A DNA stretch of 52,706 bases from NCBI GenBank assembly GCA_000403295.2, contig KE159610.1:985254-1037959 (forward strand). The letters run 5' to 3'. The position numbers were made by a program, and so were the translations under genes. Below, piece after piece: positions 1-52,706 of this stretch. This DNA comes from Lachnospiraceae bacterium M18-1 (GTDB lineage Bacteria; Bacillota; Clostridia; Lachnospirales; Lachnospiraceae). The notes beneath the pieces are model-generated. The model had not been told where the DNA came from and did not search any database. It saw only the letters and a list, made by a program, of their open reading frames with translations. The number at the start of each line of letters is the position of its first letter. Positions within the stretch are counted from its first letter, which is position 1.

Positions 1-3000
1 CCTTTCTCCGCTGATGTCGGAGAAGCGGAAGCTGTGCCGCCGGTTCCGGCCTGTACTGTTATGGTATATTTGGCAGGCGGCAAGGGTTTACTGGTAATTG
101 TCAGGGTTCCGTTCTCATAGACGATTCTGTCTTTGTAATTACCGCCCTCCGGGACTTCCGCTCCGCTGGCCGTGACCGTCACAGAGCCGGTTTTGGAGGT
201 ATCCGGGGCTTCGGCATAGGCTACGGTTGGCGGGGTTTTCAGGTTTTCACCTTGAACAAGGCCCGTGATGTTACAGTCTGCCGCAGAGAATACGGGGGCA
301 GTTTCCCCCACATAAATCGTTTTGCTTGGGGCGGTAACTCTGATTTCCGCCTGTTCAATCACAACGGGAATCGTTGTGCTGCCAATGTATTTGCCGCCGT
401 CCACAGCGACCACAAGCGAGTAGTCCCCTGCGTTGACGGGGGCTGTGACGCTGCTCCATGTGTAGGAAACCAGCGCGTCGGTGACAACTGTGCCGTCCAG
501 CTTTTTGACAACCGGGGTGCCGGTATAGTTGACCGGCTGGCCGTTATACACCCGCCCGGTCACGCTGATACCGCTGATCTCTACGGGGATTTTGTCGGTG
601 ACGGTCACGGTGGCTGTCTTGGTGGCAGCGGTGTATTTGCCGTTTACAGCGTCGGTGCTGGCGGTGACGGTGATAACCGTGTCCTTTTTTGTCCCCGCCG
701 GGATGGAGAATTTGCCGTTTGTAATCGTCTGCGGGGTTCCGCTCCCGATCTGATAGGTCAGCGTGATATTCTCAGGGATGCCCTCCTTAAAGGTCGCGTC
801 GTGAGGGTTCTCCACCGTACAGGTCACAATGACATCTTCCCCCGCAACCTGATAGGCGGGAACGGTCAGGGTGATCTTCGGCGCGGCGGGGTTCACGGTG
901 ACGCTGGTATCAACATTCGCCGGGGTATTGTAATTTGCGATGTCGCTGGGGGCAAAGGCCACAGGGAAAGTCCCGGTTGCCGTAGGCCGCGTGTCTCCGT
1001 TGGCCCAGCTCCAGGTTCCGGCAGTGGCGGCATTCCCGTGGGGATTCTTCGCCTCGCCGCCCGTCAGGGCGCTGTCGAACAGCTTCTGTCCGTACTCAAT
1101 GGCTGATGCCGCAGGCGCGGTCAGGGAGGGCGTGGCCTTGGCAACGATCACGGACACATTCACTGTCGCAGTGTCATAGTTCGCATCATCCGGTGTGAAG
1201 GTCACGGAGTATTCCGCCGTCCCGGCGTTGGGCTTGGTGTCAGGAGCTGTCCAGGTAAAACGCCCCTCAGTATTGCCCGTGCCGCCCGTCAGCTTGCTGT
1301 CGCTCAACGCCTGCCCGTAGGTAATTCCGGAGGCGGCGGGGGCCTGGGTGATTGTGCTGCTGACCCTGGTAATGGTTCCAGTGGCGTTCACTGTGCCATT
1401 GGAGAGCTGATAATTTTTTGCTGTGGCACTCTCTTTGAGGGCCACAGTGACGGTGACGGACTTGTTCTCTCCAGCATCCGCGCTCCCAAATGTGCCGGTG
1501 GCGGTGTAGTCCGTACCGAGGGCCAGCGTTTCGCCGTTCACCAGCCCGGTAAAGGTCACGGTCTCCACGGTAGCCGAGTCGGTTTTATCGTAGGTCTTGG
1601 GGGTAATGTCCGCACCGGTGGCGGTCAGGGTGGCCTTGCTGATGGTTACATTCAGTGTGGCTGATGCCGCCTCCATGCTGTCGGTTTCCTTAATGCTGGC
1701 GGTGAGGGTGTAGGTTCCTGCGTCTTTCGGTGTGGCGCTCCATGTAAAGGTCACATCATCATAAGACGCGCCGGTGATGGTCAACTGCTCCGCCGTGGGC
1801 TTGGCAACCGTCTGACCGTCATAGACCTTGCTGGGGTTATAGCCGCTGACAAAGGCGATTGTGGGCTTGGACTTTTGAATGGTCAGAGTTCCCGTCTGAT
1901 AGTTGATCTTGTAATTATCAGTCACATTCTTGCCGCTGGCATTTTGGATTTGAGCGCCGGAGGGCGTGATGTCCGTGCCAGAGGCGGCGAGGGTGACGCT
2001 TTGCAGCGTATCGCCAGTGCAAAGGGTGGTATGCGTTACCTGATCTGTCCCCTGGGTGATGCTCTCGTTGTAAGTAATGGTCTGGTCCTTGGCCGTGATG
2101 GTCAGCGCAGCCTTTCCGATAGAGAAGATCTTTTTCACTTCCCCGGTAAAATTGTCGCTGGAAATAGTCACAGTAGCTGTTCCGGCGTTGATGTTGTCGG
2201 CGTAGATCACCGTATAATTCCCTGCCGCCAGTGTTTGCCCGTCCACGGTGACAGTGATGCCGGGTTCCTGGGCTGTGCCGGTGTAAGTCAAATCCTCCGC
2301 GCCGTTCAGCGTAACCGCCAGCTTCGCCCCGCAGGAGCAGGCTCCGTTGGTGAACGTACAATTCTCGCTATCCTTTTCGTGGCCGCAGAAGGTGCAGACC
2401 TGACTGTGAGCGGTGGTTCCTTCTTCGTGGGCATATTTATAGGAGTGTTCGCACTCCCGCACCGTGAAGGGACCGCCTTTCAGCAGCCGCACGGCCAAAT
2501 CGTTGTCGCTGAGCCTGTTTCCATCCGGGCCGTAGACAAAGTAGCCCTCCGCAATCATCGTGTTCACATACACGCTGGCATTGGCACTGGAATATCCCCG
2601 AAAAACTGTGTCGCCAGAATTTGTATTGGAAAATGTGCCGCCGCTGATTTCTATTTGGGAGGTTGCCCAGGTTAATTCTACTGCGGCCCGCTCACCGCTG
2701 AAACTGCCGCCATTGATATAGATCTGCGATCCAGTTCCAGTTACAGATACGCTTGTCAAGGAGGCTGTGACTGTGCCGCCGTTAATCTGAGCTGTGCCGC
2801 TATCATATACGGCTATTCCGTTTTCTCCGTCAGCTTGAACCGTACCGCTGTTCAGCGTAAACGCGCCTCCAGCGACCGAAATTCCCCGGTTGCTGCTTGT
2901 AAGGACCACGCCATCCGCCATCTCCAGAATGATATTCTTGCCAGTCCTTACTTCTAAGTTTTTGGAAATGTTCGCGCTGAGCATCAGCCGGACCGTGGCG

Positions 3001-5870
3001 GGTTTATCCGCGCTGGAGTTGGTGGCAGCGTAAGCCCACGCATCGGTCAGCTCTGTAAACGCCTTGTCCTCCGCGCCCTCAATACTGACAATGGCGACCT
3101 CTCCCGCCGAAAAGCCGCAGACCGTACAACGCTGATTCTCATCCCAGGTGTGCGCTTCGCTCTGCTTATACCGGCAGACGGAGCAGGTGTGGCTGTGGTT
3201 CTCCGCCCCATCAGCCTTCCAAGCGCCGTAAGTGTGCGCCGTCCGGTCCATTTCCCATTTGCAAAGCCAGCAGAGATGGTAGTGTCCATTATCGTCTTGA
3301 CGCCAGGATGACTCCGGGGAGTGCGTACCGACTTCTTTATGACCGCAGGCCGTACAGCTGTGGATATGACTGTTTGTGTCCCCCGGCTGGTAAGGACCAT
3401 AGGTATGGCTCTCGCTTTTCGCATAGCCGCAGTTGTCCAGGCAGCTCTGCGTATGGACATCCCCGGCGTCCACCCATTCGCTCCCGTATCTGTGAAGAAC
3501 GCGCATAGCCTTTTCGCCGCAGATCGAACAGTTGATGTAATGATAGTCTTCGTCACACTGCTGATACCCCGATATTTTGTGATTGCCCATTGCCGTGGCT
3601 CCGCAGTCCGGGCATTGGCCTGTGTGGATATTGGTCATAGGCGTCCACTTCCAGTTGTGGGGCGCGGTCTCCGCTTTGCCGCAGTCCGTGCAGGTTTTGG
3701 TGTGGGTATCGCCGTTGTCCGTCCATTTGAAGCTGTGCGCCCTCGTCTCTGTCTGGCCGCAGACCTCGCAGGTCCCGGTGTGCGTCTCATCGCCATTGTC
3801 CTGCCAGTGGAAGCTGTGCGCACCGCGTTCCTCCGCGCCGCAGACTGTGCAGGAACGGATGTGGCTGCCGTTTTCGTCGCTCCAATCGCCGTAGGTATGG
3901 GCCACGGGTTCCTGTACCCAACCGCACTCGCAGGAAAACTGATGCTTCCCGTTCCCCAGGTCCTTGAACTCCGTAAAGCTGTGGGGCGCTGCAGAAGAAA
4001 GCTGCTTATTACAGCCCCGGCAGATACTCTGGTGTTCCGTATCGTTCTGTTCCCATCTTGCGGAGGAATGATCGCACACGCCAATCGTGACTGAATCAGT
4101 CAGAGTGGATGTTTCCGGGTAATCAATCAGACTGCCGCTTTCGTTGTAATAAGCGCAGCCCGCTCCCAGAAGTGACGAGACGTTGATTCGATTATATGAG
4201 GAGTCCAAAACTTTAATAGCATATTCTCCGCCGGAGATGTTACCACCGCTGAGAGCGACACTGCTTAGACCGGACTCACCCATACACCATACCCCTACGC
4301 CGTACTCAGAGCCATACACCGTACCGCCGGTCATCGTCAGTTTGGAGTTGCCATACACATAAATGCCATTTCCAGCAGATGTGGAAACATTCCCTCCGCT
4401 GATGTTGGCAGAGCCTCCGCTGGTTATACCGATGCCCTCCGCGCTCCCGTTAACCGTTCCTCCAGTAACCGTCAAGGAGCCGCCATCCACTTCAATACCA
4501 GCTCGACCTATTACCGCTCCGCCGCTGATGACGGCGGTCGTACCAGGCCTTACAAGCAAGGTGCATGTTCCGGCATCTGAAGACGTATTTGTAATTGTGC
4601 CGTCTGTCAGGGTAAATTTACCTTTTACCCCAATAGTGGTTAAGCCAGAGGCTGTCCCCGCATTTGAGGTTATGGTATAACTGCCGCCCCGCAGCTCAAT
4701 ATCGCTGCCAGCGTTTACCGTAAGGGCACTGTACCCCATGGCGCTATATACATCCACATCTTTATGCAGGGTGAGGACGGCCTGCCCGCCGCTGTTGGCT
4801 GCGTCCCAGGCTTCCTTGAAGGTTGCGTAGGTTGTCGTTACTCCGTTGATCTCCACCGTGGCCGCGCCATCCGCCGCCAGCATGGGTGCGTTGGCCCCAT
4901 CCAGTACCCCTTGCAGCGCGTAGCAGCGGGAAAGGTCGATCTGCTCCTGTTCGTCCTCTGTCAGCACTGAAAACAAAGCGAGGATTTCGTCAAGCTGCGC
5001 CCGCACCTCGTCCGCATTATCCTCCGTCACTTTACCCGGCAAGGCGGCAATCAGTTCCTCAACAGGGCAGACGCGGCACTCATAGGTACACGGGCTGCCC
5101 TCGCTGTCCTCTGACGCGGGCTGGTAGCCGCAGGCATCATCATGTTCCCGATGGTGCTTGCAGATGCTGGTATCTTCCGGCTGTGCCATATCTTCTTCCA
5201 CAACTTTCCCCTTACAGTCTGACAGGTCGGCATCTTCTGCGCCGCAGACCGGGCAGTCAGGATTGATCTGACCCTCTGTACAGAGGGTCAAACAAGAGCA
5301 ATGCTCTTGTTTGACGATTCCTGTTTCCGGTTCCTCGTCGGCTTCGCCGCTGTCCTGCGGATTGCAGATTTCACACACATAGGTGCATGGTGTTCCCGGT
5401 GTACTTTCGGTGTAGCCGCACTCGCTATCACGGTCCAGGCCACCCTCTCTGTCGGCTTCGCCGCCATTCACCTTGTGCTCATGCCGGCAGTCCAATTTTT
5501 CCGTAATACAGCCGCTTTCCCCATCGCAGATATGGGGGCAGTTTTCCGGCTCCCGTTTCTCTGCGTTTGCCGGGGTAGCCTCGTTGTCCGATACGCCGTC
5601 CTCTGTTTCCGACCGGTAACACTCCGGCGTATGCTCGTGGACGCACTCGGTCACTTCGGTGTAGCAGTCCTCTGTGTGTTCGTGGCCGCATGGCGTTCCC
5701 GGCGTTTCTTCCGTATAGCCGCAATCGTCCGTATGCGCGGCGTGGTGTTCGCACAGTCCGGTTTCCGGCTGTCCTCTGTCTGCCACCGCATGAACCGGAG
5801 TTCCTGACATGGTGACAATCATCACCGCAGACAGCAGGAACGCCAACGGCCTCCTTAACTTGTTTCTCAT
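1..5870 (-). CDS. Giant secreted Cys/His-repeat and MBG/YDG-repeat surface protein (3' end outside window)
   Basis: One minus-strand frame stays open from an ATG at 5870 (AGGAGG seven bases upstream) to the left edge: at least 1,956 residues, C-terminus not seen. Residues 1-28 form a signal peptide (MRNKLRR, hydrophobic core, PVHA). Residues about 30-330 are Cys/His/Glu-rich with CPVCGAED-like knots. Residues about 375-560 and 955-1080 carry Gly-Gly repeats (ISGG, MTGGT) typical of right-handed beta-helices. Between these, residues about 600-930 hold roughly a dozen units of about 30 residues of the form H-x-x-x-C-x-x-C-G, possible metal-binding knuckles. From about 1180 on come MBG- and YDG-type beta-sandwich repeats (KTYDKTDSATV, LTGGTGN). 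Proteins of this style are cell-surface or secreted proteins of gut clostridia; adhesion is inferred. It lies 104 bp downstream of the receiver-like gene on the same strand, so the two may be co-transcribed. An anchor signal would lie beyond the window. Confidence 0.85.
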   Translation of the reverse strand, partial: MRNKLRRPLAFLLSAVMIVTMSGTPVHAVADRGQPETGLCEHHAAHTDDCGYTEETPGTPCGHEHTEDCYTEVTECVHEHTPECYRSETEDGVSDNEATPANAEKREPENCPHICDGESGCITEKLDCRHEHKVNGGEADREGGLDRDSECGYTESTPGTPCTYVCEICNPQDSGEADEEPETGIVKQEHCSCLTLCTEGQINPDCPVCGAEDADLSDCKGKVVEEDMAQPEDTSICKHHREHDDACGYQPASEDSEGSPCTYECRVCPVEELIAALPGKVTEDNADEVRAQLDEILALFSVLTEDEQEQIDLSRCYALQGVLDGANAPMLAADGAATVEINGVTTTYATFKEAWDAANSGGQAVLTLHKDVDVYSAMGYSALTVNAGSDIELRGGSYTITSNAGTASGLTTIGVKGKFTLTDGTITNTSSDAGTCTLLVRPGTTAVISGGAVIGRAGIEVDGGSLTVTGGTVNGSAEGIGITSGGSANISGGNVSTSAGNGIYVYGNSKLTMTGGTVYGSEYGVGVWCMGESGLSSVALSGGNISGGEYAIKVLDSSYNRINVSSLLGAGCAYYNESGSLIDYPETSTLTDSVTIGVCDHSSARWEQNDTEHQSICRGCNKQLSSAAPHSFTEFKDLGNGKHQFSCECGWVQEPVAHTYGDWSDENGSHIRSCTVCGAEERGAHSFHWQDNGDETHTGTCEVCGQTETRAHSFKWTDNGDTHTKTCTDCGKAETAPHNWKWTPMTNIHTGQCPDCGATAMGNHKISGYQQCDEDYHYINCSICGEKAMRVLHRYGSEWVDAGDVHTQSCLDNCGYAKSESHTYGPYQPGDTNSHIHSCTACGHKEVGTHSPESSWRQDDNGHYHLCWLCKWEMDRTAHTYGAWKADGAENHSHTCSVCRYKQSEAHTWDENQRCTVCGFSAGEVAIVSIEGAEDKAFTELTDAWAYAATNSSADKPATVRLMLSANISKNLEVRTGKNIILEMADGVVLTSSNRGISVAGGAFTLNSGTVQADGENGIAVYDSGTAQINGGTVTASLTSVSVTGTGSQIYINGGSFSGERAAVELTWATSQIEISGGTFSNTNSGDTVFRGYSSANASVYVNTMIAEGYFVYGPDGNRLSDNDLAVRLLKGGPFTVRECEHSYKYAHEEGTTAHSQVCTFCGHEKDSENCTFTNGACSCGAKLAVTLNGAEDLTYTGTAQEPGITVTVDGQTLAAGNYTVIYADNINAGTATVTISSDNFTGEVKKIFSIGKAALTITAKDQTITYNESITQGTDQVTHTTLCTGDTLQSVTLAASGTDITPSGAQIQNASGKNVTDNYKINYQTGTLTIQKSKPTIAFVSGYNPSKVYDGQTVAKPTAEQLTITGASYDDVTFTWSATPKDAGTYTLTASIKETDSMEAASATLNVTISKATLTATGADITPKTYDKTDSATVETVTFTGLVNGETLALGTDYTATGTFGSADAGENKSVTVTVALKESATAKNYQLSNGTVNATGTITRVSSTITQAPAASGITYGQALSDSKLTGGTGNTEGRFTWTAPDTKPNAGTAEYSVTFTPDDANYDTATVNVSVIVAKATPSLTAPAASAIEYGQKLFDSALTGGEAKNPHGNAATAGTWSWANGDTRPTATGTFPVAFAPSDIANYNTPANVDTSVTVNPAAPKITLTVPAYQVAGEDVIVTCTVENPHDATFKEGIPENITLTYQIGSGTPQTITNGKFSIPAGTKKDTVITVTASTDAVNGKYTAATKTATVTVTDKIPVEISGISVTGRVYNGQPVNYTGTPVVKKLDGTVVTDALVSYTWSSVTAPVNAGDYSLVVAVDGGKYIGSTTIPVVIEQAEIRVTAPSKTIYVGETAPVFSAADCNITGLVQGENLKTPPTVAYAEAPDTSKTGSVTVTASGAEVPEGGNYKDRIVYENGTLTITSKPLPPAKYTITVQAGTGGTASASPTSAEK

Positions 5871-5974
5871 AAAATGCCCTCCTGATATTTTGAAAAATGT
5901 ATGGTTCCCAATTCCCTGTGTTTGGATGAATCCCGCGCCCTGGGCAGGCGCTTTTGGGTTTTGGGACGGGCGGC

Positions 5975-6373
5975 TCACAAAGCGTTTGTGTTTTGTGTCA
6001 TAAGCTGCCCTCTGCGGCGCAGAAGCTGCCCAAAGGCTTTCTGCAAGGCGGGCAGGGCAACCGGCTTTCGCCCAAACCAGTCCGCGTTGTAGCGGTAGGC
6101 GCGCAGGGCGAAGTCCAGGTCAGAAAACCAGAAAATCCGCGCCTTTGGCCGTTCCTCCCGCAGCAGTTCCACCACCTCCAGGCTGAACGTGCCGTCCTGC
6201 GCCACCACAAACAGGTCAAAATCTGGCCCGTCCCGCACCATGCTGCAAAAATCCTCCTGTCTGGCATAGGGGACGATTTCCGCAAAATGCAGGTATTCCC
6301 TGGCGCACCGGTCAAGCTGCCCTGACAGTGCTTTCAGTTCTCCGGGGTTTTCATTATAAAGTGCAATCCTCAA
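5975..6373 (-). CDS. Small receiver-like (pseudo-receiver) protein
   Basis: A 132-residue protein starting at a TTG (6373) seven bases after a perfect AGGAGG; the ATG further upstream in the same frame has no ribosome site. It opens with RIALYNENPGELKAL, the beta1-alpha1 pattern of response-regulator receiver domains, and continues with FDLFVVAQDG, PKARIFWFSDLDFALRAYRYNADWF and a final helix, matching a receiver fold with no output domain. The usual phospho-acceptor Asp at the end of beta3 is not in place (FVVAQDG instead of FLDI), so phosphorylation is doubtful. It is divergent from the LytTR/GHKL pair and precedes the giant surface protein gene. It may be a degenerate partner or a decoy of the LytTR system; the role is inferred. 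Confidence 0.6.
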   Translation of the reverse strand: MRIALYNENPGELKALSGQLDRCAREYLHFAEIVPYARQEDFCSMVRDGPDFDLFVVAQDGTFSLEVVELLREERPKARIFWFSDLDFALRAYRYNADWFGRKPVALPALQKAFGQLLRRRGQLMTQNTNAL

Positions 6374-6490
6374 TCCGGCTCCTCCTTTCCGCAGTATATA
6401 AAAATGAAAAAATGGCATCAAAAAAACCGACCCTTTTAAGGAATCGGTTATATATTTAGCATAGCGTTTTTCCCGTTCTTGTCAATAGGC

Positions 6491-6553
6491 TCTGCATGAG
6501 ATGTCAAAAATCTGCATGAGATGTAGGTCAGGACGCTGAAAATATGGTATAAT
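6491..6553 (+). promoter_or_regulatory. LytTR-gene promoter with two upstream direct repeats
   Basis: Two identical 14-mers, TCTGCATGAGATGT, lie at 6491-6504 and 6511-6524, 20 bp start to start (about two helical turns). They are followed directly by a poor -35 (AGGTCA, 6525-6530), a 17-bp spacer and an extended -10 (TGG-TATAAT, hexamer 6548-6553). Repeats next to a weak -35 are the usual layout of activator sites. The gene downstream encodes a LytTR regulator, a family that binds paired direct repeats, so self-activation is the simplest reading, although the 14-mer does not match the common LytTR consensus. Confidence 0.65.
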
Positions 6554-6593
6554 GGGTCTTGACAAACGAAGTCTTTTGTGTTAGGAGGCGAAA

Positions 6594-7328
6594 ATGATGC
6601 GAATTGCCATTGCAGACGACCTTTCCGCAGACGCTGGGAAACTGCGGGAATTTATCTGCCGCTGGGCGCGGGAGCAGGGGATTGTCCTGGTTCCGGCCCC
6701 GGCAGTTTTTGAAAGCGGCGAAGCCCTGCTTGCAGGCTTTGCCCCGGATACCTTTGATGTGATTTTTCTGGATATTTATATGTCCGGCATGACCGGCATG
6801 GAAGCGGCGAAAAAAATCCGGGAGCAGGACGATGCCTGCCAGCTAATCTTTACGACAACCACCAAGGAATTTGCTGTGGACAGCTATGATGTGGCGGCGG
6901 CATTTTACCTGGTCAAGCCCTATTCCTATGAAAAGCTGGCACAGGCCCTGACCCGGTGCGGGGCAAAGCTTCTGGAACAGAACCAGTGTGTGATGGTTCC
7001 GGGCGCGGCAGGACAGCAGCCGCTCCTGCTTCACCAGATTACCCATACGGAATACTGCGGACGCTGTGTGGAAGTCCATATCACCAGCGGGGAAAAGATA
7101 ACCGTCCCCATGCGGCAGGCGGATTTTGCGGCTTTGCTGCTGGACTATCCCTATTTCTGTGACTGTACGCGGGGCGTCCTGGTCAATTTCGAGCAGGTGG
7201 AGGAGCTGCTGGCTGACCGTTTTCTTTTGAAAAACGGGACAGCGGTTCCAATCAGCCGGTTAAAATACCGAGAGGTGCGGGAACAGTTTCTCGCTTTTAC
7301 TTATGCCCGGATGAGAGGAGGGCATTAG
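6594..7328 (+). CDS. LytTR-family response regulator
   Basis: A 244-residue response regulator. Residues 1-120 are a receiver domain: acidic pocket ADD at 8-9, phospho-acceptor Asp60 in DVIFLDIYMSG, and the conserved Lys in YLVKPYSYEKL at about 108. Residues about 135-240 are a LytTR DNA-binding domain (GRCVEVHITSGEKITVPMRQ, then FCDCTRGVLVNFEQVEELL). The start is fixed by GGAGG six to eight bases upstream. It is followed two bases later by the GHKL kinase gene, the standard AgrA/AgrC-like pairing. No AgrD-like peptide gene was seen beside it. The paired repeats at 6491-6524 are its likely target, and the divergent receiver/surface-protein genes are likely under its control (inference). Confidence 0.9.
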   Translation: MMRIAIADDLSADAGKLREFICRWAREQGIVLVPAPAVFESGEALLAGFAPDTFDVIFLDIYMSGMTGMEAAKKIREQDDACQLIFTTTTKEFAVDSYDVAAAFYLVKPYSYEKLAQALTRCGAKLLEQNQCVMVPGAAGQQPLLLHQITHTEYCGRCVEVHITSGEKITVPMRQADFAALLLDYPYFCDCTRGVLVNFEQVEELLADRFLLKNGTAVPISRLKYREVREQFLAFTYARMRGGH

Positions 7329-7330
7329 AG

Positions 7331-8656
7331 ATGGGAAATGATACCGTTCTCCGCCCTATGCTGGAGCTTTCGGTTATAATCCCCGGCGCTGTTTTGTGTT
7401 ATCTGCCCATGAAAGGACACCTGAATGGAAAGGGCAGACGGATCGCTTTGTGGGGAATCCCCGCTCTGTTGCTGTGGGCTGTTGCGGGCGGCGCTGCCTG
7501 TTACAGATTCCGGTGGGATACGAACCTCTGGCTGGTTCCCTCGCTGGCGCTGTCTGCCCTGTTTTACTGCCGGACAATCACGCTGTCTTACTGGAAAACC
7601 GTCAGCGTATTTCTGGCGGTCTGCGGGACGTTTTCCACTTTGAGAAATCTGGCAGTCCTGGCGGACGCCCTGCTTTCGCCCAAAAGCGGCCCTGTGGTTT
7701 TTTCTCTGGGCGGGGCAGCGGCCTATGCCCTGTTTTGCTGGACGCTGCTGGGGCTTATGTGGTATCCGGCCACCCATGCCGCAAGATGGCTTCTGGATGA
7801 AATTGAAATGCCGGGGACATGGTATGTATTCTGGATTCTTCCGGTGGTGTTCCTGAGCCTGAACATTGCCATGCGGCCCCAGGAATATTCCACTCTTTAC
7901 ACAAACCGGGTTATGATGTTTTATCCGGTTCTGATGCTGGTGCTTCTGGCGCTGCTGCTGTTTTGTTACGCGCTGTTTTACTGGATGGCAAGGGGGCTGA
8001 CAAAGAATATGCGTCTGACGCAGGAGAACCGTTTTTTGCAGATGCAGGCCGCCCAGTACCGCATCCTGCAAAAGAGCATTGAGGACACCCGGCGCGCCCG
8101 CCATGATCTGCGCCAGCATTTCAAGGCATTGCAGGGCTGTGTGGAGAGCGGTGATATAGACAGGGTTGCGGAGTATGTGAAAGCCTATGAGGAAAGCCTG
8201 CCGCCGGATGCAGTCCGCCGGTTCTGCAAAAATTATGCGGTGGATGCCGTACTGCATTACTATGGGGAGCAGGCGGTGAGGCAGCAGACCGATATGGAGG
8301 TTTCTGTCCAGATGGAGGAAGAAACCATCATCCCACAGCCGGAGTTCTGCGCCCTTTTGGGGAACCTGCTGGAAAACGCCATTGATGCCTGCGCCGGTTC
8401 CAAAGCGCCCCGCATCATTCGCCTGCATATCCGCCAGCAGGGAAAGCAGGCCCTTTATCTGACGCTGGACAATACCAGCGACCAGCCGCCAAAGTCCGAT
8501 GACGGGCGGTTCCTTTCCTCCAGTCACGATGGCTTTGGCGTTGGGACGGAATCGGTACGGGTGACTGTGGAGCGTTACAGCGGCGATACCCGCTTTGAAT
8601 GGAAAGACGGGATGTTTTATGTTTCGGTCATGTTATCTGCTCAAAACAAGCCTTGA
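7331..8656 (+). CDS. GHKL-type sensor histidine kinase (AgrC/VirS-like)
   Basis: A 441-residue membrane sensor kinase. Residues 1-220 contain about six hydrophobic segments. They are followed by a linker helix (QENRFLQMQAAQYRILQKS) and a dimerisation motif RHDLRQHF, with the likely phosphorylated His at 258. The C-terminal ATPase shows an N box (NLLENAID, Asn349) and a glycine box (GFGVGTESV). This arrangement is that of the quorum- or peptide-sensing kinases that partner LytTR regulators. The gene begins two bases after the regulator stop, with GAGGAGGG overlapping the previous gene end, so the pair is co-translated. The ligand is unknown. Confidence 0.9.
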   Translation: MGNDTVLRPMLELSVIIPGAVLCYLPMKGHLNGKGRRIALWGIPALLLWAVAGGAACYRFRWDTNLWLVPSLALSALFYCRTITLSYWKTVSVFLAVCGTFSTLRNLAVLADALLSPKSGPVVFSLGGAAAYALFCWTLLGLMWYPATHAARWLLDEIEMPGTWYVFWILPVVFLSLNIAMRPQEYSTLYTNRVMMFYPVLMLVLLALLLFCYALFYWMARGLTKNMRLTQENRFLQMQAAQYRILQKSIEDTRRARHDLRQHFKALQGCVESGDIDRVAEYVKAYEESLPPDAVRRFCKNYAVDAVLHYYGEQAVRQQTDMEVSVQMEEETIIPQPEFCALLGNLLENAIDACAGSKAPRIIRLHIRQQGKQALYLTLDNTSDQPPKSDDGRFLSSSHDGFGVGTESVRVTVERYSGDTRFEWKDGMFYVSVMLSAQNKP

Positions 8657-8659
8657 CAG

Positions 8660-8760
8660 ACACCCCAAGCCTCCAAAGTGCGTGGGTTGTCCCAGAGTGC
8701 GGGACAACGTGGCAAGCAATGCCCCAGGATAGCCATCCGGCTCCTGGCGCTGCTTGTTGG
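8660..8760. other. Candidate transfer origin (hairpin region next to relaxase)
   Basis: Between the kinase gene and the relaxase lies about 210 bp of non-coding DNA rich in hairpins. A perfect 8-bp inverted repeat GTTGTCCC/GGGACAAC (8686-8693, 8701-8708) has AGTGCG in its loop, and a second AGTGCG lies just upstream at 8677-8682. Relaxase nick regions are often a GTGCG-type sequence beside an inverted repeat. The position next to the relaxase 3' end is atypical but not excluded. No nick site can be proven from sequence alone. Confidence 0.35.
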
Positions 8761-8807
8761 GGATTCCCCAAGCCCCTTTTGAACACAGAATTTCATTCTG
8801 TGGCTGC

Positions 8808-8828
8808 GCGTTCCTGCGGAACGCTTTT
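8808..8828 (+). terminator. Rho-independent terminator after the GHKL kinase
   Basis: A 7-bp stem GCGTTCC/GGAACGC with a 3-nt loop followed by TTTT lies 150 bp after the kinase stop on the same strand. The short T run makes it moderate in strength. A second hairpin (ACAGAA/TTCTGT) lies just before it. Confidence 0.5.
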
Positions 8829-8870
8829 CACCTGCCTGCGGCGGTGAGAAAATACGAAAAAACGGGCGCG

Positions 8871-10288
8871 TCAGCGGTCCTGCCCCTGTTCCTTTTCCCG
8901 GTCATTCTGGCGTTCCTCCCCGTATCCCATCAGCCGGTCCACATTGGCTTTTGCGGCCAGCAGTTCCCGCATTTCCTCGCGGGATCGCCGGTACTCGGCA
9001 TAGTCTTTTTTCTTTTCTTCCAACAATGTTGCGTACTCGGCCTGCAAGCTCTTGACGGTGGGCAGCTTCTTGATACCCAAATCGTCAAATGCCTGCTTTG
9101 CCGCCTTGTGGAGCAAAATATCCGCTTCATGTTCCGCTAAAAATTTCTTGGAATATCCCGCCTTGCGGTAGGCCGCATAGACCTCGCGGGTTTTCACATA
9201 ATTGATGATGTGGGTCCGCAGTGTGGCAATCTCCGCCATGCGGGTTTCCGCCGCCTTGATCTGCGCCGACAGCTCATTGTGGCGGGTGGTAGCAGCAGCC
9301 GCTTTTTCTTCCAAGACTGCATATTCCAGCAGGCCATGCTCGGTGAGTAGTTCATTGTCTGCGCCATCTGTTTCAGATTGAATACCTTTGCCCAGCGCGC
9401 GTAGCCAGCGCCTTTTCCGGCCTGCAATTTTGCCTGAATATCCACCAGAAGATTGACCTTGGGCGGCTCTGATTGAACAGCCGCTTTCTTCCTTGGGGTA
9501 TGCTCTTTTTTCCCAGCCAATACCGCCCGTATTTCATCTTCACTGTATCCTTTTCCCAGCTTTCCATCCATGCGGGCAACATTCTTCCAGCCGGGGGCTT
9601 TGAGCCGGATTGCCTGTCCCCGGCGCGACACTTCACATCCCATTTCTGTAAGCAGTTTTAACAGCCCGTCAAAGTCTGCCGGTTTCTGTTCTAATGCCTG
9701 GTCAATCATCACGCGGAGCTGTTCCCGGTGGGAGGGCTTCGCCTGATCCCCCAGCCACTTGTTATAGCTTTTTCCATGCGGTTTTGGGTCCTCTACAATG
9801 GAATAGCCGTTCTCAACGCAGATGGTATCATTCAGCCGCCGGACCGCGCGGGTGCTGCCCCAGAAGTTTCGGAATTTCCGGTCACAGTTCAGATTGACCG
9901 CGTTCCAGATGATGTGATTATGGATATGGGATTTGTCGATATGGGTGCAGACCACAAAGGCGTGATTTCCCTTGGTGAACCGCTTTGCAAACTCCACGCC
10001 CAGCCGGTTGGCTTCTTCCGGGGTAATCTCGCCGGGGACAAAGGACTGCCGGACATGGTAGGCAAGTACATCGTCCGCACCGCGTACCCGTCCAGTGGTG
10101 GAAATGTACTCCCGTTTTAACAGCAGAAACTCGGCGTCGGCTACCCGGCTGTCACACGCAAAGCCGGTGACGAGCCTGCCGTTGTCTGTCTTTTGTGGGT
10201 TGGATACATAGTCAATAATGTCACTGACCGCTTGGCTTTCGGTGCGGCCCTTGCCGATGTGCAGCGGCATGATGCGTGTAGTTGCCAT
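8871..10288 (-). pseudogene. Relaxase (MobA-type, PF03432-like), split by a one-base frameshift
   Basis: Start ATG at 10288 follows AGAGGAGG. The first about 313 residues show a relaxase/mobilization nuclease: N-terminal DIIDYVSNPQK with the candidate nicking Tyr, and a His cluster HIDKSHIHNHIIWN that binds the metal. At about 9346-9350 the frame breaks. The minus strand reads ATGAACTACTCACCGAG, and adding one C after TAC restores NYLTEHGLLEYAV and joins directly to the coiled-coil tail (EEKAAAATTRHNEL onward) that ends at 8871. A repaired protein would be about 472 residues. The catalytic half is intact, so a shortened protein may still be made. The break could be a real mutation or a sequencing error. 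MobC lies upstream on the same strand. Confidence 0.85.
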
Positions 10289-10322
10289 GATGGAATCCTC
10301 CTCTCTGAACTCGTTTCTTTTA

Positions 10323-10351
10323 TTGCAATAAATCCTTTTGGCGGGTATAAT
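10323..10351 (+). promoter_or_regulatory. Sigma-A promoter for the AlbA_2 gene
   Basis: TTGCAA (10323-10328), a 17-bp spacer and TATAAT (10346-10351) lie 40 bp upstream of the start at 10391. It sits in the 102-bp divergent gap between the relaxase start (10288) and this gene. Confidence 0.7.
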
Positions 10352-10390
10352 AAAATAAAAATTTTTCTGCACCTCAAAGGAGTGCCTTTT

Positions 10391-11803
10391 ATGATAGAAA
10401 AATGGATAGCAGAGGCAACGGAATGTGATTTCAAAGTTGCCGTTGAAATTAAAAAACCAAAAAGCTGGCTGAAAAGCGTCAGTGCCTTTTCTAACGGTAT
10501 TGGAGGGACGCTGTTCTTTGGCATTGACGATAATCAGAATACGGTCGGCCTGCCCGACATTCAAGGTGATGCCGAGGCCATCAGCCGCTTTATTAAGGAG
10601 CGGATTACACCCATCCCTCAATTTGTGCTGACCCCGTTTCAGGAAGATGGAAAGGATATGCTTGCCTTAAAAATTCCAGCTGGGACCTCTACACCCTATT
10701 ACTATAAGGCAGACGGTATTATGGAAGCCTACATCCGGGTTGGGAATGAAAGCGTGGCTGCGCCTGATTACATCGTCAACGAACTGATTTTGAAAGGAAC
10801 ACACCGGTCCTTTGACGCGCTGGTGACAGATGCCCCCAGGAAAGATTATAGCTTTACACTGTTGGAAGCAACCTACCTGGAGCGTACAGGACTGCGGATG
10901 GAACTGCCGGACTACTGTTCTTTTGGCCTTGCGGATAAAAATGGGATGCTCACAAATGCCGGAAGGCTGCTGACGGATCAGCGCACTGTTTTTAACTCCC
11001 GGATATTCTGCACCCGCTGGAATGGTTTGGAGAAAGGCTCTATCTTTGATGATGCGCTGGATGACAAGGAGTATGAGGGCAGTCTGATTTATCTCCTGCA
11101 AAGCGGCTGTGAATTTATCCGAAACAACTCCAAAGTCCGTTTCGCAAAAGAAGCGCAGTATCGTGTGGATAAACCTGATTACGCAGAGAGGGCAGTAACC
11201 GAGGCTGTGGTCAATGCCCTGATCCATCGGGATTATATCGTTTTGGGCAGCGAGATTCATATTGATATGTACGATGACCGGGTAGAGATTGTATCGCCAG
11301 GTGGAATGTTCGAGGGTGCGCCTGTTCAGGAATGTGACATCAATACAATCCGCTCTGTACGCCGGAATCCAGTCATTGCAGACTTGTTTCACCGTATGAA
11401 ATATATGGAACGGCGGGGAAGCGGTCTGCGTAAGATCGTAAGTGAAACAGAAAAACTGCCAGGGTATGAAGAATATCTAAAACCGGAGTTTTTCTCAACA
11501 CCATCGGATTTCAGGGTGATTTTGAAAAATGTGAATTACATCATGAGTGGTAGTTCCACACATGAAACCACACATGATACCATACATGACCTTGCTTTGA
11601 CGCAAAAACAGGCTCTTTTATTGGACTTCTGCACCGAGGCCAGAAGCAGGGATGAGATGCAGTCATTTGTTGGGATTACAAACCGCTCTCATTTTAGTAA
11701 GGCTTATTTGAAACCGCTGTTGGCATCTGGGAAACTTAAAATGACCATTCCTGATAAGCCTAAGAGCCGGAGCCAAAAATATATTACAGCAAAAGAGCAA
11801 TAG
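10391..11803 (+). CDS. AlbA_2 domain / HATPase_c_4 putative transcriptional regulator
   Basis: A 470-residue protein; the ATG at 10391 follows AAAGGAG, and the longer upstream reading overlaps the relaxase and is not used. Residues 1-130 are a Schlafen AlbA_2-type nucleic-acid-binding domain (ECDFKVAVEIKK, FSNGIGGTLFFGIDD). Residues about 260-390 carry a GHKL-like ATPase signature (EAVVNALIHRDY, GSEIHIDMYDDRVEIVSPGG, RRGSGLRKI). The last about 80 residues form a winged-helix-like segment. Such proteins (COG2865 group) are common on mobile elements as regulators, but no target is proven. Its strand is opposite to all transfer and partition genes around it, so it is a separate unit, possibly cargo. 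Confidence 0.8.
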   Translation: MIEKWIAEATECDFKVAVEIKKPKSWLKSVSAFSNGIGGTLFFGIDDNQNTVGLPDIQGDAEAISRFIKERITPIPQFVLTPFQEDGKDMLALKIPAGTSTPYYYKADGIMEAYIRVGNESVAAPDYIVNELILKGTHRSFDALVTDAPRKDYSFTLLEATYLERTGLRMELPDYCSFGLADKNGMLTNAGRLLTDQRTVFNSRIFCTRWNGLEKGSIFDDALDDKEYEGSLIYLLQSGCEFIRNNSKVRFAKEAQYRVDKPDYAERAVTEAVVNALIHRDYIVLGSEIHIDMYDDRVEIVSPGGMFEGAPVQECDINTIRSVRRNPVIADLFHRMKYMERRGSGLRKIVSETEKLPGYEEYLKPEFFSTPSDFRVILKNVNYIMSGSSTHETTHDTIHDLALTQKQALLLDFCTEARSRDEMQSFVGITNRSHFSKAYLKPLLASGKLKMTIPDKPKSRSQKYITAKEQ

Positions 11804-11843
11804 GCCAATCCGGGTTGTGGCTGGAATCAGCCGATATTCCGGC

Positions 11844-11895
11844 AAAAAGAAAAAGCGGAGGAAGGCGCGGCGAAGAACGCCGTTCCTCCCTCCGC
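11844..11895 (-). terminator. Rho-independent terminator after mobC
   Basis: On the minus strand an imperfect 18-nt-arm hairpin (GCGGAGGGAGGAA.../...CCTTCCTCCGC, arms 11878-11895 and 11855-11872, loop TTCTT) is followed by TTTTTCTTTTT. It lies 20 bp after the mobC stop and 40 bp after the convergent AlbA_2 gene. Confidence 0.75.
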
Positions 11896-11915
11896 AGATG
11901 GGGTAAACTATCCGG

Positions 11916-12260
11916 TCAGGAGAGCTTGGAAAGCTGGGCCAGTATCTTCTGCACACCCTCCCAAAGCTGTTCCTGCCGCTGGGATATATCTTCCAAATCA
12001 GCGTCATAAACCCGCCCGGTTTCATGCACTTTACGGGTCAGCTGGTTTAAGTTGTTGCTGGAATAGCGCATCAGGGACACCAGCTCCTTCAGCTCCGGCA
12101 AATCCAGCTTTACCACATAGCCGTCCAGCGCCATTTTCCGCAGATAGGCTTCACGGTTGACGGTTCCAAGCTGGGACATTTTCTGCTCAATCAGGGCCAG
12201 CTCCTCCGGGGAAACCCGGAAATTCACCTGTACCTCCCGTTTCCGCTTTGCCGCGCTCAT
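11916..12260 (-). CDS. mobC: MobC-like relaxosome accessory protein
   Basis: A 114-residue protein with the MobC (PF05713) pattern: an N-terminal ribbon-helix-helix-like region (REVQVNFRVSPEELALIEQKM), then NREAYLRKMALDGYVV, and the hallmark LMRYSSNNLNQLTRKVHETGRVYDADL, ending in a helical segment. MobC proteins bind the transfer origin and help the relaxase open it. The start ATG overlaps the stop of the upstream small gene (ATGA), so translation is coupled. The relaxase lies downstream on the same strand, beyond the convergent AlbA_2 gene and a terminator. Intact. Confidence 0.9.
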   Translation of the reverse strand: MSAAKRKREVQVNFRVSPEELALIEQKMSQLGTVNREAYLRKMALDGYVVKLDLPELKELVSLMRYSSNNLNQLTRKVHETGRVYDADLEDISQRQEQLWEGVQKILAQLSKLS

Positions 12261-12478
12261 CGTTCCGGTTCCCGTTTCTTAGGGGCGGCGGGTCTGCGTT
12301 CCGGCGGCTCCTGATAGCCGGTTTCCAGCTTTTCAAAATGGCGGTACACATCGGCCAGCGGAGAGGGGGAATCCAGAAACACCTGGGTCTGAGCATCTGT
12401 CAGTTCCAATACCTCCATCGCCATCACAATATCCTCCTGGATGAGCGTCAGGGTTTTGCTTTCCACTTCATCCTGCAT
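12257..12478 (-). CDS. Small acidic hypothetical protein upstream of mobC
   Basis: A 73-residue protein with AGGAGG ten bases before its ATG. It is acidic in the first 50 residues (QDEVESKTLTLIQEDIVMAMEVLELTD) and ends in a Pro/Arg/Lys tail (PPERRPAAPKKREPER). Its stop overlaps the mobC start. I do not recognise a family. Tight coupling to mobC suggests a role in mobilization or its control (inference). Confidence 0.65.
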   Translation of the reverse strand: MQDEVESKTLTLIQEDIVMAMEVLELTDAQTQVFLDSPSPLADVYRHFEKLETGYQEPPERRPAAPKKREPER

Positions 12479-12520
12479 GGGTGTTTCGCCTCCTCTCTAT
12501 GGATCCTCTTCATGGTTTCT

Positions 12521-12580
12521 CTATCGGAGCAGGCCTTTCCGGTCATAGTACAGCTGGCAGATTGTCTTTTGCTCAGGCAT
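12521..12580 (-). CDS. Possible 19-residue ORF between rep and the mobC operon
   Basis: MPEQKTICQLYYDRKGLLR followed by TAG. The ATG is preceded by AAAGGGG at eight bases. An overlapping frame downstream (ETMKRIHREEAKHP) may be the rest of a once longer gene joined by a frameshift. Too short to be sure. Confidence 0.25.
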   Translation of the reverse strand: MPEQKTICQLYYDRKGLLR

Positions 12581-12632
12581 GGTGCGTGCCCCTTTCTCCC
12601 GGCAGTTCCGGGCAAACAAAAACGGCCTGCTT

Positions 12633-13532
12633 TCAAAAGCCGCCGTACATATCGTGGTTGACCTGTGAGGTGTAATGGTTGCTCATGGTGGTGGGCGCAT
12701 TGAACAGCACCGTCAGGAGGTACTGTTTCATGTTCCGTACCTCGGTGGTGTTCTTTTGCAGGCAGTCCATGACAAACTCGATGTGGGAGCTGTCCAGCTT
12801 CAGGAAGCGGGAACGCACCACCTCATGGGGGAAGTCCGCCCCGGCAATCCGGGTGGTCTTACGCTTCGCGCAGACGGTTTCCACCAGCAGCTCCACAATC
12901 TCGTCCAAGTCCTCCCGGTAGGTCCCAAACCGCTGTTTGAGGCAGTCATACTCGATATTCTCCAAAATCAACTCCCGATAATTTTCCATCTCTGTCAGCG
13001 ACATCGTTTCCCTTCGCTTCGGTTCCGGTGGCTTTGCCGCCGCTTCCCGGAAGGGAATGGAATCGGTAATTGATCCGTCAGTAATTGATTTTTGGGTATT
13101 TAATTTCTCTATATTTATTTGCGTTGGATTTTCCGTTGACGGTTTTCCCGTTGCCGGATTATCCGTTGTCGGAAAACCCGACAACGGTTTTTCCAACAAC
13201 GGTTTTGGGGGCAACGGTTGGGCGGGTGGCTCCTCTGTTACCGGACGCTCATAAATCACATACTCGTTGGCGCTGAACTTTCCGCCTGCATCGGTGGTCT
13301 GGCGGCGCTTGATGTACCCCGCCTTTTCCAGCTCCTTGACTGCGGAGCGGATCGCGTCCTTGCTTTCCCGGTTAATAACAGCCAGGCCGGAAAGGGTATA
13401 GTCCCAATCCTCCGGCAGCGAGAGCATCTGGGACAGCAGGCCCTTTGCTTTCAGGCTCAGGCTCTTGTCCCGCAGATGATAGTTGCTCATAACGGTGTAT
13501 CCCTGTGTGCGTTCTACGCGAAAAACGGCCAT
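12633..13532 (-). CDS. RepA_N-like replication initiator with C-terminal DUF6017-type region
   Basis: A 299-residue protein starting at ATG 13532 after AAAGGAG; the longer reading upstream lacks a ribosome site. Residues 1-95 match the winged-helix N-terminus of plasmid initiators and replisome organisers (YHLRDKSLSLKAKGLLSQMLSLPEDWDYTLSGL, KELEKAGYIKRRQ). Residues about 105-150 are a Pro-rich linker made of five-residue repeats. The C-terminal 120 residues (MENYRELILENIEYDCLKQRFGTYREDLDEIVELLVE) resemble the region named DUF6017. The repeat linker DNA forms an iteron-like array at 13133-13217. Together with ParAB downstream of the same control region this makes the module plasmid-like. Function as initiator is inferred from the family. 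Confidence 0.8.
   Translation of the reverse strand: MAVFRVERTQGYTVMSNYHLRDKSLSLKAKGLLSQMLSLPEDWDYTLSGLAVINRESKDAIRSAVKELEKAGYIKRRQTTDAGGKFSANEYVIYERPVTEEPPAQPLPPKPLLEKPLSGFPTTDNPATGKPSTENPTQINIEKLNTQKSITDGSITDSIPFREAAAKPPEPKRRETMSLTEMENYRELILENIEYDCLKQRFGTYREDLDEIVELLVETVCAKRKTTRIAGADFPHEVVRSRFLKLDSSHIEFVMDCLQKNTTEVRNMKQYLLTVLFNAPTTMSNHYTSQVNHDMYGGF
13133..13217. repeat. Iteron-like array inside the rep gene, candidate replication origin
   Basis: Six related 10-mers sit at exact 15-bp intervals: CCGTTGACGG (13133), CCGTTGCCGG (13148), CCGTTGTCGG (13163), then in inverted form CCGACAACGG (13178), CCAACAACGG (13193) and GGGGCAACGG (13208). The two central copies form a perfect 10-bp-arm palindrome with a 5-nt loop. 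The period equals five codons and encodes the Pro-rich linker repeats. RepA_N plasmids are known to carry their origin repeats within the rep gene, so this is a good origin candidate. Confidence 0.6.
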
Positions 13533-13599
13533 TTTCTGCACTCCTTTCGTTTCCCAGGGCATGAAAAAAGCCACAATCCTGTAAAAAGAATTGCGGCGT

Positions 13600-13785
13600 T
13601 CATTTGCTGGCTGACTTCTGCCTGTACCGGTGAAAAAACGGCGGCATGGGCGGTTTGTCAAACAGGCTCTCTAACTGCGGAAACGGCAGGGTTTGAAAAA
13701 TCCGGTCAATCTCAATAGTTTCCATGTTTCGCTGGGAGCGGCAGTCCTCCCGGATGGCTTCTCTGATTTCCTTAACGGTACACAT
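13600..13785 (-). CDS. Small hypothetical protein between parB-side genes and rep
   Basis: A 61-residue protein (MCTVKEIREAIREDCRSQRN..., ending HRYRQKSASK). The ATG at 13785 is preferred because AAGGA lies six bases before it; an in-frame ATG at 13791 is too close to that site. Charged and helical at the N-terminus, with a Pro-rich middle (FDKPPMPPFFHRY). No family recognised. It sits in the same-strand series between the DUF5720-like gene and rep. Confidence 0.5.
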   Translation of the reverse strand: MCTVKEIREAIREDCRSQRNMETIEIDRIFQTLPFPQLESLFDKPPMPPFFHRYRQKSASK

Positions 13786-13814
13786 ACTCATTCCTTCCTC
13801 TCAATTTGTCGGGT

Positions 13815-14090
13815 TTACGGGTGACGTTTCTTTTTGGGCTTGAAGTCCAGGATATGCCCCTCAATGACGCGGGCATACCGCTTGATTTTGATGTCCCGGC
13901 GTGTTTGGCTGGTAAGAGCGGCCTGATACCCGTCCTCGTCCAGAAACAGGCGCATTTCATCGCCGGGTGCGCCGTAGCCGGTACGGGACCGCAGAACGGA
14001 AAACTCCACCATCCAGCGGGTCTTATCCTGAAACCGTTCCACAGCCAGTATGTTGTGGCCCTTTAACTCTCTGGCGGCAATATCTCTCAT
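13815..14090 (-). CDS. DUF5720-like small protein
   Basis: A 91-residue protein starting at ATG 14090 after AAAGGAG. The core (RELKGHNILAVERFQDKTRWMVEFSVLRS, then GAPGDEMRLFLDEDGYQAAL, then IKRYARVIEG) resembles small mobile-element proteins that I associate with DUF5720 (assignment tentative). A clear homologue lies at 30049-30369 in the second element (shared MVEF/MLEF, GxPGDxxRLFLxxxGY, YARV). It follows parB within 12 bp, so it belongs to the partition operon. Its function is unknown. Confidence 0.65.
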   Translation of the reverse strand: MRDIAARELKGHNILAVERFQDKTRWMVEFSVLRSRTGYGAPGDEMRLFLDEDGYQAALTSQTRRDIKIKRYARVIEGHILDFKPKKKRHP

Positions 14091-14101
14091 AGGCACTCCT
14101 T

Positions 14102-15031
14102 TCAGCGTTCCTGATCTCTCTGGCGCTTTTTCTGCCACTGTTCCAGCAGTTTGATGATGGTTTCCTGCATCCGGGCCGGGGTGTAGCTTTTGGGGAAATA
14201 CTTGCGGAGCGTGTCAGAAGAAAAGCTCACTTTGTCTAAATCACTTTTCTTTTCCTCGCCCATAATCGCCCGCATTACATCTATGGATAAATGCCCCTCC
14301 TGACTGAATTTTTTGAGCCGCTGGGCCTGGGAAAGAGAGGGGGTAGCCTGTTCGCTGTCCATAGCGTCCAGAAGCTGTGTTTGTTCTTCTTTTTTAAGAA
14401 AGGACAGCTCATAGGCCGGGTTCAGGGCAATTTTCTTTTCGTCCACCATATTCAGCAGTTCGGGAATCAGTTCAGTCAGGCGGATATAGCGTTGCACCTG
14501 CCTTTGACTTTCACCAGCTTGATTTGCAACAAGCTGAATAGAAGTGCTGGACTTCTCGCCAACTTGGCGAGAAGTTAAATCCGACCGTTCTCCTTGATGT
14601 TTGATGGCCTCTAATTTCATTTTGTAGGCAAAGGCCCTCTCGCTGGGGAGCAGGCTTTCCCGCTGCAAGTTGCTGTCAACCATAATAATCGTGGCGGCGT
14701 CATCGTCCAAGTCCCGGACAATCACCGGCATGGTTTCTTTCTCTGCCAGTTCGCTGGCCCGATGCCGCCTGTGTCCGGCTACCAGCTCATAGCCGCCCTC
14801 CGGGTCAGGACGGGCGATAGCAGGAACCAGAACACCGTACTGCCGGATGCTGTCCGCTGTTTCCATCATGGCATCATCATCTTTGACTTTGAATGGGTGG
14901 CCCTTGAACGAGTGCAGCTCGCTTAAAGGAATTTCTACCACCTTTTCCCGCCCCGCGTCGGCGCGGCTTTCCTCGGTGGAAAACAGATCATCGACCGATG
15001 CCAGCTCTACTTTTTTCGCGCTGCTTTTCAA
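14102..15031 (-). CDS. parB: ParB-family partition protein
   Basis: A 309-residue protein starting at TTG 15031 after AAGGAGG. Residues about 30-115 form the ParB/Srx domain: VVEIPLSELHSFKGHPFKV, the GYELVAGHRRHRASELA signature (GxRRxxA box) and MVDSNLQRESLLPSERAFAYKMKLE. A helix-turn-helix follows (SSTSIQLVANQAGESQRQVQRYIRL) and then a dimerisation tail. It binds centromere sites and, with ParA, segregates the element. The start lies 44 bp inside the parA end, so expression is coupled. A 25-bp palindrome within its own coding DNA (14551-14575) could be a binding site. Confidence 0.93.
   Translation of the reverse strand: MKSSAKKVELASVDDLFSTEESRADAGREKVVEIPLSELHSFKGHPFKVKDDDAMMETADSIRQYGVLVPAIARPDPEGGYELVAGHRRHRASELAEKETMPVIVRDLDDDAATIIMVDSNLQRESLLPSERAFAYKMKLEAIKHQGERSDLTSRQVGEKSSTSIQLVANQAGESQRQVQRYIRLTELIPELLNMVDEKKIALNPAYELSFLKKEEQTQLLDAMDSEQATPSLSQAQRLKKFSQEGHLSIDVMRAIMGEEKKSDLDKVSFSSDTLRKYFPKSYTPARMQETIIKLLEQWQKKRQRDQER
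14551..14575. promoter_or_regulatory. 25-bp palindrome inside parB, candidate ParB site
   Basis: ACTTCTCGCCAA, one base, then TTGGCGAGAAGT: two perfect 12-bp arms within the parB coding sequence, just before the DNA-binding helix codons. Centromere sites inside or beside parB are known in other systems. No second copy was noticed in the window. Confidence 0.4.
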
Positions 15032-15809
15032 GTTTCAACACCTCCTTAGTCAGATTTGCGTAGCCCTCCGCCACTTTGCCGCGGGGGTCATGGGCGAAAA
15101 TGCTCTTGCCCTCCGCGCTGGTTTCCTTTGCCCGGACAGAATGGGGAATCTCGGTTCCGAACACCTTGATTTTGCTGCCGTAGGTTTCCCGCAGCAGGGC
15201 GGCAATCTCTTTGGCGAAGTTGGTGCGGTTGTCCACCATCGTCAGCAGAATACCGTCTATTTGCAGTTTCGGGTTGATCTGCCGCTTGACCTTGTTCACC
15301 GTAGAGAGCAGCTGTTCCAGCCCTTTGGCGGGCAGATACTCCGCCTGGACGGGGATTATGATCCGGTTGGCGGCGGCCAGGGCGTTGACGGTGAGCATAC
15401 CCAGGGAGGGCTGGCAGTCTATGAGGATATGGGAATACTGCCCCTTTACACTGTCCAGGTACTGCCGCAGAATCGTTTCCCGGCTCATAGCGTTTACCAG
15501 CGATACCTCCATACCGGAGAGCTGAATATCCGCTGGCATCAGGTCCACGCCCTCCGGGTGGTGCAGAATCCCCTCGCCGGGGCGGACCGGCTGATCGGTC
15601 AGGATACGGCCCATCGCATCAGAGAGGGTAAAGGGCAGCTTATCCGGCTGGGGATTGCCCAGGCTGATGGTCAGGCTCCCCTGCGGGTCCCCGTCAATGA
15701 GAAGCACTTTCTTTCCGGCCTGCGCCAGTCCTATCCCTAAGTTGGCACAGGTTGTGGTCTTGCCCACACCTCCCTTTTGGTTGGCGATGGCGATGATTTG
15801 CGTGTTCAA
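14988..15809 (-). CDS. parA: ParA-family partition ATPase
   Basis: A 273-residue protein starting at TTG 15809 after GAGGTGAT. It shows the deviant Walker A (ANQKGGVGKTTTCANLG), Walker A' (LLIDGDPQGSLTISLG), Walker B (ILIDCQPSLGMLTVNAL) and VQAEYLPAKGLEQLL, all standard for ParA/Soj proteins without an N-terminal regulator domain. It forms a nucleoid-bound ATPase that positions ParB-bound DNA. It is first in the operon parA-parB-DUF5720-like, behind a hairpin that looks like a terminator (15835-15872). Confidence 0.95.
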   Translation of the reverse strand: MNTQIIAIANQKGGVGKTTTCANLGIGLAQAGKKVLLIDGDPQGSLTISLGNPQPDKLPFTLSDAMGRILTDQPVRPGEGILHHPEGVDLMPADIQLSGMEVSLVNAMSRETILRQYLDSVKGQYSHILIDCQPSLGMLTVNALAAANRIIIPVQAEYLPAKGLEQLLSTVNKVKRQINPKLQIDGILLTMVDNRTNFAKEIAALLRETYGSKIKVFGTEIPHSVRAKETSAEGKSIFAHDPRGKVAEGYANLTKEVLKLEKQREKSRAGIGR

Positions 15810-15834
15810 GATAATCACCTCGTTTCTTGGTATG

Positions 15835-15872
15835 AAAAAAGGGAGAATGTGACCGGAATCAACATTCTCCCT
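15835..15872 (-). terminator. Terminator/attenuator hairpin in the parA leader
   Basis: On the minus strand GGGAGAATGT and ACATTCTCCC (15862-15871 and 15841-15850) form a perfect 10-bp stem, extendable by two T:A pairs, with an 11-nt loop, followed by six Ts. The T run ends 26 bp before the parA start. It either ends transcription coming from upstream or regulates parA by attenuation. Confidence 0.7.
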
Positions 15873-15997
15873 TAGAAACGATATGTGATTGTGCAATAAT
15901 CTGTCTTTTGTGAGGTTAGCTTTTGAGAGCCATCTCGCCGCAAACCCGCATGAATACTGGATTTTTGCCTGTTTGCTTTCCCTTTCCCCAATAACCT

Positions 15998-17254
15998 GTG
16001 TTCAACGATTTTTACGCACGGGATATCTCAAAGAAAATCCGCAGCACCATGACCACGAAGGCGAGGGCGGGCATCTACCACAGCACGGTGCCGCCGTTCG
16101 GCTACCGGAAATCGCCGGAGGACAGCCACAAGCTGGTACCGGATGCGGAAACAGCGCCGATTGTACGGCGTATGTATGAGCTTGCCGTGCAGGGCAAAGG
16201 CTACAAGGCAATCGGCAACGTGCTGAAAAATGAACGCATACCGATACCCGCATACTGGCACCATGTAAGGGGCGAGCGGACGTGGACACGCTTCAAGGGC
16301 GAGGGCGACATATCCAACTATATCTGGAATGAAACAACGATAAAGTGGATACTCTCGCACGAGGTCTACATCGGGAGCCTTGTGGCGCAGAAGCAGTCAA
16401 AGCTGTTCAAGGTCGGCAAGAACTATGTGAAGCCCAAAGACGAGTGGGTGGTGGTAAAGGACATTTTTGAGCCGATTGTTGACCTGGAACTGTGGGAGCG
16501 TGTGCAGGAAGTCAACGGGAAGCGCAGGCGGATGTGCAAGGCAAAAAGGGAGCCGAGTATCTTTTCCGGCATTGCCTACTGCCCGGACTGCGGCAGGCGC
16601 ATTTCATTCTTCCCGGAAAAGACGAGCAAGAGCAACCCGGAAAAGACCTATTTCGGCTCATGCCAGAACTACAAGGCGAACGGGCCGGACGGATGCACGC
16701 CGCACCGCATCAAGGAGCAGGACTTGTATGACATTGTTCTGAAGGACATCAGGGAATGGGCGTCAATGGCACTTGCGGACGAGCAGGCAGTCCTTGAAAA
16801 AGTTATGGAACAGCAACAGGTGAACAGTACTGTTGATTACGGTTTGGTTGAAGGGAAGAAGCGAACCATAGGGAAAAGGCTTGAGGAGATTGATAAAGTC
16901 ATAAGCAGGCTGTATGAGGATTACGCACTCGGCAGGCTTGCAGGGGCAAGCATAGACAATCTTCTGCCAAAGTACCAGAGGGAACAGGAAGAACTTAAAA
17001 AACAGCTTTCCGCATTGCAGGAGCAGTCGGCAGAGCATGACGCTACAGAGCAGAATGCGGGGAAGTGGATAAGCCTGATCCGGCAGTACAGTGACCTGAA
17101 GGAATTAAATTCTTGTATCATCAATGAACTTATCACAAAGATTTTAGTGGGCGACAAACGCCGGGTAAATGGTGAGAAAGTTCAGTCTATCGAAATCCAT
17201 TACCGTTTCATCGGAAATCTGACCGACAGCGGGAATGGGGAAACAATTCAATAA
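15998..17254 (+). pseudogene. Large serine recombinase, catalytic N-terminus missing
   Basis: The open frame (GTG at 15998) begins in the middle of the protein at VFNDFYARDISKKIRSTM, which normally follows the catalytic domain by about 130-150 residues. A TAA lies in frame at 15992-15994 and no catalytic-domain sequence is seen upstream in any frame. What remains is the recombinase domain (FGYRKSPEDSHKLVPDAETAPIVRRMYELA), the zinc ribbon (YCPDCGRRISFF ... CQNYKANGPDGC) and the coiled-coil C-terminus (KRTIGKRLEEIDKVISRLYEDY). The nucleophilic Ser is absent, so it cannot recombine. It lies at the boundary between two elements and ends next to a broken methyltransferase gene, as expected for an integrase at the end of its own element. 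Confidence 0.88.
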
Positions 17255-17936
17255 AAAATCCAGTTAAAAACAATTTAGCTGTAAAAACCGTCTTTAACGG
17301 TAATTTACAGATCTGAATCACGTCCTTCATCAGCTGCAGCGGCTTCTCCGTCACATGGATTCGGTTCTGGGGATTCCCATACCGGAATACTCCCGGCAGG
17401 CACGCCACCGGACGGTTGATGGGCATGGGGCCGTTGCTCCCCCATACGATGTATTCCGCCTGCTGGCGGAAACGCCCTTTCTGCGGACGGGAATTACCCT
17501 TATCCCACACGGCGGTTCCCTTCCAGACCCAGCCGGCCCACTGCAGGGCATCCGTGATGGATGGATACTGACGCCAATCAATAAAGAGACAGATGGGCGC
17601 TCCGCTTTTGCAGGCTTTCCGCACATCCAACAGCCACTCTGCCATCCAATGGGTCCAGGAACGCTGGTCCTTATTATCCCCGTCAAAATCCGGCAGGGCA
17701 TTTCCGGAACGCATACTGCTGTATTTCTGGTTCGTCGTGCGGTTTCTATCATTTTGTTTCGTGCCCCCGGACGCATAGGGCGGATCTGTAATTACCGCGT
17801 CAAAAATTTCCGGCCGGAAAGATTTCACCAATTTCAGCGTATCCCCATGCAGGATACTCCAATGCTCTCCCCCGGCCGATTCCTCCGGATACATCCCTTC
17901 CTTTAATAATTCCTCCAACTGCAAACAATTCTCCAT
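17208..17936 (-). pseudogene. DNA N6/N4 methyltransferase, C-terminus lost at an insertion junction
   Basis: Starts at ATG 17936 after AAGGAAGGG. Residues about 30-205 match the PF01555 family: catalytic motif IV DPPY (FDAVITDPPYASGG), SWTHWMAEWLLDVRKACKSGAPICLFIDWRQ, WDKGNSRPQKGRFRQQAEYIVWG and the start of the SAM-binding part (HVTEKPLQLMKDVIQICK). In intact members this is followed directly by a glycine-rich DPFxGSG motif. Here the sequence changes after ICK at about 17305 into an unrelated tail that stops at 17208, overlapping the recombinase gene end. The SAM motif is missing, so the enzyme should be inactive. It is the last gene of the minus-strand block that starts near 32,263. Confidence 0.85.
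17279..17310. repeat. Inverted repeat at the junction with the methyltransferase gene
   Basis: CTGTAAAAACCGT (17279-17291), five bases, then ACGGTAATTTACAG (17297-17310) form an imperfect hairpin 25 bp after the recombinase stop. Coding similarity of the methyltransferase stops within its right arm (after TGTAAA, about 17305). It may be a terminator for the recombinase or part of the attachment site. Confidence 0.5.
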
Positions 17937-17989
17937 AGGCATCCCTTCCTTTCTTATTTCGATTCTTTTATAGATCCAAGCGCATTCCA

Positions 17990-18838
17990 TCAGCGGCACG
18001 GTGTATTCTCCGATTTCTGTTTTCTCTGGTGTTTCTTTTCCCCTACGCTGCTCAGTTCTGTTTCCACATATTCACTGATAATTCCCAGTGCCTCATGGTA
18101 ACTGCCTGCTTTGAAAACCCGGTCATACATCTCATCCGCTTCCCGCTTTTGTCCATTCCTGGCAAGCAGCATTCCGGCATCGCTCACAATCGAGAAAATA
18201 TTTCCATCATGGCCGATGAGCTGTAAGCTGGGCCGTGCCTTCCCTGCGGATTGGCCTGGCCTGCCTTCTTCTATATCCGGCGGCGGTTCTTTCCCTGAAT
18301 CCCTGATTTTATCATGTTCCGGATCTGGCTTTACGTCCTCCCGGACCTGGAATCTCATCCCGCTTCTCTGCCAGAAATGCACATGCAATGTCCCCTCCTC
18401 TACCTGGATGTCCCTCTGCTCAAACTCTTCCCCCCAGCCATCGCTGTACTGCCCGGTAATATATTCACACAATTCATACAGCTCTCCTGCTCCCAGATTC
18501 TCTTCCAAACGCAGTGTGGTACAGCCATACAAGACGCCCTCCGCGCATTCTACGGAGACTACGGCAGACTTGACTTTTTCTTTTATTGAAGCACTGCCAT
18601 AAAAATAGTCCATCAGGTTGCAGGGATCGCCGCCTTTTCCCCCCAGGCTGTTCTTATGAACCACCGCTTCCTGAATGGATTTCATATACTGCACAAGTTC
18701 CCTGCCGTCCAGCAGTTCCCCGTAATTGTCAGGCCCATCATTCCAATCGTATCCTTCCTTCGGGAAAAATTCTCCGCTTAAAGGGGTCAGGATCTTCGTC
18801 ACACTTCCATCCCATATAGAATTATTTTTGCTTTTCAT
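17990..18838 (-). CDS. Uncharacterised protein, paralogue of the 18998-19723 gene
   Basis: A 282-residue protein starting at ATG 18838 after GGGAGGTGAC. I do not recognise the family. It shares with its neighbour an N-terminal L(T/S)PL(S/T)GxFF motif, a DGRELxQY segment, and a core YGCTTLxLxE...ELCEYIxGQYSDGWGExFEQRDI followed by a strand. The tail here is longer, with a region KRE ADEMYDRVFKAGSYHEALGIISEYVE (helical) and a basic end. No signal peptide or membrane segment. The conserved Trp/Gly/Glu core suggests a folded enzyme-like or binding domain. It sits between its paralogue and the methyltransferase in an element operon. Confidence 0.75.
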   Translation of the reverse strand: MKSKNNSIWDGSVTKILTPLSGEFFPKEGYDWNDGPDNYGELLDGRELVQYMKSIQEAVVHKNSLGGKGGDPCNLMDYFYGSASIKEKVKSAVVSVECAEGVLYGCTTLRLEENLGAGELYELCEYITGQYSDGWGEEFEQRDIQVEEGTLHVHFWQRSGMRFQVREDVKPDPEHDKIRDSGKEPPPDIEEGRPGQSAGKARPSLQLIGHDGNIFSIVSDAGMLLARNGQKREADEMYDRVFKAGSYHEALGIISEYVETELSSVGEKKHQRKQKSENTPCR

Positions 18839-18845
18839 CCATGTC

Positions 18846-18966
18846 ACCTCCCTTGCCTTTGTAACCAATTTGCGAAGCAAATTGATTGCCTGCTGAATGC
18901 AACCACTTGCACAGCAAGTGATTGCTTGCCCGCCATCTGCGAAGCAGATTTTAAATGCGGGCAATA
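18846..18966. repeat. Hairpin cluster between the two paralogous genes
   Basis: Three small perfect hairpins follow one another: CAATTTGC/GCAAATTG, CACTTGC/GCAAGTG and ATCTGC/GCAGAT, with 3- to 4-nt loops. Part of the array lies within an outer GCGGGCAA/TTGCCCGC pair. No T runs suit a terminator. Such structured spacers may protect or process mRNA; similar small palindromes occur at 27,702-27,886. Confidence 0.5.
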
Positions 18967-18997
18967 CCCGTATCATTTTTTCATACGATACTTTACA

Positions 18998-19723
18998 CTA
19001 CCGCCCTTTCGTCTGCTTCGGTTTCTTTTTCTGCCCTCCCGGATCGTTTTTTCTCTGGTACCGGACAAGCGGCAGCTTCGGCCGGGGGCTTTTCGCTGAC
19101 AAGCATGGGGTCGCAGCTTCCGGTATCGTCCATTTTTCGCTTTCTGAAATAGAATCCTTTTGCTTTTCCAGATCCGGATTTTTTATAACTGCGGACTCGA
19201 TCTGGAAATCCGGGCTTTCTAAGAAATCGAAATACACGTTTATAATTCCTCCTTCTGCCGGGATATCCCTCTGTTCGAAGCATTCCCCCCAGCCATCACT
19301 GTACTGGCCGGCAATATATTCGCACAGTTCCTTCATTTCCCAATCTTCCAGTTCTTCTTTGAGAATCAACGTGGTACAGCCATACAAAGCGCCGCCGGTA
19401 TTCTCTACGGAGATCCTGCCATGCTCCACCTTCCTCTGGATCGAAGGGCTGCCGTCAAAGCATTCCTCCATCAGGTCAAAGGATTTTCCGTCCCCCATCC
19501 CCAGATGGTTCTCCCTGTCTACCGCTTTCCGGATAGCCGTTTCATACTGTGCCAGTTCCCTGCCGTCAATCCCTCTGCCCGTATTCTCGTAATCCTCCTT
19601 CCCTCTGCGTTTGCATTTCCTGAAAAAACCGCCCGTCAAAGGGCTTAAGAGTTTCATCTGGATGCGTTCCTGGTCCTTTAGTTGTATTGGTTTCTGCCTG
19701 ATGTTCGTTTGAATTTCTGCCAT
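18998..19723 (-). CDS. Uncharacterised protein, paralogue of the 17990-18838 gene
   Basis: A 241-residue protein starting at ATG 19723; its ribosome site GGGGAGGTGA overlaps the stop of the primase-like gene. It carries the same core as its downstream neighbour (LLSPLTGGFF, IDGRELAQYETAI, LYGCTTLILKEEL, ELCEYIAGQYSDGWGECFEQRDI) but a shorter, basic tail (GGQKKKPKQTKGR). The pair is an old tandem duplication, since many positions differ. The function is unknown; its position next to a Toprim/DUF3991 protein suggests DNA maintenance of the element. Confidence 0.75.
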   Translation of the reverse strand: MAEIQTNIRQKPIQLKDQERIQMKLLSPLTGGFFRKCKRRGKEDYENTGRGIDGRELAQYETAIRKAVDRENHLGMGDGKSFDLMEECFDGSPSIQRKVEHGRISVENTGGALYGCTTLILKEELEDWEMKELCEYIAGQYSDGWGECFEQRDIPAEGGIINVYFDFLESPDFQIESAVIKNPDLEKQKDSISESEKWTIPEAATPCLSAKSPRPKLPLVRYQRKNDPGGQKKKPKQTKGR

Positions 19724-19725
19724 CT

Positions 19726-20745
19726 TCACCTCCCCTGCCCACGCTGCCTGGATCTGCTTTGATCTGGTTCCATTTCCCATACCGCCAGATCCCCATAATC
19801 CGCTCCCTCTATCTGGGGCAGATTTTCAATGATCCTATATTCATTTCCGTAGGTCTCTTTGAAATGTTCGCAGGCCCATCTCCCGGCAAAATCATTGTCC
19901 GTACAGATTTCAATCTCCTCAATCTCTGGATGGTGCTTCAGGAAATGTTCCAGTGCCGGAGGATTTTTGAATGGATTCCCCGGGACTCTCTTCTCTATCC
20001 TTTTGTCTGTTTCTTTTCCACAGGTCTGCTTCTCTTTTGGCGCGCTGATGCCTCCCAGGGCAAGCCTGTATTTGTCTGCCCTCCCTCCTTCCAAAGTCAT
20101 ATGGGCCAGCGCGTCAATACACGCCTCATAGATTGCCACCCGAACGCTGCTTTTGTCTGGCGGTACACAAAACGCATAACGTTTCTCGCTTCCCACCTGC
20201 TCGATCCGGAAGGTCTTTCCGTCTTTATCGTAGATTCCACGCAGGAATGCGTACCTGGGCTTCTGTTCTTCATCCATCCCAACAAAAACAGCGTTGTGAT
20301 ACGGGGCGCTCTCATATAAAATGCCGAGACTCCGGCAGTATCGGATCACCTCACTGCTGATCCCCCTGCCGTTCAAATACCTCTGTACACGGCCGCAATT
20401 CTGGAAAGATTCCGGCAGCACAAAGGGCTTCTTCGGCGTTTCCTCCGGCTGGGGAGGAAAGTAAGACATGGAAGGCGTTTCCTGCAGCAGCAATCCCACG
20501 GCTTCCTGGAACTCCATGCCATCTACATGGATCAGGAAATTTAATGCGGAGATCCCGCCGATGTCCCTGGATTTCCAATGCCACTTGCTGGTGATGCCGT
20601 TGATCTTGAAGCTGTCGTGGTCCGTCAGCTCCCACTCATTCCTTGCCGAAGATTTTTTCAAACGGCCCGGCTGGTGCCTCTGCAGATACTCCATGGCCGA
20701 TACCGCCCGGACAGCCTCCAGCTGCTCTTCTCCATACCAGGGCAT
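19726..20745 (-). CDS. DUF3991 / Toprim domain protein (primase-like)
   Basis: A 339-residue protein. Residues 1-110 resemble the degenerate CHC2-like and DUF3991 region of element-borne primases (AVRAVSAMEYLQRHQPGRLKKSSARNEWELTDHDSFKINGITSKWHWKSRDIGGISALNFLI). Residues about 120-330 include the DUF3991 core (YLNGRGISSEVIRYCRSLGILYES, HNAVFVG) and a Toprim-type fold (VAIYEACIDALAHMTL ... EIEICTDNDFAGRWACEHF, with the DNDxAG acidic motif). Likely role: primer synthesis or DNA processing for the mobile element. Its ATG overlaps the metK stop (TAATG), so it is translationally coupled to metK. It ends three bases before the next start. Confidence 0.85.
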   Translation of the reverse strand: MPWYGEEQLEAVRAVSAMEYLQRHQPGRLKKSSARNEWELTDHDSFKINGITSKWHWKSRDIGGISALNFLIHVDGMEFQEAVGLLLQETPSMSYFPPQPEETPKKPFVLPESFQNCGRVQRYLNGRGISSEVIRYCRSLGILYESAPYHNAVFVGMDEEQKPRYAFLRGIYDKDGKTFRIEQVGSEKRYAFCVPPDKSSVRVAIYEACIDALAHMTLEGGRADKYRLALGGISAPKEKQTCGKETDKRIEKRVPGNPFKNPPALEHFLKHHPEIEEIEICTDNDFAGRWACEHFKETYGNEYRIIENLPQIEGADYGDLAVWEMEPDQSRSRQRGQGR

Positions 20746-21905
20746 TAAAGCAGCGCCTCATGGAGCTGCTTCACCCGGTCAGTGCGCTCCCACGGAAATT
20801 CCTTCCTGCCAAAATGCCCGTAAGCGGCAGTCTGCCGGAAGATGGGGCGTTTCAATCGCAGGGTGTGGATGATCTGTTTCGGGGTCAATTCGAATACCAG
20901 GGGAATGGCCTGGGAGAGGCAGTCATCCGCGCAGGCCGTCCCTGTACCGAAGGTATCCACCTGCACCATCACCGGGTGGGCCACCCCGATGGCATACCCC
21001 AAGGATACTTGGCACCGTTCGGCCAGCCCTGCCGCCACGATATTTTTGGCAATGTATCTTGCCATATAGGCTCCGGAACGGTCTGCTTTGGAACCGTCCT
21101 TTCCGGAAAAGGCTCCGCCGCCATGGGGCACCTGGCTGCCATAGGCATCCACCATCAGCTTCCTCCCGGTCAGCCCGGTATCGGCATCCAGGCCGCCCTG
21201 CACAAACCGTCCGGATGGATTGATCAGGATTCGTGTATTCTCATCCGGCGGAAGCAGGCGCAGTGCCGGAAGGAGCACTTTCTCCCGGATTTCCTTCTCC
21301 AGCATTCTCAGATCTTTTTCTTCCTCATGCTGGCAGGAAACGACCACGCAGTCCAGCCGGATGGGCTTCCCATCTTCATATTCCACAGTCACCTGGGCCT
21401 TTCCGTCCGGCAGGATTCCTTGGATATACCGGCTCTTCCGGCAGGCCGACAATTCCGCCGCGATCCGGTTTGCCAGCACCGCCGGCATGGGCATTTTCTG
21501 CGGAGTTTCATTGCAGGCATAGCCGATCATAACCCCCTGGTCTCCCGCACCATACTCCCATTCAAACGTCTGCTTCGGCATCCCTCCACGTTTTTCCCAG
21601 GGGCATTCCACTGCCCCCGCGATATCCGGGCTCTGGTGATGGATTCGGGCATCCATCTGGATTTCTCCGGACGGATACCCGATCTTTTCCAGAACCTCCT
21701 TTGCTGTCCAGAATACATAGGGTTCATATTTGCTGGTGATCTCCCCGGCGATCAGGATATTCCCCTTTGTCGCCAATACCTCACATGCCACTTTGGCCTC
21801 CGGGTCCTGCTTTAGGCATTCATCCAGGATGCTGTCCGCGATCAGGTCGCAGAGCTTATCCGGGTGGCCTTCTGTCACAGATTCCGCTGTATAAAATCGT
21901 CTCAT
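20745..21905 (-). CDS. metK: S-adenosylmethionine synthetase on a mobile element
   Basis: A 386-residue MetK that makes S-adenosylmethionine from methionine and ATP. It shows the N-terminal FYTAESVTEGHPDKLCDLIAD, the central GAGDQGVMIGYACNETP and the phosphate-binding GGGAFSGKDGSKADRSGAYMARYIAKNIVAAGLAERC, with GxHP-like end motifs. The length is normal. The start at 21905 follows AGGAAGG; an in-frame GTG at 21914 is possible. It sits among element genes with two DNA methyltransferases, so it may supply their methyl donor. A terminator-like hairpin (21924-21969) directly precedes the ribosome site. Host cells have their own metK, so this is an extra copy. Confidence 0.95.
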   Translation of the reverse strand: MRRFYTAESVTEGHPDKLCDLIADSILDECLKQDPEAKVACEVLATKGNILIAGEITSKYEPYVFWTAKEVLEKIGYPSGEIQMDARIHHQSPDIAGAVECPWEKRGGMPKQTFEWEYGAGDQGVMIGYACNETPQKMPMPAVLANRIAAELSACRKSRYIQGILPDGKAQVTVEYEDGKPIRLDCVVVSCQHEEEKDLRMLEKEIREKVLLPALRLLPPDENTRILINPSGRFVQGGLDADTGLTGRKLMVDAYGSQVPHGGGAFSGKDGSKADRSGAYMARYIAKNIVAAGLAERCQVSLGYAIGVAHPVMVQVDTFGTGTACADDCLSQAIPLVFELTPKQIIHTLRLKRPIFRQTAAYGHFGRKEFPWERTDRVKQLHEALL

Positions 21906-21923
21906 AACCGACACCTTCCTTTC

Positions 21924-21969
21924 AAAAAAGGCAGGAGACCTTCCTCTGGATCAGAGGGGATCTCCTGCC
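21924..21969 (-). terminator. Terminator/attenuator upstream of metK
   Basis: On the minus strand GGCAGGAGA and TCTCCTGCC (21961-21969 and 21930-21938) form a perfect 9-bp stem with a 22-nt loop, followed by TTTTTT. The T run lies just 18 bp before the metK start. A related GGCAGGA-stem hairpin occurs at 30393-30428. No SAM-riboswitch fold was recognised upstream. Confidence 0.75.
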
Positions 21970-22265
21970 GGACATTTTCATGACTGTATTTGTGAGAATC
22001 TCTTCCTTTTTGCCAGGAAAAGAATTGCTTCATTGTATCCTTTCCATAACCCGTGTAAACGGAACGTTGCGTCCAAACCCGAATACGCAGTTTTGAACAC
22101 TTCTAAACCGGATTTTGTACGCTGCTTTTGAGAAAGGACATTCTTTGTCTCAGATACTGCACTTTTGGGGTGCTTTCGAACACACTTCTCCGTGCCCTTT
22201 CGGCAGATATCCGATTCTTAAACACTCCTTTTCTCAAATCCCTTAGACACACTTCGTTTCGGATT
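21970..22265. other. Non-coding gap between adhesin and metK
   Basis: About 300 bp with no convincing gene. One short basic minus-strand frame (22103-22288) overlaps the adhesin end and has only a weak ribosome site. The segment repeats short phrases (GGATTTTGTACGC/GGATTCTACGC, CACTTCT-type), which may be decayed sequence. The metK promoter would be expected here, but none stands out. Confidence 0.4.
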
Positions 22266-24971
22266 CTACGCTTCCTCCTGGTCATCACGTTTTATCCTGC
22301 GGATCAGCAGCACTGCAAGCAAAGCAAGTGAAATCACGCCTGCAGTAAGCAGCAGCGCCGGCATCTGGAATGTGTCCCCTGTTTTGGGAGCTGATGTATT
22401 CCCTGATGCCGGCGCATTCCCAGGCTTAGACGTTTTTTCTGATATCCTGGCATTTTTTAGTGCTATGCTTTGGACTTCCTCCGTATCTGTTACGATCAAT
22501 TTCACTTCCTTGGAGATCGCATATCCCTTTGGAGCAGCAGTTTCCCGCAGGATCAGCTCTGCATTTACCGGGAGCTTCTCCACACGGTACGGCTTTCCAT
22601 CCGTTACCCATTCCTTCAGGATGTTTCCCTGCCCGTCAAGGAGCTGTAAAGTGGCACCTGGAAGTTCTTTCCCCGTGGATTGGTCCTGGACCGAAAGATC
22701 CATTTTAGAGTATCCATCCTTCATCTCCACCTCTGCCCCGGTTTCTTCTGATACCTGGAACGTGATATCCGGTGCGGATACATAGCCTTCCTGAAAGGGT
22801 GCCTGTTTTTCGTGGAGAGTGTATTCTCCCTCCGGCAGTCCAAAGATTACATGTGCTTCCTTTGTGCTGGTCCATTCTTCCACCAGGTTTCCGTCCTGAT
22901 CCATCACCTGCAGCACAGCGCCCTCCAACAGTTCTCCGGTGGAAGCGTCTGTCTTGGTAATCCGTGTTTCTGTCGGCTGGTCCTCCTGCCCATTCTTTTC
23001 CTGAACATCATATACCGTCATTTCCACCTCTTTTCCTGATTCCACATCTACCGGATACACATTGGAATCCAGAAGATAATGCTCCGGCGCTTTCATTTCC
23101 TTTACGTAGACCTGCTTCAAGCCCCTATCAAAAGATTCACTGGTTGCATTGCCACTTTCGTCGGTTTCCGGCAGATCCATCAGCCAGTCTTTGCATTGCG
23201 CGTCTTTATAAATCGCGTATACTGCGCCTGCCAGGGGGCTTCCGGTATCCCGGTCTTTTTTCAGCAGGCTGATCTTTGCCTGTCCCAGCCATTGAACCGT
23301 GAATCTGACCGGATCAGCAGGCCGGGCTTCGAATACGCCGATGTCCTCTTTTCCTTCTCTGGAAGACAAAACCAGTACCTTCCAGTCTTCTTTTAAGGAA
23401 CCAGGCATTGCACCGGAATCATACTGTCCGGTTACATTCATTTTGGCAGAAAGATAAAACGAGTCCCCTCCGTTGATTTGGATGGTTCCATGGGTGACAG
23501 AATCATTTTGGGTCACGTTATAACAGGCCACATCTTCCGGGACGCTGAGCTCAATGCTGCTCCTGCTGTTCCCTTCCAGCCGGATCTTTGGTGTTTTCTG
23601 TAGATCCCCCTCCTGGATGGCATCCACAGATGCCGCAGATAGGGAGAGCCCATTACTGGGCGGCACTTCCTGCCTAAACAAACACTCTATATATGCACCC
23701 GCATCTGTATTTTGCAGTTCCTCCCATGTACATCCCGCAACTCCTGTTTTCCCTGCGTATGCATAGCTGACAGCGATATGGGTATACACATATTTTTCTT
23801 CCCTGCTCTTTCCTGAAAGTGCTTCTCCGGTCAAATCTCCTTTGCCGCCAAATCCATAGTATAATACCTTCTGTAAATCTACATTGGACTCCAGCACAGA
23901 AGAGATCCCGTCTACCTGGAAAGGTGTTGGCTCCGAATTTTCCAGACAATATGCCGTCTCCCCATTGATCTGGAACCAGTGGATTTCATGCCCACCCAGG
24001 GAATCCGGATATCTGGCTGTATCTCCTTTTTCCAGATTTACAGCGGAATCGTCAGACTCAAAAGCGCTTCCGGCTGCGGAAACAATCATGAGCTTTCCCT
24101 CTGCAATGTCCTTTTGCAGTCTGGACAGGGATTCTTCCGTTTCTCCTTTCCCGCTGATCGTAATCTTTACTTTTTCTGTGTCCTGTGGTTTGTCCGCATC
24201 CTCTGAATCCTTCTCTGTATCTGTTTCCTGATCTGATTCTGAATCGTTGTCCAAGTCTGCATCTTCCTTTGATTCTGAATCGCTGTCCGAGTCTGCATCT
24301 TCCTTTGATTCTGAATCGCTGTCCGGATCTGCATCTTCCTTTGATTCTGAATCGCTGCCCAGATCTGCATCTTTCTCTGATTCTGAATCACTGTCCGGGT
24401 CTGCATCCTTTTTTGGTTCTGCATCAGAATCCAATTCCGTATTCGTTTTTGAATCTAAGCCTTCTTTTGCTTCTGATTCCTCCTCCGAATCGGTATCCCT
24501 TTTCTGCTGTTCCCCACCGTTTTCTGACACATGCGCCGTCCCTTCCGTATCGGTCAAAATGATCTTACGGGTCACCACGTAGCACTCTTCCTGATCCTTA
24601 GGAGCCACCAGATAGCTGGCGGTATAGCTTCCTGCCTTGTGGGGCTGATATTCACTGCCGTCATCTCCAATGGCCTTATAAAAAGAAACCTCTTCCTTTT
24701 CCGGGTCAAATTGAATCCCTTCCAGAGAGGTTCCTATGAAAAATGTCTGGTCCTTCACTTTTTTCGTCAGATCCTTTGCCTGGACACGGCGCTGTGCCAG
24801 GACGGCCTTCTGCGTATCCTCCTGCTTTGAGCTCTCTTGCGCCCCATGTTCCTGCTGGCGGGCCGGTTCTTCTGCCGCATAGGCAGTGGGTATATTTCCC
24901 GTTGGAACCAGACCCATCAACAGAGCCAGCCCGAAAGCCGCCAGTTTTGTTCTCATTTTATGAAATGTCAT
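22266..24971 (-). CDS. Sortase-anchored adhesin with thioester-like and SpaA/Cna-B domains
   Basis: A 901-residue surface protein. The ATG at 24971 (AAGGAG six bases upstream) gives a clean signal peptide (MRTKLAAFGLALLMGLVP...AYA); ATGs at 25004 and 25010 are alternatives. After a short domain comes an acidic Ser/Asp/Glu stalk with five 12-residue repeats. Next is a thioester-type domain (AYCLENSEPTPF ... VLYYGFGG ... THIAVSYAY), then three SpaA/Cna-B-like isopeptide domains (KTDASTGELLEGAVLQVMDQ and similar, each ending near an E in GEYTLHEKQAP or LILRETAAPKGY). The C-terminus has the sortase signal APKTGD, a membrane helix and RRIKRDD. The usual Gln of the thioester TQxA motif is His here. 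Likely role: attachment of donor to recipient or host surface. Confidence 0.88.
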   Translation of the reverse strand: MTFHKMRTKLAAFGLALLMGLVPTGNIPTAYAAEEPARQQEHGAQESSKQEDTQKAVLAQRRVQAKDLTKKVKDQTFFIGTSLEGIQFDPEKEEVSFYKAIGDDGSEYQPHKAGSYTASYLVAPKDQEECYVVTRKIILTDTEGTAHVSENGGEQQKRDTDSEEESEAKEGLDSKTNTELDSDAEPKKDADPDSDSESEKDADLGSDSESKEDADPDSDSESKEDADSDSDSESKEDADLDNDSESDQETDTEKDSEDADKPQDTEKVKITISGKGETEESLSRLQKDIAEGKLMIVSAAGSAFESDDSAVNLEKGDTARYPDSLGGHEIHWFQINGETAYCLENSEPTPFQVDGISSVLESNVDLQKVLYYGFGGKGDLTGEALSGKSREEKYVYTHIAVSYAYAGKTGVAGCTWEELQNTDAGAYIECLFRQEVPPSNGLSLSAASVDAIQEGDLQKTPKIRLEGNSRSSIELSVPEDVACYNVTQNDSVTHGTIQINGGDSFYLSAKMNVTGQYDSGAMPGSLKEDWKVLVLSSREGKEDIGVFEARPADPVRFTVQWLGQAKISLLKKDRDTGSPLAGAVYAIYKDAQCKDWLMDLPETDESGNATSESFDRGLKQVYVKEMKAPEHYLLDSNVYPVDVESGKEVEMTVYDVQEKNGQEDQPTETRITKTDASTGELLEGAVLQVMDQDGNLVEEWTSTKEAHVIFGLPEGEYTLHEKQAPFQEGYVSAPDITFQVSEETGAEVEMKDGYSKMDLSVQDQSTGKELPGATLQLLDGQGNILKEWVTDGKPYRVEKLPVNAELILRETAAPKGYAISKEVKLIVTDTEEVQSIALKNARISEKTSKPGNAPASGNTSAPKTGDTFQMPALLLTAGVISLALLAVLLIRRIKRDDQEEA
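24235..24414. repeat. Five 36-bp coding tandem repeats in the adhesin stalk
   Basis: Units start at 24235, 24271, 24307, 24343 and 24379, each beginning GATTCTGAATC on the plus strand and encoding a 12-residue acidic unit of the type DSDSESKEDAD. The first four end alike (TCTGCATCTT); the fifth is more diverged. The number of copies is likely variable between strains. Confidence 0.9.
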
Positions 24972-25011
24972 TCCCTTCTCCTTTTTCTCCTTGAAATCTT
25001 TCATACACATC

Positions 25012-25503
25012 TTACCTTTCCGCCCTCCGGTGCTGCTGCTTTTTCTTCGTGGTTTCTTTTTTTGCCCGGCCCACTGCATCCCGGACTGGCTTTTCCGGGA
25101 TCCCATTGTCCCTGCAGCCCTCCAGGATTCCCTCCAGGTACAGTCTGGACGGACTGGCCAGGTGTTCCCTATAGGGTGCGTTCATAATATAAACCATCAC
25201 GTCCATCTGCATTCCGGCCTGATTTTTCACGCGGACTGTTTGCTTTCCATACAGATTCGGGTATCCCTCATATCTGTCCAGGCTCTGTTCACATTCCGGC
25301 GTGATCTCCCACAGCACCCCTTCCACCTGGCAGCCTTTCTCCGGAAAAATAGTCGCCACCCCATTCCCTGCTGACATTCCGCAAAACGCCAGCCGGTAAT
25401 CTTCCAGGCAGACAGTTCCTGCTACCCTGGCATGCGGACACCTGAATCCCATCTGATCCAGGTTCATGTTGCTGCCATAGGCAAAATAAAATGGATTCTC
25501 CAT
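25012..25503 (-). CDS. Gamma-glutamylcyclotransferase-like (AIG2/GGCT) protein
   Basis: A 163-residue protein with the GGCT/AIG2 fold signature: FYFAYGSNMNLDQM at the start (YGSN substrate loop), RLAFCG, GVLWEITPECEQSLDRYEGYPNLYGKQTV with the catalytic-type Glu in RYEGYP, and MVYIMN. The tail is basic (KKETTKKKQQHRRAER). Family members cleave gamma-glutamyl-amine bonds with formation of 5-oxoproline or a related cyclic product. It starts 28 bp after the amidoligase stop with AAAGAGGTGAG, so the two are one unit. Pairing suggests that it removes or edits what the amidoligase adds. Confidence 0.88.
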   Translation of the reverse strand: MENPFYFAYGSNMNLDQMGFRCPHARVAGTVCLEDYRLAFCGMSAGNGVATIFPEKGCQVEGVLWEITPECEQSLDRYEGYPNLYGKQTVRVKNQAGMQMDVMVYIMNAPYREHLASPSRLYLEGILEGCRDNGIPEKPVRDAVGRAKKETTKKKQQHRRAER

Positions 25504-25530
25504 ATTTCACTCACCTCTTTCCTGTTGGTT

Positions 25531-26478
25531 CTATCGCTCCTCTCTTGCGTCATTTCTATGCAGGCACTGATATGTGCTTTTGTCGTATCTCCATGCCTTA
25601 TCGCCCTCCAGATTTTCCAGCAGGTGTTCCCGGACATTTTTATATTCCGGCCCGATCAGCCCCAACCGGAGCAAGAACGTGCGGAACGTAAAACACGGGT
25701 TTTCCGTGATCTCCGTTTTCTTCATATGGGTACATTTCTGGTTGATCGCCTGGGCGGAGATGGCAAGTGCCAGCGTGATATTGGCCCGCACTTTCCCTGC
25801 ATGGAGGGTACTCTCAAAGCACCTCCATTCCAAGGTCCCCTTAGAGAAAACAGCGTGTACATTCAAGGCATAATACCTTGACCAGTTATAATGGTCATAG
25901 CTGCCATCTCCGCCCTCATACCATGCCCGCTTCAGCTTTTCCATGGAAATGTTGCTGTTCGGCATCCTCCGGATCTTCTCCAGCATCGCCGGGCGGACTT
26001 TCTGGCAGTACTGTTCTTCCCTTTCGGTCTGCACCTTCAATGCCTTGAACAGGATATCTTCCTTGGAATACATGATCGTCAGCGCATTTTTGAGGCTCTT
26101 TGCAGTATGGTTGGAAGCGTCCACATGGACATGCTGGCCGCAGGACGGATTGACCCTGGCTCCGTTTCTCCGCAGACACCGCACCACTTCCTGCAGCTTC
26201 CCCATTTCTGAATAAGTCAGCTTGGGGCTGACCATTTCGGTACAGTACTCCGGATCTGCCGGAACCATCCGTCCTCCCTCCCGCCGTTGTGCAAAAATGC
26301 TTGAATCACTCATGAATTTCCATTCCTTTCCCTGGGGATCGTACAGACACCAGGAATCGTAAGACGACCGGTGATGGATGGATGATCCGAACATCTGCGC
26401 CACCACTTCCGCCGCATGCTGTCTCGTGATCCCGGTCATCTCGATCTCAGTTCCATAAAACTGTTTTTTGAAATCCAT
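25531..26478 (-). CDS. Amidoligase family protein (COOH-NH2 ligase)
   Basis: A 315-residue protein of the amidoligase_2 type (PF12224), a glutamine-synthetase-like fold. Visible motifs: YGTEIEMTGITRQHA (first acidic metal-binding strand), EYCTEMVSPKLTYSEM (second), NPSCGQHVHVDASNHTAKSL (CGxHVHxD loop), and TLEWRCFESTLHAGKVRANI (ExR motif). These enzymes are predicted to form amide bonds using ATP; the substrate here is unknown (peptide, cell-wall peptide or small molecule). GGGGGGAG lies before the ATG. It follows the cytosine methyltransferase by 25 bp and precedes the GGCT-like gene, so it is part of one operon. Confidence 0.88.
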   Translation of the reverse strand: MDFKKQFYGTEIEMTGITRQHAAEVVAQMFGSSIHHRSSYDSWCLYDPQGKEWKFMSDSSIFAQRREGGRMVPADPEYCTEMVSPKLTYSEMGKLQEVVRCLRRNGARVNPSCGQHVHVDASNHTAKSLKNALTIMYSKEDILFKALKVQTEREEQYCQKVRPAMLEKIRRMPNSNISMEKLKRAWYEGGDGSYDHYNWSRYYALNVHAVFSKGTLEWRCFESTLHAGKVRANITLALAISAQAINQKCTHMKKTEITENPCFTFRTFLLRLGLIGPEYKNVREHLLENLEGDKAWRYDKSTYQCLHRNDAREER

Positions 26479-26503
26479 CCCGCTCCCCCCTTTCCACCGT
26501 TGT

Positions 26504-27688
26504 TCAGACAGGGTTCTTCCCTCTTAGCTGTGCGTCAATTTCCCGGAGACTCCTGCCGATGGATTCAATAACATTGACTGTTACGCCATTCCCTGCCTGC
26601 TTATACAACTGGCTGTCTGACGTATCCTTGATGATCCGGTCGATCCGCGCGTCATGATATCCCTGCAGCCGCAGGCACTCTCTTGGAGTCAGCCTACGGA
26701 TCCTTCCGTGGTATGCGCTTCCCTGGCGGCCGGCAGCCGTAATGGTGAACACCGGCCCATCCGGCGCCTTTATCCCACAGCGGTCCTTTCGGGTCCCTGT
26801 CTCTGCCGGCGGCTTCATGATTTCCGGCGCAGTACAGGTTTGCTCCACGAATTGAAGTGTTCCCTGCTGGCTCCCGGTAGTCAGAGTATGGGCGATCCCC
26901 TTCCCGACACGCCCGCGCCTGCTGTTCAGGCTCGCATACCCCAGGTCGATACTGTCGCCCGGGTACGCCATCTTATAGCCCTTCCGGGTCGCCTCCTTGA
27001 TCGGGATGCCTACTTCATACAGCCCGGTCTTCCCACCCATGCCGCCGGCGCCTGATGTCAATGTGCAGCTCAGCCCGCCGGGGTCGTAGACCCTCCTTCC
27101 CTGGCTTCCGGGTATGCTCTGTATAAGAGCTGTTCCATTTGTCTCTGGGAAAGGAAGTATTTTTCCGGCACATCTTTCATCAAGATATCCGATAATGTAC
27201 ACCCTCCTTCTTGACTGTGGGACTCCAAAATCCTTGCTGTTAAGCACCTTCCATTCCACATGGTACCCCAGTTTCCAAAATGTACTGAGGATGGTATAAA
27301 ACGTCCGGCCTTTGTCATGCGATAACAGGCCGGGAACATTTTCAAGGAGAACATAAGCAGGCCGTCTGGCTTCAGCCAGTCTGGCAATCTCAAAGAACAG
27401 GGTCCCCCTTGCGTCTGCAAACCCTTCCCGCTTTCCAGCGATGGAAAATGCCTGGCAAGGAAACCCCGCGCACAGGAGATCAAATCCTGGCATTCCTTCT
27501 GTTTCAATTGCTCTTGCGTCATCACAAAACCACTCCCCTTCCGTATCAAACAGCAGCCGGTAATTCTTATCCGCATGGGCATCCACTTCACAGTGTCCCA
27601 CACACTGAAACCCGCCTGCCCGGTCCAGCCCTTCACGGAATCCGCCGATCCCGCTGAATAAGTCAAAAAATCGAATTGTTCCGGTCAT
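26504..27688 (-). CDS. DNA C5-cytosine methyltransferase
   Basis: A 394-residue enzyme with all the classical motifs: I FFDLFSGIGGFREGL, IV GFPCQAFSIAG (catalytic Cys), VI ENVPGL, VIII QSRRRVYIIG, a target-recognition region of about 150 residues, IX RRLTPRECLRLQGYHD and X QAGNGVTVNVIESIG. It transfers a methyl group from SAM to C5 of cytosine. The start at 27688 follows GGAAGGGG; ATG 27700 upstream is possible. No restriction endonuclease gene is next to it, so it is a solitary methylase, as often carried by plasmids to evade host restriction. MetK in the same block could support it. Confidence 0.94.
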   Translation of the reverse strand: MTGTIRFFDLFSGIGGFREGLDRAGGFQCVGHCEVDAHADKNYRLLFDTEGEWFCDDARAIETEGMPGFDLLCAGFPCQAFSIAGKREGFADARGTLFFEIARLAEARRPAYVLLENVPGLLSHDKGRTFYTILSTFWKLGYHVEWKVLNSKDFGVPQSRRRVYIIGYLDERCAGKILPFPETNGTALIQSIPGSQGRRVYDPGGLSCTLTSGAGGMGGKTGLYEVGIPIKEATRKGYKMAYPGDSIDLGYASLNSRRGRVGKGIAHTLTTGSQQGTLQFVEQTCTAPEIMKPPAETGTRKDRCGIKAPDGPVFTITAAGRQGSAYHGRIRRLTPRECLRLQGYHDARIDRIIKDTSDSQLYKQAGNGVTVNVIESIGRSLREIDAQLRGKNPV

Positions 27689-27701
27689 CACCCCTTCCAT
27701 A

Positions 27702-27886
27702 AGTCAAAGACCCCGCAGCAAGCTGACGGGGCATCAAAATTCCAGCGCAGCAAGCTGCGGGGTATCTGGTCTACACTCCGTTTCGGTCGTTGCTGAACAA
27801 GTGCCACTGGCACTTAGCAACCCTGGCGGCAGTCACCAAATGCCCATGCAAGCATGGCTGCTTGGCTCGTTGCTTCACGGGAATAA
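27702..27886. repeat. Dispersed intergenic palindrome-rich repeat, copy 1
   Basis: The segment contains CCCCGCAGCAAGCTGACGGGG, AGTGCC/GGCACT and CATGCAAGCATG hairpins and ends GGCTCGTTGCTTCACGGGAATAAA. Its last 65 bp closely match 35119-35183 (GCGGCAGTC-CCAAAT ... TTGGCTCGTTGCTTC). It separates the RHH gene from the methyltransferase gene. Confidence 0.75.
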
Positions 27887-27916
27887 ACGGAGGGCAGGCC
27901 GCCCATCCGTTCCACT

Positions 27917-27947
27917 AAAAAACGGCATGGTTCCTATCCCATGCCGT
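27917..27947 (-). terminator. Rho-independent terminator after the RHH gene
   Basis: On the minus strand ACGGCATGG/CCATGCCGT (9-bp perfect stem, 8-nt loop) is followed by TTTTTT, 21 bp after the RHH stop. Confidence 0.85.
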
Positions 27948-27968
27948 TTCTGCCTTATGGCCGTGTTC

Positions 27969-28559
27969 CTATGCGACTGTGTCCATCTCCAGTCCCGTTT
28001 CTTCTGTGTCAGCGGTTTCCGGTTCGGATGCTGTTTCTCTGGCTTCTGCCTCATCCGGTTCTTCCCCACCCGATGGCCCCTCCAGTTCTCCGGGCTCCTC
28101 TTCCGGCGTGTCCCCGGCTTCTGTCTGTTCTGGTTCTTCAGCTTCTGTTTCCCCAGATCCTGTTTCTGCTGGTTCGGATACTTCCTCATTCCCTGTTTCC
28201 CGCTGTGCAGGCGGCGCCTCCGGCCCTGCCTCTACAGCCGGTGAGCCTTGTGCCTTTTCCTCTCCAAACTCCGCTTCAATCTCTTCGATTGCCTTCTCGA
28301 TCAGTTCGATCAGGAAATCCTTCTGTCTGCATCCCTTCTTTGCGACCGCCGCTTTAAGCCTTGCAAAAAGTTCCTCCGATACCTGTACTGCCACTGTCCT
28401 GACTGCCATGCTGATTTGTCCTCCTTTTTCTGTGAAATGTTCTTCAATGACCTGCTGAATAAATTGCTGTGTGCTGATCTCCCTCTGTTCAATTTCCTGC
28501 CGCATTTTCGCGTGCAGTTCCATGGGGATCTTTCCGCAGATGTTCTTCATCCCTGCCAT
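27969..28559 (-). CDS. Tandem ribbon-helix-helix protein with acidic tail
   Basis: A 196-residue protein starting at ATG 28559 after AAAGGAGG. It holds two RHH-like DNA-binding units: KNICGKIPMELHAKMRQEIEQREISTQQFIQQVIEEHF and VRTVAVQVSEELFARLKAAVAKKGCRQKDFLIELIEKAIEEI. The last about 90 residues are almost all Glu, Pro, Ala, Gly and Thr and are likely disordered. Two RHH units in one chain mimic a dimer of a CopG-type regulator. It follows parMR, so it may control the maintenance genes. A 12-bp palindrome ATGGATATCCAT lies upstream at 28610-28621 and could be its operator. Confidence 0.8.
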   Translation of the reverse strand: MAGMKNICGKIPMELHAKMRQEIEQREISTQQFIQQVIEEHFTEKGGQISMAVRTVAVQVSEELFARLKAAVAKKGCRQKDFLIELIEKAIEEIEAEFGEEKAQGSPAVEAGPEAPPAQRETGNEEVSEPAETGSGETEAEEPEQTEAGDTPEEEPGELEGPSGGEEPDEAEARETASEPETADTEETGLEMDTVA

Positions 28560-28583
28560 GCTTGGTTCCTCCTTTTTCTTTTG

Positions 28584-28676
28584 TTACATACAGGATACTT
28601 GAAAACCCCATGGATATCCATTCACAATACCCAACAAATATGGAGTACGGAAATACAGCATACCTGACAATGGCAT
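28584..28676 (-). CDS. Possible 30-residue ORF between parR and the RHH gene
   Basis: Starts at ATG 28676, ten bases after GGGAGG, and reads MPLSGMLYFRTPYLLGIVNG... with stop TAA at 28584-28586, filling the gap almost exactly. It is hydrophobic and aromatic. It could be a small membrane or leader peptide. It overlaps the palindrome at 28610-28621, so the DNA may instead be purely regulatory. Confidence 0.35.
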   Translation of the reverse strand: MPLSGMLYFRTPYLLGIVNGYPWGFQVSCM

Positions 28677-28722
28677 ATTTTTTAATCCTCCCTCAAAACG
28701 GCACCACCTCCTTTCCCCGTCC

Positions 28723-29022
28723 TTACTCTATCTGAAACAAAAAGTCCAACATCTGATCCGGGATCTTCGGCTCCTGGATCTCTGCCCCCGGGACTTCCGG
28801 CTCTACCGATACGTATCTTTTTTCAGGCCGGATTCCTTCCAGTTCTCTCCGAACAGCCTTGCGTATCATTTTTTCCAGATACCGGGCCTGATCCTTCTGC
28901 AGGATTGCCTGCACCAGGAACCGGTTCTTCTGCCCTTCCGGAACACGTTTCAGGATTTCCCAGGCCCTTACATGCTCCGGGTTTTCCAGATTGGGCCGAA
29001 AAGAGAACACCGGCCGGCTCAT
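28723..29022 (-). CDS. ParR-like centromere-binding adaptor
   Basis: A 99-residue protein whose ATG overlaps the parM-like stop (ATGA). N-terminal residues FSFRPNLENPEHVRAWEILKRVPEGQKNRFLVQAIL suit the RHH DNA-binding part of ParR-type adaptors, followed by a charged helix and a C-terminal DQMLDFLFQIE that would contact the filament. Adjacency to the actin-like gene is the main evidence. Such proteins bind repeats near the operon and link DNA to ParM filaments. Confidence 0.7.
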   Translation of the reverse strand: MSRPVFSFRPNLENPEHVRAWEILKRVPEGQKNRFLVQAILQKDQARYLEKMIRKAVRRELEGIRPEKRYVSVEPEVPGAEIQEPKIPDQMLDFLFQIE

Positions 29023-29927
29023 GTTTTCAGCATCTGTCCGGCGATCCGTTCATATCCGGCAGCGTTGGCATGGACATCCGTCAGAAACACTGCCCGGCAC
29101 AGCCCGTCCTGGGGACGGATGTGGCGTTCTATGATGGAGGCGCCGCCTCCCAAAAAGACCACCGGTATGGCTTTAAAATCGAACCCAGCCTCCAGAATGG
29201 AGGACAGTATCCGTTCCGTATAAATCCGCCCATGGCTTTGGATCATCTCTTTGGCGGTCTGATCCATACTGCAGGCGCTTCCATTTAAGACACGCTCAAT
29301 CTGGATGTCGGTTACGGACAGTCCCGTCCTCCGGCGGATCTGCTCCATGACCTCATCCATGCATCGGATGACTCCCAGCTCCAGGCTGCGGCAGGCAGCC
29401 GCATTGGGAACCGCATTGTCCAGCCGCATCAGGTCTACCGTCCAGCCCCCGATATCGGCCAGAAGGACTGACGGCTCCCCGTTGATATACTCCGGATGCA
29501 GCGCAATGGCAGAGTACCCCTGGGGGAACAGCTTCACGTCCCGAATCCATAACCGGTATTTTTCATCGTCGTACTGGAAACACAGCGGCTGATGATCCCG
29601 CAGAAGATAATTTCGAAATGCCTGCTTCTCCCTCCCAAAACCAGCCAGGGGGAGACCTGCCGCAAGGACAACCTCCATCTGCTTCTGTGCTTTCCGGCAT
29701 CGGATCTCCTGCGCCAGTGCCGCCATAGTCAATAGATAGTAATTGTCATTGACGGTCTTGTCCTTCAATAATGCCTGCCGTCCGGTACCGCAGACATAAT
29801 ATTTTCCCTCGTGCTGCAGCACGTTCTGCATAGTATATGGCTCATAATCATAAGCGGCAAGCCCGCTGGGGAACACAACATGGGGGCCTTTGATGGCATA
29901 AAAGCCATGGTCAATCCCGATGACCAT
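29019..29927 (-). CDS. ParM/StbA-like actin-type segregation ATPase
   Basis: About 302 residues. The ATG at 29927 is chosen with AAGGA ten bases upstream; ATG 29933 is equally in frame. Actin-fold motifs: phosphate-1 VIGIDHGFYAIK, phosphate-2 LLADIGGWTVDLMRL, adenosine motif PVVFLGGGASIIERH. ParM-type filaments push plasmid copies apart. With the ParR-like gene this forms a type II partition system, distinct from the ParAB pair at 14,102-15,809 on the other module. Confidence 0.88.
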   Translation of the reverse strand: MVIGIDHGFYAIKGPHVVFPSGLAAYDYEPYTMQNVLQHEGKYYVCGTGRQALLKDKTVNDNYYLLTMAALAQEIRCRKAQKQMEVVLAAGLPLAGFGREKQAFRNYLLRDHQPLCFQYDDEKYRLWIRDVKLFPQGYSAIALHPEYINGEPSVLLADIGGWTVDLMRLDNAVPNAAACRSLELGVIRCMDEVMEQIRRRTGLSVTDIQIERVLNGSACSMDQTAKEMIQSHGRIYTERILSSILEAGFDFKAIPVVFLGGGASIIERHIRPQDGLCRAVFLTDVHANAAGYERIAGQMLKT

Positions 29928-30048
29928 GAACATCACTTCCTTTCTTGATTCGTTTATCACCCTGTATCTGTGGGAATATCTTTTGAATGAATGGCCGGAT
30001 GGCCATAATGGGCGGGCCGGAATACATTTTCTTTCCAGCCGGAAGGGG

Positions 30049-30369
30049 TTACTCCCCCCTGGAAGCCGGCCGTTCTGCGGCCGGCCCATAGGCAAGGTTC
30101 TTTTCCCTGACCCTTGCGTAATGGATCATTCGTATTTTTTTCTGCCGTTCCATTTCCTGCATCTGCCGATACCCTTCTCCCGTCAAAAACAGGCGGCAGT
30201 GGTCTCCCGGATTTCCATAAGGCTCCTGTCTGCCCAATATCCGGAATTCCAGCATGTGGTCCGTATCCGGGGCATACCGCTTTTCACAGCGAATCCGGTC
30301 CCCCTTTACATAATCCGCGCCTGCCATCTCCCGGGCAATTGCCAGAAGCTCAAATACACTCATTTCCAA
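30049..30369 (-). CDS. DUF5720-like small protein, homologue of 13815-14090
   Basis: A 106-residue protein. TTG 30369 lies nine bases after GGAGG; the in-frame ATG at 30363 is farther. Core: HMLEFRILGRQEPYGNPGDHCRLFLTGEGYRQM and IRMIHYARVREK, matching the gene at 13815-14090. It precedes the parM-like gene by about 120 bp. The presence of one copy beside each partition system hints at a link to element maintenance, but the function is unknown. Confidence 0.65.
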   Translation of the reverse strand: MEMSVFELLAIAREMAGADYVKGDRIRCEKRYAPDTDHMLEFRILGRQEPYGNPGDHCRLFLTGEGYRQMQEMERQKKIRMIHYARVREKNLAYGPAAERPASRGE

Positions 30370-30392
30370 AATCCGTCACCTCCCTGAACGTT

Positions 30393-30428
30393 AAAAGGCA
30401 GGAAACATCCTGGAAGGGGTTCCTGCCT
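30393..30428 (-). terminator. Terminator/attenuator hairpin with GGCAGGA stem
   Basis: Minus strand AGGCAGGAA/TTCCTGCCT (9-bp stem, 15-nt loop) followed by TTTT. It lies between the small basic protein gene and the DUF5720-like gene and resembles the hairpin before metK in stem sequence. Confidence 0.75.
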
Positions 30429-30467
30429 GTACGCTTTTTATGATTCCTGCATTTTCCTGGCTGGGGA

Positions 30468-30686
30468 TCAGGAAAAGTCTACCATCATGCCTGACCTGCA
30501 GACCTTTTTGTAATTCGAATTTTGCAGGAGCACTTTAGATTTGCGCCTGACTTTACGGTTCAGTATCTTTTTGTTTCTCGAAATCCCGGCGCGAAGCTCT
30601 CCCCTGGCGCTGTAGGAGCCATTTCCCCTGCACCATTTGTTTCGTTTGATTCTGGCTGTTCCCTTCATTGGTTTCTGTAATGCCAT
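30468..30686 (-). CDS. Small, highly basic hypothetical protein
   Basis: A 72-residue protein starting at ATG 30686, seven bases after GGGAG; the longer upstream frame is not used. It is strongly basic (KGTARIKRNKWCRGN, ISRNKKILNRKVRRKSKVLL), as in small nucleic-acid-binding proteins. No family recognised. It lies 16 bp after the preceding gene and before a terminator. Confidence 0.55.
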   Translation of the reverse strand: MALQKPMKGTARIKRNKWCRGNGSYSARGELRAGISRNKKILNRKVRRKSKVLLQNSNYKKVCRSGMMVDFS

Positions 30687-30702
30687 GTCCCTTCTCCCTT
30701 CT

Positions 30703-31335
30703 TCAAGAATCCTGCTGTTCTCTGGCTTCTCTTGATGAACTGAAAATGTCTTCCACTGCATACTGATAAAAAAGTTTGTGGAACAAAAGCCACCGTCCAT
30801 GGACCGCATCCACATAGTTGGCAATGGCAGTGTTTACTTCCTCCGTTTTCTGCAGATCGCTGAGTGCTTTCTGTGTTTTGGATTCCATCTCCACCTTTAC
30901 CCGGTATTCCGGATTGGAGGAACAAAGCATCTGGTCAGCTTCCTCCATCTGGTTTGCGGCCAGAAGCTCCAAAAGCCGGCTTGTCCGGTTTTCTCCTGCC
31001 CTCCAGAGCACATTTTGATGGACCTCAAATTCCTTCCCCCCTGGAATATGCATGGTCTGACCCAGGTAATAGCGGTATTCCCGAATCAGAAATTCTGCCT
31101 TCTCCCGCAGGTTCAGGTATTCTTTGATTGCCTGATGCTCTTCTGCCGTCAGTTCCATGGCTCCCTCTCCATCTAAGAATGGAATGATCCCAGGATACTT
31201 TTCAGCCAGCCGTCTCTGTTCCTCCAGGGTTGTTTCAAACCGGGAATGGTTTTCTTTCAGATATGCGGCCGCCTTCTGGTCTACCCATAGTGACAACGCC
31301 TCTGCCCATTGTTCATCTTTGTCACGTTCCAGCAA
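30703..31335 (-). CDS. Uncharacterised helical protein of the element operon
   Basis: A 210-residue protein; TTG 31335 is chosen because AGGAG lies nine bases before it, while the longer frame lacks a site. It is charged and mostly helical (EQWAEALSLWVDQKAAAYLKENHSRFETTLEEQRRLAEKY, AEFLIREYRYYLGQTMHIP). I do not recognise a family. No membrane segments. It is one of the first genes of the block, between DUF4240 and the basic small protein. Confidence 0.65.
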   Translation of the reverse strand: MLERDKDEQWAEALSLWVDQKAAAYLKENHSRFETTLEEQRRLAEKYPGIIPFLDGEGAMELTAEEHQAIKEYLNLREKAEFLIREYRYYLGQTMHIPGGKEFEVHQNVLWRAGENRTSRLLELLAANQMEEADQMLCSSNPEYRVKVEMESKTQKALSDLQKTEEVNTAIANYVDAVHGRWLLFHKLFYQYAVEDIFSSSREAREQQDS

Positions 31336-31543
31336 TTCATTGTTCTCCTTTCTTGAAATTCTTCCTGCTTCAAGTACGACACTATACCACCTATGAAATA
31401 GGAAAACCATTCACAGAATCTACCAATCCTCCCCTTCTAAAACTGTGCAGATGTGACAAATGCCCCCTGTCATCTGAGGTTGAAAGGCCGGAATCCAGGT
31501 AATTCATCAAAGGGATCTGCTTTTTAAGATTGTTCATTTGGGA

Positions 31544-32263
31544 TCATGATCTGGACTGGTCATCCCGTTTTTTCTTATTCATTTTGCTTTTCTGTTGTTT
31601 CATTCGGAGCCTGTGCACCTCATCTGCTCCTTTTTCTACCAGCTCTTTTATTTCCGGCCGTGAAGTATTCCACACGGAACCCATAAAGAAGCACTGGATG
31701 CCATACCTTGTTACAAACCTGTCGCCAAGCTTTGGATACACGGCCACCGCATCCCGTATTTCCAACGGGTATTCAATCATTGGATGGTACTTGATCTCCC
31801 CGGAAACTTCTGCCAGCATTTGTTCCCTCATTTCAGCCGTACAATCCTCATAGGCACCCCGCCCGGTCAGTTCCTTATAGGCCTCATTTCCAACATAGCT
31901 TAACATTTCGAATTCACAATCCCCATACTGCTCTACTTTCGCAAGCGAGTCCGGATTCTCTAAAGCGGCCATATAAATCACTTTCCCCTGGGCGATCAGC
32001 CATGCCCTGAAATCAATAAACAGGTCATCCGTGCAGCCATCCATCAAAAGCGAAGCCGCGGTCCAAAGCCCATATTTATATGCTGCCTCCTGATACCCAT
32101 GCATGATTGCATGGAACTTCAAGACCTGCTCCGGCTGCATGCGCAGCAGCCCTGCTTTTAACCAGCAGATCTCTGCGTCCATGTCCTGTCCGCACTGTTC
32201 CTTTGCTTCTTCAATGAACTGCCAGAAAGTCTCCTTGTTGATCTCTGTGATCTCGTTTCCCAT
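31544..32263 (-). CDS. DUF4240 domain protein
   Basis: A 239-residue protein starting at ATG 32263 with GAGGTGG six bases upstream. The N-terminal half has the DUF4240 pattern: ETFWQFIEEAKEQCG, LWTAASLLMDGCTDDLFIDFRAWLIAQGKVIYMAALENPDSLA, followed by FEMLSYVGNEAYKELTG. The biochemical role of DUF4240 is unknown; related domains occur in element-borne and polymorphic systems. It ends in a basic tail (KKKRDDQSRS). It is the first gene of the minus-strand block before the element boundary. Confidence 0.75.
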   Translation of the reverse strand: MGNEITEINKETFWQFIEEAKEQCGQDMDAEICWLKAGLLRMQPEQVLKFHAIMHGYQEAAYKYGLWTAASLLMDGCTDDLFIDFRAWLIAQGKVIYMAALENPDSLAKVEQYGDCEFEMLSYVGNEAYKELTGRGAYEDCTAEMREQMLAEVSGEIKYHPMIEYPLEIRDAVAVYPKLGDRFVTRYGIQCFFMGSVWNTSRPEIKELVEKGADEVHRLRMKQQKSKMNKKKRDDQSRS

Positions 32264-32567
32264 ATTGAACCACCTCTTCCTTATTTTTTATAGAAAAACC
32301 CTTTGTTGGTTCTGCTAAATGCATAATGATTTTGAATCCAACTGCCTCACTTGTCTTTCATCCTGATATCATCATCTCCTTCCATTCATGCTTTCTGCCC
32401 AACAAAAAAACCGGCATATGGAGCTTACATTCCTCCTGCCAGTCATTACATTAATTCCCTCTACTCTGTACACATTTTTTCTCATGCCTTGTGTATCAAG
32501 TAGCTATATTCCATCATTTTAAACACAATATACGATAAATACAGTCAAAAACCATAGTCCAGTTTAC
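32264..32567. other. Non-coding end of the second mobile element
   Basis: An AT-rich stretch of about 300 bp upstream of the DUF4240 gene with no open frame of note. It should contain the block promoter; TTGACT on the minus strand near 32,545 is a possible -35, but no clear -10 at proper spacing was found. It runs to the sharp break in the ABC ATPase gene at 32,568, so it likely holds the element end. Confidence 0.45.
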
Positions 32568-33064
32568 ATCCGCCAGGATGATGGCGGGCTTTACACTCAA
32601 CGCCCTTGCGATGGCCGCCCTCTGCTGCTGTCCCCCGGAGAGGGTGGAGGGCATCTGCCCCATTTTGTCTTCAATCCCCAGGGTCTGTATAATTTTTTCA
32701 AAAACACTTCGTCCGGGGTCAGGCCGTCCAGCCGCAGGGGCAGGATGATATTTTCATAGACATTTAACACCGGCACCAGATTAAACTGCTGGAATACAAA
32801 CCCGATGTTCCGTCTCCGGAAGATAGTCTTTTCATCCCTTTTCATCGTTTTCAGGCTCTGCCCGCGGATCAGCACGTCCCCTTCGGTGGGCGTATCCAGG
32901 CCGCCCAGCATGTTTAAAAGCGTGCTCTTTCCCGAACCTGAGCTTCCCACCAATGCCGTAAATTCCCCTTCTTCGATGGAAATGTCCACGCCGTCCAGAG
33001 CCCGAACCTCATACTCTCCGTTCACAAAATACTTTTTCAATCCGCATGTTTTCACAATCTCCAT
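32568..33064 (-). pseudogene. ABC transporter ATPase (LolD/MacB/BceA-like), frameshifted and truncated
   Basis: Starts at ATG 33064 after AGGAGGG. It has Walker A VGSSGSGKSTLLNMLGGLD and the Q-loop FVFQQFNLVPVLNVYENIILPL. After PDEVF a one-base loss (GTGTTTTTGAA, one T short) shifts the frame. In the corrected frame the sequence continues FEKIIQTLGIEDKMGQMPSTLSGGQQQRAAIARALSVKPAIILAD, then stops matching at 32568, before the Walker B Glu. The C-terminus, and probably a permease gene, are lost to an insertion or deletion. Such ATPases usually lie beside a two-component system that senses peptide antibiotics. Confidence 0.88.
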
Positions 33065-33207
33065 AAATGAAATCCCTCCTTGTCTTTTGCCGTATCCGGA
33101 GCGCACCGCTTTTTTTTGCCGGAACAGTCCAGCGGCTGCGGACAGCCCCGCCGGCCTGCAGTTCTTCCCCGGCCGGGAGGCAGACCGCCTGAATACGTTA
33201 TATCTGC

Positions 33208-33242
33208 AGTATACAAGGGAAATCTAACAAATTGCTAACAAA
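33208..33242 (-). promoter_or_regulatory. Activator-type promoter of the ABC ATPase gene
   Basis: On the minus strand a -10 TATACT (33208-33213) is preceded, where a -35 would be, by two direct repeats TTTGTTAG (33235-33242 and 33224-33231) 11 bp apart, one helical turn. OmpR/PhoB-family regulators bind such repeats. The gene for a regulator of that family is at 49470-50138. The distal repeat overlaps the target duplication of the MITE at 33245. Confidence 0.6.
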
Positions 33243-33244
33243 CA

Positions 33245-33439
33245 GTTACTATTCACAGCCATATAAAAATCAGCAGACAGATTCGTCAAGCACAGCTTGT
33301 AAGAAGCTGTTTGATGATTTTTATATGACTGGAATCAGTCACTTCACCCACATAAGCAAAAAATCAAGATGCGCAGCATCGGCAGACGGCTTTGCCGGCT
33401 GTTTTTGCGCATGTGTGTGAAGTGGCTGTGAATAGTAAC
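33245..33439. mobile_element. MITE-like repeat, 195 bp, with 17-bp perfect inverted termini
   Basis: Termini GTTACTATTCACAGCCA (33245-33261) and its exact complement (33423-33439). Flanking 8-bp direct repeat AACAAACA at 33237-33244 and 33440-33447. Inside are nested palindromes: CATATAAAAATCA/TGATTTTTATATG (33260-33272, 33315-33327) and ACAGCTT/AAGCTGT. It has no ORF for a transposase. The termini match the repeat at 48191-48341. Confidence 0.85.
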
Positions 33440-33491
33440 AACAAACAAAAAAATTCGTGCTTTTCCGCATGAACCAGCTGCTTGAAGCAGT

Positions 33492-34979
33492 CTATGCAAG
33501 ATCATATTTCACAACATCAATCTTGGCAGTCCCATCTGCAAAAAATGACACCCTGTCCGCATCCTGATCCGTATACATCGTTGCTGATAATACCTGTTCC
33601 CCATCATTTACAAAGACCTCCACACTGAACCGGTCCAGGATAATCCTCAGCTTCAATTCTCCATCCAACGTATTCACCAAGCTGCGCCTCTGGTGGATAC
33701 TGGCCCTCCTGGAGCCGGAGAATTTTCTGTCTATTTTTAAAATGGATTCCCTTGGACGGAAGCTGAGTGAAGTATGATATCTTTCGTTCTGGGCAAACCG
33801 GACTGCAAATTTCTGGTACAAGTCCTGCGGATCTCCCTGACGGATGGTAAGCAGCATATCCATTCTTCTTCCCTTAATTCCGTCAAGCCAGACCGTCTCT
33901 GCCACCGTTACACCTGTATATTCTACTTTATTACATCTCATCGCATCAAGCTCTTTTAGCGGTTTCTGATAAAGCCTGTTGTTTTTTATTGACAATTCTC
34001 TCGGAAGGCTCATCTGTCCAAACCATGGTTCTTCATGCGAACGGATGCCGCAGGAATCCCAGTTTTGCATCCACCCGATCATAACCCGCCTTCCGTCCGG
34101 TGTGAGCACCGTCTGAGGGGCATAGAAATCAATCCCATAATCCACCGACTGGTTATGCATTTCCTGAAATACACCTGCATCCTCATCAAAGTCCCCAATC
34201 AGGCAGAGTGTTCCGTTTCCATTATGATACTCAAATCTTTCCGGGAGCATATCCTGGGGACTGGTAAGCAGTACCCATTTTCCATCCAGTTCAAAAAGAT
34301 CCGGGCATTCCCACATTTTCCCGAATCGATTAAAATTAGAGACAAGGATATTCTTGTACTCCCATTGAAAACCATCCTCACTGGTATACAAAAGAATCTG
34401 CCCGCTTCCGTCTGCCGGACGGTTTCCTATGATGCAGCAGTAAGTTCCGTCTTTTTTTCTCCATATTTTGGGATCTCGGAAATCGGCTCTGCTGCACCCT
34501 TCCGGCAGATCCTTTGCATCCAAAACCGGATTGTGTTCATACTTTTCATAATCCATCCCGTCGCCTATTGCAATACACTGCGTCTGCAATTCTTCGCTTT
34601 GGGTGCTATAATGCTTATGTTCTTTTGAAACGCCCGTGTACATGAGCATCTGTCTGCCGTCCGGAAGCTCTATTGCACTTCCGGAAAAGCAGCCTTCCAT
34701 ATCATAGAATTCATCCGGAGCAAGCGCAGCCGGACGATACTCCCAATGGAGCAAATCTCCGCTCACCGCATGTCCCCAGTGCATCGGCCCCCACTTGGAT
34801 TCATATGGATAATATTGATAAAACATGTGATACTGCCCCTTATACCAGGAAAATCCGTTGGGGTCATTCATCCAGCCTGTACGGGGAGACAAATGAAATT
34901 CCGGGCGTTCCCCTTTCTTTATCGTCTTTTCAAATACCTCTTCATATTTCCGTGCTTCACGTAATGTCTGGCTCGTCAT
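33492..34979 (-). CDS. Glycoside hydrolase family 32 (sucrose/fructan hydrolase)
   Basis: A 495-residue cytoplasmic enzyme (no signal peptide) that hydrolyses beta-fructosyl bonds in sucrose or fructo-oligosaccharides. GH32 motifs: GWMNDPNG with nucleophile Asp39, FSGSAIELPDG, DFRDPKIW, and WECPDLF with the acid/base Glu. The C-terminal beta-sandwich is present (RASIHQRRSLVNTLDGELKLRIILDRFSVEVFVNDGEQVLSATMY). AGGAGG lies before the ATG. It is the last gene of the operon permease-permease-binding protein-GH32, so its substrate is likely an imported oligosaccharide. Control by the divergent LacI protein is likely. Confidence 0.94.
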   Translation of the reverse strand: MTSQTLREARKYEEVFEKTIKKGERPEFHLSPRTGWMNDPNGFSWYKGQYHMFYQYYPYESKWGPMHWGHAVSGDLLHWEYRPAALAPDEFYDMEGCFSGSAIELPDGRQMLMYTGVSKEHKHYSTQSEELQTQCIAIGDGMDYEKYEHNPVLDAKDLPEGCSRADFRDPKIWRKKDGTYCCIIGNRPADGSGQILLYTSEDGFQWEYKNILVSNFNRFGKMWECPDLFELDGKWVLLTSPQDMLPERFEYHNGNGTLCLIGDFDEDAGVFQEMHNQSVDYGIDFYAPQTVLTPDGRRVMIGWMQNWDSCGIRSHEEPWFGQMSLPRELSIKNNRLYQKPLKELDAMRCNKVEYTGVTVAETVWLDGIKGRRMDMLLTIRQGDPQDLYQKFAVRFAQNERYHTSLSFRPRESILKIDRKFSGSRRASIHQRRSLVNTLDGELKLRIILDRFSVEVFVNDGEQVLSATMYTDQDADRVSFFADGTAKIDVVKYDLA

Positions 34980-35080
34980 ACAATAATTGCCTCCTAAACT
35001 CTATTTCTAAAAATCAAGCGCCCGCCTTCTGCCCAATATCCATACATACTGACCTGGATATTAGGCTCACTGCCGTGTAA

Positions 35081-35183
35081 CAGTCAAATATCCCGCAGCA
35101 AGTTACGGGGTATTTGACTCTCGCGGCAGTCGCCAAATATCATGCGAGCATATCTAATTGGCTCGTTGCTTCGCAGGAATAAA
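35081..35183. repeat. Dispersed intergenic palindrome-rich repeat, copy 2
   Basis: Contains a hairpin AGTCAAATATCCCG/CGGGGTATTTGACT (35082-35095, 35106-35119) and then the segment GCGGCAGTCGCCAAAT ... TTGGCTCGTTGCTTCGCAGGAATAAA, shared with 27,820-27,886. It lies between the solute-binding protein gene and GH32 in one operon; it could shape mRNA stability there. Confidence 0.75.
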
Positions 35184-35216
35184 ACTGCCTATAGCGGTCA
35201 TTTCCCGGTTTTCGGT

Positions 35217-36869
35217 TTACCGCGCTTCCATATAGCGGTCATACGCATCCTGATAAACCTTCAAAAGCTCCTCCATCCCGCAGGTATCTTTAAGCTTCTT
35301 CACATAGGCGTCCCACTCACTATCCGTAGGTCCGCCTTCTTTGATCCACAGCCCCTCCTGCTCGGATACGGCATTTTCAAAATCCGTCTTATAGCGGTCG
35401 ATCACATCCAGCTCATCCTCTGTAAATACACAGTCTGTCGGATATGCCGCCTTCTCATCCACATAAGGCATCCAGGTCTCATACAAATCTGTCAGCCGGA
35501 TAACCGCGGCATCCTCCAGCGCAAAAGTGGAACCATAATAATTACTCAAAATCAACTTCGGGCCGTATACCTCACTTACGCCCTTCAGCTCCGCAACACT
35601 TTTCCCATATTCCTTCTGTGCATCTTCTTCCGTAATGCTCTGCCATACTCCATCTTCATCCTGCCCGGTAAAGTACGTCCCGATCGGGCCATACTGCAGC
35701 TGCATCACATTTTCCGGATCATACCACTGGTCGAAAAATTTCAGCAGATTTGCCGGACTCTTACATGCGCATGTAATGCTCAGGTTCCCGCAGCTAAGGG
35801 GCGGCGCCGAACGAAGGGTGACATTGTGGGTTCCATCCGGCCCGTCAAGAACCGGCAGATATACATAGTCATCCTTATGTTCTCCCCACAGGTCAAACCA
35901 CCACCAGGTACCGACCCCTACCTTTCCCTGCTGGCATTTCGCCATCAGCTGCTTGTCATCCTGGCTGAACATCTCGACATCCATCAGTCCCTCGTCATAC
36001 CAGTCATGGAAATAAGTCAGAGCATCCCGATACTTCTCATCTGCACACACGAAGTCCACTTTCCCATCAGCATTTAACTCTAAATCATTTATCACGTCAT
36101 TGGGCCAATTCGTAAATCCAAATCCTGCATAGAACACATTCTGTCCCCAGCACCACTGGTCAAACCCAGTACTCATTGGGATTGTACTGCCCTCTTCATT
36201 TCCATAGTAGGTTGCCATGTCATTTTCTTCAAATGCCTTCAAGACTTCATGCAGTTCATCCAGAGTCTCCGGAACCTCCAGGTTCAGTTCATCCAGCCAT
36301 GCTTTGTTGATCATAGCAAACTGCGGGAACTGGTAGATATTGTAATCCTCCCCGGCTCCGATGCCGGCAGTTCCCATCCTCTCTCCGGATGGAAGACCGT
36401 AGATCCCTCCGTCGCTCATGGTGATCGCACTTCGAATATCCGGATTCTCTTCCAGTATCTTTGACAGGTTCGGCATATATTCTTCCGTCAGGTACGGACT
36501 CAGATCAATGAACGCGCCGTCGCTTCCATAGGTCGTGATATCATAATTACTGAATCCGACTGCCATAAATGCATCTGGAAGCTGTCTCCCGGCAATCCGA
36601 ATATTGACCTGCTCTGCCAGAGAATCGCTCATTACATTCCAATTGATCTTAATCCCCGCGTCCTCCTGCATCTGGTTTAGAACCTCATTATCTTCATATC
36701 CCGGGCTCAGCGCACTGATTCCTCCCATAATCGTAAAATCCGTCTGAGAAGTATCTGTATTGGTGACACCGGGTTCATAATAATTTTCGACTTTATTTCC
36801 ACATGCGGCCATCGATACCGTCATGCCTGCTGTCAGCATACAGGAAACCACTCTTTTCCATCTCTTCAA
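35217..36869 (-). CDS. Extracellular sugar-binding lipoprotein of an ABC importer
   Basis: A 550-residue protein; TTG start at 36869 after AAAAGGAG. Signal peptide with lipobox MAAC (lipidated Cys23). The mature part resembles LplA/YtcQ-type family 1 solute-binding proteins (TDFTIMGGISALSPGYEDNEVLNQMQEDAGIKINWNVM, LPDAFMAVGFSNYDITTYGSDGAFIDLSPYLTEEYMPNLSKIL). It binds an oligosaccharide outside the cell and delivers it to the two permeases encoded upstream. GH32 downstream suggests fructo-oligosaccharides as ligand. Confidence 0.92.
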   Translation of the reverse strand: MKRWKRVVSCMLTAGMTVSMAACGNKVENYYEPGVTNTDTSQTDFTIMGGISALSPGYEDNEVLNQMQEDAGIKINWNVMSDSLAEQVNIRIAGRQLPDAFMAVGFSNYDITTYGSDGAFIDLSPYLTEEYMPNLSKILEENPDIRSAITMSDGGIYGLPSGERMGTAGIGAGEDYNIYQFPQFAMINKAWLDELNLEVPETLDELHEVLKAFEENDMATYYGNEEGSTIPMSTGFDQWCWGQNVFYAGFGFTNWPNDVINDLELNADGKVDFVCADEKYRDALTYFHDWYDEGLMDVEMFSQDDKQLMAKCQQGKVGVGTWWWFDLWGEHKDDYVYLPVLDGPDGTHNVTLRSAPPLSCGNLSITCACKSPANLLKFFDQWYDPENVMQLQYGPIGTYFTGQDEDGVWQSITEEDAQKEYGKSVAELKGVSEVYGPKLILSNYYGSTFALEDAAVIRLTDLYETWMPYVDEKAAYPTDCVFTEDELDVIDRYKTDFENAVSEQEGLWIKEGGPTDSEWDAYVKKLKDTCGMEELLKVYQDAYDRYMEAR

Positions 36870-36961
36870 TTATCCCATCTCCTTTTCCGAAAATTCCATA
36901 TCCATCCGTCCATCCCGCCATACATTGCCCCGGGGATGGGCGGAACTGATCCAACCATATG

Positions 36962-37870
36962 TTAACCCTTGACCGCGCCTGCCATCATACCCTTCTCAAA
37001 GTATTTCTGGACGAACGGATAGATGATCAGCATCGGGAGGGCCGCCACGATAACCGAAGAAAACTTGATCATCTCTGTCAGCTTACTGAGTTCCGCGTAA
37101 CCTCCTGAAATCATGCCCGCCTGGCTTGCGCTTGCCGAACTCTTGATCAAGATATTACGCAGCACCAGCGGCAGCGGCGCATTTTCCTTTCCCGGCAGAT
37201 AGATGAGAGCCGTAAACCAGTCGTTCCAATAGGCCACCATGCTGAATACTACCATAACTGCCATAATGGACTTACTTAACGGAACCACGATCTTGATGAA
37301 AGTCGTCCATTTCGAACAGCCGTCAATCTCCGCGGCTTCAATCATTTCCTTCGGAATACTGTGTTCAAAAAAATTACGGACAATGATCATATTGCCCACG
37401 GCAACGCCCCCCGGAAGAAACATCGCCCATATCGTATCAATCAATCCAGTGTCCCTGACTACCAGATATGTAGGCATTAGACCGCCGCCGAAATACATGG
37501 TTATAATGAAAAATATACTGATAAATTTTCGTCCCGGCAGATTTTTTACACTCAGCGGATAGGCTGATAAATAGATCATCACTACGGAAAATACCGTCCC
37601 GACCACCGTATATTTGATACTGTTGAGGAAGCCGGTGATAATACTCTTATCCGCAAATACGGCCTTGTAACCATCCAGGGTAAACCCGCTTGGAAGCAGG
37701 AACGTCTTTCCCGCATATACGTCATAAGGATTGGAAACAGAAGCAACCAGCACGTAGTAAAGCGGATATGCTACCAAAAATACAATAATAAGACAGATCA
37801 CTACCAGAATAATATCGCTGGTCCTGTCCGATAAACCATGCAACTGTCCTGTCTTTTTTTTCTTTCCCAT
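36962..37870 (-). CDS. Sugar ABC transporter permease (LplC/YtcP-like)
   Basis: A 302-residue membrane protein, start ATG 37870 after AGGAGG. Six hydrophobic segments, LVAYPLYYVLVASVSNPYDVYAGKTFLLPSGFTLDGYKAVF at the N-terminus, and the ATPase-contact motif EMIEAAEIDGCSKWTTFIKIVVPLSKS. It forms a heterodimer with the permease encoded just upstream. No ATPase gene is present in the operon, so a shared MsmX-type ATPase is expected. Confidence 0.94.
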   Translation of the reverse strand: MGKKKKTGQLHGLSDRTSDIILVVICLIIVFLVAYPLYYVLVASVSNPYDVYAGKTFLLPSGFTLDGYKAVFADKSIITGFLNSIKYTVVGTVFSVVMIYLSAYPLSVKNLPGRKFISIFFIITMYFGGGLMPTYLVVRDTGLIDTIWAMFLPGGVAVGNMIIVRNFFEHSIPKEMIEAAEIDGCSKWTTFIKIVVPLSKSIMAVMVVFSMVAYWNDWFTALIYLPGKENAPLPLVLRNILIKSSASASQAGMISGGYAELSKLTEMIKFSSVIVAALPMLIIYPFVQKYFEKGMMAGAVKG

Positions 37871-37880
37871 GCTGCACCTC

Positions 37881-38813
37881 CTATACAAAGCTTACGTCTT
37901 CAGAAATCTTGCTCGTTATCTTATTGACGATAATCAGCAGAATGACGTTGACTACCGTATTAAACAGACCGACTGCTGTAGAATAGCTGTATTTTGCATG
38001 TTCAATACCCTGCTGGTAAACATATACCGCAATGACATCACTGGTTGCCTTATTCAGATCCGTCTGGAGCAGGAATACTTTCTCAAACCCAACGTTCATT
38101 AAGTTGCCTGCGCTCATAATCAGCATAAGTACGATCTGCGGAACCAGCTCCGGAAGGTCTATATACCGGATCCGCTGGAACAGGGAAGCCCCGTCGATCT
38201 TCGCCGCCTCATACTGGGAAACGTCAACATTTGCAAGAGATGCCATGTAGACGATGATCCCCCATCCTGCATCCTGCCAGATACCGGATGCAATATAGAT
38301 GGTCCTGAACGCAGATGCTTCTGATAAAAAGTCAATCCCTGTTCCGGCAATCAGGTTGATCAGACCGCCCGACGGACTTAAAAATATGCGCAGCATACCG
38401 CAGACAACCATAATGGATATAAAATGCGGTGCATAGAGAATCGTCTGTACGGACCGCTTAAACCGCTTGAATCTAAGCTGGTTGATCGCCAGCGACAGGA
38501 TGATCGGAATCGGGAAGCTCCACAATAAACTATAGAAACTTAACAATATCGTGTTCTTGATCATCCGGATACAGTTTGGGGAACTAAAGAAACGCTGGAA
38601 CCATTTCAAGCCTACCCATTCACTGCCCCACATCCCGCGCACAGATTTGTAATCACGGAATGCGATCTGGATACCGTACATCGGTACATATTTATAAATA
38701 ATTGTCAAAATCAATGGAACCGACAACATCAGATATAACTGCCAATGATCGCCCATGCGTTCCCATACCGATTTTTGTTCTGTCTGAGCAGGTGTTCTTT
38801 TTGAACTAGCCAT
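37881..38813 (-). CDS. Sugar ABC transporter permease (LplB/YteP-like)
   Basis: A 310-residue membrane protein with six hydrophobic segments. It has the typical opening HWQLYLMLSVPLILTIIYKYVPMYGIQIAFRDYKSVRGMWGSEWVGLKWFQRFF and the EAA motif YEAAKIDGASLFQRIRYIDLPELVPQI. It is the first gene of the four-gene uptake operon and ends 11 bp before the second permease. Its promoter and a LacI operator lie at 38984-39043. Confidence 0.94.
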   Translation of the reverse strand: MASSKRTPAQTEQKSVWERMGDHWQLYLMLSVPLILTIIYKYVPMYGIQIAFRDYKSVRGMWGSEWVGLKWFQRFFSSPNCIRMIKNTILLSFYSLLWSFPIPIILSLAINQLRFKRFKRSVQTILYAPHFISIMVVCGMLRIFLSPSGGLINLIAGTGIDFLSEASAFRTIYIASGIWQDAGWGIIVYMASLANVDVSQYEAAKIDGASLFQRIRYIDLPELVPQIVLMLIMSAGNLMNVGFEKVFLLQTDLNKATSDVIAVYVYQQGIEHAKYSYSTAVGLFNTVVNVILLIIVNKITSKISEDVSFV

Positions 38814-38983
38814 AAAATCTCTCCTTCCTTATCTATGGAACTGTCAGAAAGCGCCTGCACCATACGCTGTGAGCCGTTTTGAATCACAGCTGTTATAATA
38901 TGTAAACAGCACTTCCCAACGTTCCGGGATTCATCTTTGCAGTCAGACCGGCCGTTCCTTCTGCATAACGTTCTTCACCATGG

Positions 38984-39043
38984 TTTCGTGAAACGTTATA
39001 TGTATTACTCTAAAATAGTATCACTTTGAATTTTATTTTACAA
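38984..39043 (-). promoter_or_regulatory. Promoter and LacI operator of the permease/GH32 operon
   Basis: Minus strand TTGTAA (39038-39043), 17-bp spacer, TACTAT (39015-39020) with TG one base before. About 20 bp downstream of the -10 lies GTTTCGTGAAAC (38984-38995, read on plus), nearly the same as the operators at the divergent lacI gene, so bound repressor would block the start of transcription. Confidence 0.7.
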
Positions 39044-39137
39044 CCATTTTATAACACAAATCCGTCAATTCTTATATTTTTGTGAAAATTAAATAAATAG
39101 AAGTTAAGCATTTTGTATATTAGTCCTTCATATAACG

Positions 39138-39213
39138 TTTCATGAAATTTATGAAATTTCATGAAATTATTCTTTACAAATGCATGAAATTGTATTATAA
39201 TTATTTCACGAAA
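39138..39213 (+). promoter_or_regulatory. lacI promoter with three operator palindromes
   Basis: TTTACA (39173-39178), 17-bp spacer, TATAAT (39196-39201). Palindromes TTTCATGAAA at 39138-39147 and 39157-39166 flank it upstream, and TTTCACGAAA at 39204-39213 lies just downstream. These suit a LacI-family dimer and suggest autoregulation plus looping to 38984. Confidence 0.75.
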
Positions 39214-39234
39214 CAGAGAAATGAGGTGTTCATC

Positions 39235-40251
39235 ATGCGCAGGAAAAATACTGCTCCTACTATGAAAGACGTTGCATTGGAGGCAGGCGTTGCATTGGGT
39301 ACAGTTTCCAAAGTGATCAACGGATTGCCGGTAGGCGAATCCTACCGTCTTCGTGTGGAAGCAGCAATCCAAAAACTTGACTATCATGTAAACAGCTACG
39401 CGCAGGGCCTGAAAGCCAGCAAAACTTATACGGTTGCACTGCTGATCCCCAACACATCCAATCCTTTTTTTGCAAAGCTGGTACACCACATCAACACTTC
39501 CCTTATGAAGAGAAACTATCGGATGCTTCTGTGTACCACCGACTACGATTCCAGGATGGAGCAGGAATATCTCACCATAACAAAGCAGAACAAAGTGGAC
39601 GGTATCATCGGCCTGACCTATAACCCAGAACTGCATCCGGATGAAACCATCCCCTTTGTATCTATTGACCGCCCTATGGGAGCACATATCCCCTGTGTTG
39701 CAAGCGATAATTTTGCCGGCGGTCAGATGGCGGCGGCAAAGCTGGCAGACTTGGGCTGCAAAAACGTTGCTTTTCTGCGCGTAGGCTCTTCTCTTGACAG
39801 CGAACCCAACAAACGAAAGGCCGGCTTTGAAAACGGCTGTCTTATAAAAGGCCTTTCTTTCTCAGAGAAGATTCTGCAGGACGATGATCCTTTAAGCGAG
39901 TTTGAAGTTTTCTTAAGAGAGCATCTTTTTGACGGAAAGCTGGAATTTGACGGGCTGTTCTGCGTGACGGACTATATCGCCTATGAGATTATTAAAATAC
40001 TCCGTAAAATGAATCTGCGGGTGCCGGAGGATGTACAGGTGATTGGTTTTGACGGTATACGGGCTTTCGGGGACGGCGATTACTTCTGCTCTACAATCGT
40101 GCAGCCAATTATGGATATTGCCGAAATGTGCGTGGAGCTTCTGTTGCAGGAGCATATGTCTACCAAACCACCCCTTGTCTGCCTCCCTGTATCCTATGCA
40201 TACGGCGGCACTACAAAAGAAGAGGGCGGCATCGCCAAAGAAAGGAAATGA
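39235..40251 (+). CDS. LacI-family transcriptional regulator
   Basis: A 338-residue protein starting at ATG 39235 after GAGGTG; the longer reading runs through the operators and is rejected. N-terminal helix-turn-helix TMKDVALEAGVALGTVSKVINGLPVGESYRLRVEAAIQKLDYHVNSYAQGLK, followed by a periplasmic-binding-protein-like effector domain (YTVALLIPNTSNPFFAKLVHHI, FDGLFCVTDYIAYEIIKILRKMNLRVPEDVQVIGFDGI). It probably represses the divergent fructan uptake operon and itself until a sugar ligand binds. Confidence 0.94.
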   Translation: MRRKNTAPTMKDVALEAGVALGTVSKVINGLPVGESYRLRVEAAIQKLDYHVNSYAQGLKASKTYTVALLIPNTSNPFFAKLVHHINTSLMKRNYRMLLCTTDYDSRMEQEYLTITKQNKVDGIIGLTYNPELHPDETIPFVSIDRPMGAHIPCVASDNFAGGQMAAAKLADLGCKNVAFLRVGSSLDSEPNKRKAGFENGCLIKGLSFSEKILQDDDPLSEFEVFLREHLFDGKLEFDGLFCVTDYIAYEIIKILRKMNLRVPEDVQVIGFDGIRAFGDGDYFCSTIVQPIMDIAEMCVELLLQEHMSTKPPLVCLPVSYAYGGTTKEEGGIAKERK

Positions 40252-40257
40252 TTGTCA

Positions 40258-40833
40258 ATGAAAAACTGGTGGTATTATCACAAATGGTATGTCCTCTGCG
40301 GAATCATTCTGTTCTTCATCGGAATCGATATCATCGGAAACAACCTTGGGTGGTTCAGGGATACGCCAGATCTCCAGATTGCATATATCGGAGACCATTC
40401 TCTGCCGGAGGATATAGCTGCTTCTATCGAAAACACCTTCACCTCTCTGGCGGGAGATTACAATCACGACGGAAAAATACTGGTAAAAATCAACCAGTTT
40501 GTCAGCAATATCTCCGCAGGAGATGCCGAAAGTCTTTCCTATCAGCAGGCAGCCGAGATTGCTCTGATCGGGGACATTGATGACTGCACAAGCTACTTCT
40601 TCCTGATGGAAGATCCCGGAAAGGTTCAGAGAGATTTCCAGGTACTGGCCATGCCCGATGGAAGCTGTCCGGATGAATATGATTTTTCCGCAGAAGGAAA
40701 AGTGATCCCCTGGGATTTTGGTCTGTACCTTGGAAGGCGTTGCTTTTATAGCAGAAGCAAAACTCTCTATGCAGAAGAATGCAGCCAGATCTGGGATACT
40801 TTACAGACGGATCAAACACTTACAGGAGGTTGA
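40258..40833 (+). CDS. Uncharacterised single-pass membrane protein
   Basis: A 191-residue protein with one N-terminal membrane helix (WYVLCGIILFFIGIDIIG) and a soluble domain outside or at the membrane. The start is ATG 40258 (or TTG 40252, nearer to AAAGGA). Features IAYIGDHSLPEDIAASIENTF and an EF-like DYNHDGKI. No family recognised. It follows lacI by 6 bp and precedes a lipoprotein and a DUF624-like protein, a set likely co-expressed with lacI. Confidence 0.75.
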   Translation: MKNWWYYHKWYVLCGIILFFIGIDIIGNNLGWFRDTPDLQIAYIGDHSLPEDIAASIENTFTSLAGDYNHDGKILVKINQFVSNISAGDAESLSYQQAAEIALIGDIDDCTSYFFLMEDPGKVQRDFQVLAMPDGSCPDEYDFSAEGKVIPWDFGLYLGRRCFYSRSKTLYAEECSQIWDTLQTDQTLTGG

Positions 40834-40839
40834 GAGAAA

Positions 40840-41451
40840 ATGAGAAAAAAATACCGGAATCAGAAGCAAAAAGCCGCTTTGCTCTTTGGCTGTCTGTTTC
40901 TGTCTCTGACAGGCTGTTCTTCCGCTTCTTCGGCTGCCAAAGATGGACAGAAGCAGCCGGAAGGCCAGACAGAAATCGGCACAGTTATGACTGCCAATGC
41001 GCCGCAGGAATTTATCTTGCTTGATAATAAGGATGTACTCGCTGCAGACGGACTCTTTTATGCCGCATGGGGTGCCGGTAATCCTGTGCCTTACGAAAAC
41101 AGTGAGGGAGAAACGATCGACCTCTATAACGCACAGCTGTACCTTCTTGCAAGTGAAGGAAAAAGCGAAAAAGATGCAGAAAAAAGCCGCCAGGCATGGC
41201 TTGCTTCTGCCGAAGGCAAATACAAAATCCAAACCACGGACACCATCACCTGCAACAGCCAGTCCTATACCCTGATCACCTATGACTGTATCGGAGAAGA
41301 CACACCCTATGACCATGGAGTATCCGCATTAGGGGTCTGCGGCGCAAACGCGGTATGCGCGGAACTGACCTGTACGAAAGATTATGACGGAAATCTTACC
41401 GCATTACTGAAAGATTTCCTAAATAACTGTCAATATATCCAGCAAAATTAA
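40840..41451 (+). CDS. Putative lipoprotein
   Basis: A 203-residue protein with a signal peptide and lipobox LTGC (Cys26), followed by a Ser/Ala/Gln linker and a small globular domain (EFILLDNKDVLAADGLFYAAWGAGNPVPYENSEGETIDLYNAQLYLL). AGGAGG lies before the ATG. No family recognised. It lies 6 bp after the membrane protein gene. Confidence 0.8.
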   Translation: MRKKYRNQKQKAALLFGCLFLSLTGCSSASSAAKDGQKQPEGQTEIGTVMTANAPQEFILLDNKDVLAADGLFYAAWGAGNPVPYENSEGETIDLYNAQLYLLASEGKSEKDAEKSRQAWLASAEGKYKIQTTDTITCNSQSYTLITYDCIGEDTPYDHGVSALGVCGANAVCAELTCTKDYDGNLTALLKDFLNNCQYIQQN

Positions 41452-41470
41452 TACCAGGGAGGAAACTATC

Positions 41471-42322
41471 ATGGCTTTCTTACACCATCAAAATCAACAC
41501 GCATCAACCGGACAGCGCCTCACCGGCTTTGCACGATATACCGAGGTTTTAGAACGGAATATCAGGAAATATTTGTTTACAAATCTGATGACTATACTTG
41601 GCTTTTTACCTTTTGCAATCGGGAGCGTCTATGCCATCCTCTCTTCCAGCCTGCTTGTTATGCTCTTTGCCGGGATCATCGGCGGAATTTTTGCCGGTCC
41701 CTCCCTATCCTGTATGCATGACGCCGTTTTCCGCAGCTTTCGGGATGCAAAGCCAAGGTGCTTCCGTGATTATACACTTGCCCTGCGGCAGAACTGGCGG
41801 CAGGCCATTCTGCCCGGCATCTTATTCTGCCTCCTGCTCGGTTTCGATATCTTTATGGCTATGCTGTTCTGGTGGTCTGCTTCCTTTCCCGGATGGGGAA
41901 CCATCGCGCTCTATTTATTCAGTATCTTGATCGTTACCATGTGCTTCTCCACCATCTGGCCGCAGATCGTTCTGTTCGAACAGCCTTTCCTCCGGAGCAC
42001 CGGGAACTGCCTTTTATTCATGCTCCGGTATTTTCCCAGAGTCCTCGGCACCGCACTGCTCCAGATGCTTTATTGGATTGCCCTTGCCCTTTTCCTCCCA
42101 TGGTCTGTTGTCTTACTGCCTCTTACCGGATTTTGGTTTATCCTGTATACCGCAGATTTTTTGCTCTATGACACTTTAAATAACAGCTTCCATATCGAAG
42201 AACAGATTGCCCGTGCTTATCCTGAACAGGTTCCATTTTACGAGGACGACGAAGCATGGATCAGAAGAAAACAACAGACAGAGAACGATGATGCAGGCAG
42301 CACCGCCCGCAAAAAATCATAA
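41471..42322 (+). CDS. YesL/DUF624-like membrane protein
   Basis: A 283-residue protein with about five to six membrane segments (LMTILGFLPFAIGSVYAILSSSLLVMLFAGIIGGIFAGPSLSCMHDAVFRSFRD, the DUF624 hallmark region; then ILPGILFCLLLGFDIFMAMLF). DUF624 proteins often accompany carbohydrate ABC operons; the exact role is unknown. The ORF overlaps the convergent aldo/keto reductase-like gene by 6 bp. Confidence 0.75.
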   Translation: MAFLHHQNQHASTGQRLTGFARYTEVLERNIRKYLFTNLMTILGFLPFAIGSVYAILSSSLLVMLFAGIIGGIFAGPSLSCMHDAVFRSFRDAKPRCFRDYTLALRQNWRQAILPGILFCLLLGFDIFMAMLFWWSASFPGWGTIALYLFSILIVTMCFSTIWPQIVLFEQPFLRSTGNCLLFMLRYFPRVLGTALLQMLYWIALALFLPWSVVLLPLTGFWFILYTADFLLYDTLNNSFHIEEQIARAYPEQVPFYEDDEAWIRRKQQTENDDAGSTARKKS

Positions 42323-43462
42323 AAATAATTCCTTTGCTTTCCGCATCCGGCCGGTAATCGGTACCTGAAACGGGCATCTGCTCTCACAGCTTCCGCATCC
42401 GATACAGTCTGCTGCATTTGCATTTAACTGCTGATAATGCGCACGGACTGTTCCCGGAATTTCATCCTGCATCAAGGCAAGATCATACAGCTTATTCACC
42501 ATAGCAATATCAATCCTGGCAGGGCATGGTGCGCAATGTCCACAATACGTACACTGCCCTGTTGAAAATGCATGCCGCGGAGCCGATGCCAAGACACTCG
42601 CATAGTCTTTCTCCTCACTGGAAGCGGTCTCATATGCCACAGCCTCGTATACATGCTGCGGATTGTCAAATCCGGCCATTACCGCCGCTACTGCCGGCCG
42701 GGTCAGTGCATAATGAATGCACTGTACAGGTGTCAGCGCGACTCCAAATGGTGATGTCTGTTCCTGAAACAGGCGTCCCCCCGCATATCCTTTCATAACC
42801 GTAATCCCAACACGGTTCTGTTCACAAATCTTATACAATTCTTCCCGCTCCGGAGCAATTCCACTCAGGCTTTCATCATATTGCCCTGTAAAATATTGTT
42901 CCAGATCCGTAACAGGCGGCAGCAGATCAAAAGCCGGATTGATACTGAATAGGAGCATTTCAATCTCACCATGGCAGGCCGCCATTTTAGCGATGGACGG
43001 GTTATGGGAGCTCATTCCGATATGACGGATCTTTCCCTCTTTTTTCAGCTGTCTCACATACTCGATAAATTCCCCATTCATAACCCGGTCAAATTCTTCT
43101 GCAGTATCTATAAAATGTATCATTCCCAGATCAATATAGTCCGTCTGAAGCCGTACCAGCAAATCTTCAAAAGCCGGTTTCACTTTTTCCAGATCTCTTG
43201 ATCTGACATATTGCCCATTTTCCCAGATAGAGCCGATATGCCCCTGAATGATCCACCGGCTGCGTTTTCCCTTGATCGCCGATCCGATATTAGACCGGAC
43301 ATTTGGCTCCGACATCCAACAATCCAGAATATTAATTCCCTCTTTTTCACAGGCATCAATCACTGCTTTTACTTCTTCCGTATTATGACGCTCCAGCCAT
43401 TCTCCACCAAGCCCGATCTCGCTGACCATCAAGCCGGTCTTTCCAAGTTCTCTGTATTTCAT
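42317..43462 (-). CDS. Aldo/keto reductase-like protein with C-terminal 4Fe-4S sites
   Basis: A 381-residue protein. Residues 1-275 follow the aldo/keto reductase barrel (YRELGKTGLMVSEIGLGG, LLVRLQTDYIDLGMIHFID, IRHIGMSSHNPSIAKMA, GITVMKGYAGGRLF). The C-terminus carries two Cys clusters, CTYCGHCAPCP and CIGCGSCESRCPF, for one or two 4Fe-4S centres. The usual catalytic Tyr after the first Asp is not evident (ILDCWMSEP in place of the DTAxxYGxSE pattern) and the Lys strand reads WIIQG, so the classical tetrad may be altered. Redox function is inferred. Confidence 0.85.
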   Translation of the reverse strand: MKYRELGKTGLMVSEIGLGGEWLERHNTEEVKAVIDACEKEGINILDCWMSEPNVRSNIGSAIKGKRSRWIIQGHIGSIWENGQYVRSRDLEKVKPAFEDLLVRLQTDYIDLGMIHFIDTAEEFDRVMNGEFIEYVRQLKKEGKIRHIGMSSHNPSIAKMAACHGEIEMLLFSINPAFDLLPPVTDLEQYFTGQYDESLSGIAPEREELYKICEQNRVGITVMKGYAGGRLFQEQTSPFGVALTPVQCIHYALTRPAVAAVMAGFDNPQHVYEAVAYETASSEEKDYASVLASAPRHAFSTGQCTYCGHCAPCPARIDIAMVNKLYDLALMQDEIPGTVRAHYQQLNANAADCIGCGSCESRCPFQVPITGRMRKAKELFL

Positions 43463-43502
43463 AAGCGCTCCTTTGTTCTTCCAAAAATCCTGCGGTATTG
43501 TA

Positions 43503-44147
43503 TTATCTTACCACAGCGGTCCCAGAAATCCATTCCTGAACTATACTCAAACCCACATCTAAGATTTTAGCAATCATACCTTCTGACAGGCCCTCTGCCT
43601 TCATGTTAATGGCCGCTTCCTTTTTTCCTTCAAGCCTTCCCTCTGCACGGCCCTCTGTGCGGCCCTCTTCCTTCTTTTCATTCCCGAACTGTTCTACCGC
43701 CTTTTCCTGGTCAAATAAACCCATCATGATGTTAATAACCTCCTTCTCACGCCCGGACAAATACTCACTCAGCACATTTCTGTCCTTACATATCCTTATT
43801 GTTTCCAGCACAGCCTCCCTGGTTTTACCATGCAGTTTCACCTGTTCATTATATACCTTTGTAAAATCTACATACTGGCTGATAATATCGTCTTTTCCCT
43901 CTCCATAAAGCACCTTTACGTTTATTTGAATAAAATCCTGATTTCCTTCAAAGAATTCCTCCGAGAGCCGAATCCATTCCGGCCTGGTTTTACGGTCACC
44001 CACATATATGACGTAGAGTTCCGGCCTGGGAACAACCAGTTTTTTACTCCCATACCGATTTTGTTTGGTACTCTCAATATACTCATTCCATGTATGCGCA
44101 AGATAAAGAAAAATCCTGATAATAATGTTCATCGTCCAATTGGATTG
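43503..44147 (-). pseudogene. Rpn-family PD-(D/E)XK nuclease, 3' part
   Basis: From the junction, SNWTMNIIIRIFLYLAHTWNEYIESTKQNRYGSKKLVVPRPELYVIYVGDRKTRPEWI continues an Rpn-type recombination-promoting nuclease to its typical end (EGRAEGRLEGKKEAAINMKAEGLSEGMIAKILDVGLSIVQEWISG). The matching 5' part is at 47728-48075. Between them lies the RIT element. An internal ATG at 44132 could allow a C-terminal fragment but lacks a ribosome site. Confidence 0.88.
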
Positions 44148-44173
44148 TTATATAAGGTAAATAGTTATGTAAA
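44146..44173 (+). repeat. Left terminal inverted repeat of the RIT element
   Basis: Begins TGTTATATAAGGTAAATAG and ends TTATGTAAA; pairs with 47676-47703 with one mismatch in 28 bp. An additional inverted copy of the inner GTTATGTAAA lies at 44222-44231. Confidence 0.9.
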
Positions 44174-44242
44174 GTTAGCCATCTCAGGCCTGAAATATCA
44201 AGGGTTTGCGACGGCTGTTTCTTTACATAACATTTTACAATG

Positions 44243-45247
44243 CTATAAGGCCTTTTTCAACCAGTCAATCAAATCTTCCTTTTCTTTTTTACCATATTTT
44301 GCTGTTGCATTGATAGATGTACTGTTTTTCTTAAGCTGCTCCTCTTTTATCTTAGGGTTTGTCCTTGCATAAATTTCTGTAGTCAGTATAGATGTATGGC
44401 CGAGCAGATCCCTAATATAGACAAGGTTGACCCCCGCTTCCAACAAATGCATGGCTTTACTGTGGCGGAAGGAGTGGTTCGTAATCCTGCTTTTAAAATA
44501 ATCCGGTTTCTGTTTCTTTCCCATATTTATATATTTATCAATGATATACTGCGTCCCGGCACGTGTCAGCTTTTCGCCTTTACGGTTTACAAACAGGGGA
44601 CAGTCAGGCACATCCCTGCCGCAACGCTTCATATAGACTTTAAGGATCTTTGCAACATTATCGCAGATTGGAACCAGCCTTGTTTTATTCCCTTTTCCGT
44701 GTAGTGTAATGGTATTCGTTGCTCCAAAACGGATATGGCACGGACATAAGTCTGTTAATTCCTGCACCCTTGCCCCGCTCTCATAAAGCAGGACAAGGAC
44801 GGCCAGATCCCTAAGCTGCATGTCATCTTTCTGGTTTGGCAGGGAAAACAGGAAAGTGGTTTCCTCAAGGGTCATATAGCTTACCGGAACAGCAGGGGCT
44901 TTTTTAAAGGGTACGGACAGCACCTGGGCACACTGGCTGAACCCTGTCGGATCACGGTATTGCAGGTACCTGAAAAAAGCATGGATTGCTGCCAGCCGCT
45001 GGTTTCTTGTCCGGATGCTTATTTTACGCGTGTCCTCCAGCCATTTGAGGAATTCTTCAATCCGCTGTGCTGAAAAAGAACTGTATTCCAGCTTTTCTGG
45101 CGGAATACGGTAAGATTTCTTGTAAAATTCCATAAGCTGTACAAACGTATCACGGTACGAGCGGATGGTATGGATGGAAGCAGCAAGCTGGTTTGGAAGA
45201 TAATCAGAAAAATATTTTGTCAGATGGTAAGTAAACGTGTTACCCAT
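44243..45247 (-). CDS. RIT tyrosine recombinase, third gene
   Basis: A 334-residue tyrosine recombinase; ATG 45247 follows GGAG at nine bases; the longer frame upstream is a shadow of the second gene. N-terminal SAM-like core-binding domain (YLPNQLAASIHTIRSYRDTFVQLMEFYKKSY), then the catalytic domain with Arg in YESGARVQELTDL, Lys in LHGKGNKTRLVPI, HSFRHSKAMHLLEAG, GHTSILTTEIYARTN with the nucleophilic Tyr. All catalytic residues are present. It overlaps the second gene by 8 bp. Confidence 0.93.
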   Translation of the reverse strand: MGNTFTYHLTKYFSDYLPNQLAASIHTIRSYRDTFVQLMEFYKKSYRIPPEKLEYSSFSAQRIEEFLKWLEDTRKISIRTRNQRLAAIHAFFRYLQYRDPTGFSQCAQVLSVPFKKAPAVPVSYMTLEETTFLFSLPNQKDDMQLRDLAVLVLLYESGARVQELTDLCPCHIRFGATNTITLHGKGNKTRLVPICDNVAKILKVYMKRCGRDVPDCPLFVNRKGEKLTRAGTQYIIDKYINMGKKQKPDYFKSRITNHSFRHSKAMHLLEAGVNLVYIRDLLGHTSILTTEIYARTNPKIKEEQLKKNSTSINATAKYGKKEKEDLIDWLKKAL

Positions 45248-46238
45248 GGGTCTTTTCTCCAATCTCCGGGAATAACCCCGGTGTGTATTCCCCTGTTTTT
45301 TCGAGGACATTCTCCTGCCTGTCTTCAACCAGGCGGAGATAGTATTCCGTTTCCCGGATATGCTTATGGCCAAGATAAGCTGACAGCAGCGGGAGAGAGG
45401 TATAAGTATCAAACCCTTTTTCCTGCATCTGCTCAAGTGCATAGACACAGAAGGTATGCCTGACATCATGCAGCCTGTGCACTCTTCCGTCCTCCCTGTC
45501 AGGTATACCGGCATTTTTCAGGAGGCTGTGGTACATTTTATAAAGGGAAGCCCTGCAAAAAGGCTTATCTTTATGTTTTGTTCCGTGGAAAAGGAATGTA
45601 TCAGGGCTGGAGTGTGAATGGTATTTACTACAGAATGATCCCATTCGTGAAAGAAGGGTGTCTGATGCAAGGACAATCCTGCTCACACGGTTTTTTCCAT
45701 CCAGCACGGTCACTTTCCCTGTCTGGAAATCGACATCGCAGAGCCTGAGCATAACAACTTCCGATTTTCTGAAACCGCAGCAGTAATACATAGACATCAT
45801 TGCACGGAATGCTTCGTTTTCATAGCAGGGAGCTTTGGAACAGTTTTCATCCAGCAGGGCAAACATGCGGGAGATTTCCTCCTTTGAAAACACATAAGGG
45901 ATATAGTCGCTGTTGAAGGAACGCCTGTCGTCATGCCCGACATAAACATCCTGGTATCCATTAGATATCAGATATTTCCCAAAGGAAGATAGTATGCTCC
46001 TCCTGCGGGACGAAGTCACTTTTCTTTCACCTGGTTTTACTGCTGTCCAGACTTCGTACATTTCCCTTGTAATGACAGGCTCTGATATGCCCATCTCCTT
46101 GAAGAGCCTGTCCATCTCCCGCAACCGATAAAGGTCGGTTTCTGCCACTTTATAGCCACAGGAACGTTTATACTGCACATAGAGGGGAATCTCTTTTGAA
46201 AATGGGCCAGTAAATTTGAAATCATCTATATCACGCAT
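45240..46238 (-). CDS. RIT tyrosine recombinase, second gene
   Basis: A 332-residue tyrosine recombinase. Core-binding part (SKEIPLYVQYKRSCGYKVAETDLYRLREMDRLFKEMG), catalytic Arg in YCCGFRKSEVVMLRL, Lys in VLDGKNRVSRIVL, HDVRHTFCVYALEQM, GHKHIRETEYYLRLVED with Tyr. Overlaps the first gene by 8 bp and the third by 8 bp, so all three are translationally coupled. RIT elements use the three proteins together, but their division of labour is not resolved. Confidence 0.93.
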   Translation of the reverse strand: MRDIDDFKFTGPFSKEIPLYVQYKRSCGYKVAETDLYRLREMDRLFKEMGISEPVITREMYEVWTAVKPGERKVTSSRRRSILSSFGKYLISNGYQDVYVGHDDRRSFNSDYIPYVFSKEEISRMFALLDENCSKAPCYENEAFRAMMSMYYCCGFRKSEVVMLRLCDVDFQTGKVTVLDGKNRVSRIVLASDTLLSRMGSFCSKYHSHSSPDTFLFHGTKHKDKPFCRASLYKMYHSLLKNAGIPDREDGRVHRLHDVRHTFCVYALEQMQEKGFDTYTSLPLLSAYLGHKHIRETEYYLRLVEDRQENVLEKTGEYTPGLFPEIGEKTHG

Positions 46239-47448
46239 TTGGCACCTCCAATGAGACTTCTTTCAGATGTTTCTCATCAATCGTAAGATATATTTCTGTA
46301 GTCAGGGTACTGGTATGCCCAAGGATATCTGATATCCCGCTGACCGGGACATCCCCGGACATAAGGTTTGTTGCTAGGCTGTGCCTTAAGGCGTGCGGCC
46401 CCCGGTGTCTTCCTCCAGAGTCAATGCCTGACTTTTCAATACAGGCTTCTACAACGTTGTAGAGGACTCCTCCGTTTGCATAGGCCTTATGGGGCGCACG
46501 CAGGGTAATAAAGATATGTTCTGTATCGCTGCTCTGATAACGTGCATTTTTAATATAGTCAATAAGTGGATAACGGATTTCATCCAGAAGAGGGAGCATC
46601 TGCGGGTTCCCAGTCTTATGCTGGCTAAACCGAATCGAGCCCCTGTTCCAGTCTATATCTGAAAATCGGAGACGGATGACATCCCCGGCACGCATACCAA
46701 GATAAGCAAAAAAACATACTGCGCAGTATGCAAACTTCCCAGACCTGCTGTCCGTATCAATGGAAGAAAGAATCTGACCAATTTCTTCTTTTGAATAATA
46801 CGACATGAGCTTGCGCCGTGTTTCGTCATGAATCACCGGCAGTGCATCCCAGCCTGAAAAATGGATGTATCCTTCTTCATGAAGCCAGTCCAGGATCATG
46901 CGCAGGATGACTTTGTGCCCTTGTAGAGTTTTTGGTGCATACCCGTCCAGGCTTTCTATAAAGTCATATACATTTTTTCTTTCGGCTCCATGAATTTCTG
47001 TTATTCCAATACCGTCAAGATAATGGATAAACTTTGCGAATGTCAGGATGCGTTTAAACCGGGAGCTTCTTTTAAGTTCCAATCCCTCAATATACATCCT
47101 ATACTCCTGGAAAAGCGCATCATAATTCCTGGGGATTTCTACGCTGTTCGGCTTATTATGAGTCTTGGCATATGTTCCGTTTTTATCAAATTCAAATAAT
47201 GTCAGGAGCGGATACCTGATTGCGTACTGTATGGGAATAGAGGGGTTATACAGGTCAAAATCAAAATGCTCTCCTACAAAATCAGCTGCGTTGGAAAGTG
47301 AAATGGATTCAATTCCTTTCCTTTTGCAGTACTGGCAGAACAGTCCTAAGACCCACCGGCTTTTTCCAAGTATCTGTTGGCTATAGCCATCGTCTGTCAT
47401 CCTATCTAAAAGGGCTTCCGATAGAGGCTCTAAATCATTTTTCAACAT
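46231..47448 (-). CDS. RIT tyrosine recombinase, first gene
   Basis: A 405-residue tyrosine recombinase, the longest of the trio, start ATG 47448 after AAAGGAG. It has an extra N-terminal domain of about 100 residues before the core-binding part (LFQEYRMYIEGLELKRSSRFKRILTFAKFIHYL). Catalytic residues: LGMRAGDVIRLRFSDID, HKTGNPQMLPLL, HALRHSLATNLMSG, GHTSTLTTEIYLTID. Intact. The promoter of the trio should lie in 47449-47675, where a hairpin (GCCCTGTTT/AAACAGAGC) also occurs. Confidence 0.93.
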   Translation of the reverse strand: MLKNDLEPLSEALLDRMTDDGYSQQILGKSRWVLGLFCQYCKRKGIESISLSNAADFVGEHFDFDLYNPSIPIQYAIRYPLLTLFEFDKNGTYAKTHNKPNSVEIPRNYDALFQEYRMYIEGLELKRSSRFKRILTFAKFIHYLDGIGITEIHGAERKNVYDFIESLDGYAPKTLQGHKVILRMILDWLHEEGYIHFSGWDALPVIHDETRRKLMSYYSKEEIGQILSSIDTDSRSGKFAYCAVCFFAYLGMRAGDVIRLRFSDIDWNRGSIRFSQHKTGNPQMLPLLDEIRYPLIDYIKNARYQSSDTEHIFITLRAPHKAYANGGVLYNVVEACIEKSGIDSGGRHRGPHALRHSLATNLMSGDVPVSGISDILGHTSTLTTEIYLTIDEKHLKEVSLEVPNA

Positions 47449-47675
47449 ATTTATCTCCTTTCTTTGGCAGGAACCAAATATCTTTCCTTCATGCTAAAGA
47501 TATAGTAAAATAGGAAGAAATTCGAGTCTGTTTTTGAAAAATTTAAAGACACATAATAAAAGGTTGAGGCTTTTACGCATCGATGGAGCATGGATAAATC
47601 TATTGAGTTAGAGAATTAGTTATGCTATGATAAGACATAAGAAAAAGCCCTGTTTTTTAAGAAACAGAGCCTGTA

Positions 47676-47727
47676 TTTACATAACTATTTACCTTTTATA
47701 ACAGTCGTTATGTTATGCATAACATAA
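47676..47727 (-). repeat. Right terminal inverted repeat and abutting 20-bp palindrome
   Basis: The right terminus (47676-47703) pairs with 44146-44173. It is followed by CAGTCG-type spacer sequence and then TTATGTTATG/CATAACATAA (47708-47727), a perfect palindrome found only on this side and directly touching GGATTG. Confidence 0.88.
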
Positions 47728-48075
47728 GGATTGCGCCTCCAGCATTAAAAGTAATTTTTCACGAACCGTCATACCCAAGTCATTGTATTCCTGGTCAGTG
47801 AAAACATTTTTTATCGTCACATTCCCTATATCTGCTTCTGTTACATCCGTATCTTCCGGATGGATTGCCTGATATAACTGCAGGGCATACTTACGATCCC
47901 CGAACAGGTCACGAAATACAGAATCCTTAGACGTTGTTTTCACATCTGATTTTTGAGAGTCAGGTTCCGGTATTACTGTTCCCTTTCCCGATTCGTCCGT
48001 TCTCATGTGCAAATCAGCAGACTTGATCCGTGCCTCTCCCATTTTGCTGTTTACACCTGTCTCTTTTTTATCCAT
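47728..48075 (-). pseudogene. Rpn-family PD-(D/E)XK nuclease, 5' part
   Basis: Starts at ATG 48075, seven bases after GGAGG. After a variable N-terminus come KDSVFRDLFGDRKYALQLYQAIHP, NVFTDQEYNDLGMTVREKLLLMLEAQS, including the catalytic-type NDL and ExQ motifs. The reading frame enters the RIT element right after EAQS and stops nine bases later (TAA at 47713-47715). Joined to 43503-44141 the gene would encode 328 residues, a normal size for Rpn proteins. Confidence 0.88.
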
Positions 48076-48190
48076 CGTATTTCCTCCGCCTCCCATTCCC
48101 CGCTGCTCTGCCTGTATCTTCATTATACTAAAAGAATGTTTGCTTTTCAAGCATTGGGGAAGCAGGCAACCGGAGATCGTTCCAGATAGG

Positions 48191-48341
48191 TTACTGTTCA
48201 CACGGCGTCGTGCACCCTGCTGCACGGCGTCCGGTCCGGCTAATAAAGTAACACTTGCCATAATATCCAGCCCCTCGCCGAAGGCGACTTAAAATGGGCT
48301 GGATACTGTTACTGAAGCACCCAAAGGGTGTGAACAGTAAC
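48191..48341. mobile_element. MITE-like repeat, 151 bp, in the 3' end of a kinase gene
   Basis: Perfect inverted termini GTTACTGTTCACAC/GTGTGAACAGTAAC (48191-48204, 48328-48341), an 8-bp direct repeat CCAGATAG on both sides (48183-48190, 48342-48349), and internal hairpins (GTGCA/TGCAC, CGCC/GGCG). The first 13 terminal bases match those of the 33245-33439 repeat except for one base. No coding capacity. Confidence 0.87.
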
Positions 48342-49395
48342 CCAGATAGATTTCCACGCAGGTCCCGTCCTCCTGCCGTTTCAGCTTTACAAATCCGCCG
48401 TGCAGAAGGACGATCTCCCTTGTCAGATACAGTCCCAGCCCAAAGCCTTCTGTTTTCCCGGCATTGCTGCCTCTGTAAAAGCGCTGGAACACTCGGGCCT
48501 CGTCCCCCTCCTCGATGCCGGTCCCGTGATCGCTGACCCAGATCCGCACGAACATTTCATTTTGCTCCGCGCCCAGCAGGATCTCCGTTCCTTCCATCTG
48601 ACCCGCGTCGGGCAGTGTGTTCTCTCTTTCGTCTCGCTCCGCATCCGGCAGGATCTCCGTTCCTTCCATCTGACCCGTGCCAGGCAGTGTGCTCTCTCTT
48701 TCGCTTTGCTGCGCGTCCGGCAGGATCTCACCGCCTGACCCTGGCGGGGAATATTTGACCGCATTATCCAACAGGTTGAAGACCGCCTCCCCCAGCCAGT
48801 CCGCGTCGTGGGGATGGAACAGCTTTTCCGGGAACCGGGTGCAAATCCGCAGCCCCCGCCTGCGCGCCTTTTCCTCTGCCTGGCTGACCGCCTCCGACAG
48901 CGTCAGCAAAAGATCCGTGTCCAGCGGGTGGATCTGGATGATCCGATGCTCCAGCCTGGACATTTTGATGAAGCTTTCCGCAAGGAAATGGATCTTTTTT
49001 TCGGAAAGCATCACCGCCTTGAGATAGCTTTTCTGTTCCTCTCTGCTCAGATCCTCATCCTGCAGAAAATCCAGATATGTCTCAATATTGGCAAGGGGCG
49101 TCCGCATCTGGTGGGCGATCTCCGTGATCAGATTTTTGATGGAGTCCCGGTCCTGTTCCAGACGCGCATGGTACCCCTTCGTCATGCTCTGCAGCCGGAA
49201 AAGCTGGTGGGTGATCTTCGATAACAGCGTCTCCTGATCAGCCCTCCGCTCTGGAAGCTCCCTGCCGTCCAGTATGCACTCCAGCATGGACGAGATCTCT
49301 GAAAGCTCCCGCTCCCTGTATTTTCCCTGCCAGTGCCAGACGGCGCCGGTGCTTAAAACAGCCAGTGCCGTTGTGATGATACACCATATTCCCAT
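48289..49395 (-). CDS. Sensor histidine kinase with an internal 24-residue repeat
   Basis: A 368-residue kinase, start ATG 49395 after GGGGGG. One N-terminal membrane helix, HisKA domain with His95 in ITEIAHQMRTPLANIETYL, N box LLDNAVKYSPP, G1 DHGTGIEEGD, F box VFQRFYRG and G2 GFGLGLYLTREIVLLHGG. Between the N box and G1 is an insertion of about 55 residues made from a 24-residue repeat (GTEILPDAERDERENTLPDAGQME-type), from 72-bp DNA repeats at 48577-48720. The last native codon is at 48343; the final 18 residues (GYCSHPLG...) come from the MITE. Without the MITE the frame would run on to a TGA after ERSPVACFPNA. Confidence 0.88.
   Translation of the reverse strand: MGIWCIITTALAVLSTGAVWHWQGKYRERELSEISSMLECILDGRELPERRADQETLLSKITHQLFRLQSMTKGYHARLEQDRDSIKNLITEIAHQMRTPLANIETYLDFLQDEDLSREEQKSYLKAVMLSEKKIHFLAESFIKMSRLEHRIIQIHPLDTDLLLTLSEAVSQAEEKARRRGLRICTRFPEKLFHPHDADWLGEAVFNLLDNAVKYSPPGSGGEILPDAQQSERESTLPGTGQMEGTEILPDAERDERENTLPDAGQMEGTEILLGAEQNEMFVRIWVSDHGTGIEEGDEARVFQRFYRGSNAGKTEGFGLGLYLTREIVLLHGGFVKLKRQEDGTCVEIYLGYCSHPLGASVTVSSPF
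48577..48720. repeat. Two 72-bp coding tandem repeats in the kinase gene
   Basis: Units at 48577-48648 and 48649-48720 share CAGGATCTCCGTTCCTTCC and most of the rest; a partial third starts at 48721. They lie between the N box and the G1 box codons. Confidence 0.9.
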
Positions 49396-49469
49396 TTTTC
49401 TATTCCCCCCTTCTGCTCTGCAGCTGATTTCCCCTGAAAACCTGCGCGCAGTGCCCATCCCCCGGAACA

Positions 49470-50138
49470 TCATTCCCCGAATACATACCCCTGCCCAAAC
49501 ACATTTTTGATATACACGGGATTGGCCCCATCCGGCTCGATTTTCCTGCGCAGGCGGTTCACCGTCACACTGACCGTATTTTCTCCCACAAAGGCGCCGT
49601 CCACATCCCATACCTGCTCCAGGATCTGATTCTTGGTAAGGAGCTGCCCTTTGTTCTTTGCCAGGTATTCCAAAAGCCGGTACTCCTTCATCGTCAGCGG
49701 GATCTCCTTCCCATGACAGGTCACCCGTTTGCGGGCAAATTCAATCCCAAGCCCTTTATACAAAAAAGCCTCCTTCTTTTCCCTGCATCGGAACAAAACG
49801 GCCTGTATCCGTTTGATCAGCACACGCATGGGAAATGGTTTTACCACGTAGTCGTCCGCCCCGGCGGTGAAGGCCCCCAGCATGTCCTCCTCTTCGTCCT
49901 GCCCGGTGAGGAAGATCGCCGGGATCTCCTGGTATCTGCGCATGTCGCGGCAGAAGCTGATCCCGTCGCCGTCGGGCAGGTTGATGTCGATCAGCAGCAG
50001 ATCCGGATTTTTTTCCAGCAGCCCCCTGCCCTCCCTGCAGTTCACGGCGGACAGCGTCTCGTATCCCTCTTTCCGAAGCGCGATGGCCAGGGCCTGACCC
50101 AGCAATTCATCGTCTTCTATGATACCGATGGTTTCCAT
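49470..50138 (-). CDS. OmpR/PhoB-family response regulator
   Basis: A 222-residue regulator. Receiver: IIEDDELLGQALAIAL, phospho-acceptor Asp51 in LLLIDINLPDGDG, IFLTGQDEEEDML, GADDYVVKPFPMRVLIKRI. C-terminal winged helix: PLTMKEYRLLEYLAKNKGQLLTKNQILEQVWDVDGAFVGENTVSVTVNRLRRKIE ... GQGYVF. The kinase follows after a 74-bp gap. Such pairs often sit beside LolD/BceA-type ABC genes, and the broken ATPase at 32,568-33,064 with its 11-bp repeats is a candidate former target. Confidence 0.94.
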   Translation of the reverse strand: METIGIIEDDELLGQALAIALRKEGYETLSAVNCREGRGLLEKNPDLLLIDINLPDGDGISFCRDMRRYQEIPAIFLTGQDEEEDMLGAFTAGADDYVVKPFPMRVLIKRIQAVLFRCREKKEAFLYKGLGIEFARKRVTCHGKEIPLTMKEYRLLEYLAKNKGQLLTKNQILEQVWDVDGAFVGENTVSVTVNRLRRKIEPDGANPVYIKNVFGQGYVFGE

Positions 50139-50214
50139 CTCATTTGTTTCCTTTCTTCTGAATTTGCAGACAGATTCCAGCTATACGGCTGTAATCCGGC
50201 AGTTTTTATCTGAC

Positions 50215-50228
50215 TGTGAATCGTAACC
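50215..50228. repeat. Solo MITE terminus
   Basis: TGTGAATCGTAACC differs by one base from the TGTGAATAGTAAC terminus of the 33245-33439 repeat. No opposite arm was found within about 200 bp. It lies between the XRE gene and the response regulator gene. Confidence 0.5.
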
Positions 50229-50235
50229 ATTGATT

Positions 50236-50877
50236 CTATATTTCCAGCAGGTCTTCGCACCTGCATCCCAGCGCGCGGGCCAGCATCAGGACTGTGACTG
50301 CTTTTGTATGGTTGATTTTTCTCTGGCGCTGTTCAAAAAGCTGGATCTGCCTGAGAGGAACCTTCGACAGCTCTGCCAGCTCGCTCTGGGATAAACCGGC
50401 ATACTGCCGGAGACGTTTCAGGTTCGTTTCTTTATAATAATCCGCCAGCTTTTCATCCATCGCAGAGACAAACTGCATAATGTCCATCTCATGATATGCC
50501 GGATACATGTTTAGAATGTCACGGACAGATACCGCTTTATAGATACGCTGAAATGTCTTTCCCGTGTACCATTGATAGAAGGCCAGCGCATGGCCCGCCC
50601 AGTATTCCGGAGATTTGTCCAGGTACATCTCTTCCGGCAGATCCGGCAGGTTCAGCCCGCTCTGCCGGATCACCTCTTTTACCAGTTCGCAGCCCGTTTT
50701 TCCCGCCACATAGCCTGGGTTGCCTGTCTGGAACTGATATGCCACATCGGATATAAGAAACATCTGAAAAAAATCATCCGGGTCCAGTTCGTATGAGTCG
50801 GACGCATAGTCCAGCATATCTCCCATGATCCGCTGCGCCGAATGCAGATAATCCTCAGGATAAGCGTGTATCACCAT
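50236..50877 (-). CDS. XRE helix-turn-helix partner of the DUF3990 protein
   Basis: A 213-residue protein. The C-terminal 65 residues are an XRE-type helix-turn-helix (LKRLRQYAGLSQSELAELSKVPLRQIQLFEQRQRKINHTKAVTVLMLARALGCRCEDLLEI). The N-terminal 140 residues are an uncharacterised helical domain (DPDDFFQMFLISDVAYQFQTGNPGYVAGKTGCELV) that may contact the partner. Its start lies 23 bp inside the DUF3990 gene. The order toxin-like first, DNA-binding second, with a palindromic promoter, suggests a toxin-antitoxin-like or other paired module. Confidence 0.82.
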   Translation of the reverse strand: MVIHAYPEDYLHSAQRIMGDMLDYASDSYELDPDDFFQMFLISDVAYQFQTGNPGYVAGKTGCELVKEVIRQSGLNLPDLPEEMYLDKSPEYWAGHALAFYQWYTGKTFQRIYKAVSVRDILNMYPAYHEMDIMQFVSAMDEKLADYYKETNLKRLRQYAGLSQSELAELSKVPLRQIQLFEQRQRKINHTKAVTVLMLARALGCRCEDLLEI

Positions 50878-51532
50878 TTTTGATTCCCTCCCTCATGATA
50901 TCCAGCATAAACAGTTCATGGATGTCCGCCGACTTTTTCCGTGCTCTGCGGTATTCCCTGCGCGCTTCACGTTCCCTTAAGACCTTTTTCATATAATATT
51001 TTTCCGCTTCTGCTTTTTCATTTCCCAGATATTGTATTTCCGAAAAGGCTCTGGGACTCTTCAAAACAACCTGCTCGCCGTGCTTTACGAGATACATCGC
51101 CTCGGCAAGTTTTTGAAGGGAGATCACACCCGAAACAAAATCCTGCGCAAACGCAAAATAGGAATCGTCTGCCCGATATCCAATCATAATATCATATTCG
51201 GATATATTTATGAGAAAATGCTCTTTGAGATATGCTTTCGCTTCTGCCGCAATACTTCCATTCTGCCAGTAGGTCCGATTGTCCGTCAGAAGTGCCAGCC
51301 AGTTCAAAATGCTGTATTTTGGACTATTCAGATTCAGTACATTCAGCTCTGATAAATCTATTTCATATCGATTCACATATCCATTCTGCTGTTTCTTACA
51401 TGCCCATTCTTTCGCAAGCTCTATATCTTCCGTGCAATAGAATCCTCTTCCGTAATCATTTGTCTTCGCGCCTTTGTTATATTCCGGCCGCTCTATAATC
51501 CTCTCAGAACCGTGGTACAAAATCTTCTTCAA
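50855..51532 (-). CDS. DUF3990 protein (ADP-ribosyltransferase-like)
   Basis: A 225-residue protein starting at TTG 51532 after GGAGGTGAT. The N-terminus has the DUF3990 pattern KILYHGSERIIERPEYNKGAKTNDYGRGFYCTEDIELAKEWACKKQQNGYVNRYEIDLSELNVLNL, which resembles an ADP-ribosyltransferase NAD-binding fold (HG, then GFYxT, then a later YxxQ/E-type strand region). C-terminal third is basic and helical (REREARREYRRARKKSADIH). Members occur in mobile and polymorphic-toxin contexts. Paired with an XRE protein it may be the active (toxic or modifying) component; not proven. Confidence 0.82.
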   Translation of the reverse strand: MKKILYHGSERIIERPEYNKGAKTNDYGRGFYCTEDIELAKEWACKKQQNGYVNRYEIDLSELNVLNLNSPKYSILNWLALLTDNRTYWQNGSIAAEAKAYLKEHFLINISEYDIMIGYRADDSYFAFAQDFVSGVISLQKLAEAMYLVKHGEQVVLKSPRAFSEIQYLGNEKAEAEKYYMKKVLREREARREYRRARKKSADIHELFMLDIMREGIKNGDTRLS

Positions 51533-51565
51533 TGATATCACCTCCGGAATGTTTAATCTGTTTTT

Positions 51566-51594
51566 ATTATATCGCAAAGGCGATATAATGGCAA
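51566..51594 (-). promoter_or_regulatory. Promoter with overlapping perfect palindrome (DUF3990/XRE operon)
   Basis: Minus strand TTGCCA (51589-51594), 17-bp spacer, TATAAT (51566-51571). A palindrome ATTATATCGC-aaag-GCGATATAAT (51566-51589) spans spacer and -10 and places a TATAAT on each strand. A bound XRE dimer would shut the promoter, so this is a likely autoregulatory operator. Confidence 0.78.
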
Positions 51595-51728
51595 CATCTT
51601 TATTCCCGGTGTCAATTTTGACCTAATCATTCATCAAAAAGTTATCTAAAAATTTCATTTCCACAGTGCTATTATAATACACGTAGCAAGGATAGAAACA
51701 ATACCAAGCAAAAAAAGGAGAAAAAATT

Positions 51729-51902
51729 ATGTATATGAATTTGACAGCAGAACAGATCGACTATATGTATGAGGCAAACGCGAAAATCGGAAGTACCATC
51801 ATCAACGCATTCAAGAAATATTTTACAGAAAATGCTGAAATCATCTGCGCAGGACTTGCGGCCATGAGCGGACAGTATTATGTACCGTCTTCAAGGAAAT
51901 AA
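51729..51902 (+). CDS. 57-residue small protein
   Basis: ATG at 51729, eight bases after AGGAG in an A-rich leader, reading MYMNLTAEQIDYMYEANAKI... to TAA at 51900-51902; a second ATG is at 51735. A -10 TATAAT lies at 51673-51678 and a strong terminator follows at 51939-51983, so it is a complete transcription unit. The C-terminal half (IICAGLAAMSGQYYV) is mildly hydrophobic. No family recognised. It could be a small regulatory or secreted peptide. Confidence 0.65.
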   Translation: MYMNLTAEQIDYMYEANAKIGSTIINAFKKYFTENAEIICAGLAAMSGQYYVPSSRK

Positions 51903-51938
51903 GCAGATGGACGGCAATTACAAAAGAATCAAAAAAAG

Positions 51939-51983
51939 ACAGCAGGAACACGAGAAATACGATTCGGTTCCTGCTGTTTTTTT
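51939..51983 (+). terminator. Rho-independent terminator after the 57-residue ORF
   Basis: ACAGCAGGAAC/GTTCCTGCTGT (11-bp perfect stem, 17-nt loop) followed by TTTTTT; an A run before the stem makes it usable in both directions. Confidence 0.9.
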
Positions 51984-52123
51984 CTTCTATAAGGATACGC
52001 CTTTGTTCTACGGACATTTTCAGCATAGTTCAAATACGGCCGGTTCTTCACTGGTACACGGTTTCCAGACTTCCGCCCCGGCCCCGTTTGGATTGCCGGT
52101 CTTCATGAAGTTCACCCAGTACA

Positions 52124-52408
52124 CTAGCATCCGCGCGCTAAGTATAAATACAGCCAAAGAACTGTCTGTACAAGAAGCATCAGAGGTACTCCGATCTGGA
52201 AACGCCTTTTCCGAATCTTATGCCGGAACAGATACATGGCCGCCAGTCCGCCTGCCGCCCCGCCGATGAAAGACAGGCCCAGCAAAGTGGATTCCCTGAT
52301 CCGCCATTTTCCGTGAATTGCCTTCCACTTGTCCAATCCGAACAGGATCAATGTCAGTAAGCTGACTGCAATTATATATATGGTAAGAACCCGATCCATG
52401 CCAGTCAT
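52124..52408 (-). CDS. DUF1294 small membrane protein
   Basis: A 94-residue protein (ATG 52408 with AAAGG close upstream; ATG 52420 also in frame). Membrane segments VLTIYIIAVSLLTLILFGLDKWKAI and PLMLLVQTVLWLYLYLA frame the DUF1294 motif GKWRIRESTLLGLSFIGGAAGGLAAMYLFRHKIRKRRFQIGVP. The function is unknown. It follows the coiled-coil gene within 10 bp. Confidence 0.85.
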   Translation of the reverse strand: MTGMDRVLTIYIIAVSLLTLILFGLDKWKAIHGKWRIRESTLLGLSFIGGAAGGLAAMYLFRHKIRKRRFQIGVPLMLLVQTVLWLYLYLARGC

Positions 52409-52416
52409 GATGCCTT

Positions 52417-52706
52417 TCATCCCAATGCCTGCAGTTTTATGCTGTGCTCCGATACTACCTTTTTCAGCAATCCAATGTCCTCAAACGCAGTCTCCATTTT
52501 ATCGGAATAATTTCGGTATCTGCTATATGTATCCGTGTAACAGGATTCAATCGTATTCAGCCGCGGCATGATGATATTTTCCTGGTAAAGCTTCATATGA
52601 TGCACGTCATTCTTTACTGCCTGCAGATCATTCTTTACTACCCGCACCTCTTCCTTTACTGCCTGCAGATCATTCTTTACTACCTGCACCTCTTCCTTTA
52701 CTGCCT
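52417..52706 (-). CDS. Coiled-coil protein with 14-residue repeats (5' end outside window)
   Basis: The frame is open to the right edge, so the start is not seen. The visible 96 residues begin with a repeat of the type AVKEEVRVVKNDLQ (14 residues, 42-bp DNA repeats), a perfect heptad coiled coil, then MPRLNTIESCYTDTYSRYRNYSDKMETAFEDIGLLKKVVSEHSIKLQALG. Similar short coiled-coil proteins are common in Firmicutes, without known role. It is followed closely by the DUF1294 gene. Confidence 0.75.
   Translation of the reverse strand, partial: AVKEEVQVVKNDLQAVKEEVRVVKNDLQAVKNDVHHMKLYQENIIMPRLNTIESCYTDTYSRYRNYSDKMETAFEDIGLLKKVVSEHSIKLQALG

Follow-up and report, generated by a model that had tools for sequence, protein, structure and literature searches.

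What split a gene of Lachnospiraceae bacterium M18-1 at the Gln-Ser codons of a conserved motif, and how might an element reach so exact an address? The window, which is the whole stretch of DNA analysed here (52,706 nucleotides; contig KE159610.1, positions 985,254 to 1,037,959), contains two pieces of an Rpn-like gene that lie on the same strand and enclose three tyrosine recombinase genes, the layout of a recombinase-in-trio (RIT) element. RITs have been known since 2009-2013. In an excerpt of PMC3414803, their ends are described as a 28-29-bp inverted repeat with an overlapping palindromic sequence and with variation at the ends. An excerpt of PMC2864759 locates rit elements within an IS66 tnpA and, for two species, within radC, which can be taken as an early hint of recurrent targets. 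Table 1 in the excerpted part of PMC10214605 enters NT for the target specificity, the empty site and the movement of RITs, and its footnote to target specificity reads NT as not formally tested by experiments. The features on which the argument depends are as follows.

43503..44141, minus strand: C-terminal half of the split Rpn-like gene, starting NWTMNIIIR (open reading frame; sub-threshold TIGR01784 match; comparison with P0001)
44142..44147, minus strand: core copy c, non-palindrome side, CAATCC on the coding strand
44148..44173, plus strand: RitC-side terminal inverted repeat
44243..45247, minus strand: RitC, XerC/D-like tyrosine recombinase of 334 aa, 8-bp overlap with ritB (open reading frame, domain, homology)
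45240..46238, minus strand: RitB, tyrosine recombinase of 332 aa, 8-bp overlap with ritA (open reading frame, domain, homology)
46231..47448, minus strand: RitA, tyrosine recombinase of 405 aa (open reading frame, domain, homology)
47676..47701, minus strand: terminal inverted repeat on the RitA side, with two direct arms at a spacing of 17 bp
47702..47707, minus strand: inner spacer b of 6 bp, coding-strand sequence CAGTCG, likewise encoding Gln-Ser
47708..47727, no strand: 20-bp perfect palindrome P, TTATGTTATGCATAACATAA, recombinase-arm-like halves back to back
47728..47733, minus strand: core copy a, next to the palindrome, coding-strand sequence CAATCC, Gln-Ser of EAQS
47734..48075, minus strand: split Rpn-like gene, N-terminal half of 114 codons, ending LLMLEA (open reading frame; comparison with P0001)

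A Three-Recombinase Element between the Halves of One Gene

Joining the halves with a single copy of GGATTG gives a frame of 328 codons, as the original prediction had proposed, and the uninterrupted relative of 328 residues that it expected was found: P0001, a 328-aa protein, is 98% identical to the joined frame over its full length. The N-terminal half matches P0001 at all residues but one, and P0001 carries EAQA. That the halves are separate genes whose joining is coincidental found no supporting evidence and is next to impossible; P0001, P0002 and P0004 all continue across the junction, many further relatives with 100% coverage stand among the best 120 of 4,302 matches listed, and an uninterrupted G001 paralogue is 80% identical over residues 1-328. 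These relatives and the paralogue refute it. The gene is named Rpn-like from TIGR01784 (Rpn nuclease) matches of 29.3 bits for the C-terminal half and 26.2 bits for intact P0001, both below the cut-off of 52.1. Insertion had been placed right after the catalytic motif, which we take to be EAQ; it does lie at the motif, but the core itself is the Gln-Ser codon pair of EAQS.

GGATTG is present at both junctions (44142-44147 and 47728-47733), as had been claimed, but only the left-hand copy abuts its repeat, since on the RitA side the spacer and the palindrome intervene. Further copies occur nearby, at 44983 and 47862, so that the six bases alone prove little; the frame and the relatives, rather than GGATTG, carry the case for a split gene.

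The three genes between the halves are adjacent, lie on the same strand and overlap by 8 bp each (45240-45247 and 46231-46238), and each product contains a Phage_integrase domain. R, K, HxxR, H and Y, presumably the catalytic residues of such recombinases, appear by eye to be kept in all three translations. The best matches of RitA, RitB and RitC in the Cupriavidus necator pHG1 trio are 27%, 30% and 38% identical, in matching order. The element measures 3,554 bp from repeat to repeat, and the insert 3,586 bp counting one core copy; its terminal inverted repeats pair at 25 of 26 positions, or over 31 nt at 94%, in keeping with the size (~3.5 kb) and inverted repeats (~28-34 bp) of RITs. Overlapping ritA-ritB-ritC genes, a length of ~3.5 kb, terminal inverted repeats and homologous proteins are likewise features of the Cupriavidus pHG1 and CH34 RITs. 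An excerpt of PMC3414803 characterizes RITs by three adjacent same-strand tyrosine-recombinase genes with overlaps of 4-8 bp, which is the arrangement seen here. Within the termini there is no fourth or other likely gene, only the three recombinase genes, and so neither the four-gene recombination module of strand-biased circularizing integrative elements (SE) and GInts nor the single integrase plus excisionase of the Tn916 family. Gene order, homology and the intact homologue support the identification of the element as a RIT in an Rpn-like gene.

The insert is asymmetric because CAGTCG and the palindrome lie between the right-hand repeat and GGATTG. The expectation that this insertion gives the exact element ends held in part; a single insertion misleads because the palindrome and the inner spacer are not bound to one element end. 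We read the inner spacer as a probable piece of an earlier target.

The Same Base Pair Is Occupied in Both Orientations

Schaedlerella arabinosiphila DSM 106076 has the element at the same base pair, inverted. Its palindrome is identical in sequence and lies on the same side of the gene, hence at the other end of the element as compared with the window. The two copies differ at 7 of 3,554 bases in the element, and the flanks at 1 of 639 (C-terminal half) and 1 of 342 (N-terminal half). An assembly error is unlikely to account for the inverted allele, which sits on a 6.35-Mb contig with polishing steps in its title, and the accompanying spacer and SNP differences also oppose it.

One ancestral insertion might have flipped in place later by way of its inverted ends, as a switch, which would fit the shared gene and base pair, the identical palindrome, and differences few enough to indicate similar ages. 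Favoured initially, such a flip is now rated lower, as doubtful though deserving some weight, since 3 of the 6 bases of the inner spacer are not shared (CAGTCG in the window, CAAGCT in DSM 106076); as we reason, one spacer could not be turned into the other by a flip, nor by excision followed by re-insertion here. The DSM 106076 element is also closer to a copy in another genus (2 differences in 3,486 bases) than to that of the window, in a three-sequence comparison that leaves the root unsettled, and in other target groups, too, different genomes show the two orientations, P keeping its side.

In another genus, a diverged RIT, with RitA, RitB and RitC 55%, 53% and 63% identical, lies in a different Rpn-like gene at the same codons, EA|QS. 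Among 397 family genomes the pattern of EAQS followed by the palindrome matched only G001 and G276, and therefore reveals no further Rpn-EAQS insertion there; viral contigs scanned with RitB and with this pattern gave no match. The EAQA pattern was absent from 12 genus genomes, and with it the presumed donor of the CAAGCT spacer.

A Palindrome Module at RIT Loci

We surveyed 64 RIT loci, 46 in a first set and 18 held out, by fixed criteria for the architecture P - 6 bp - arm - 7 bp - arm; a partial RitB place (G392:C28) and a RitC fragment (L021) were excluded from the tables. The module was found at 46 of the 64 loci (30 of 46 first, 16 of 18 held-out). A control over 344,670 positions gave 7 hits, 2 of them true sites, and a chance palindrome is rejected on this basis. 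Carriers include named Bacillota, Actinomycetota and Pseudomonadota, and the pHG1 RIT has the same palindrome-spacer module at relaxed thresholds. P may be dispensable or lost, as three two-ended loci (L019, L020, L136) are without it by these criteria. In seven target groups the side of the palindrome follows the target, whereas the RitA/RitC orientation does not.

The constant gene side of P in the two strains, regardless of element orientation, would also be expected were the palindrome older than the RIT, either a scar left by some other element or a feature of the host. This is very improbable given the recurrence of the module, at the same 6-bp distance, at those 46 loci in unrelated targets, and given an intact homologue that encodes no such insert.

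Spacers Resemble Cores in a Fixed Codon Phase

Core and inner spacer are far more alike than shuffled pairs, with a Hamming sum of 46 against 139.5 over 32 loci (L070 and L075 being included only via relaxed thresholds) and of 11 against 66.2 over 16 held-out loci. The same holds for the core and the core at the other end (20 against 112.5 over 26 loci; held-out, 16 against 62.4 over 15). The outer cores are equal in 14 of the 26 loci and different in 12; L051 and L068 have P at both contig ends, where the "other-end core" is an inner spacer, and agreement is 12 of 24 once they are removed.

Many differences are synonymous. The same residues are encoded by 18 of 32 differing 6-mer pairs, against 3.0 expected, although pairs from one locus are not independent; 28 curated loci entered this test, and L140, L130, L095 and L051 were dropped as the script gave no frame. 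When the core is numbered from the palindrome side, its positions 3 and 6 are third codon positions at all 24 framed curated loci, irrespective of the coding strand. These two positions hold 31 of 57 differences between core and inner spacer (19 expected, p 0.0009), and differences between outer cores show no such enrichment (13 of 36, 41 loci). At L035, L077, L079, L080, L081, L088 and L090, 2-4 of the 6 bases of the inner spacer depart from the core on the palindrome side, with no explaining motif. If the inner spacer was captured from an earlier target, its resemblance to the present one is to be expected.

A Proposed Double-Site Route

We give a probability of about 0.7 to the following reading. 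Strand exchange by a tyrosine recombinase would have inserted the RIT at the 6-bp core formed by the Gln-Ser codons of EAQS, and RIT subfamilies would recognize the coding DNA of motifs conserved in multi-copy gene families. The circle would carry a double site, in the order inverted repeat, spacer X, palindrome P, spacer Y, inverted repeat, and the symmetry of P would make either X or Y usable in the next integration. If so, P would stay on one fixed side of the target while the recombinase genes face either way, and the unused spacer would survive as six bases that record an earlier target. We saw neither movement nor a circle nor an empty-site product; from the sequences we infer RIT movement itself, the circle, conservative exchange, use of both spacers and action of all three recombinases. 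We read RITs as transposons that are specific for a target family and indifferent to orientation, with coupling sequences of 6 bp.

Tn916-type elements also carry 6-bp coupling sequences from an earlier site; this they have in common with RITs, but they have one integrase with an excisionase and loose, AT-rich targets, in contrast to the three recombinases, palindromic double site and stricter targets of RITs. The excerpted PMC10214605 refers to a heteroduplex spacer of Tn916. Excerpts of PMC10214605 and PMC5385486 describe SE/GInts as having several tyrosine recombinases and specific-site integration, with a 6-bp spacer in SE that is both fingerprint and footprint; unlike RITs they have four genes plus cargo, and these excerpts describe no palindrome module. 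RITs might move as SE do, by strand-biased copy-out/copy-in rather than by conservative cut and paste, and besides the SE spacer (PMC10214605, excerpt) the finding of the same P and inner spacer at L080 and L081, within one genome, would agree with this. We consider it less likely than not, in view of the three-gene content of the window element and of the 14 of 26 loci with equal end cores, which a strict fingerprint/footprint rule would predict only if old and new cores were alike.

The 6-bp spacing rule, the pattern of two cores plus a memory spacer, the fixing of P by target side and the targeting of catalytic-motif codons are all absent from the excerpts of PMC3414803, PMC2864759 and PMC10214605; the 2013 RIT paper lies outside this comparison. 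The rules (P, 6 bp, arm, 7 bp, arm; a 6-bp core; an earlier-target inner spacer; third codon positions at core 3 and 6) locate the ends of most RITs examined and predict the circle junction to the base, by which mobility and the need for three recombinases become directly testable.

Conserved Motifs as Proposed Targets

The data suggest that RITs may often aim at conserved active-site codons while carrying a 6-bp record of an earlier site. More tentatively, at somewhat less than even odds, RITs would form a class that homes to catalytic motifs, each lineage recognizing the DNA of a single conserved motif of an active site, with the codon phase fixed and wobble tolerated, integrating by either end of a palindromic double site and retaining a 6-bp ticket; three recombinases would be needed for three kinds of half-site (inverted repeat, palindrome and target). 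Were this true, catalytic-codon targeting would explain how a DNA transposon reaches the same address in very different hosts, and the ticket from an earlier victim would make the travel history of a RIT readable from sequence. Inteins and homing endonuclease genes similarly sit in DNA that encodes conserved motifs of active sites and that changes little from host to host; inteins splice out, whereas a RIT breaks its target gene and relies on recombinases instead of double-strand-break repair.

No recognized motif was found at the insertions of L035, L080 (HlyD), L081 (beside a methyltransferase open reading frame), L094 (CHAP/lysozyme) and L138 (IS200). Of the 64 loci, 32 have a split gene that we could name, with the core at a conserved motif, in some cases a presumed one; the count is not blind, as targets were named after the junctions had been seen. 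At L040 and L051, a longer outward open reading frame was used in place of the automatically chosen frame. Genes of other mobile elements account for 20 of these 32: IS21 transposase or IstB in 12, group II intron reverse transcriptase in 5, tyrosine recombinase in 2 and Mutator transposase in 1. Insertions recur at single profile positions, namely 121|125 of RVT_1 and both 102|106 and 159|163 of IstB.

Structure of the split gene and its element

As the original prediction held, two same-strand halves of one Rpn-like gene flank three overlapping tyrosine-recombinase genes; the overlaps are 8 bp, and the family name Rpn is based on TIGR01784 matches below threshold. All three recombinases (3/3) carry a Phage_integrase domain, and their best matches in the Cupriavidus necator pHG1 trio are RitA, RitB and RitC in unchanged order. 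The features are as follows.

43503-44141, minus strand: one half of the Rpn-like gene
44148-44173: left inverted repeat, paired with the right one at 25/26 positions
47676-47701: right inverted repeat
47734-48075, minus strand: other half of the Rpn-like gene

Joining the halves with a single GGATTG gives 328 codons, the frame and length anticipated. The hexamer is also present at both junctions as predicted and directly touches the left repeat, but at the right end the repeat is followed outward by CAGTCG, then by a perfect 20-bp palindrome, TTATGTTATGCATAACATAA, and only then by GGATTG. A database search with the joined protein yielded the uninterrupted relative that had been expected (P0001, the best of 4,302 homologues, of which the best 120 were listed; 328 aa, 98% identity), and the nearest genome compared (G001) holds an uninterrupted paralogue with 80% identity over residues 1-328. 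The Rpn-like gene was once intact; the element broke it in two within EAQS, at the Gln-Ser codons. P0001 reads EAQA-SWTKN where the joined gene reads EAQS-NWTMN, and residues near the insertion site are therefore variable. Beyond the gene, at 48189-48343, lies a MITE-like repeat of ~155 bp with inverted ends GGTTACTGTTCACAC... and GGGTTACTGTTCACACCC..., which overlaps the end of a histidine-kinase-like ORF and has a second match in the G001 region.

The same site in a second strain

In Schaedlerella arabinosiphila DSM 106076 (locus L011) the same gene is split at the identical base pair by an inverted element, and despite the inversion the palindrome still adjoins the N-terminal half. One flank matches the window at 99.4% along 11.6 kb, the other piecewise at 95-98%; the gene halves differ at 1/639 and 1/342 bases and the element at 7/3,554, and the inner spacer on the coding strand is CAGTCG in the window versus CAAGCT in L011. 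Identity of the site together with the inverted element and differing spacers implies either two independent insertions into the same codons or a single insertion followed by an exchange that also introduced a new spacer; we lean towards independent insertions and favour the exchange less. An element from a metagenome-assembled genome assigned to a different genus (L010/L038) differs from L011 at 2/3,486 bases and from the window at 4/3,486. Its 3,774-bp contig contains window positions 44162-47647 at 99.9%, and unlike DNA stands in place of both outermost ends of the element; either the contig is chimeric or the element ends were lost.

Survey of RIT loci and the palindrome module

RitB searches matched 9/299 family genomes (E<=1e-40), 23/392 order genomes (E<=1e-30) and 6 plasmid records, and with a genus search and a genome-contig scan gave a first table of 46 loci, the window and L011 included. 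A module was fixed as a 20-bp palindrome with at least 8/10 pairs, 6 bp, an arm, 7 bp and an arm. It was found in 30/46 of these loci, relaxed criteria bringing in L075 and the canonical pHG1 element (L070), and in 16/18 of a held-out set comprising 15 loci from a class search (a match in 16/391 genomes) and three plasmid RITs from Rhodococcus and Bradyrhizobium. Of 344,670 positions scanned as a control (the window plus 120 kb of G001, both strands), 7 gave hits, including the 2 true sites.

Eighteen loci over both sets fall short of the fixed criteria for the module; two of them, L070 and L075, are positive when these are relaxed. In eight (L030, L034, L037, L044, L045, L047, L064, L128) the contig stops close to the element at one or both sides, and the outer ends of L038 are replaced. 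No clear paired repeat was seen in L073, L074, L089 and L093; L019, L020 and L136 have both repeats and no module. Among the first 32 loci, 21 have their palindrome at the RitA side and 11 at the RitC side; the corresponding counts for the 16 held-out loci are 6 and 10. In the short contigs of L051 and L068 each end carries a palindrome, and the target flanks on the two sides are alike; the assembler probably collapsed two copies of opposite orientation.

The palindrome keeps to one side in each of seven target groups

Targets were named from Pfam/NCBIfam matches of the separate halves, from homology to the split gene of the window, or from junctions inspected by eye.

Table. Target motifs, loci and the target half adjoined by the palindrome
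Rpn-like; window, L011, L033, L091; N-half
IS21 transposase VPDN or VCDN; L071, L072, L082, L087; N-half
IS21 transposase KGxxE or KSxxE; L040, L083, L129; C-half
IstB Walker B (N-halves of both end at profile 159, L126 resumes at 163); L124, L126; N-half
IstB Walker A (both 102/106); L130, L137; C-half
Walker A of AAA_31 (L041) and of ResIII (L076); C-half
Reverse transcriptase PQGG or LQGG (RVT_1 profile: N-half up to 121 in L086 and L092, C-half from 125 in L092 and L139); L068, L086, L092, L139, L140; N-half
Tyrosine recombinase HxLRH or RHxFAxH; L051, L095; C-half
HATPase_c_4 at IVH-K/R-D/N-Y; L019, L036, L037
ParA GGVG; L020
Mutator transposase 166/171; L127
IS21 transposase PKDKA; L135
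Asparagine synthase SGGIDS; L090
C5 methylase QRRKR; L079

With both Walker A kinds taken as one group, and the window and L011 being one gene in two strains, seven target groups cover 24 loci. Within each the palindrome side is constant without exception, and each includes both RitA-facing and RitC-facing elements, the RitA-facing case of the tyrosine-recombinase group being L051, with its probably collapsed copies. Motif targets make up 32/64 loci; the others are cut off, unnamed or lack a recognised motif (L035, L080, L081, L094, L138 and others). At L020 (G006:C4) a palindrome-less RIT lies between two different ParA gene starts, both cut at GGVG (Walker A) and both pointing towards the element.

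Codon phase and the three six-mers

We compared the palindrome-side core (a), the reverse-complemented inner spacer (b) and the core at the opposite end (c), c of L051 and L068 being an inner spacer since these have a palindrome at both contig ends. Where the palindrome adjoins the N-half, two whole codons make up the core in 17/17 curated loci (Gln-Ser, His-Gln, His-Ala or His-Lys, Asn-Leu, Asn-Met, Gly-Gly, Asp-Glu, Ala-Ile, Asp-Ala); where it adjoins the C-half, the core is shifted by one base in 7/7. Third codon positions fall at core positions 3 and 6 from the palindrome side in 24/24, on either coding strand; these loci were picked for nameable targets and have target families in common, and are therefore not 24 independent tests.

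Over 32 loci a and b differ at 46 positions (shuffled 139.5, minimum of 5,000 shuffles 111) and over 26 loci a and c differ at 20 (112.5, minimum 81); the held-out figures are 11 over 16 loci (66.2, minimum 38) and 16 over 15 loci (62.4, minimum 40). Identity of a and c is seen in 14/26 loci (held-out 8/15), and of a and b in 11/32 (held-out 10/16). Across 48 loci, 31/57 of the a-b differences sit at positions 3 and 6, where 19 would be expected (p 0.0009); a-c differences show no such enrichment (13/36). With a frame in 24/28 curated loci, 18/32 differing pairs encode the same residues, against 3.0 expected from random changes. The window spacer CAGTCG again reads Gln-Ser, and CAAGCT of L011 reads Gln-Ala, matching EAQA of P0001. 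Judged by their sequences, the inner spacers look as captured pieces of other target copies would be expected to look.

The spacer CCCACA of L041, whose target is a Val-Gly Walker A, recurs in L080, which sits in an HlyD-like gene, and in L081, which adjoins a methyltransferase-like ORF; both insertions are probable off-target landings. These two copies in one genome (G425) have the palindrome, the palindrome-side core TCTAAA and the inner spacer in common, and their other-end cores differ (TCTAAA versus CATATA).

A possible double-site circle

The arms (TTATGnnnnn) surround 6-bp spacers, a layout like that of Xer-type sites, and among solved structures the two best relatives of RitC are XerD and a XerC-like recombinase. 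If excision took place between a and c, a circle of the form IR-X-P-Y-IR (IR, terminal inverted repeat; P, palindrome) would result, carrying two equivalent sites. The next integration, through X or Y, would place the element in either orientation with the palindrome on the same target side, and the spacer not used would stay inside as a record.

The rules described here are not stated in section 11 or further passages of PMC3414803, nor in the portions covered of PMC10214605, PMC8138268, PMC5385486 and PMC2864759; no further paper was recognised as a RIT study in a wider literature search. The inferred double-site circle would explain the recurrent patterns, but neither the palindrome-less loci nor the a-c differences. 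A strand-biased copy route, similar to that of strand-biased circularizing integrative elements (SE) in the parts of PMC10214605 covered, is a possible, less probable alternative. In L036 and L138 the palindrome-side cores both end in GCA (CATGCA, GATGCA), and the other cores are CATAAG or GATAGA.
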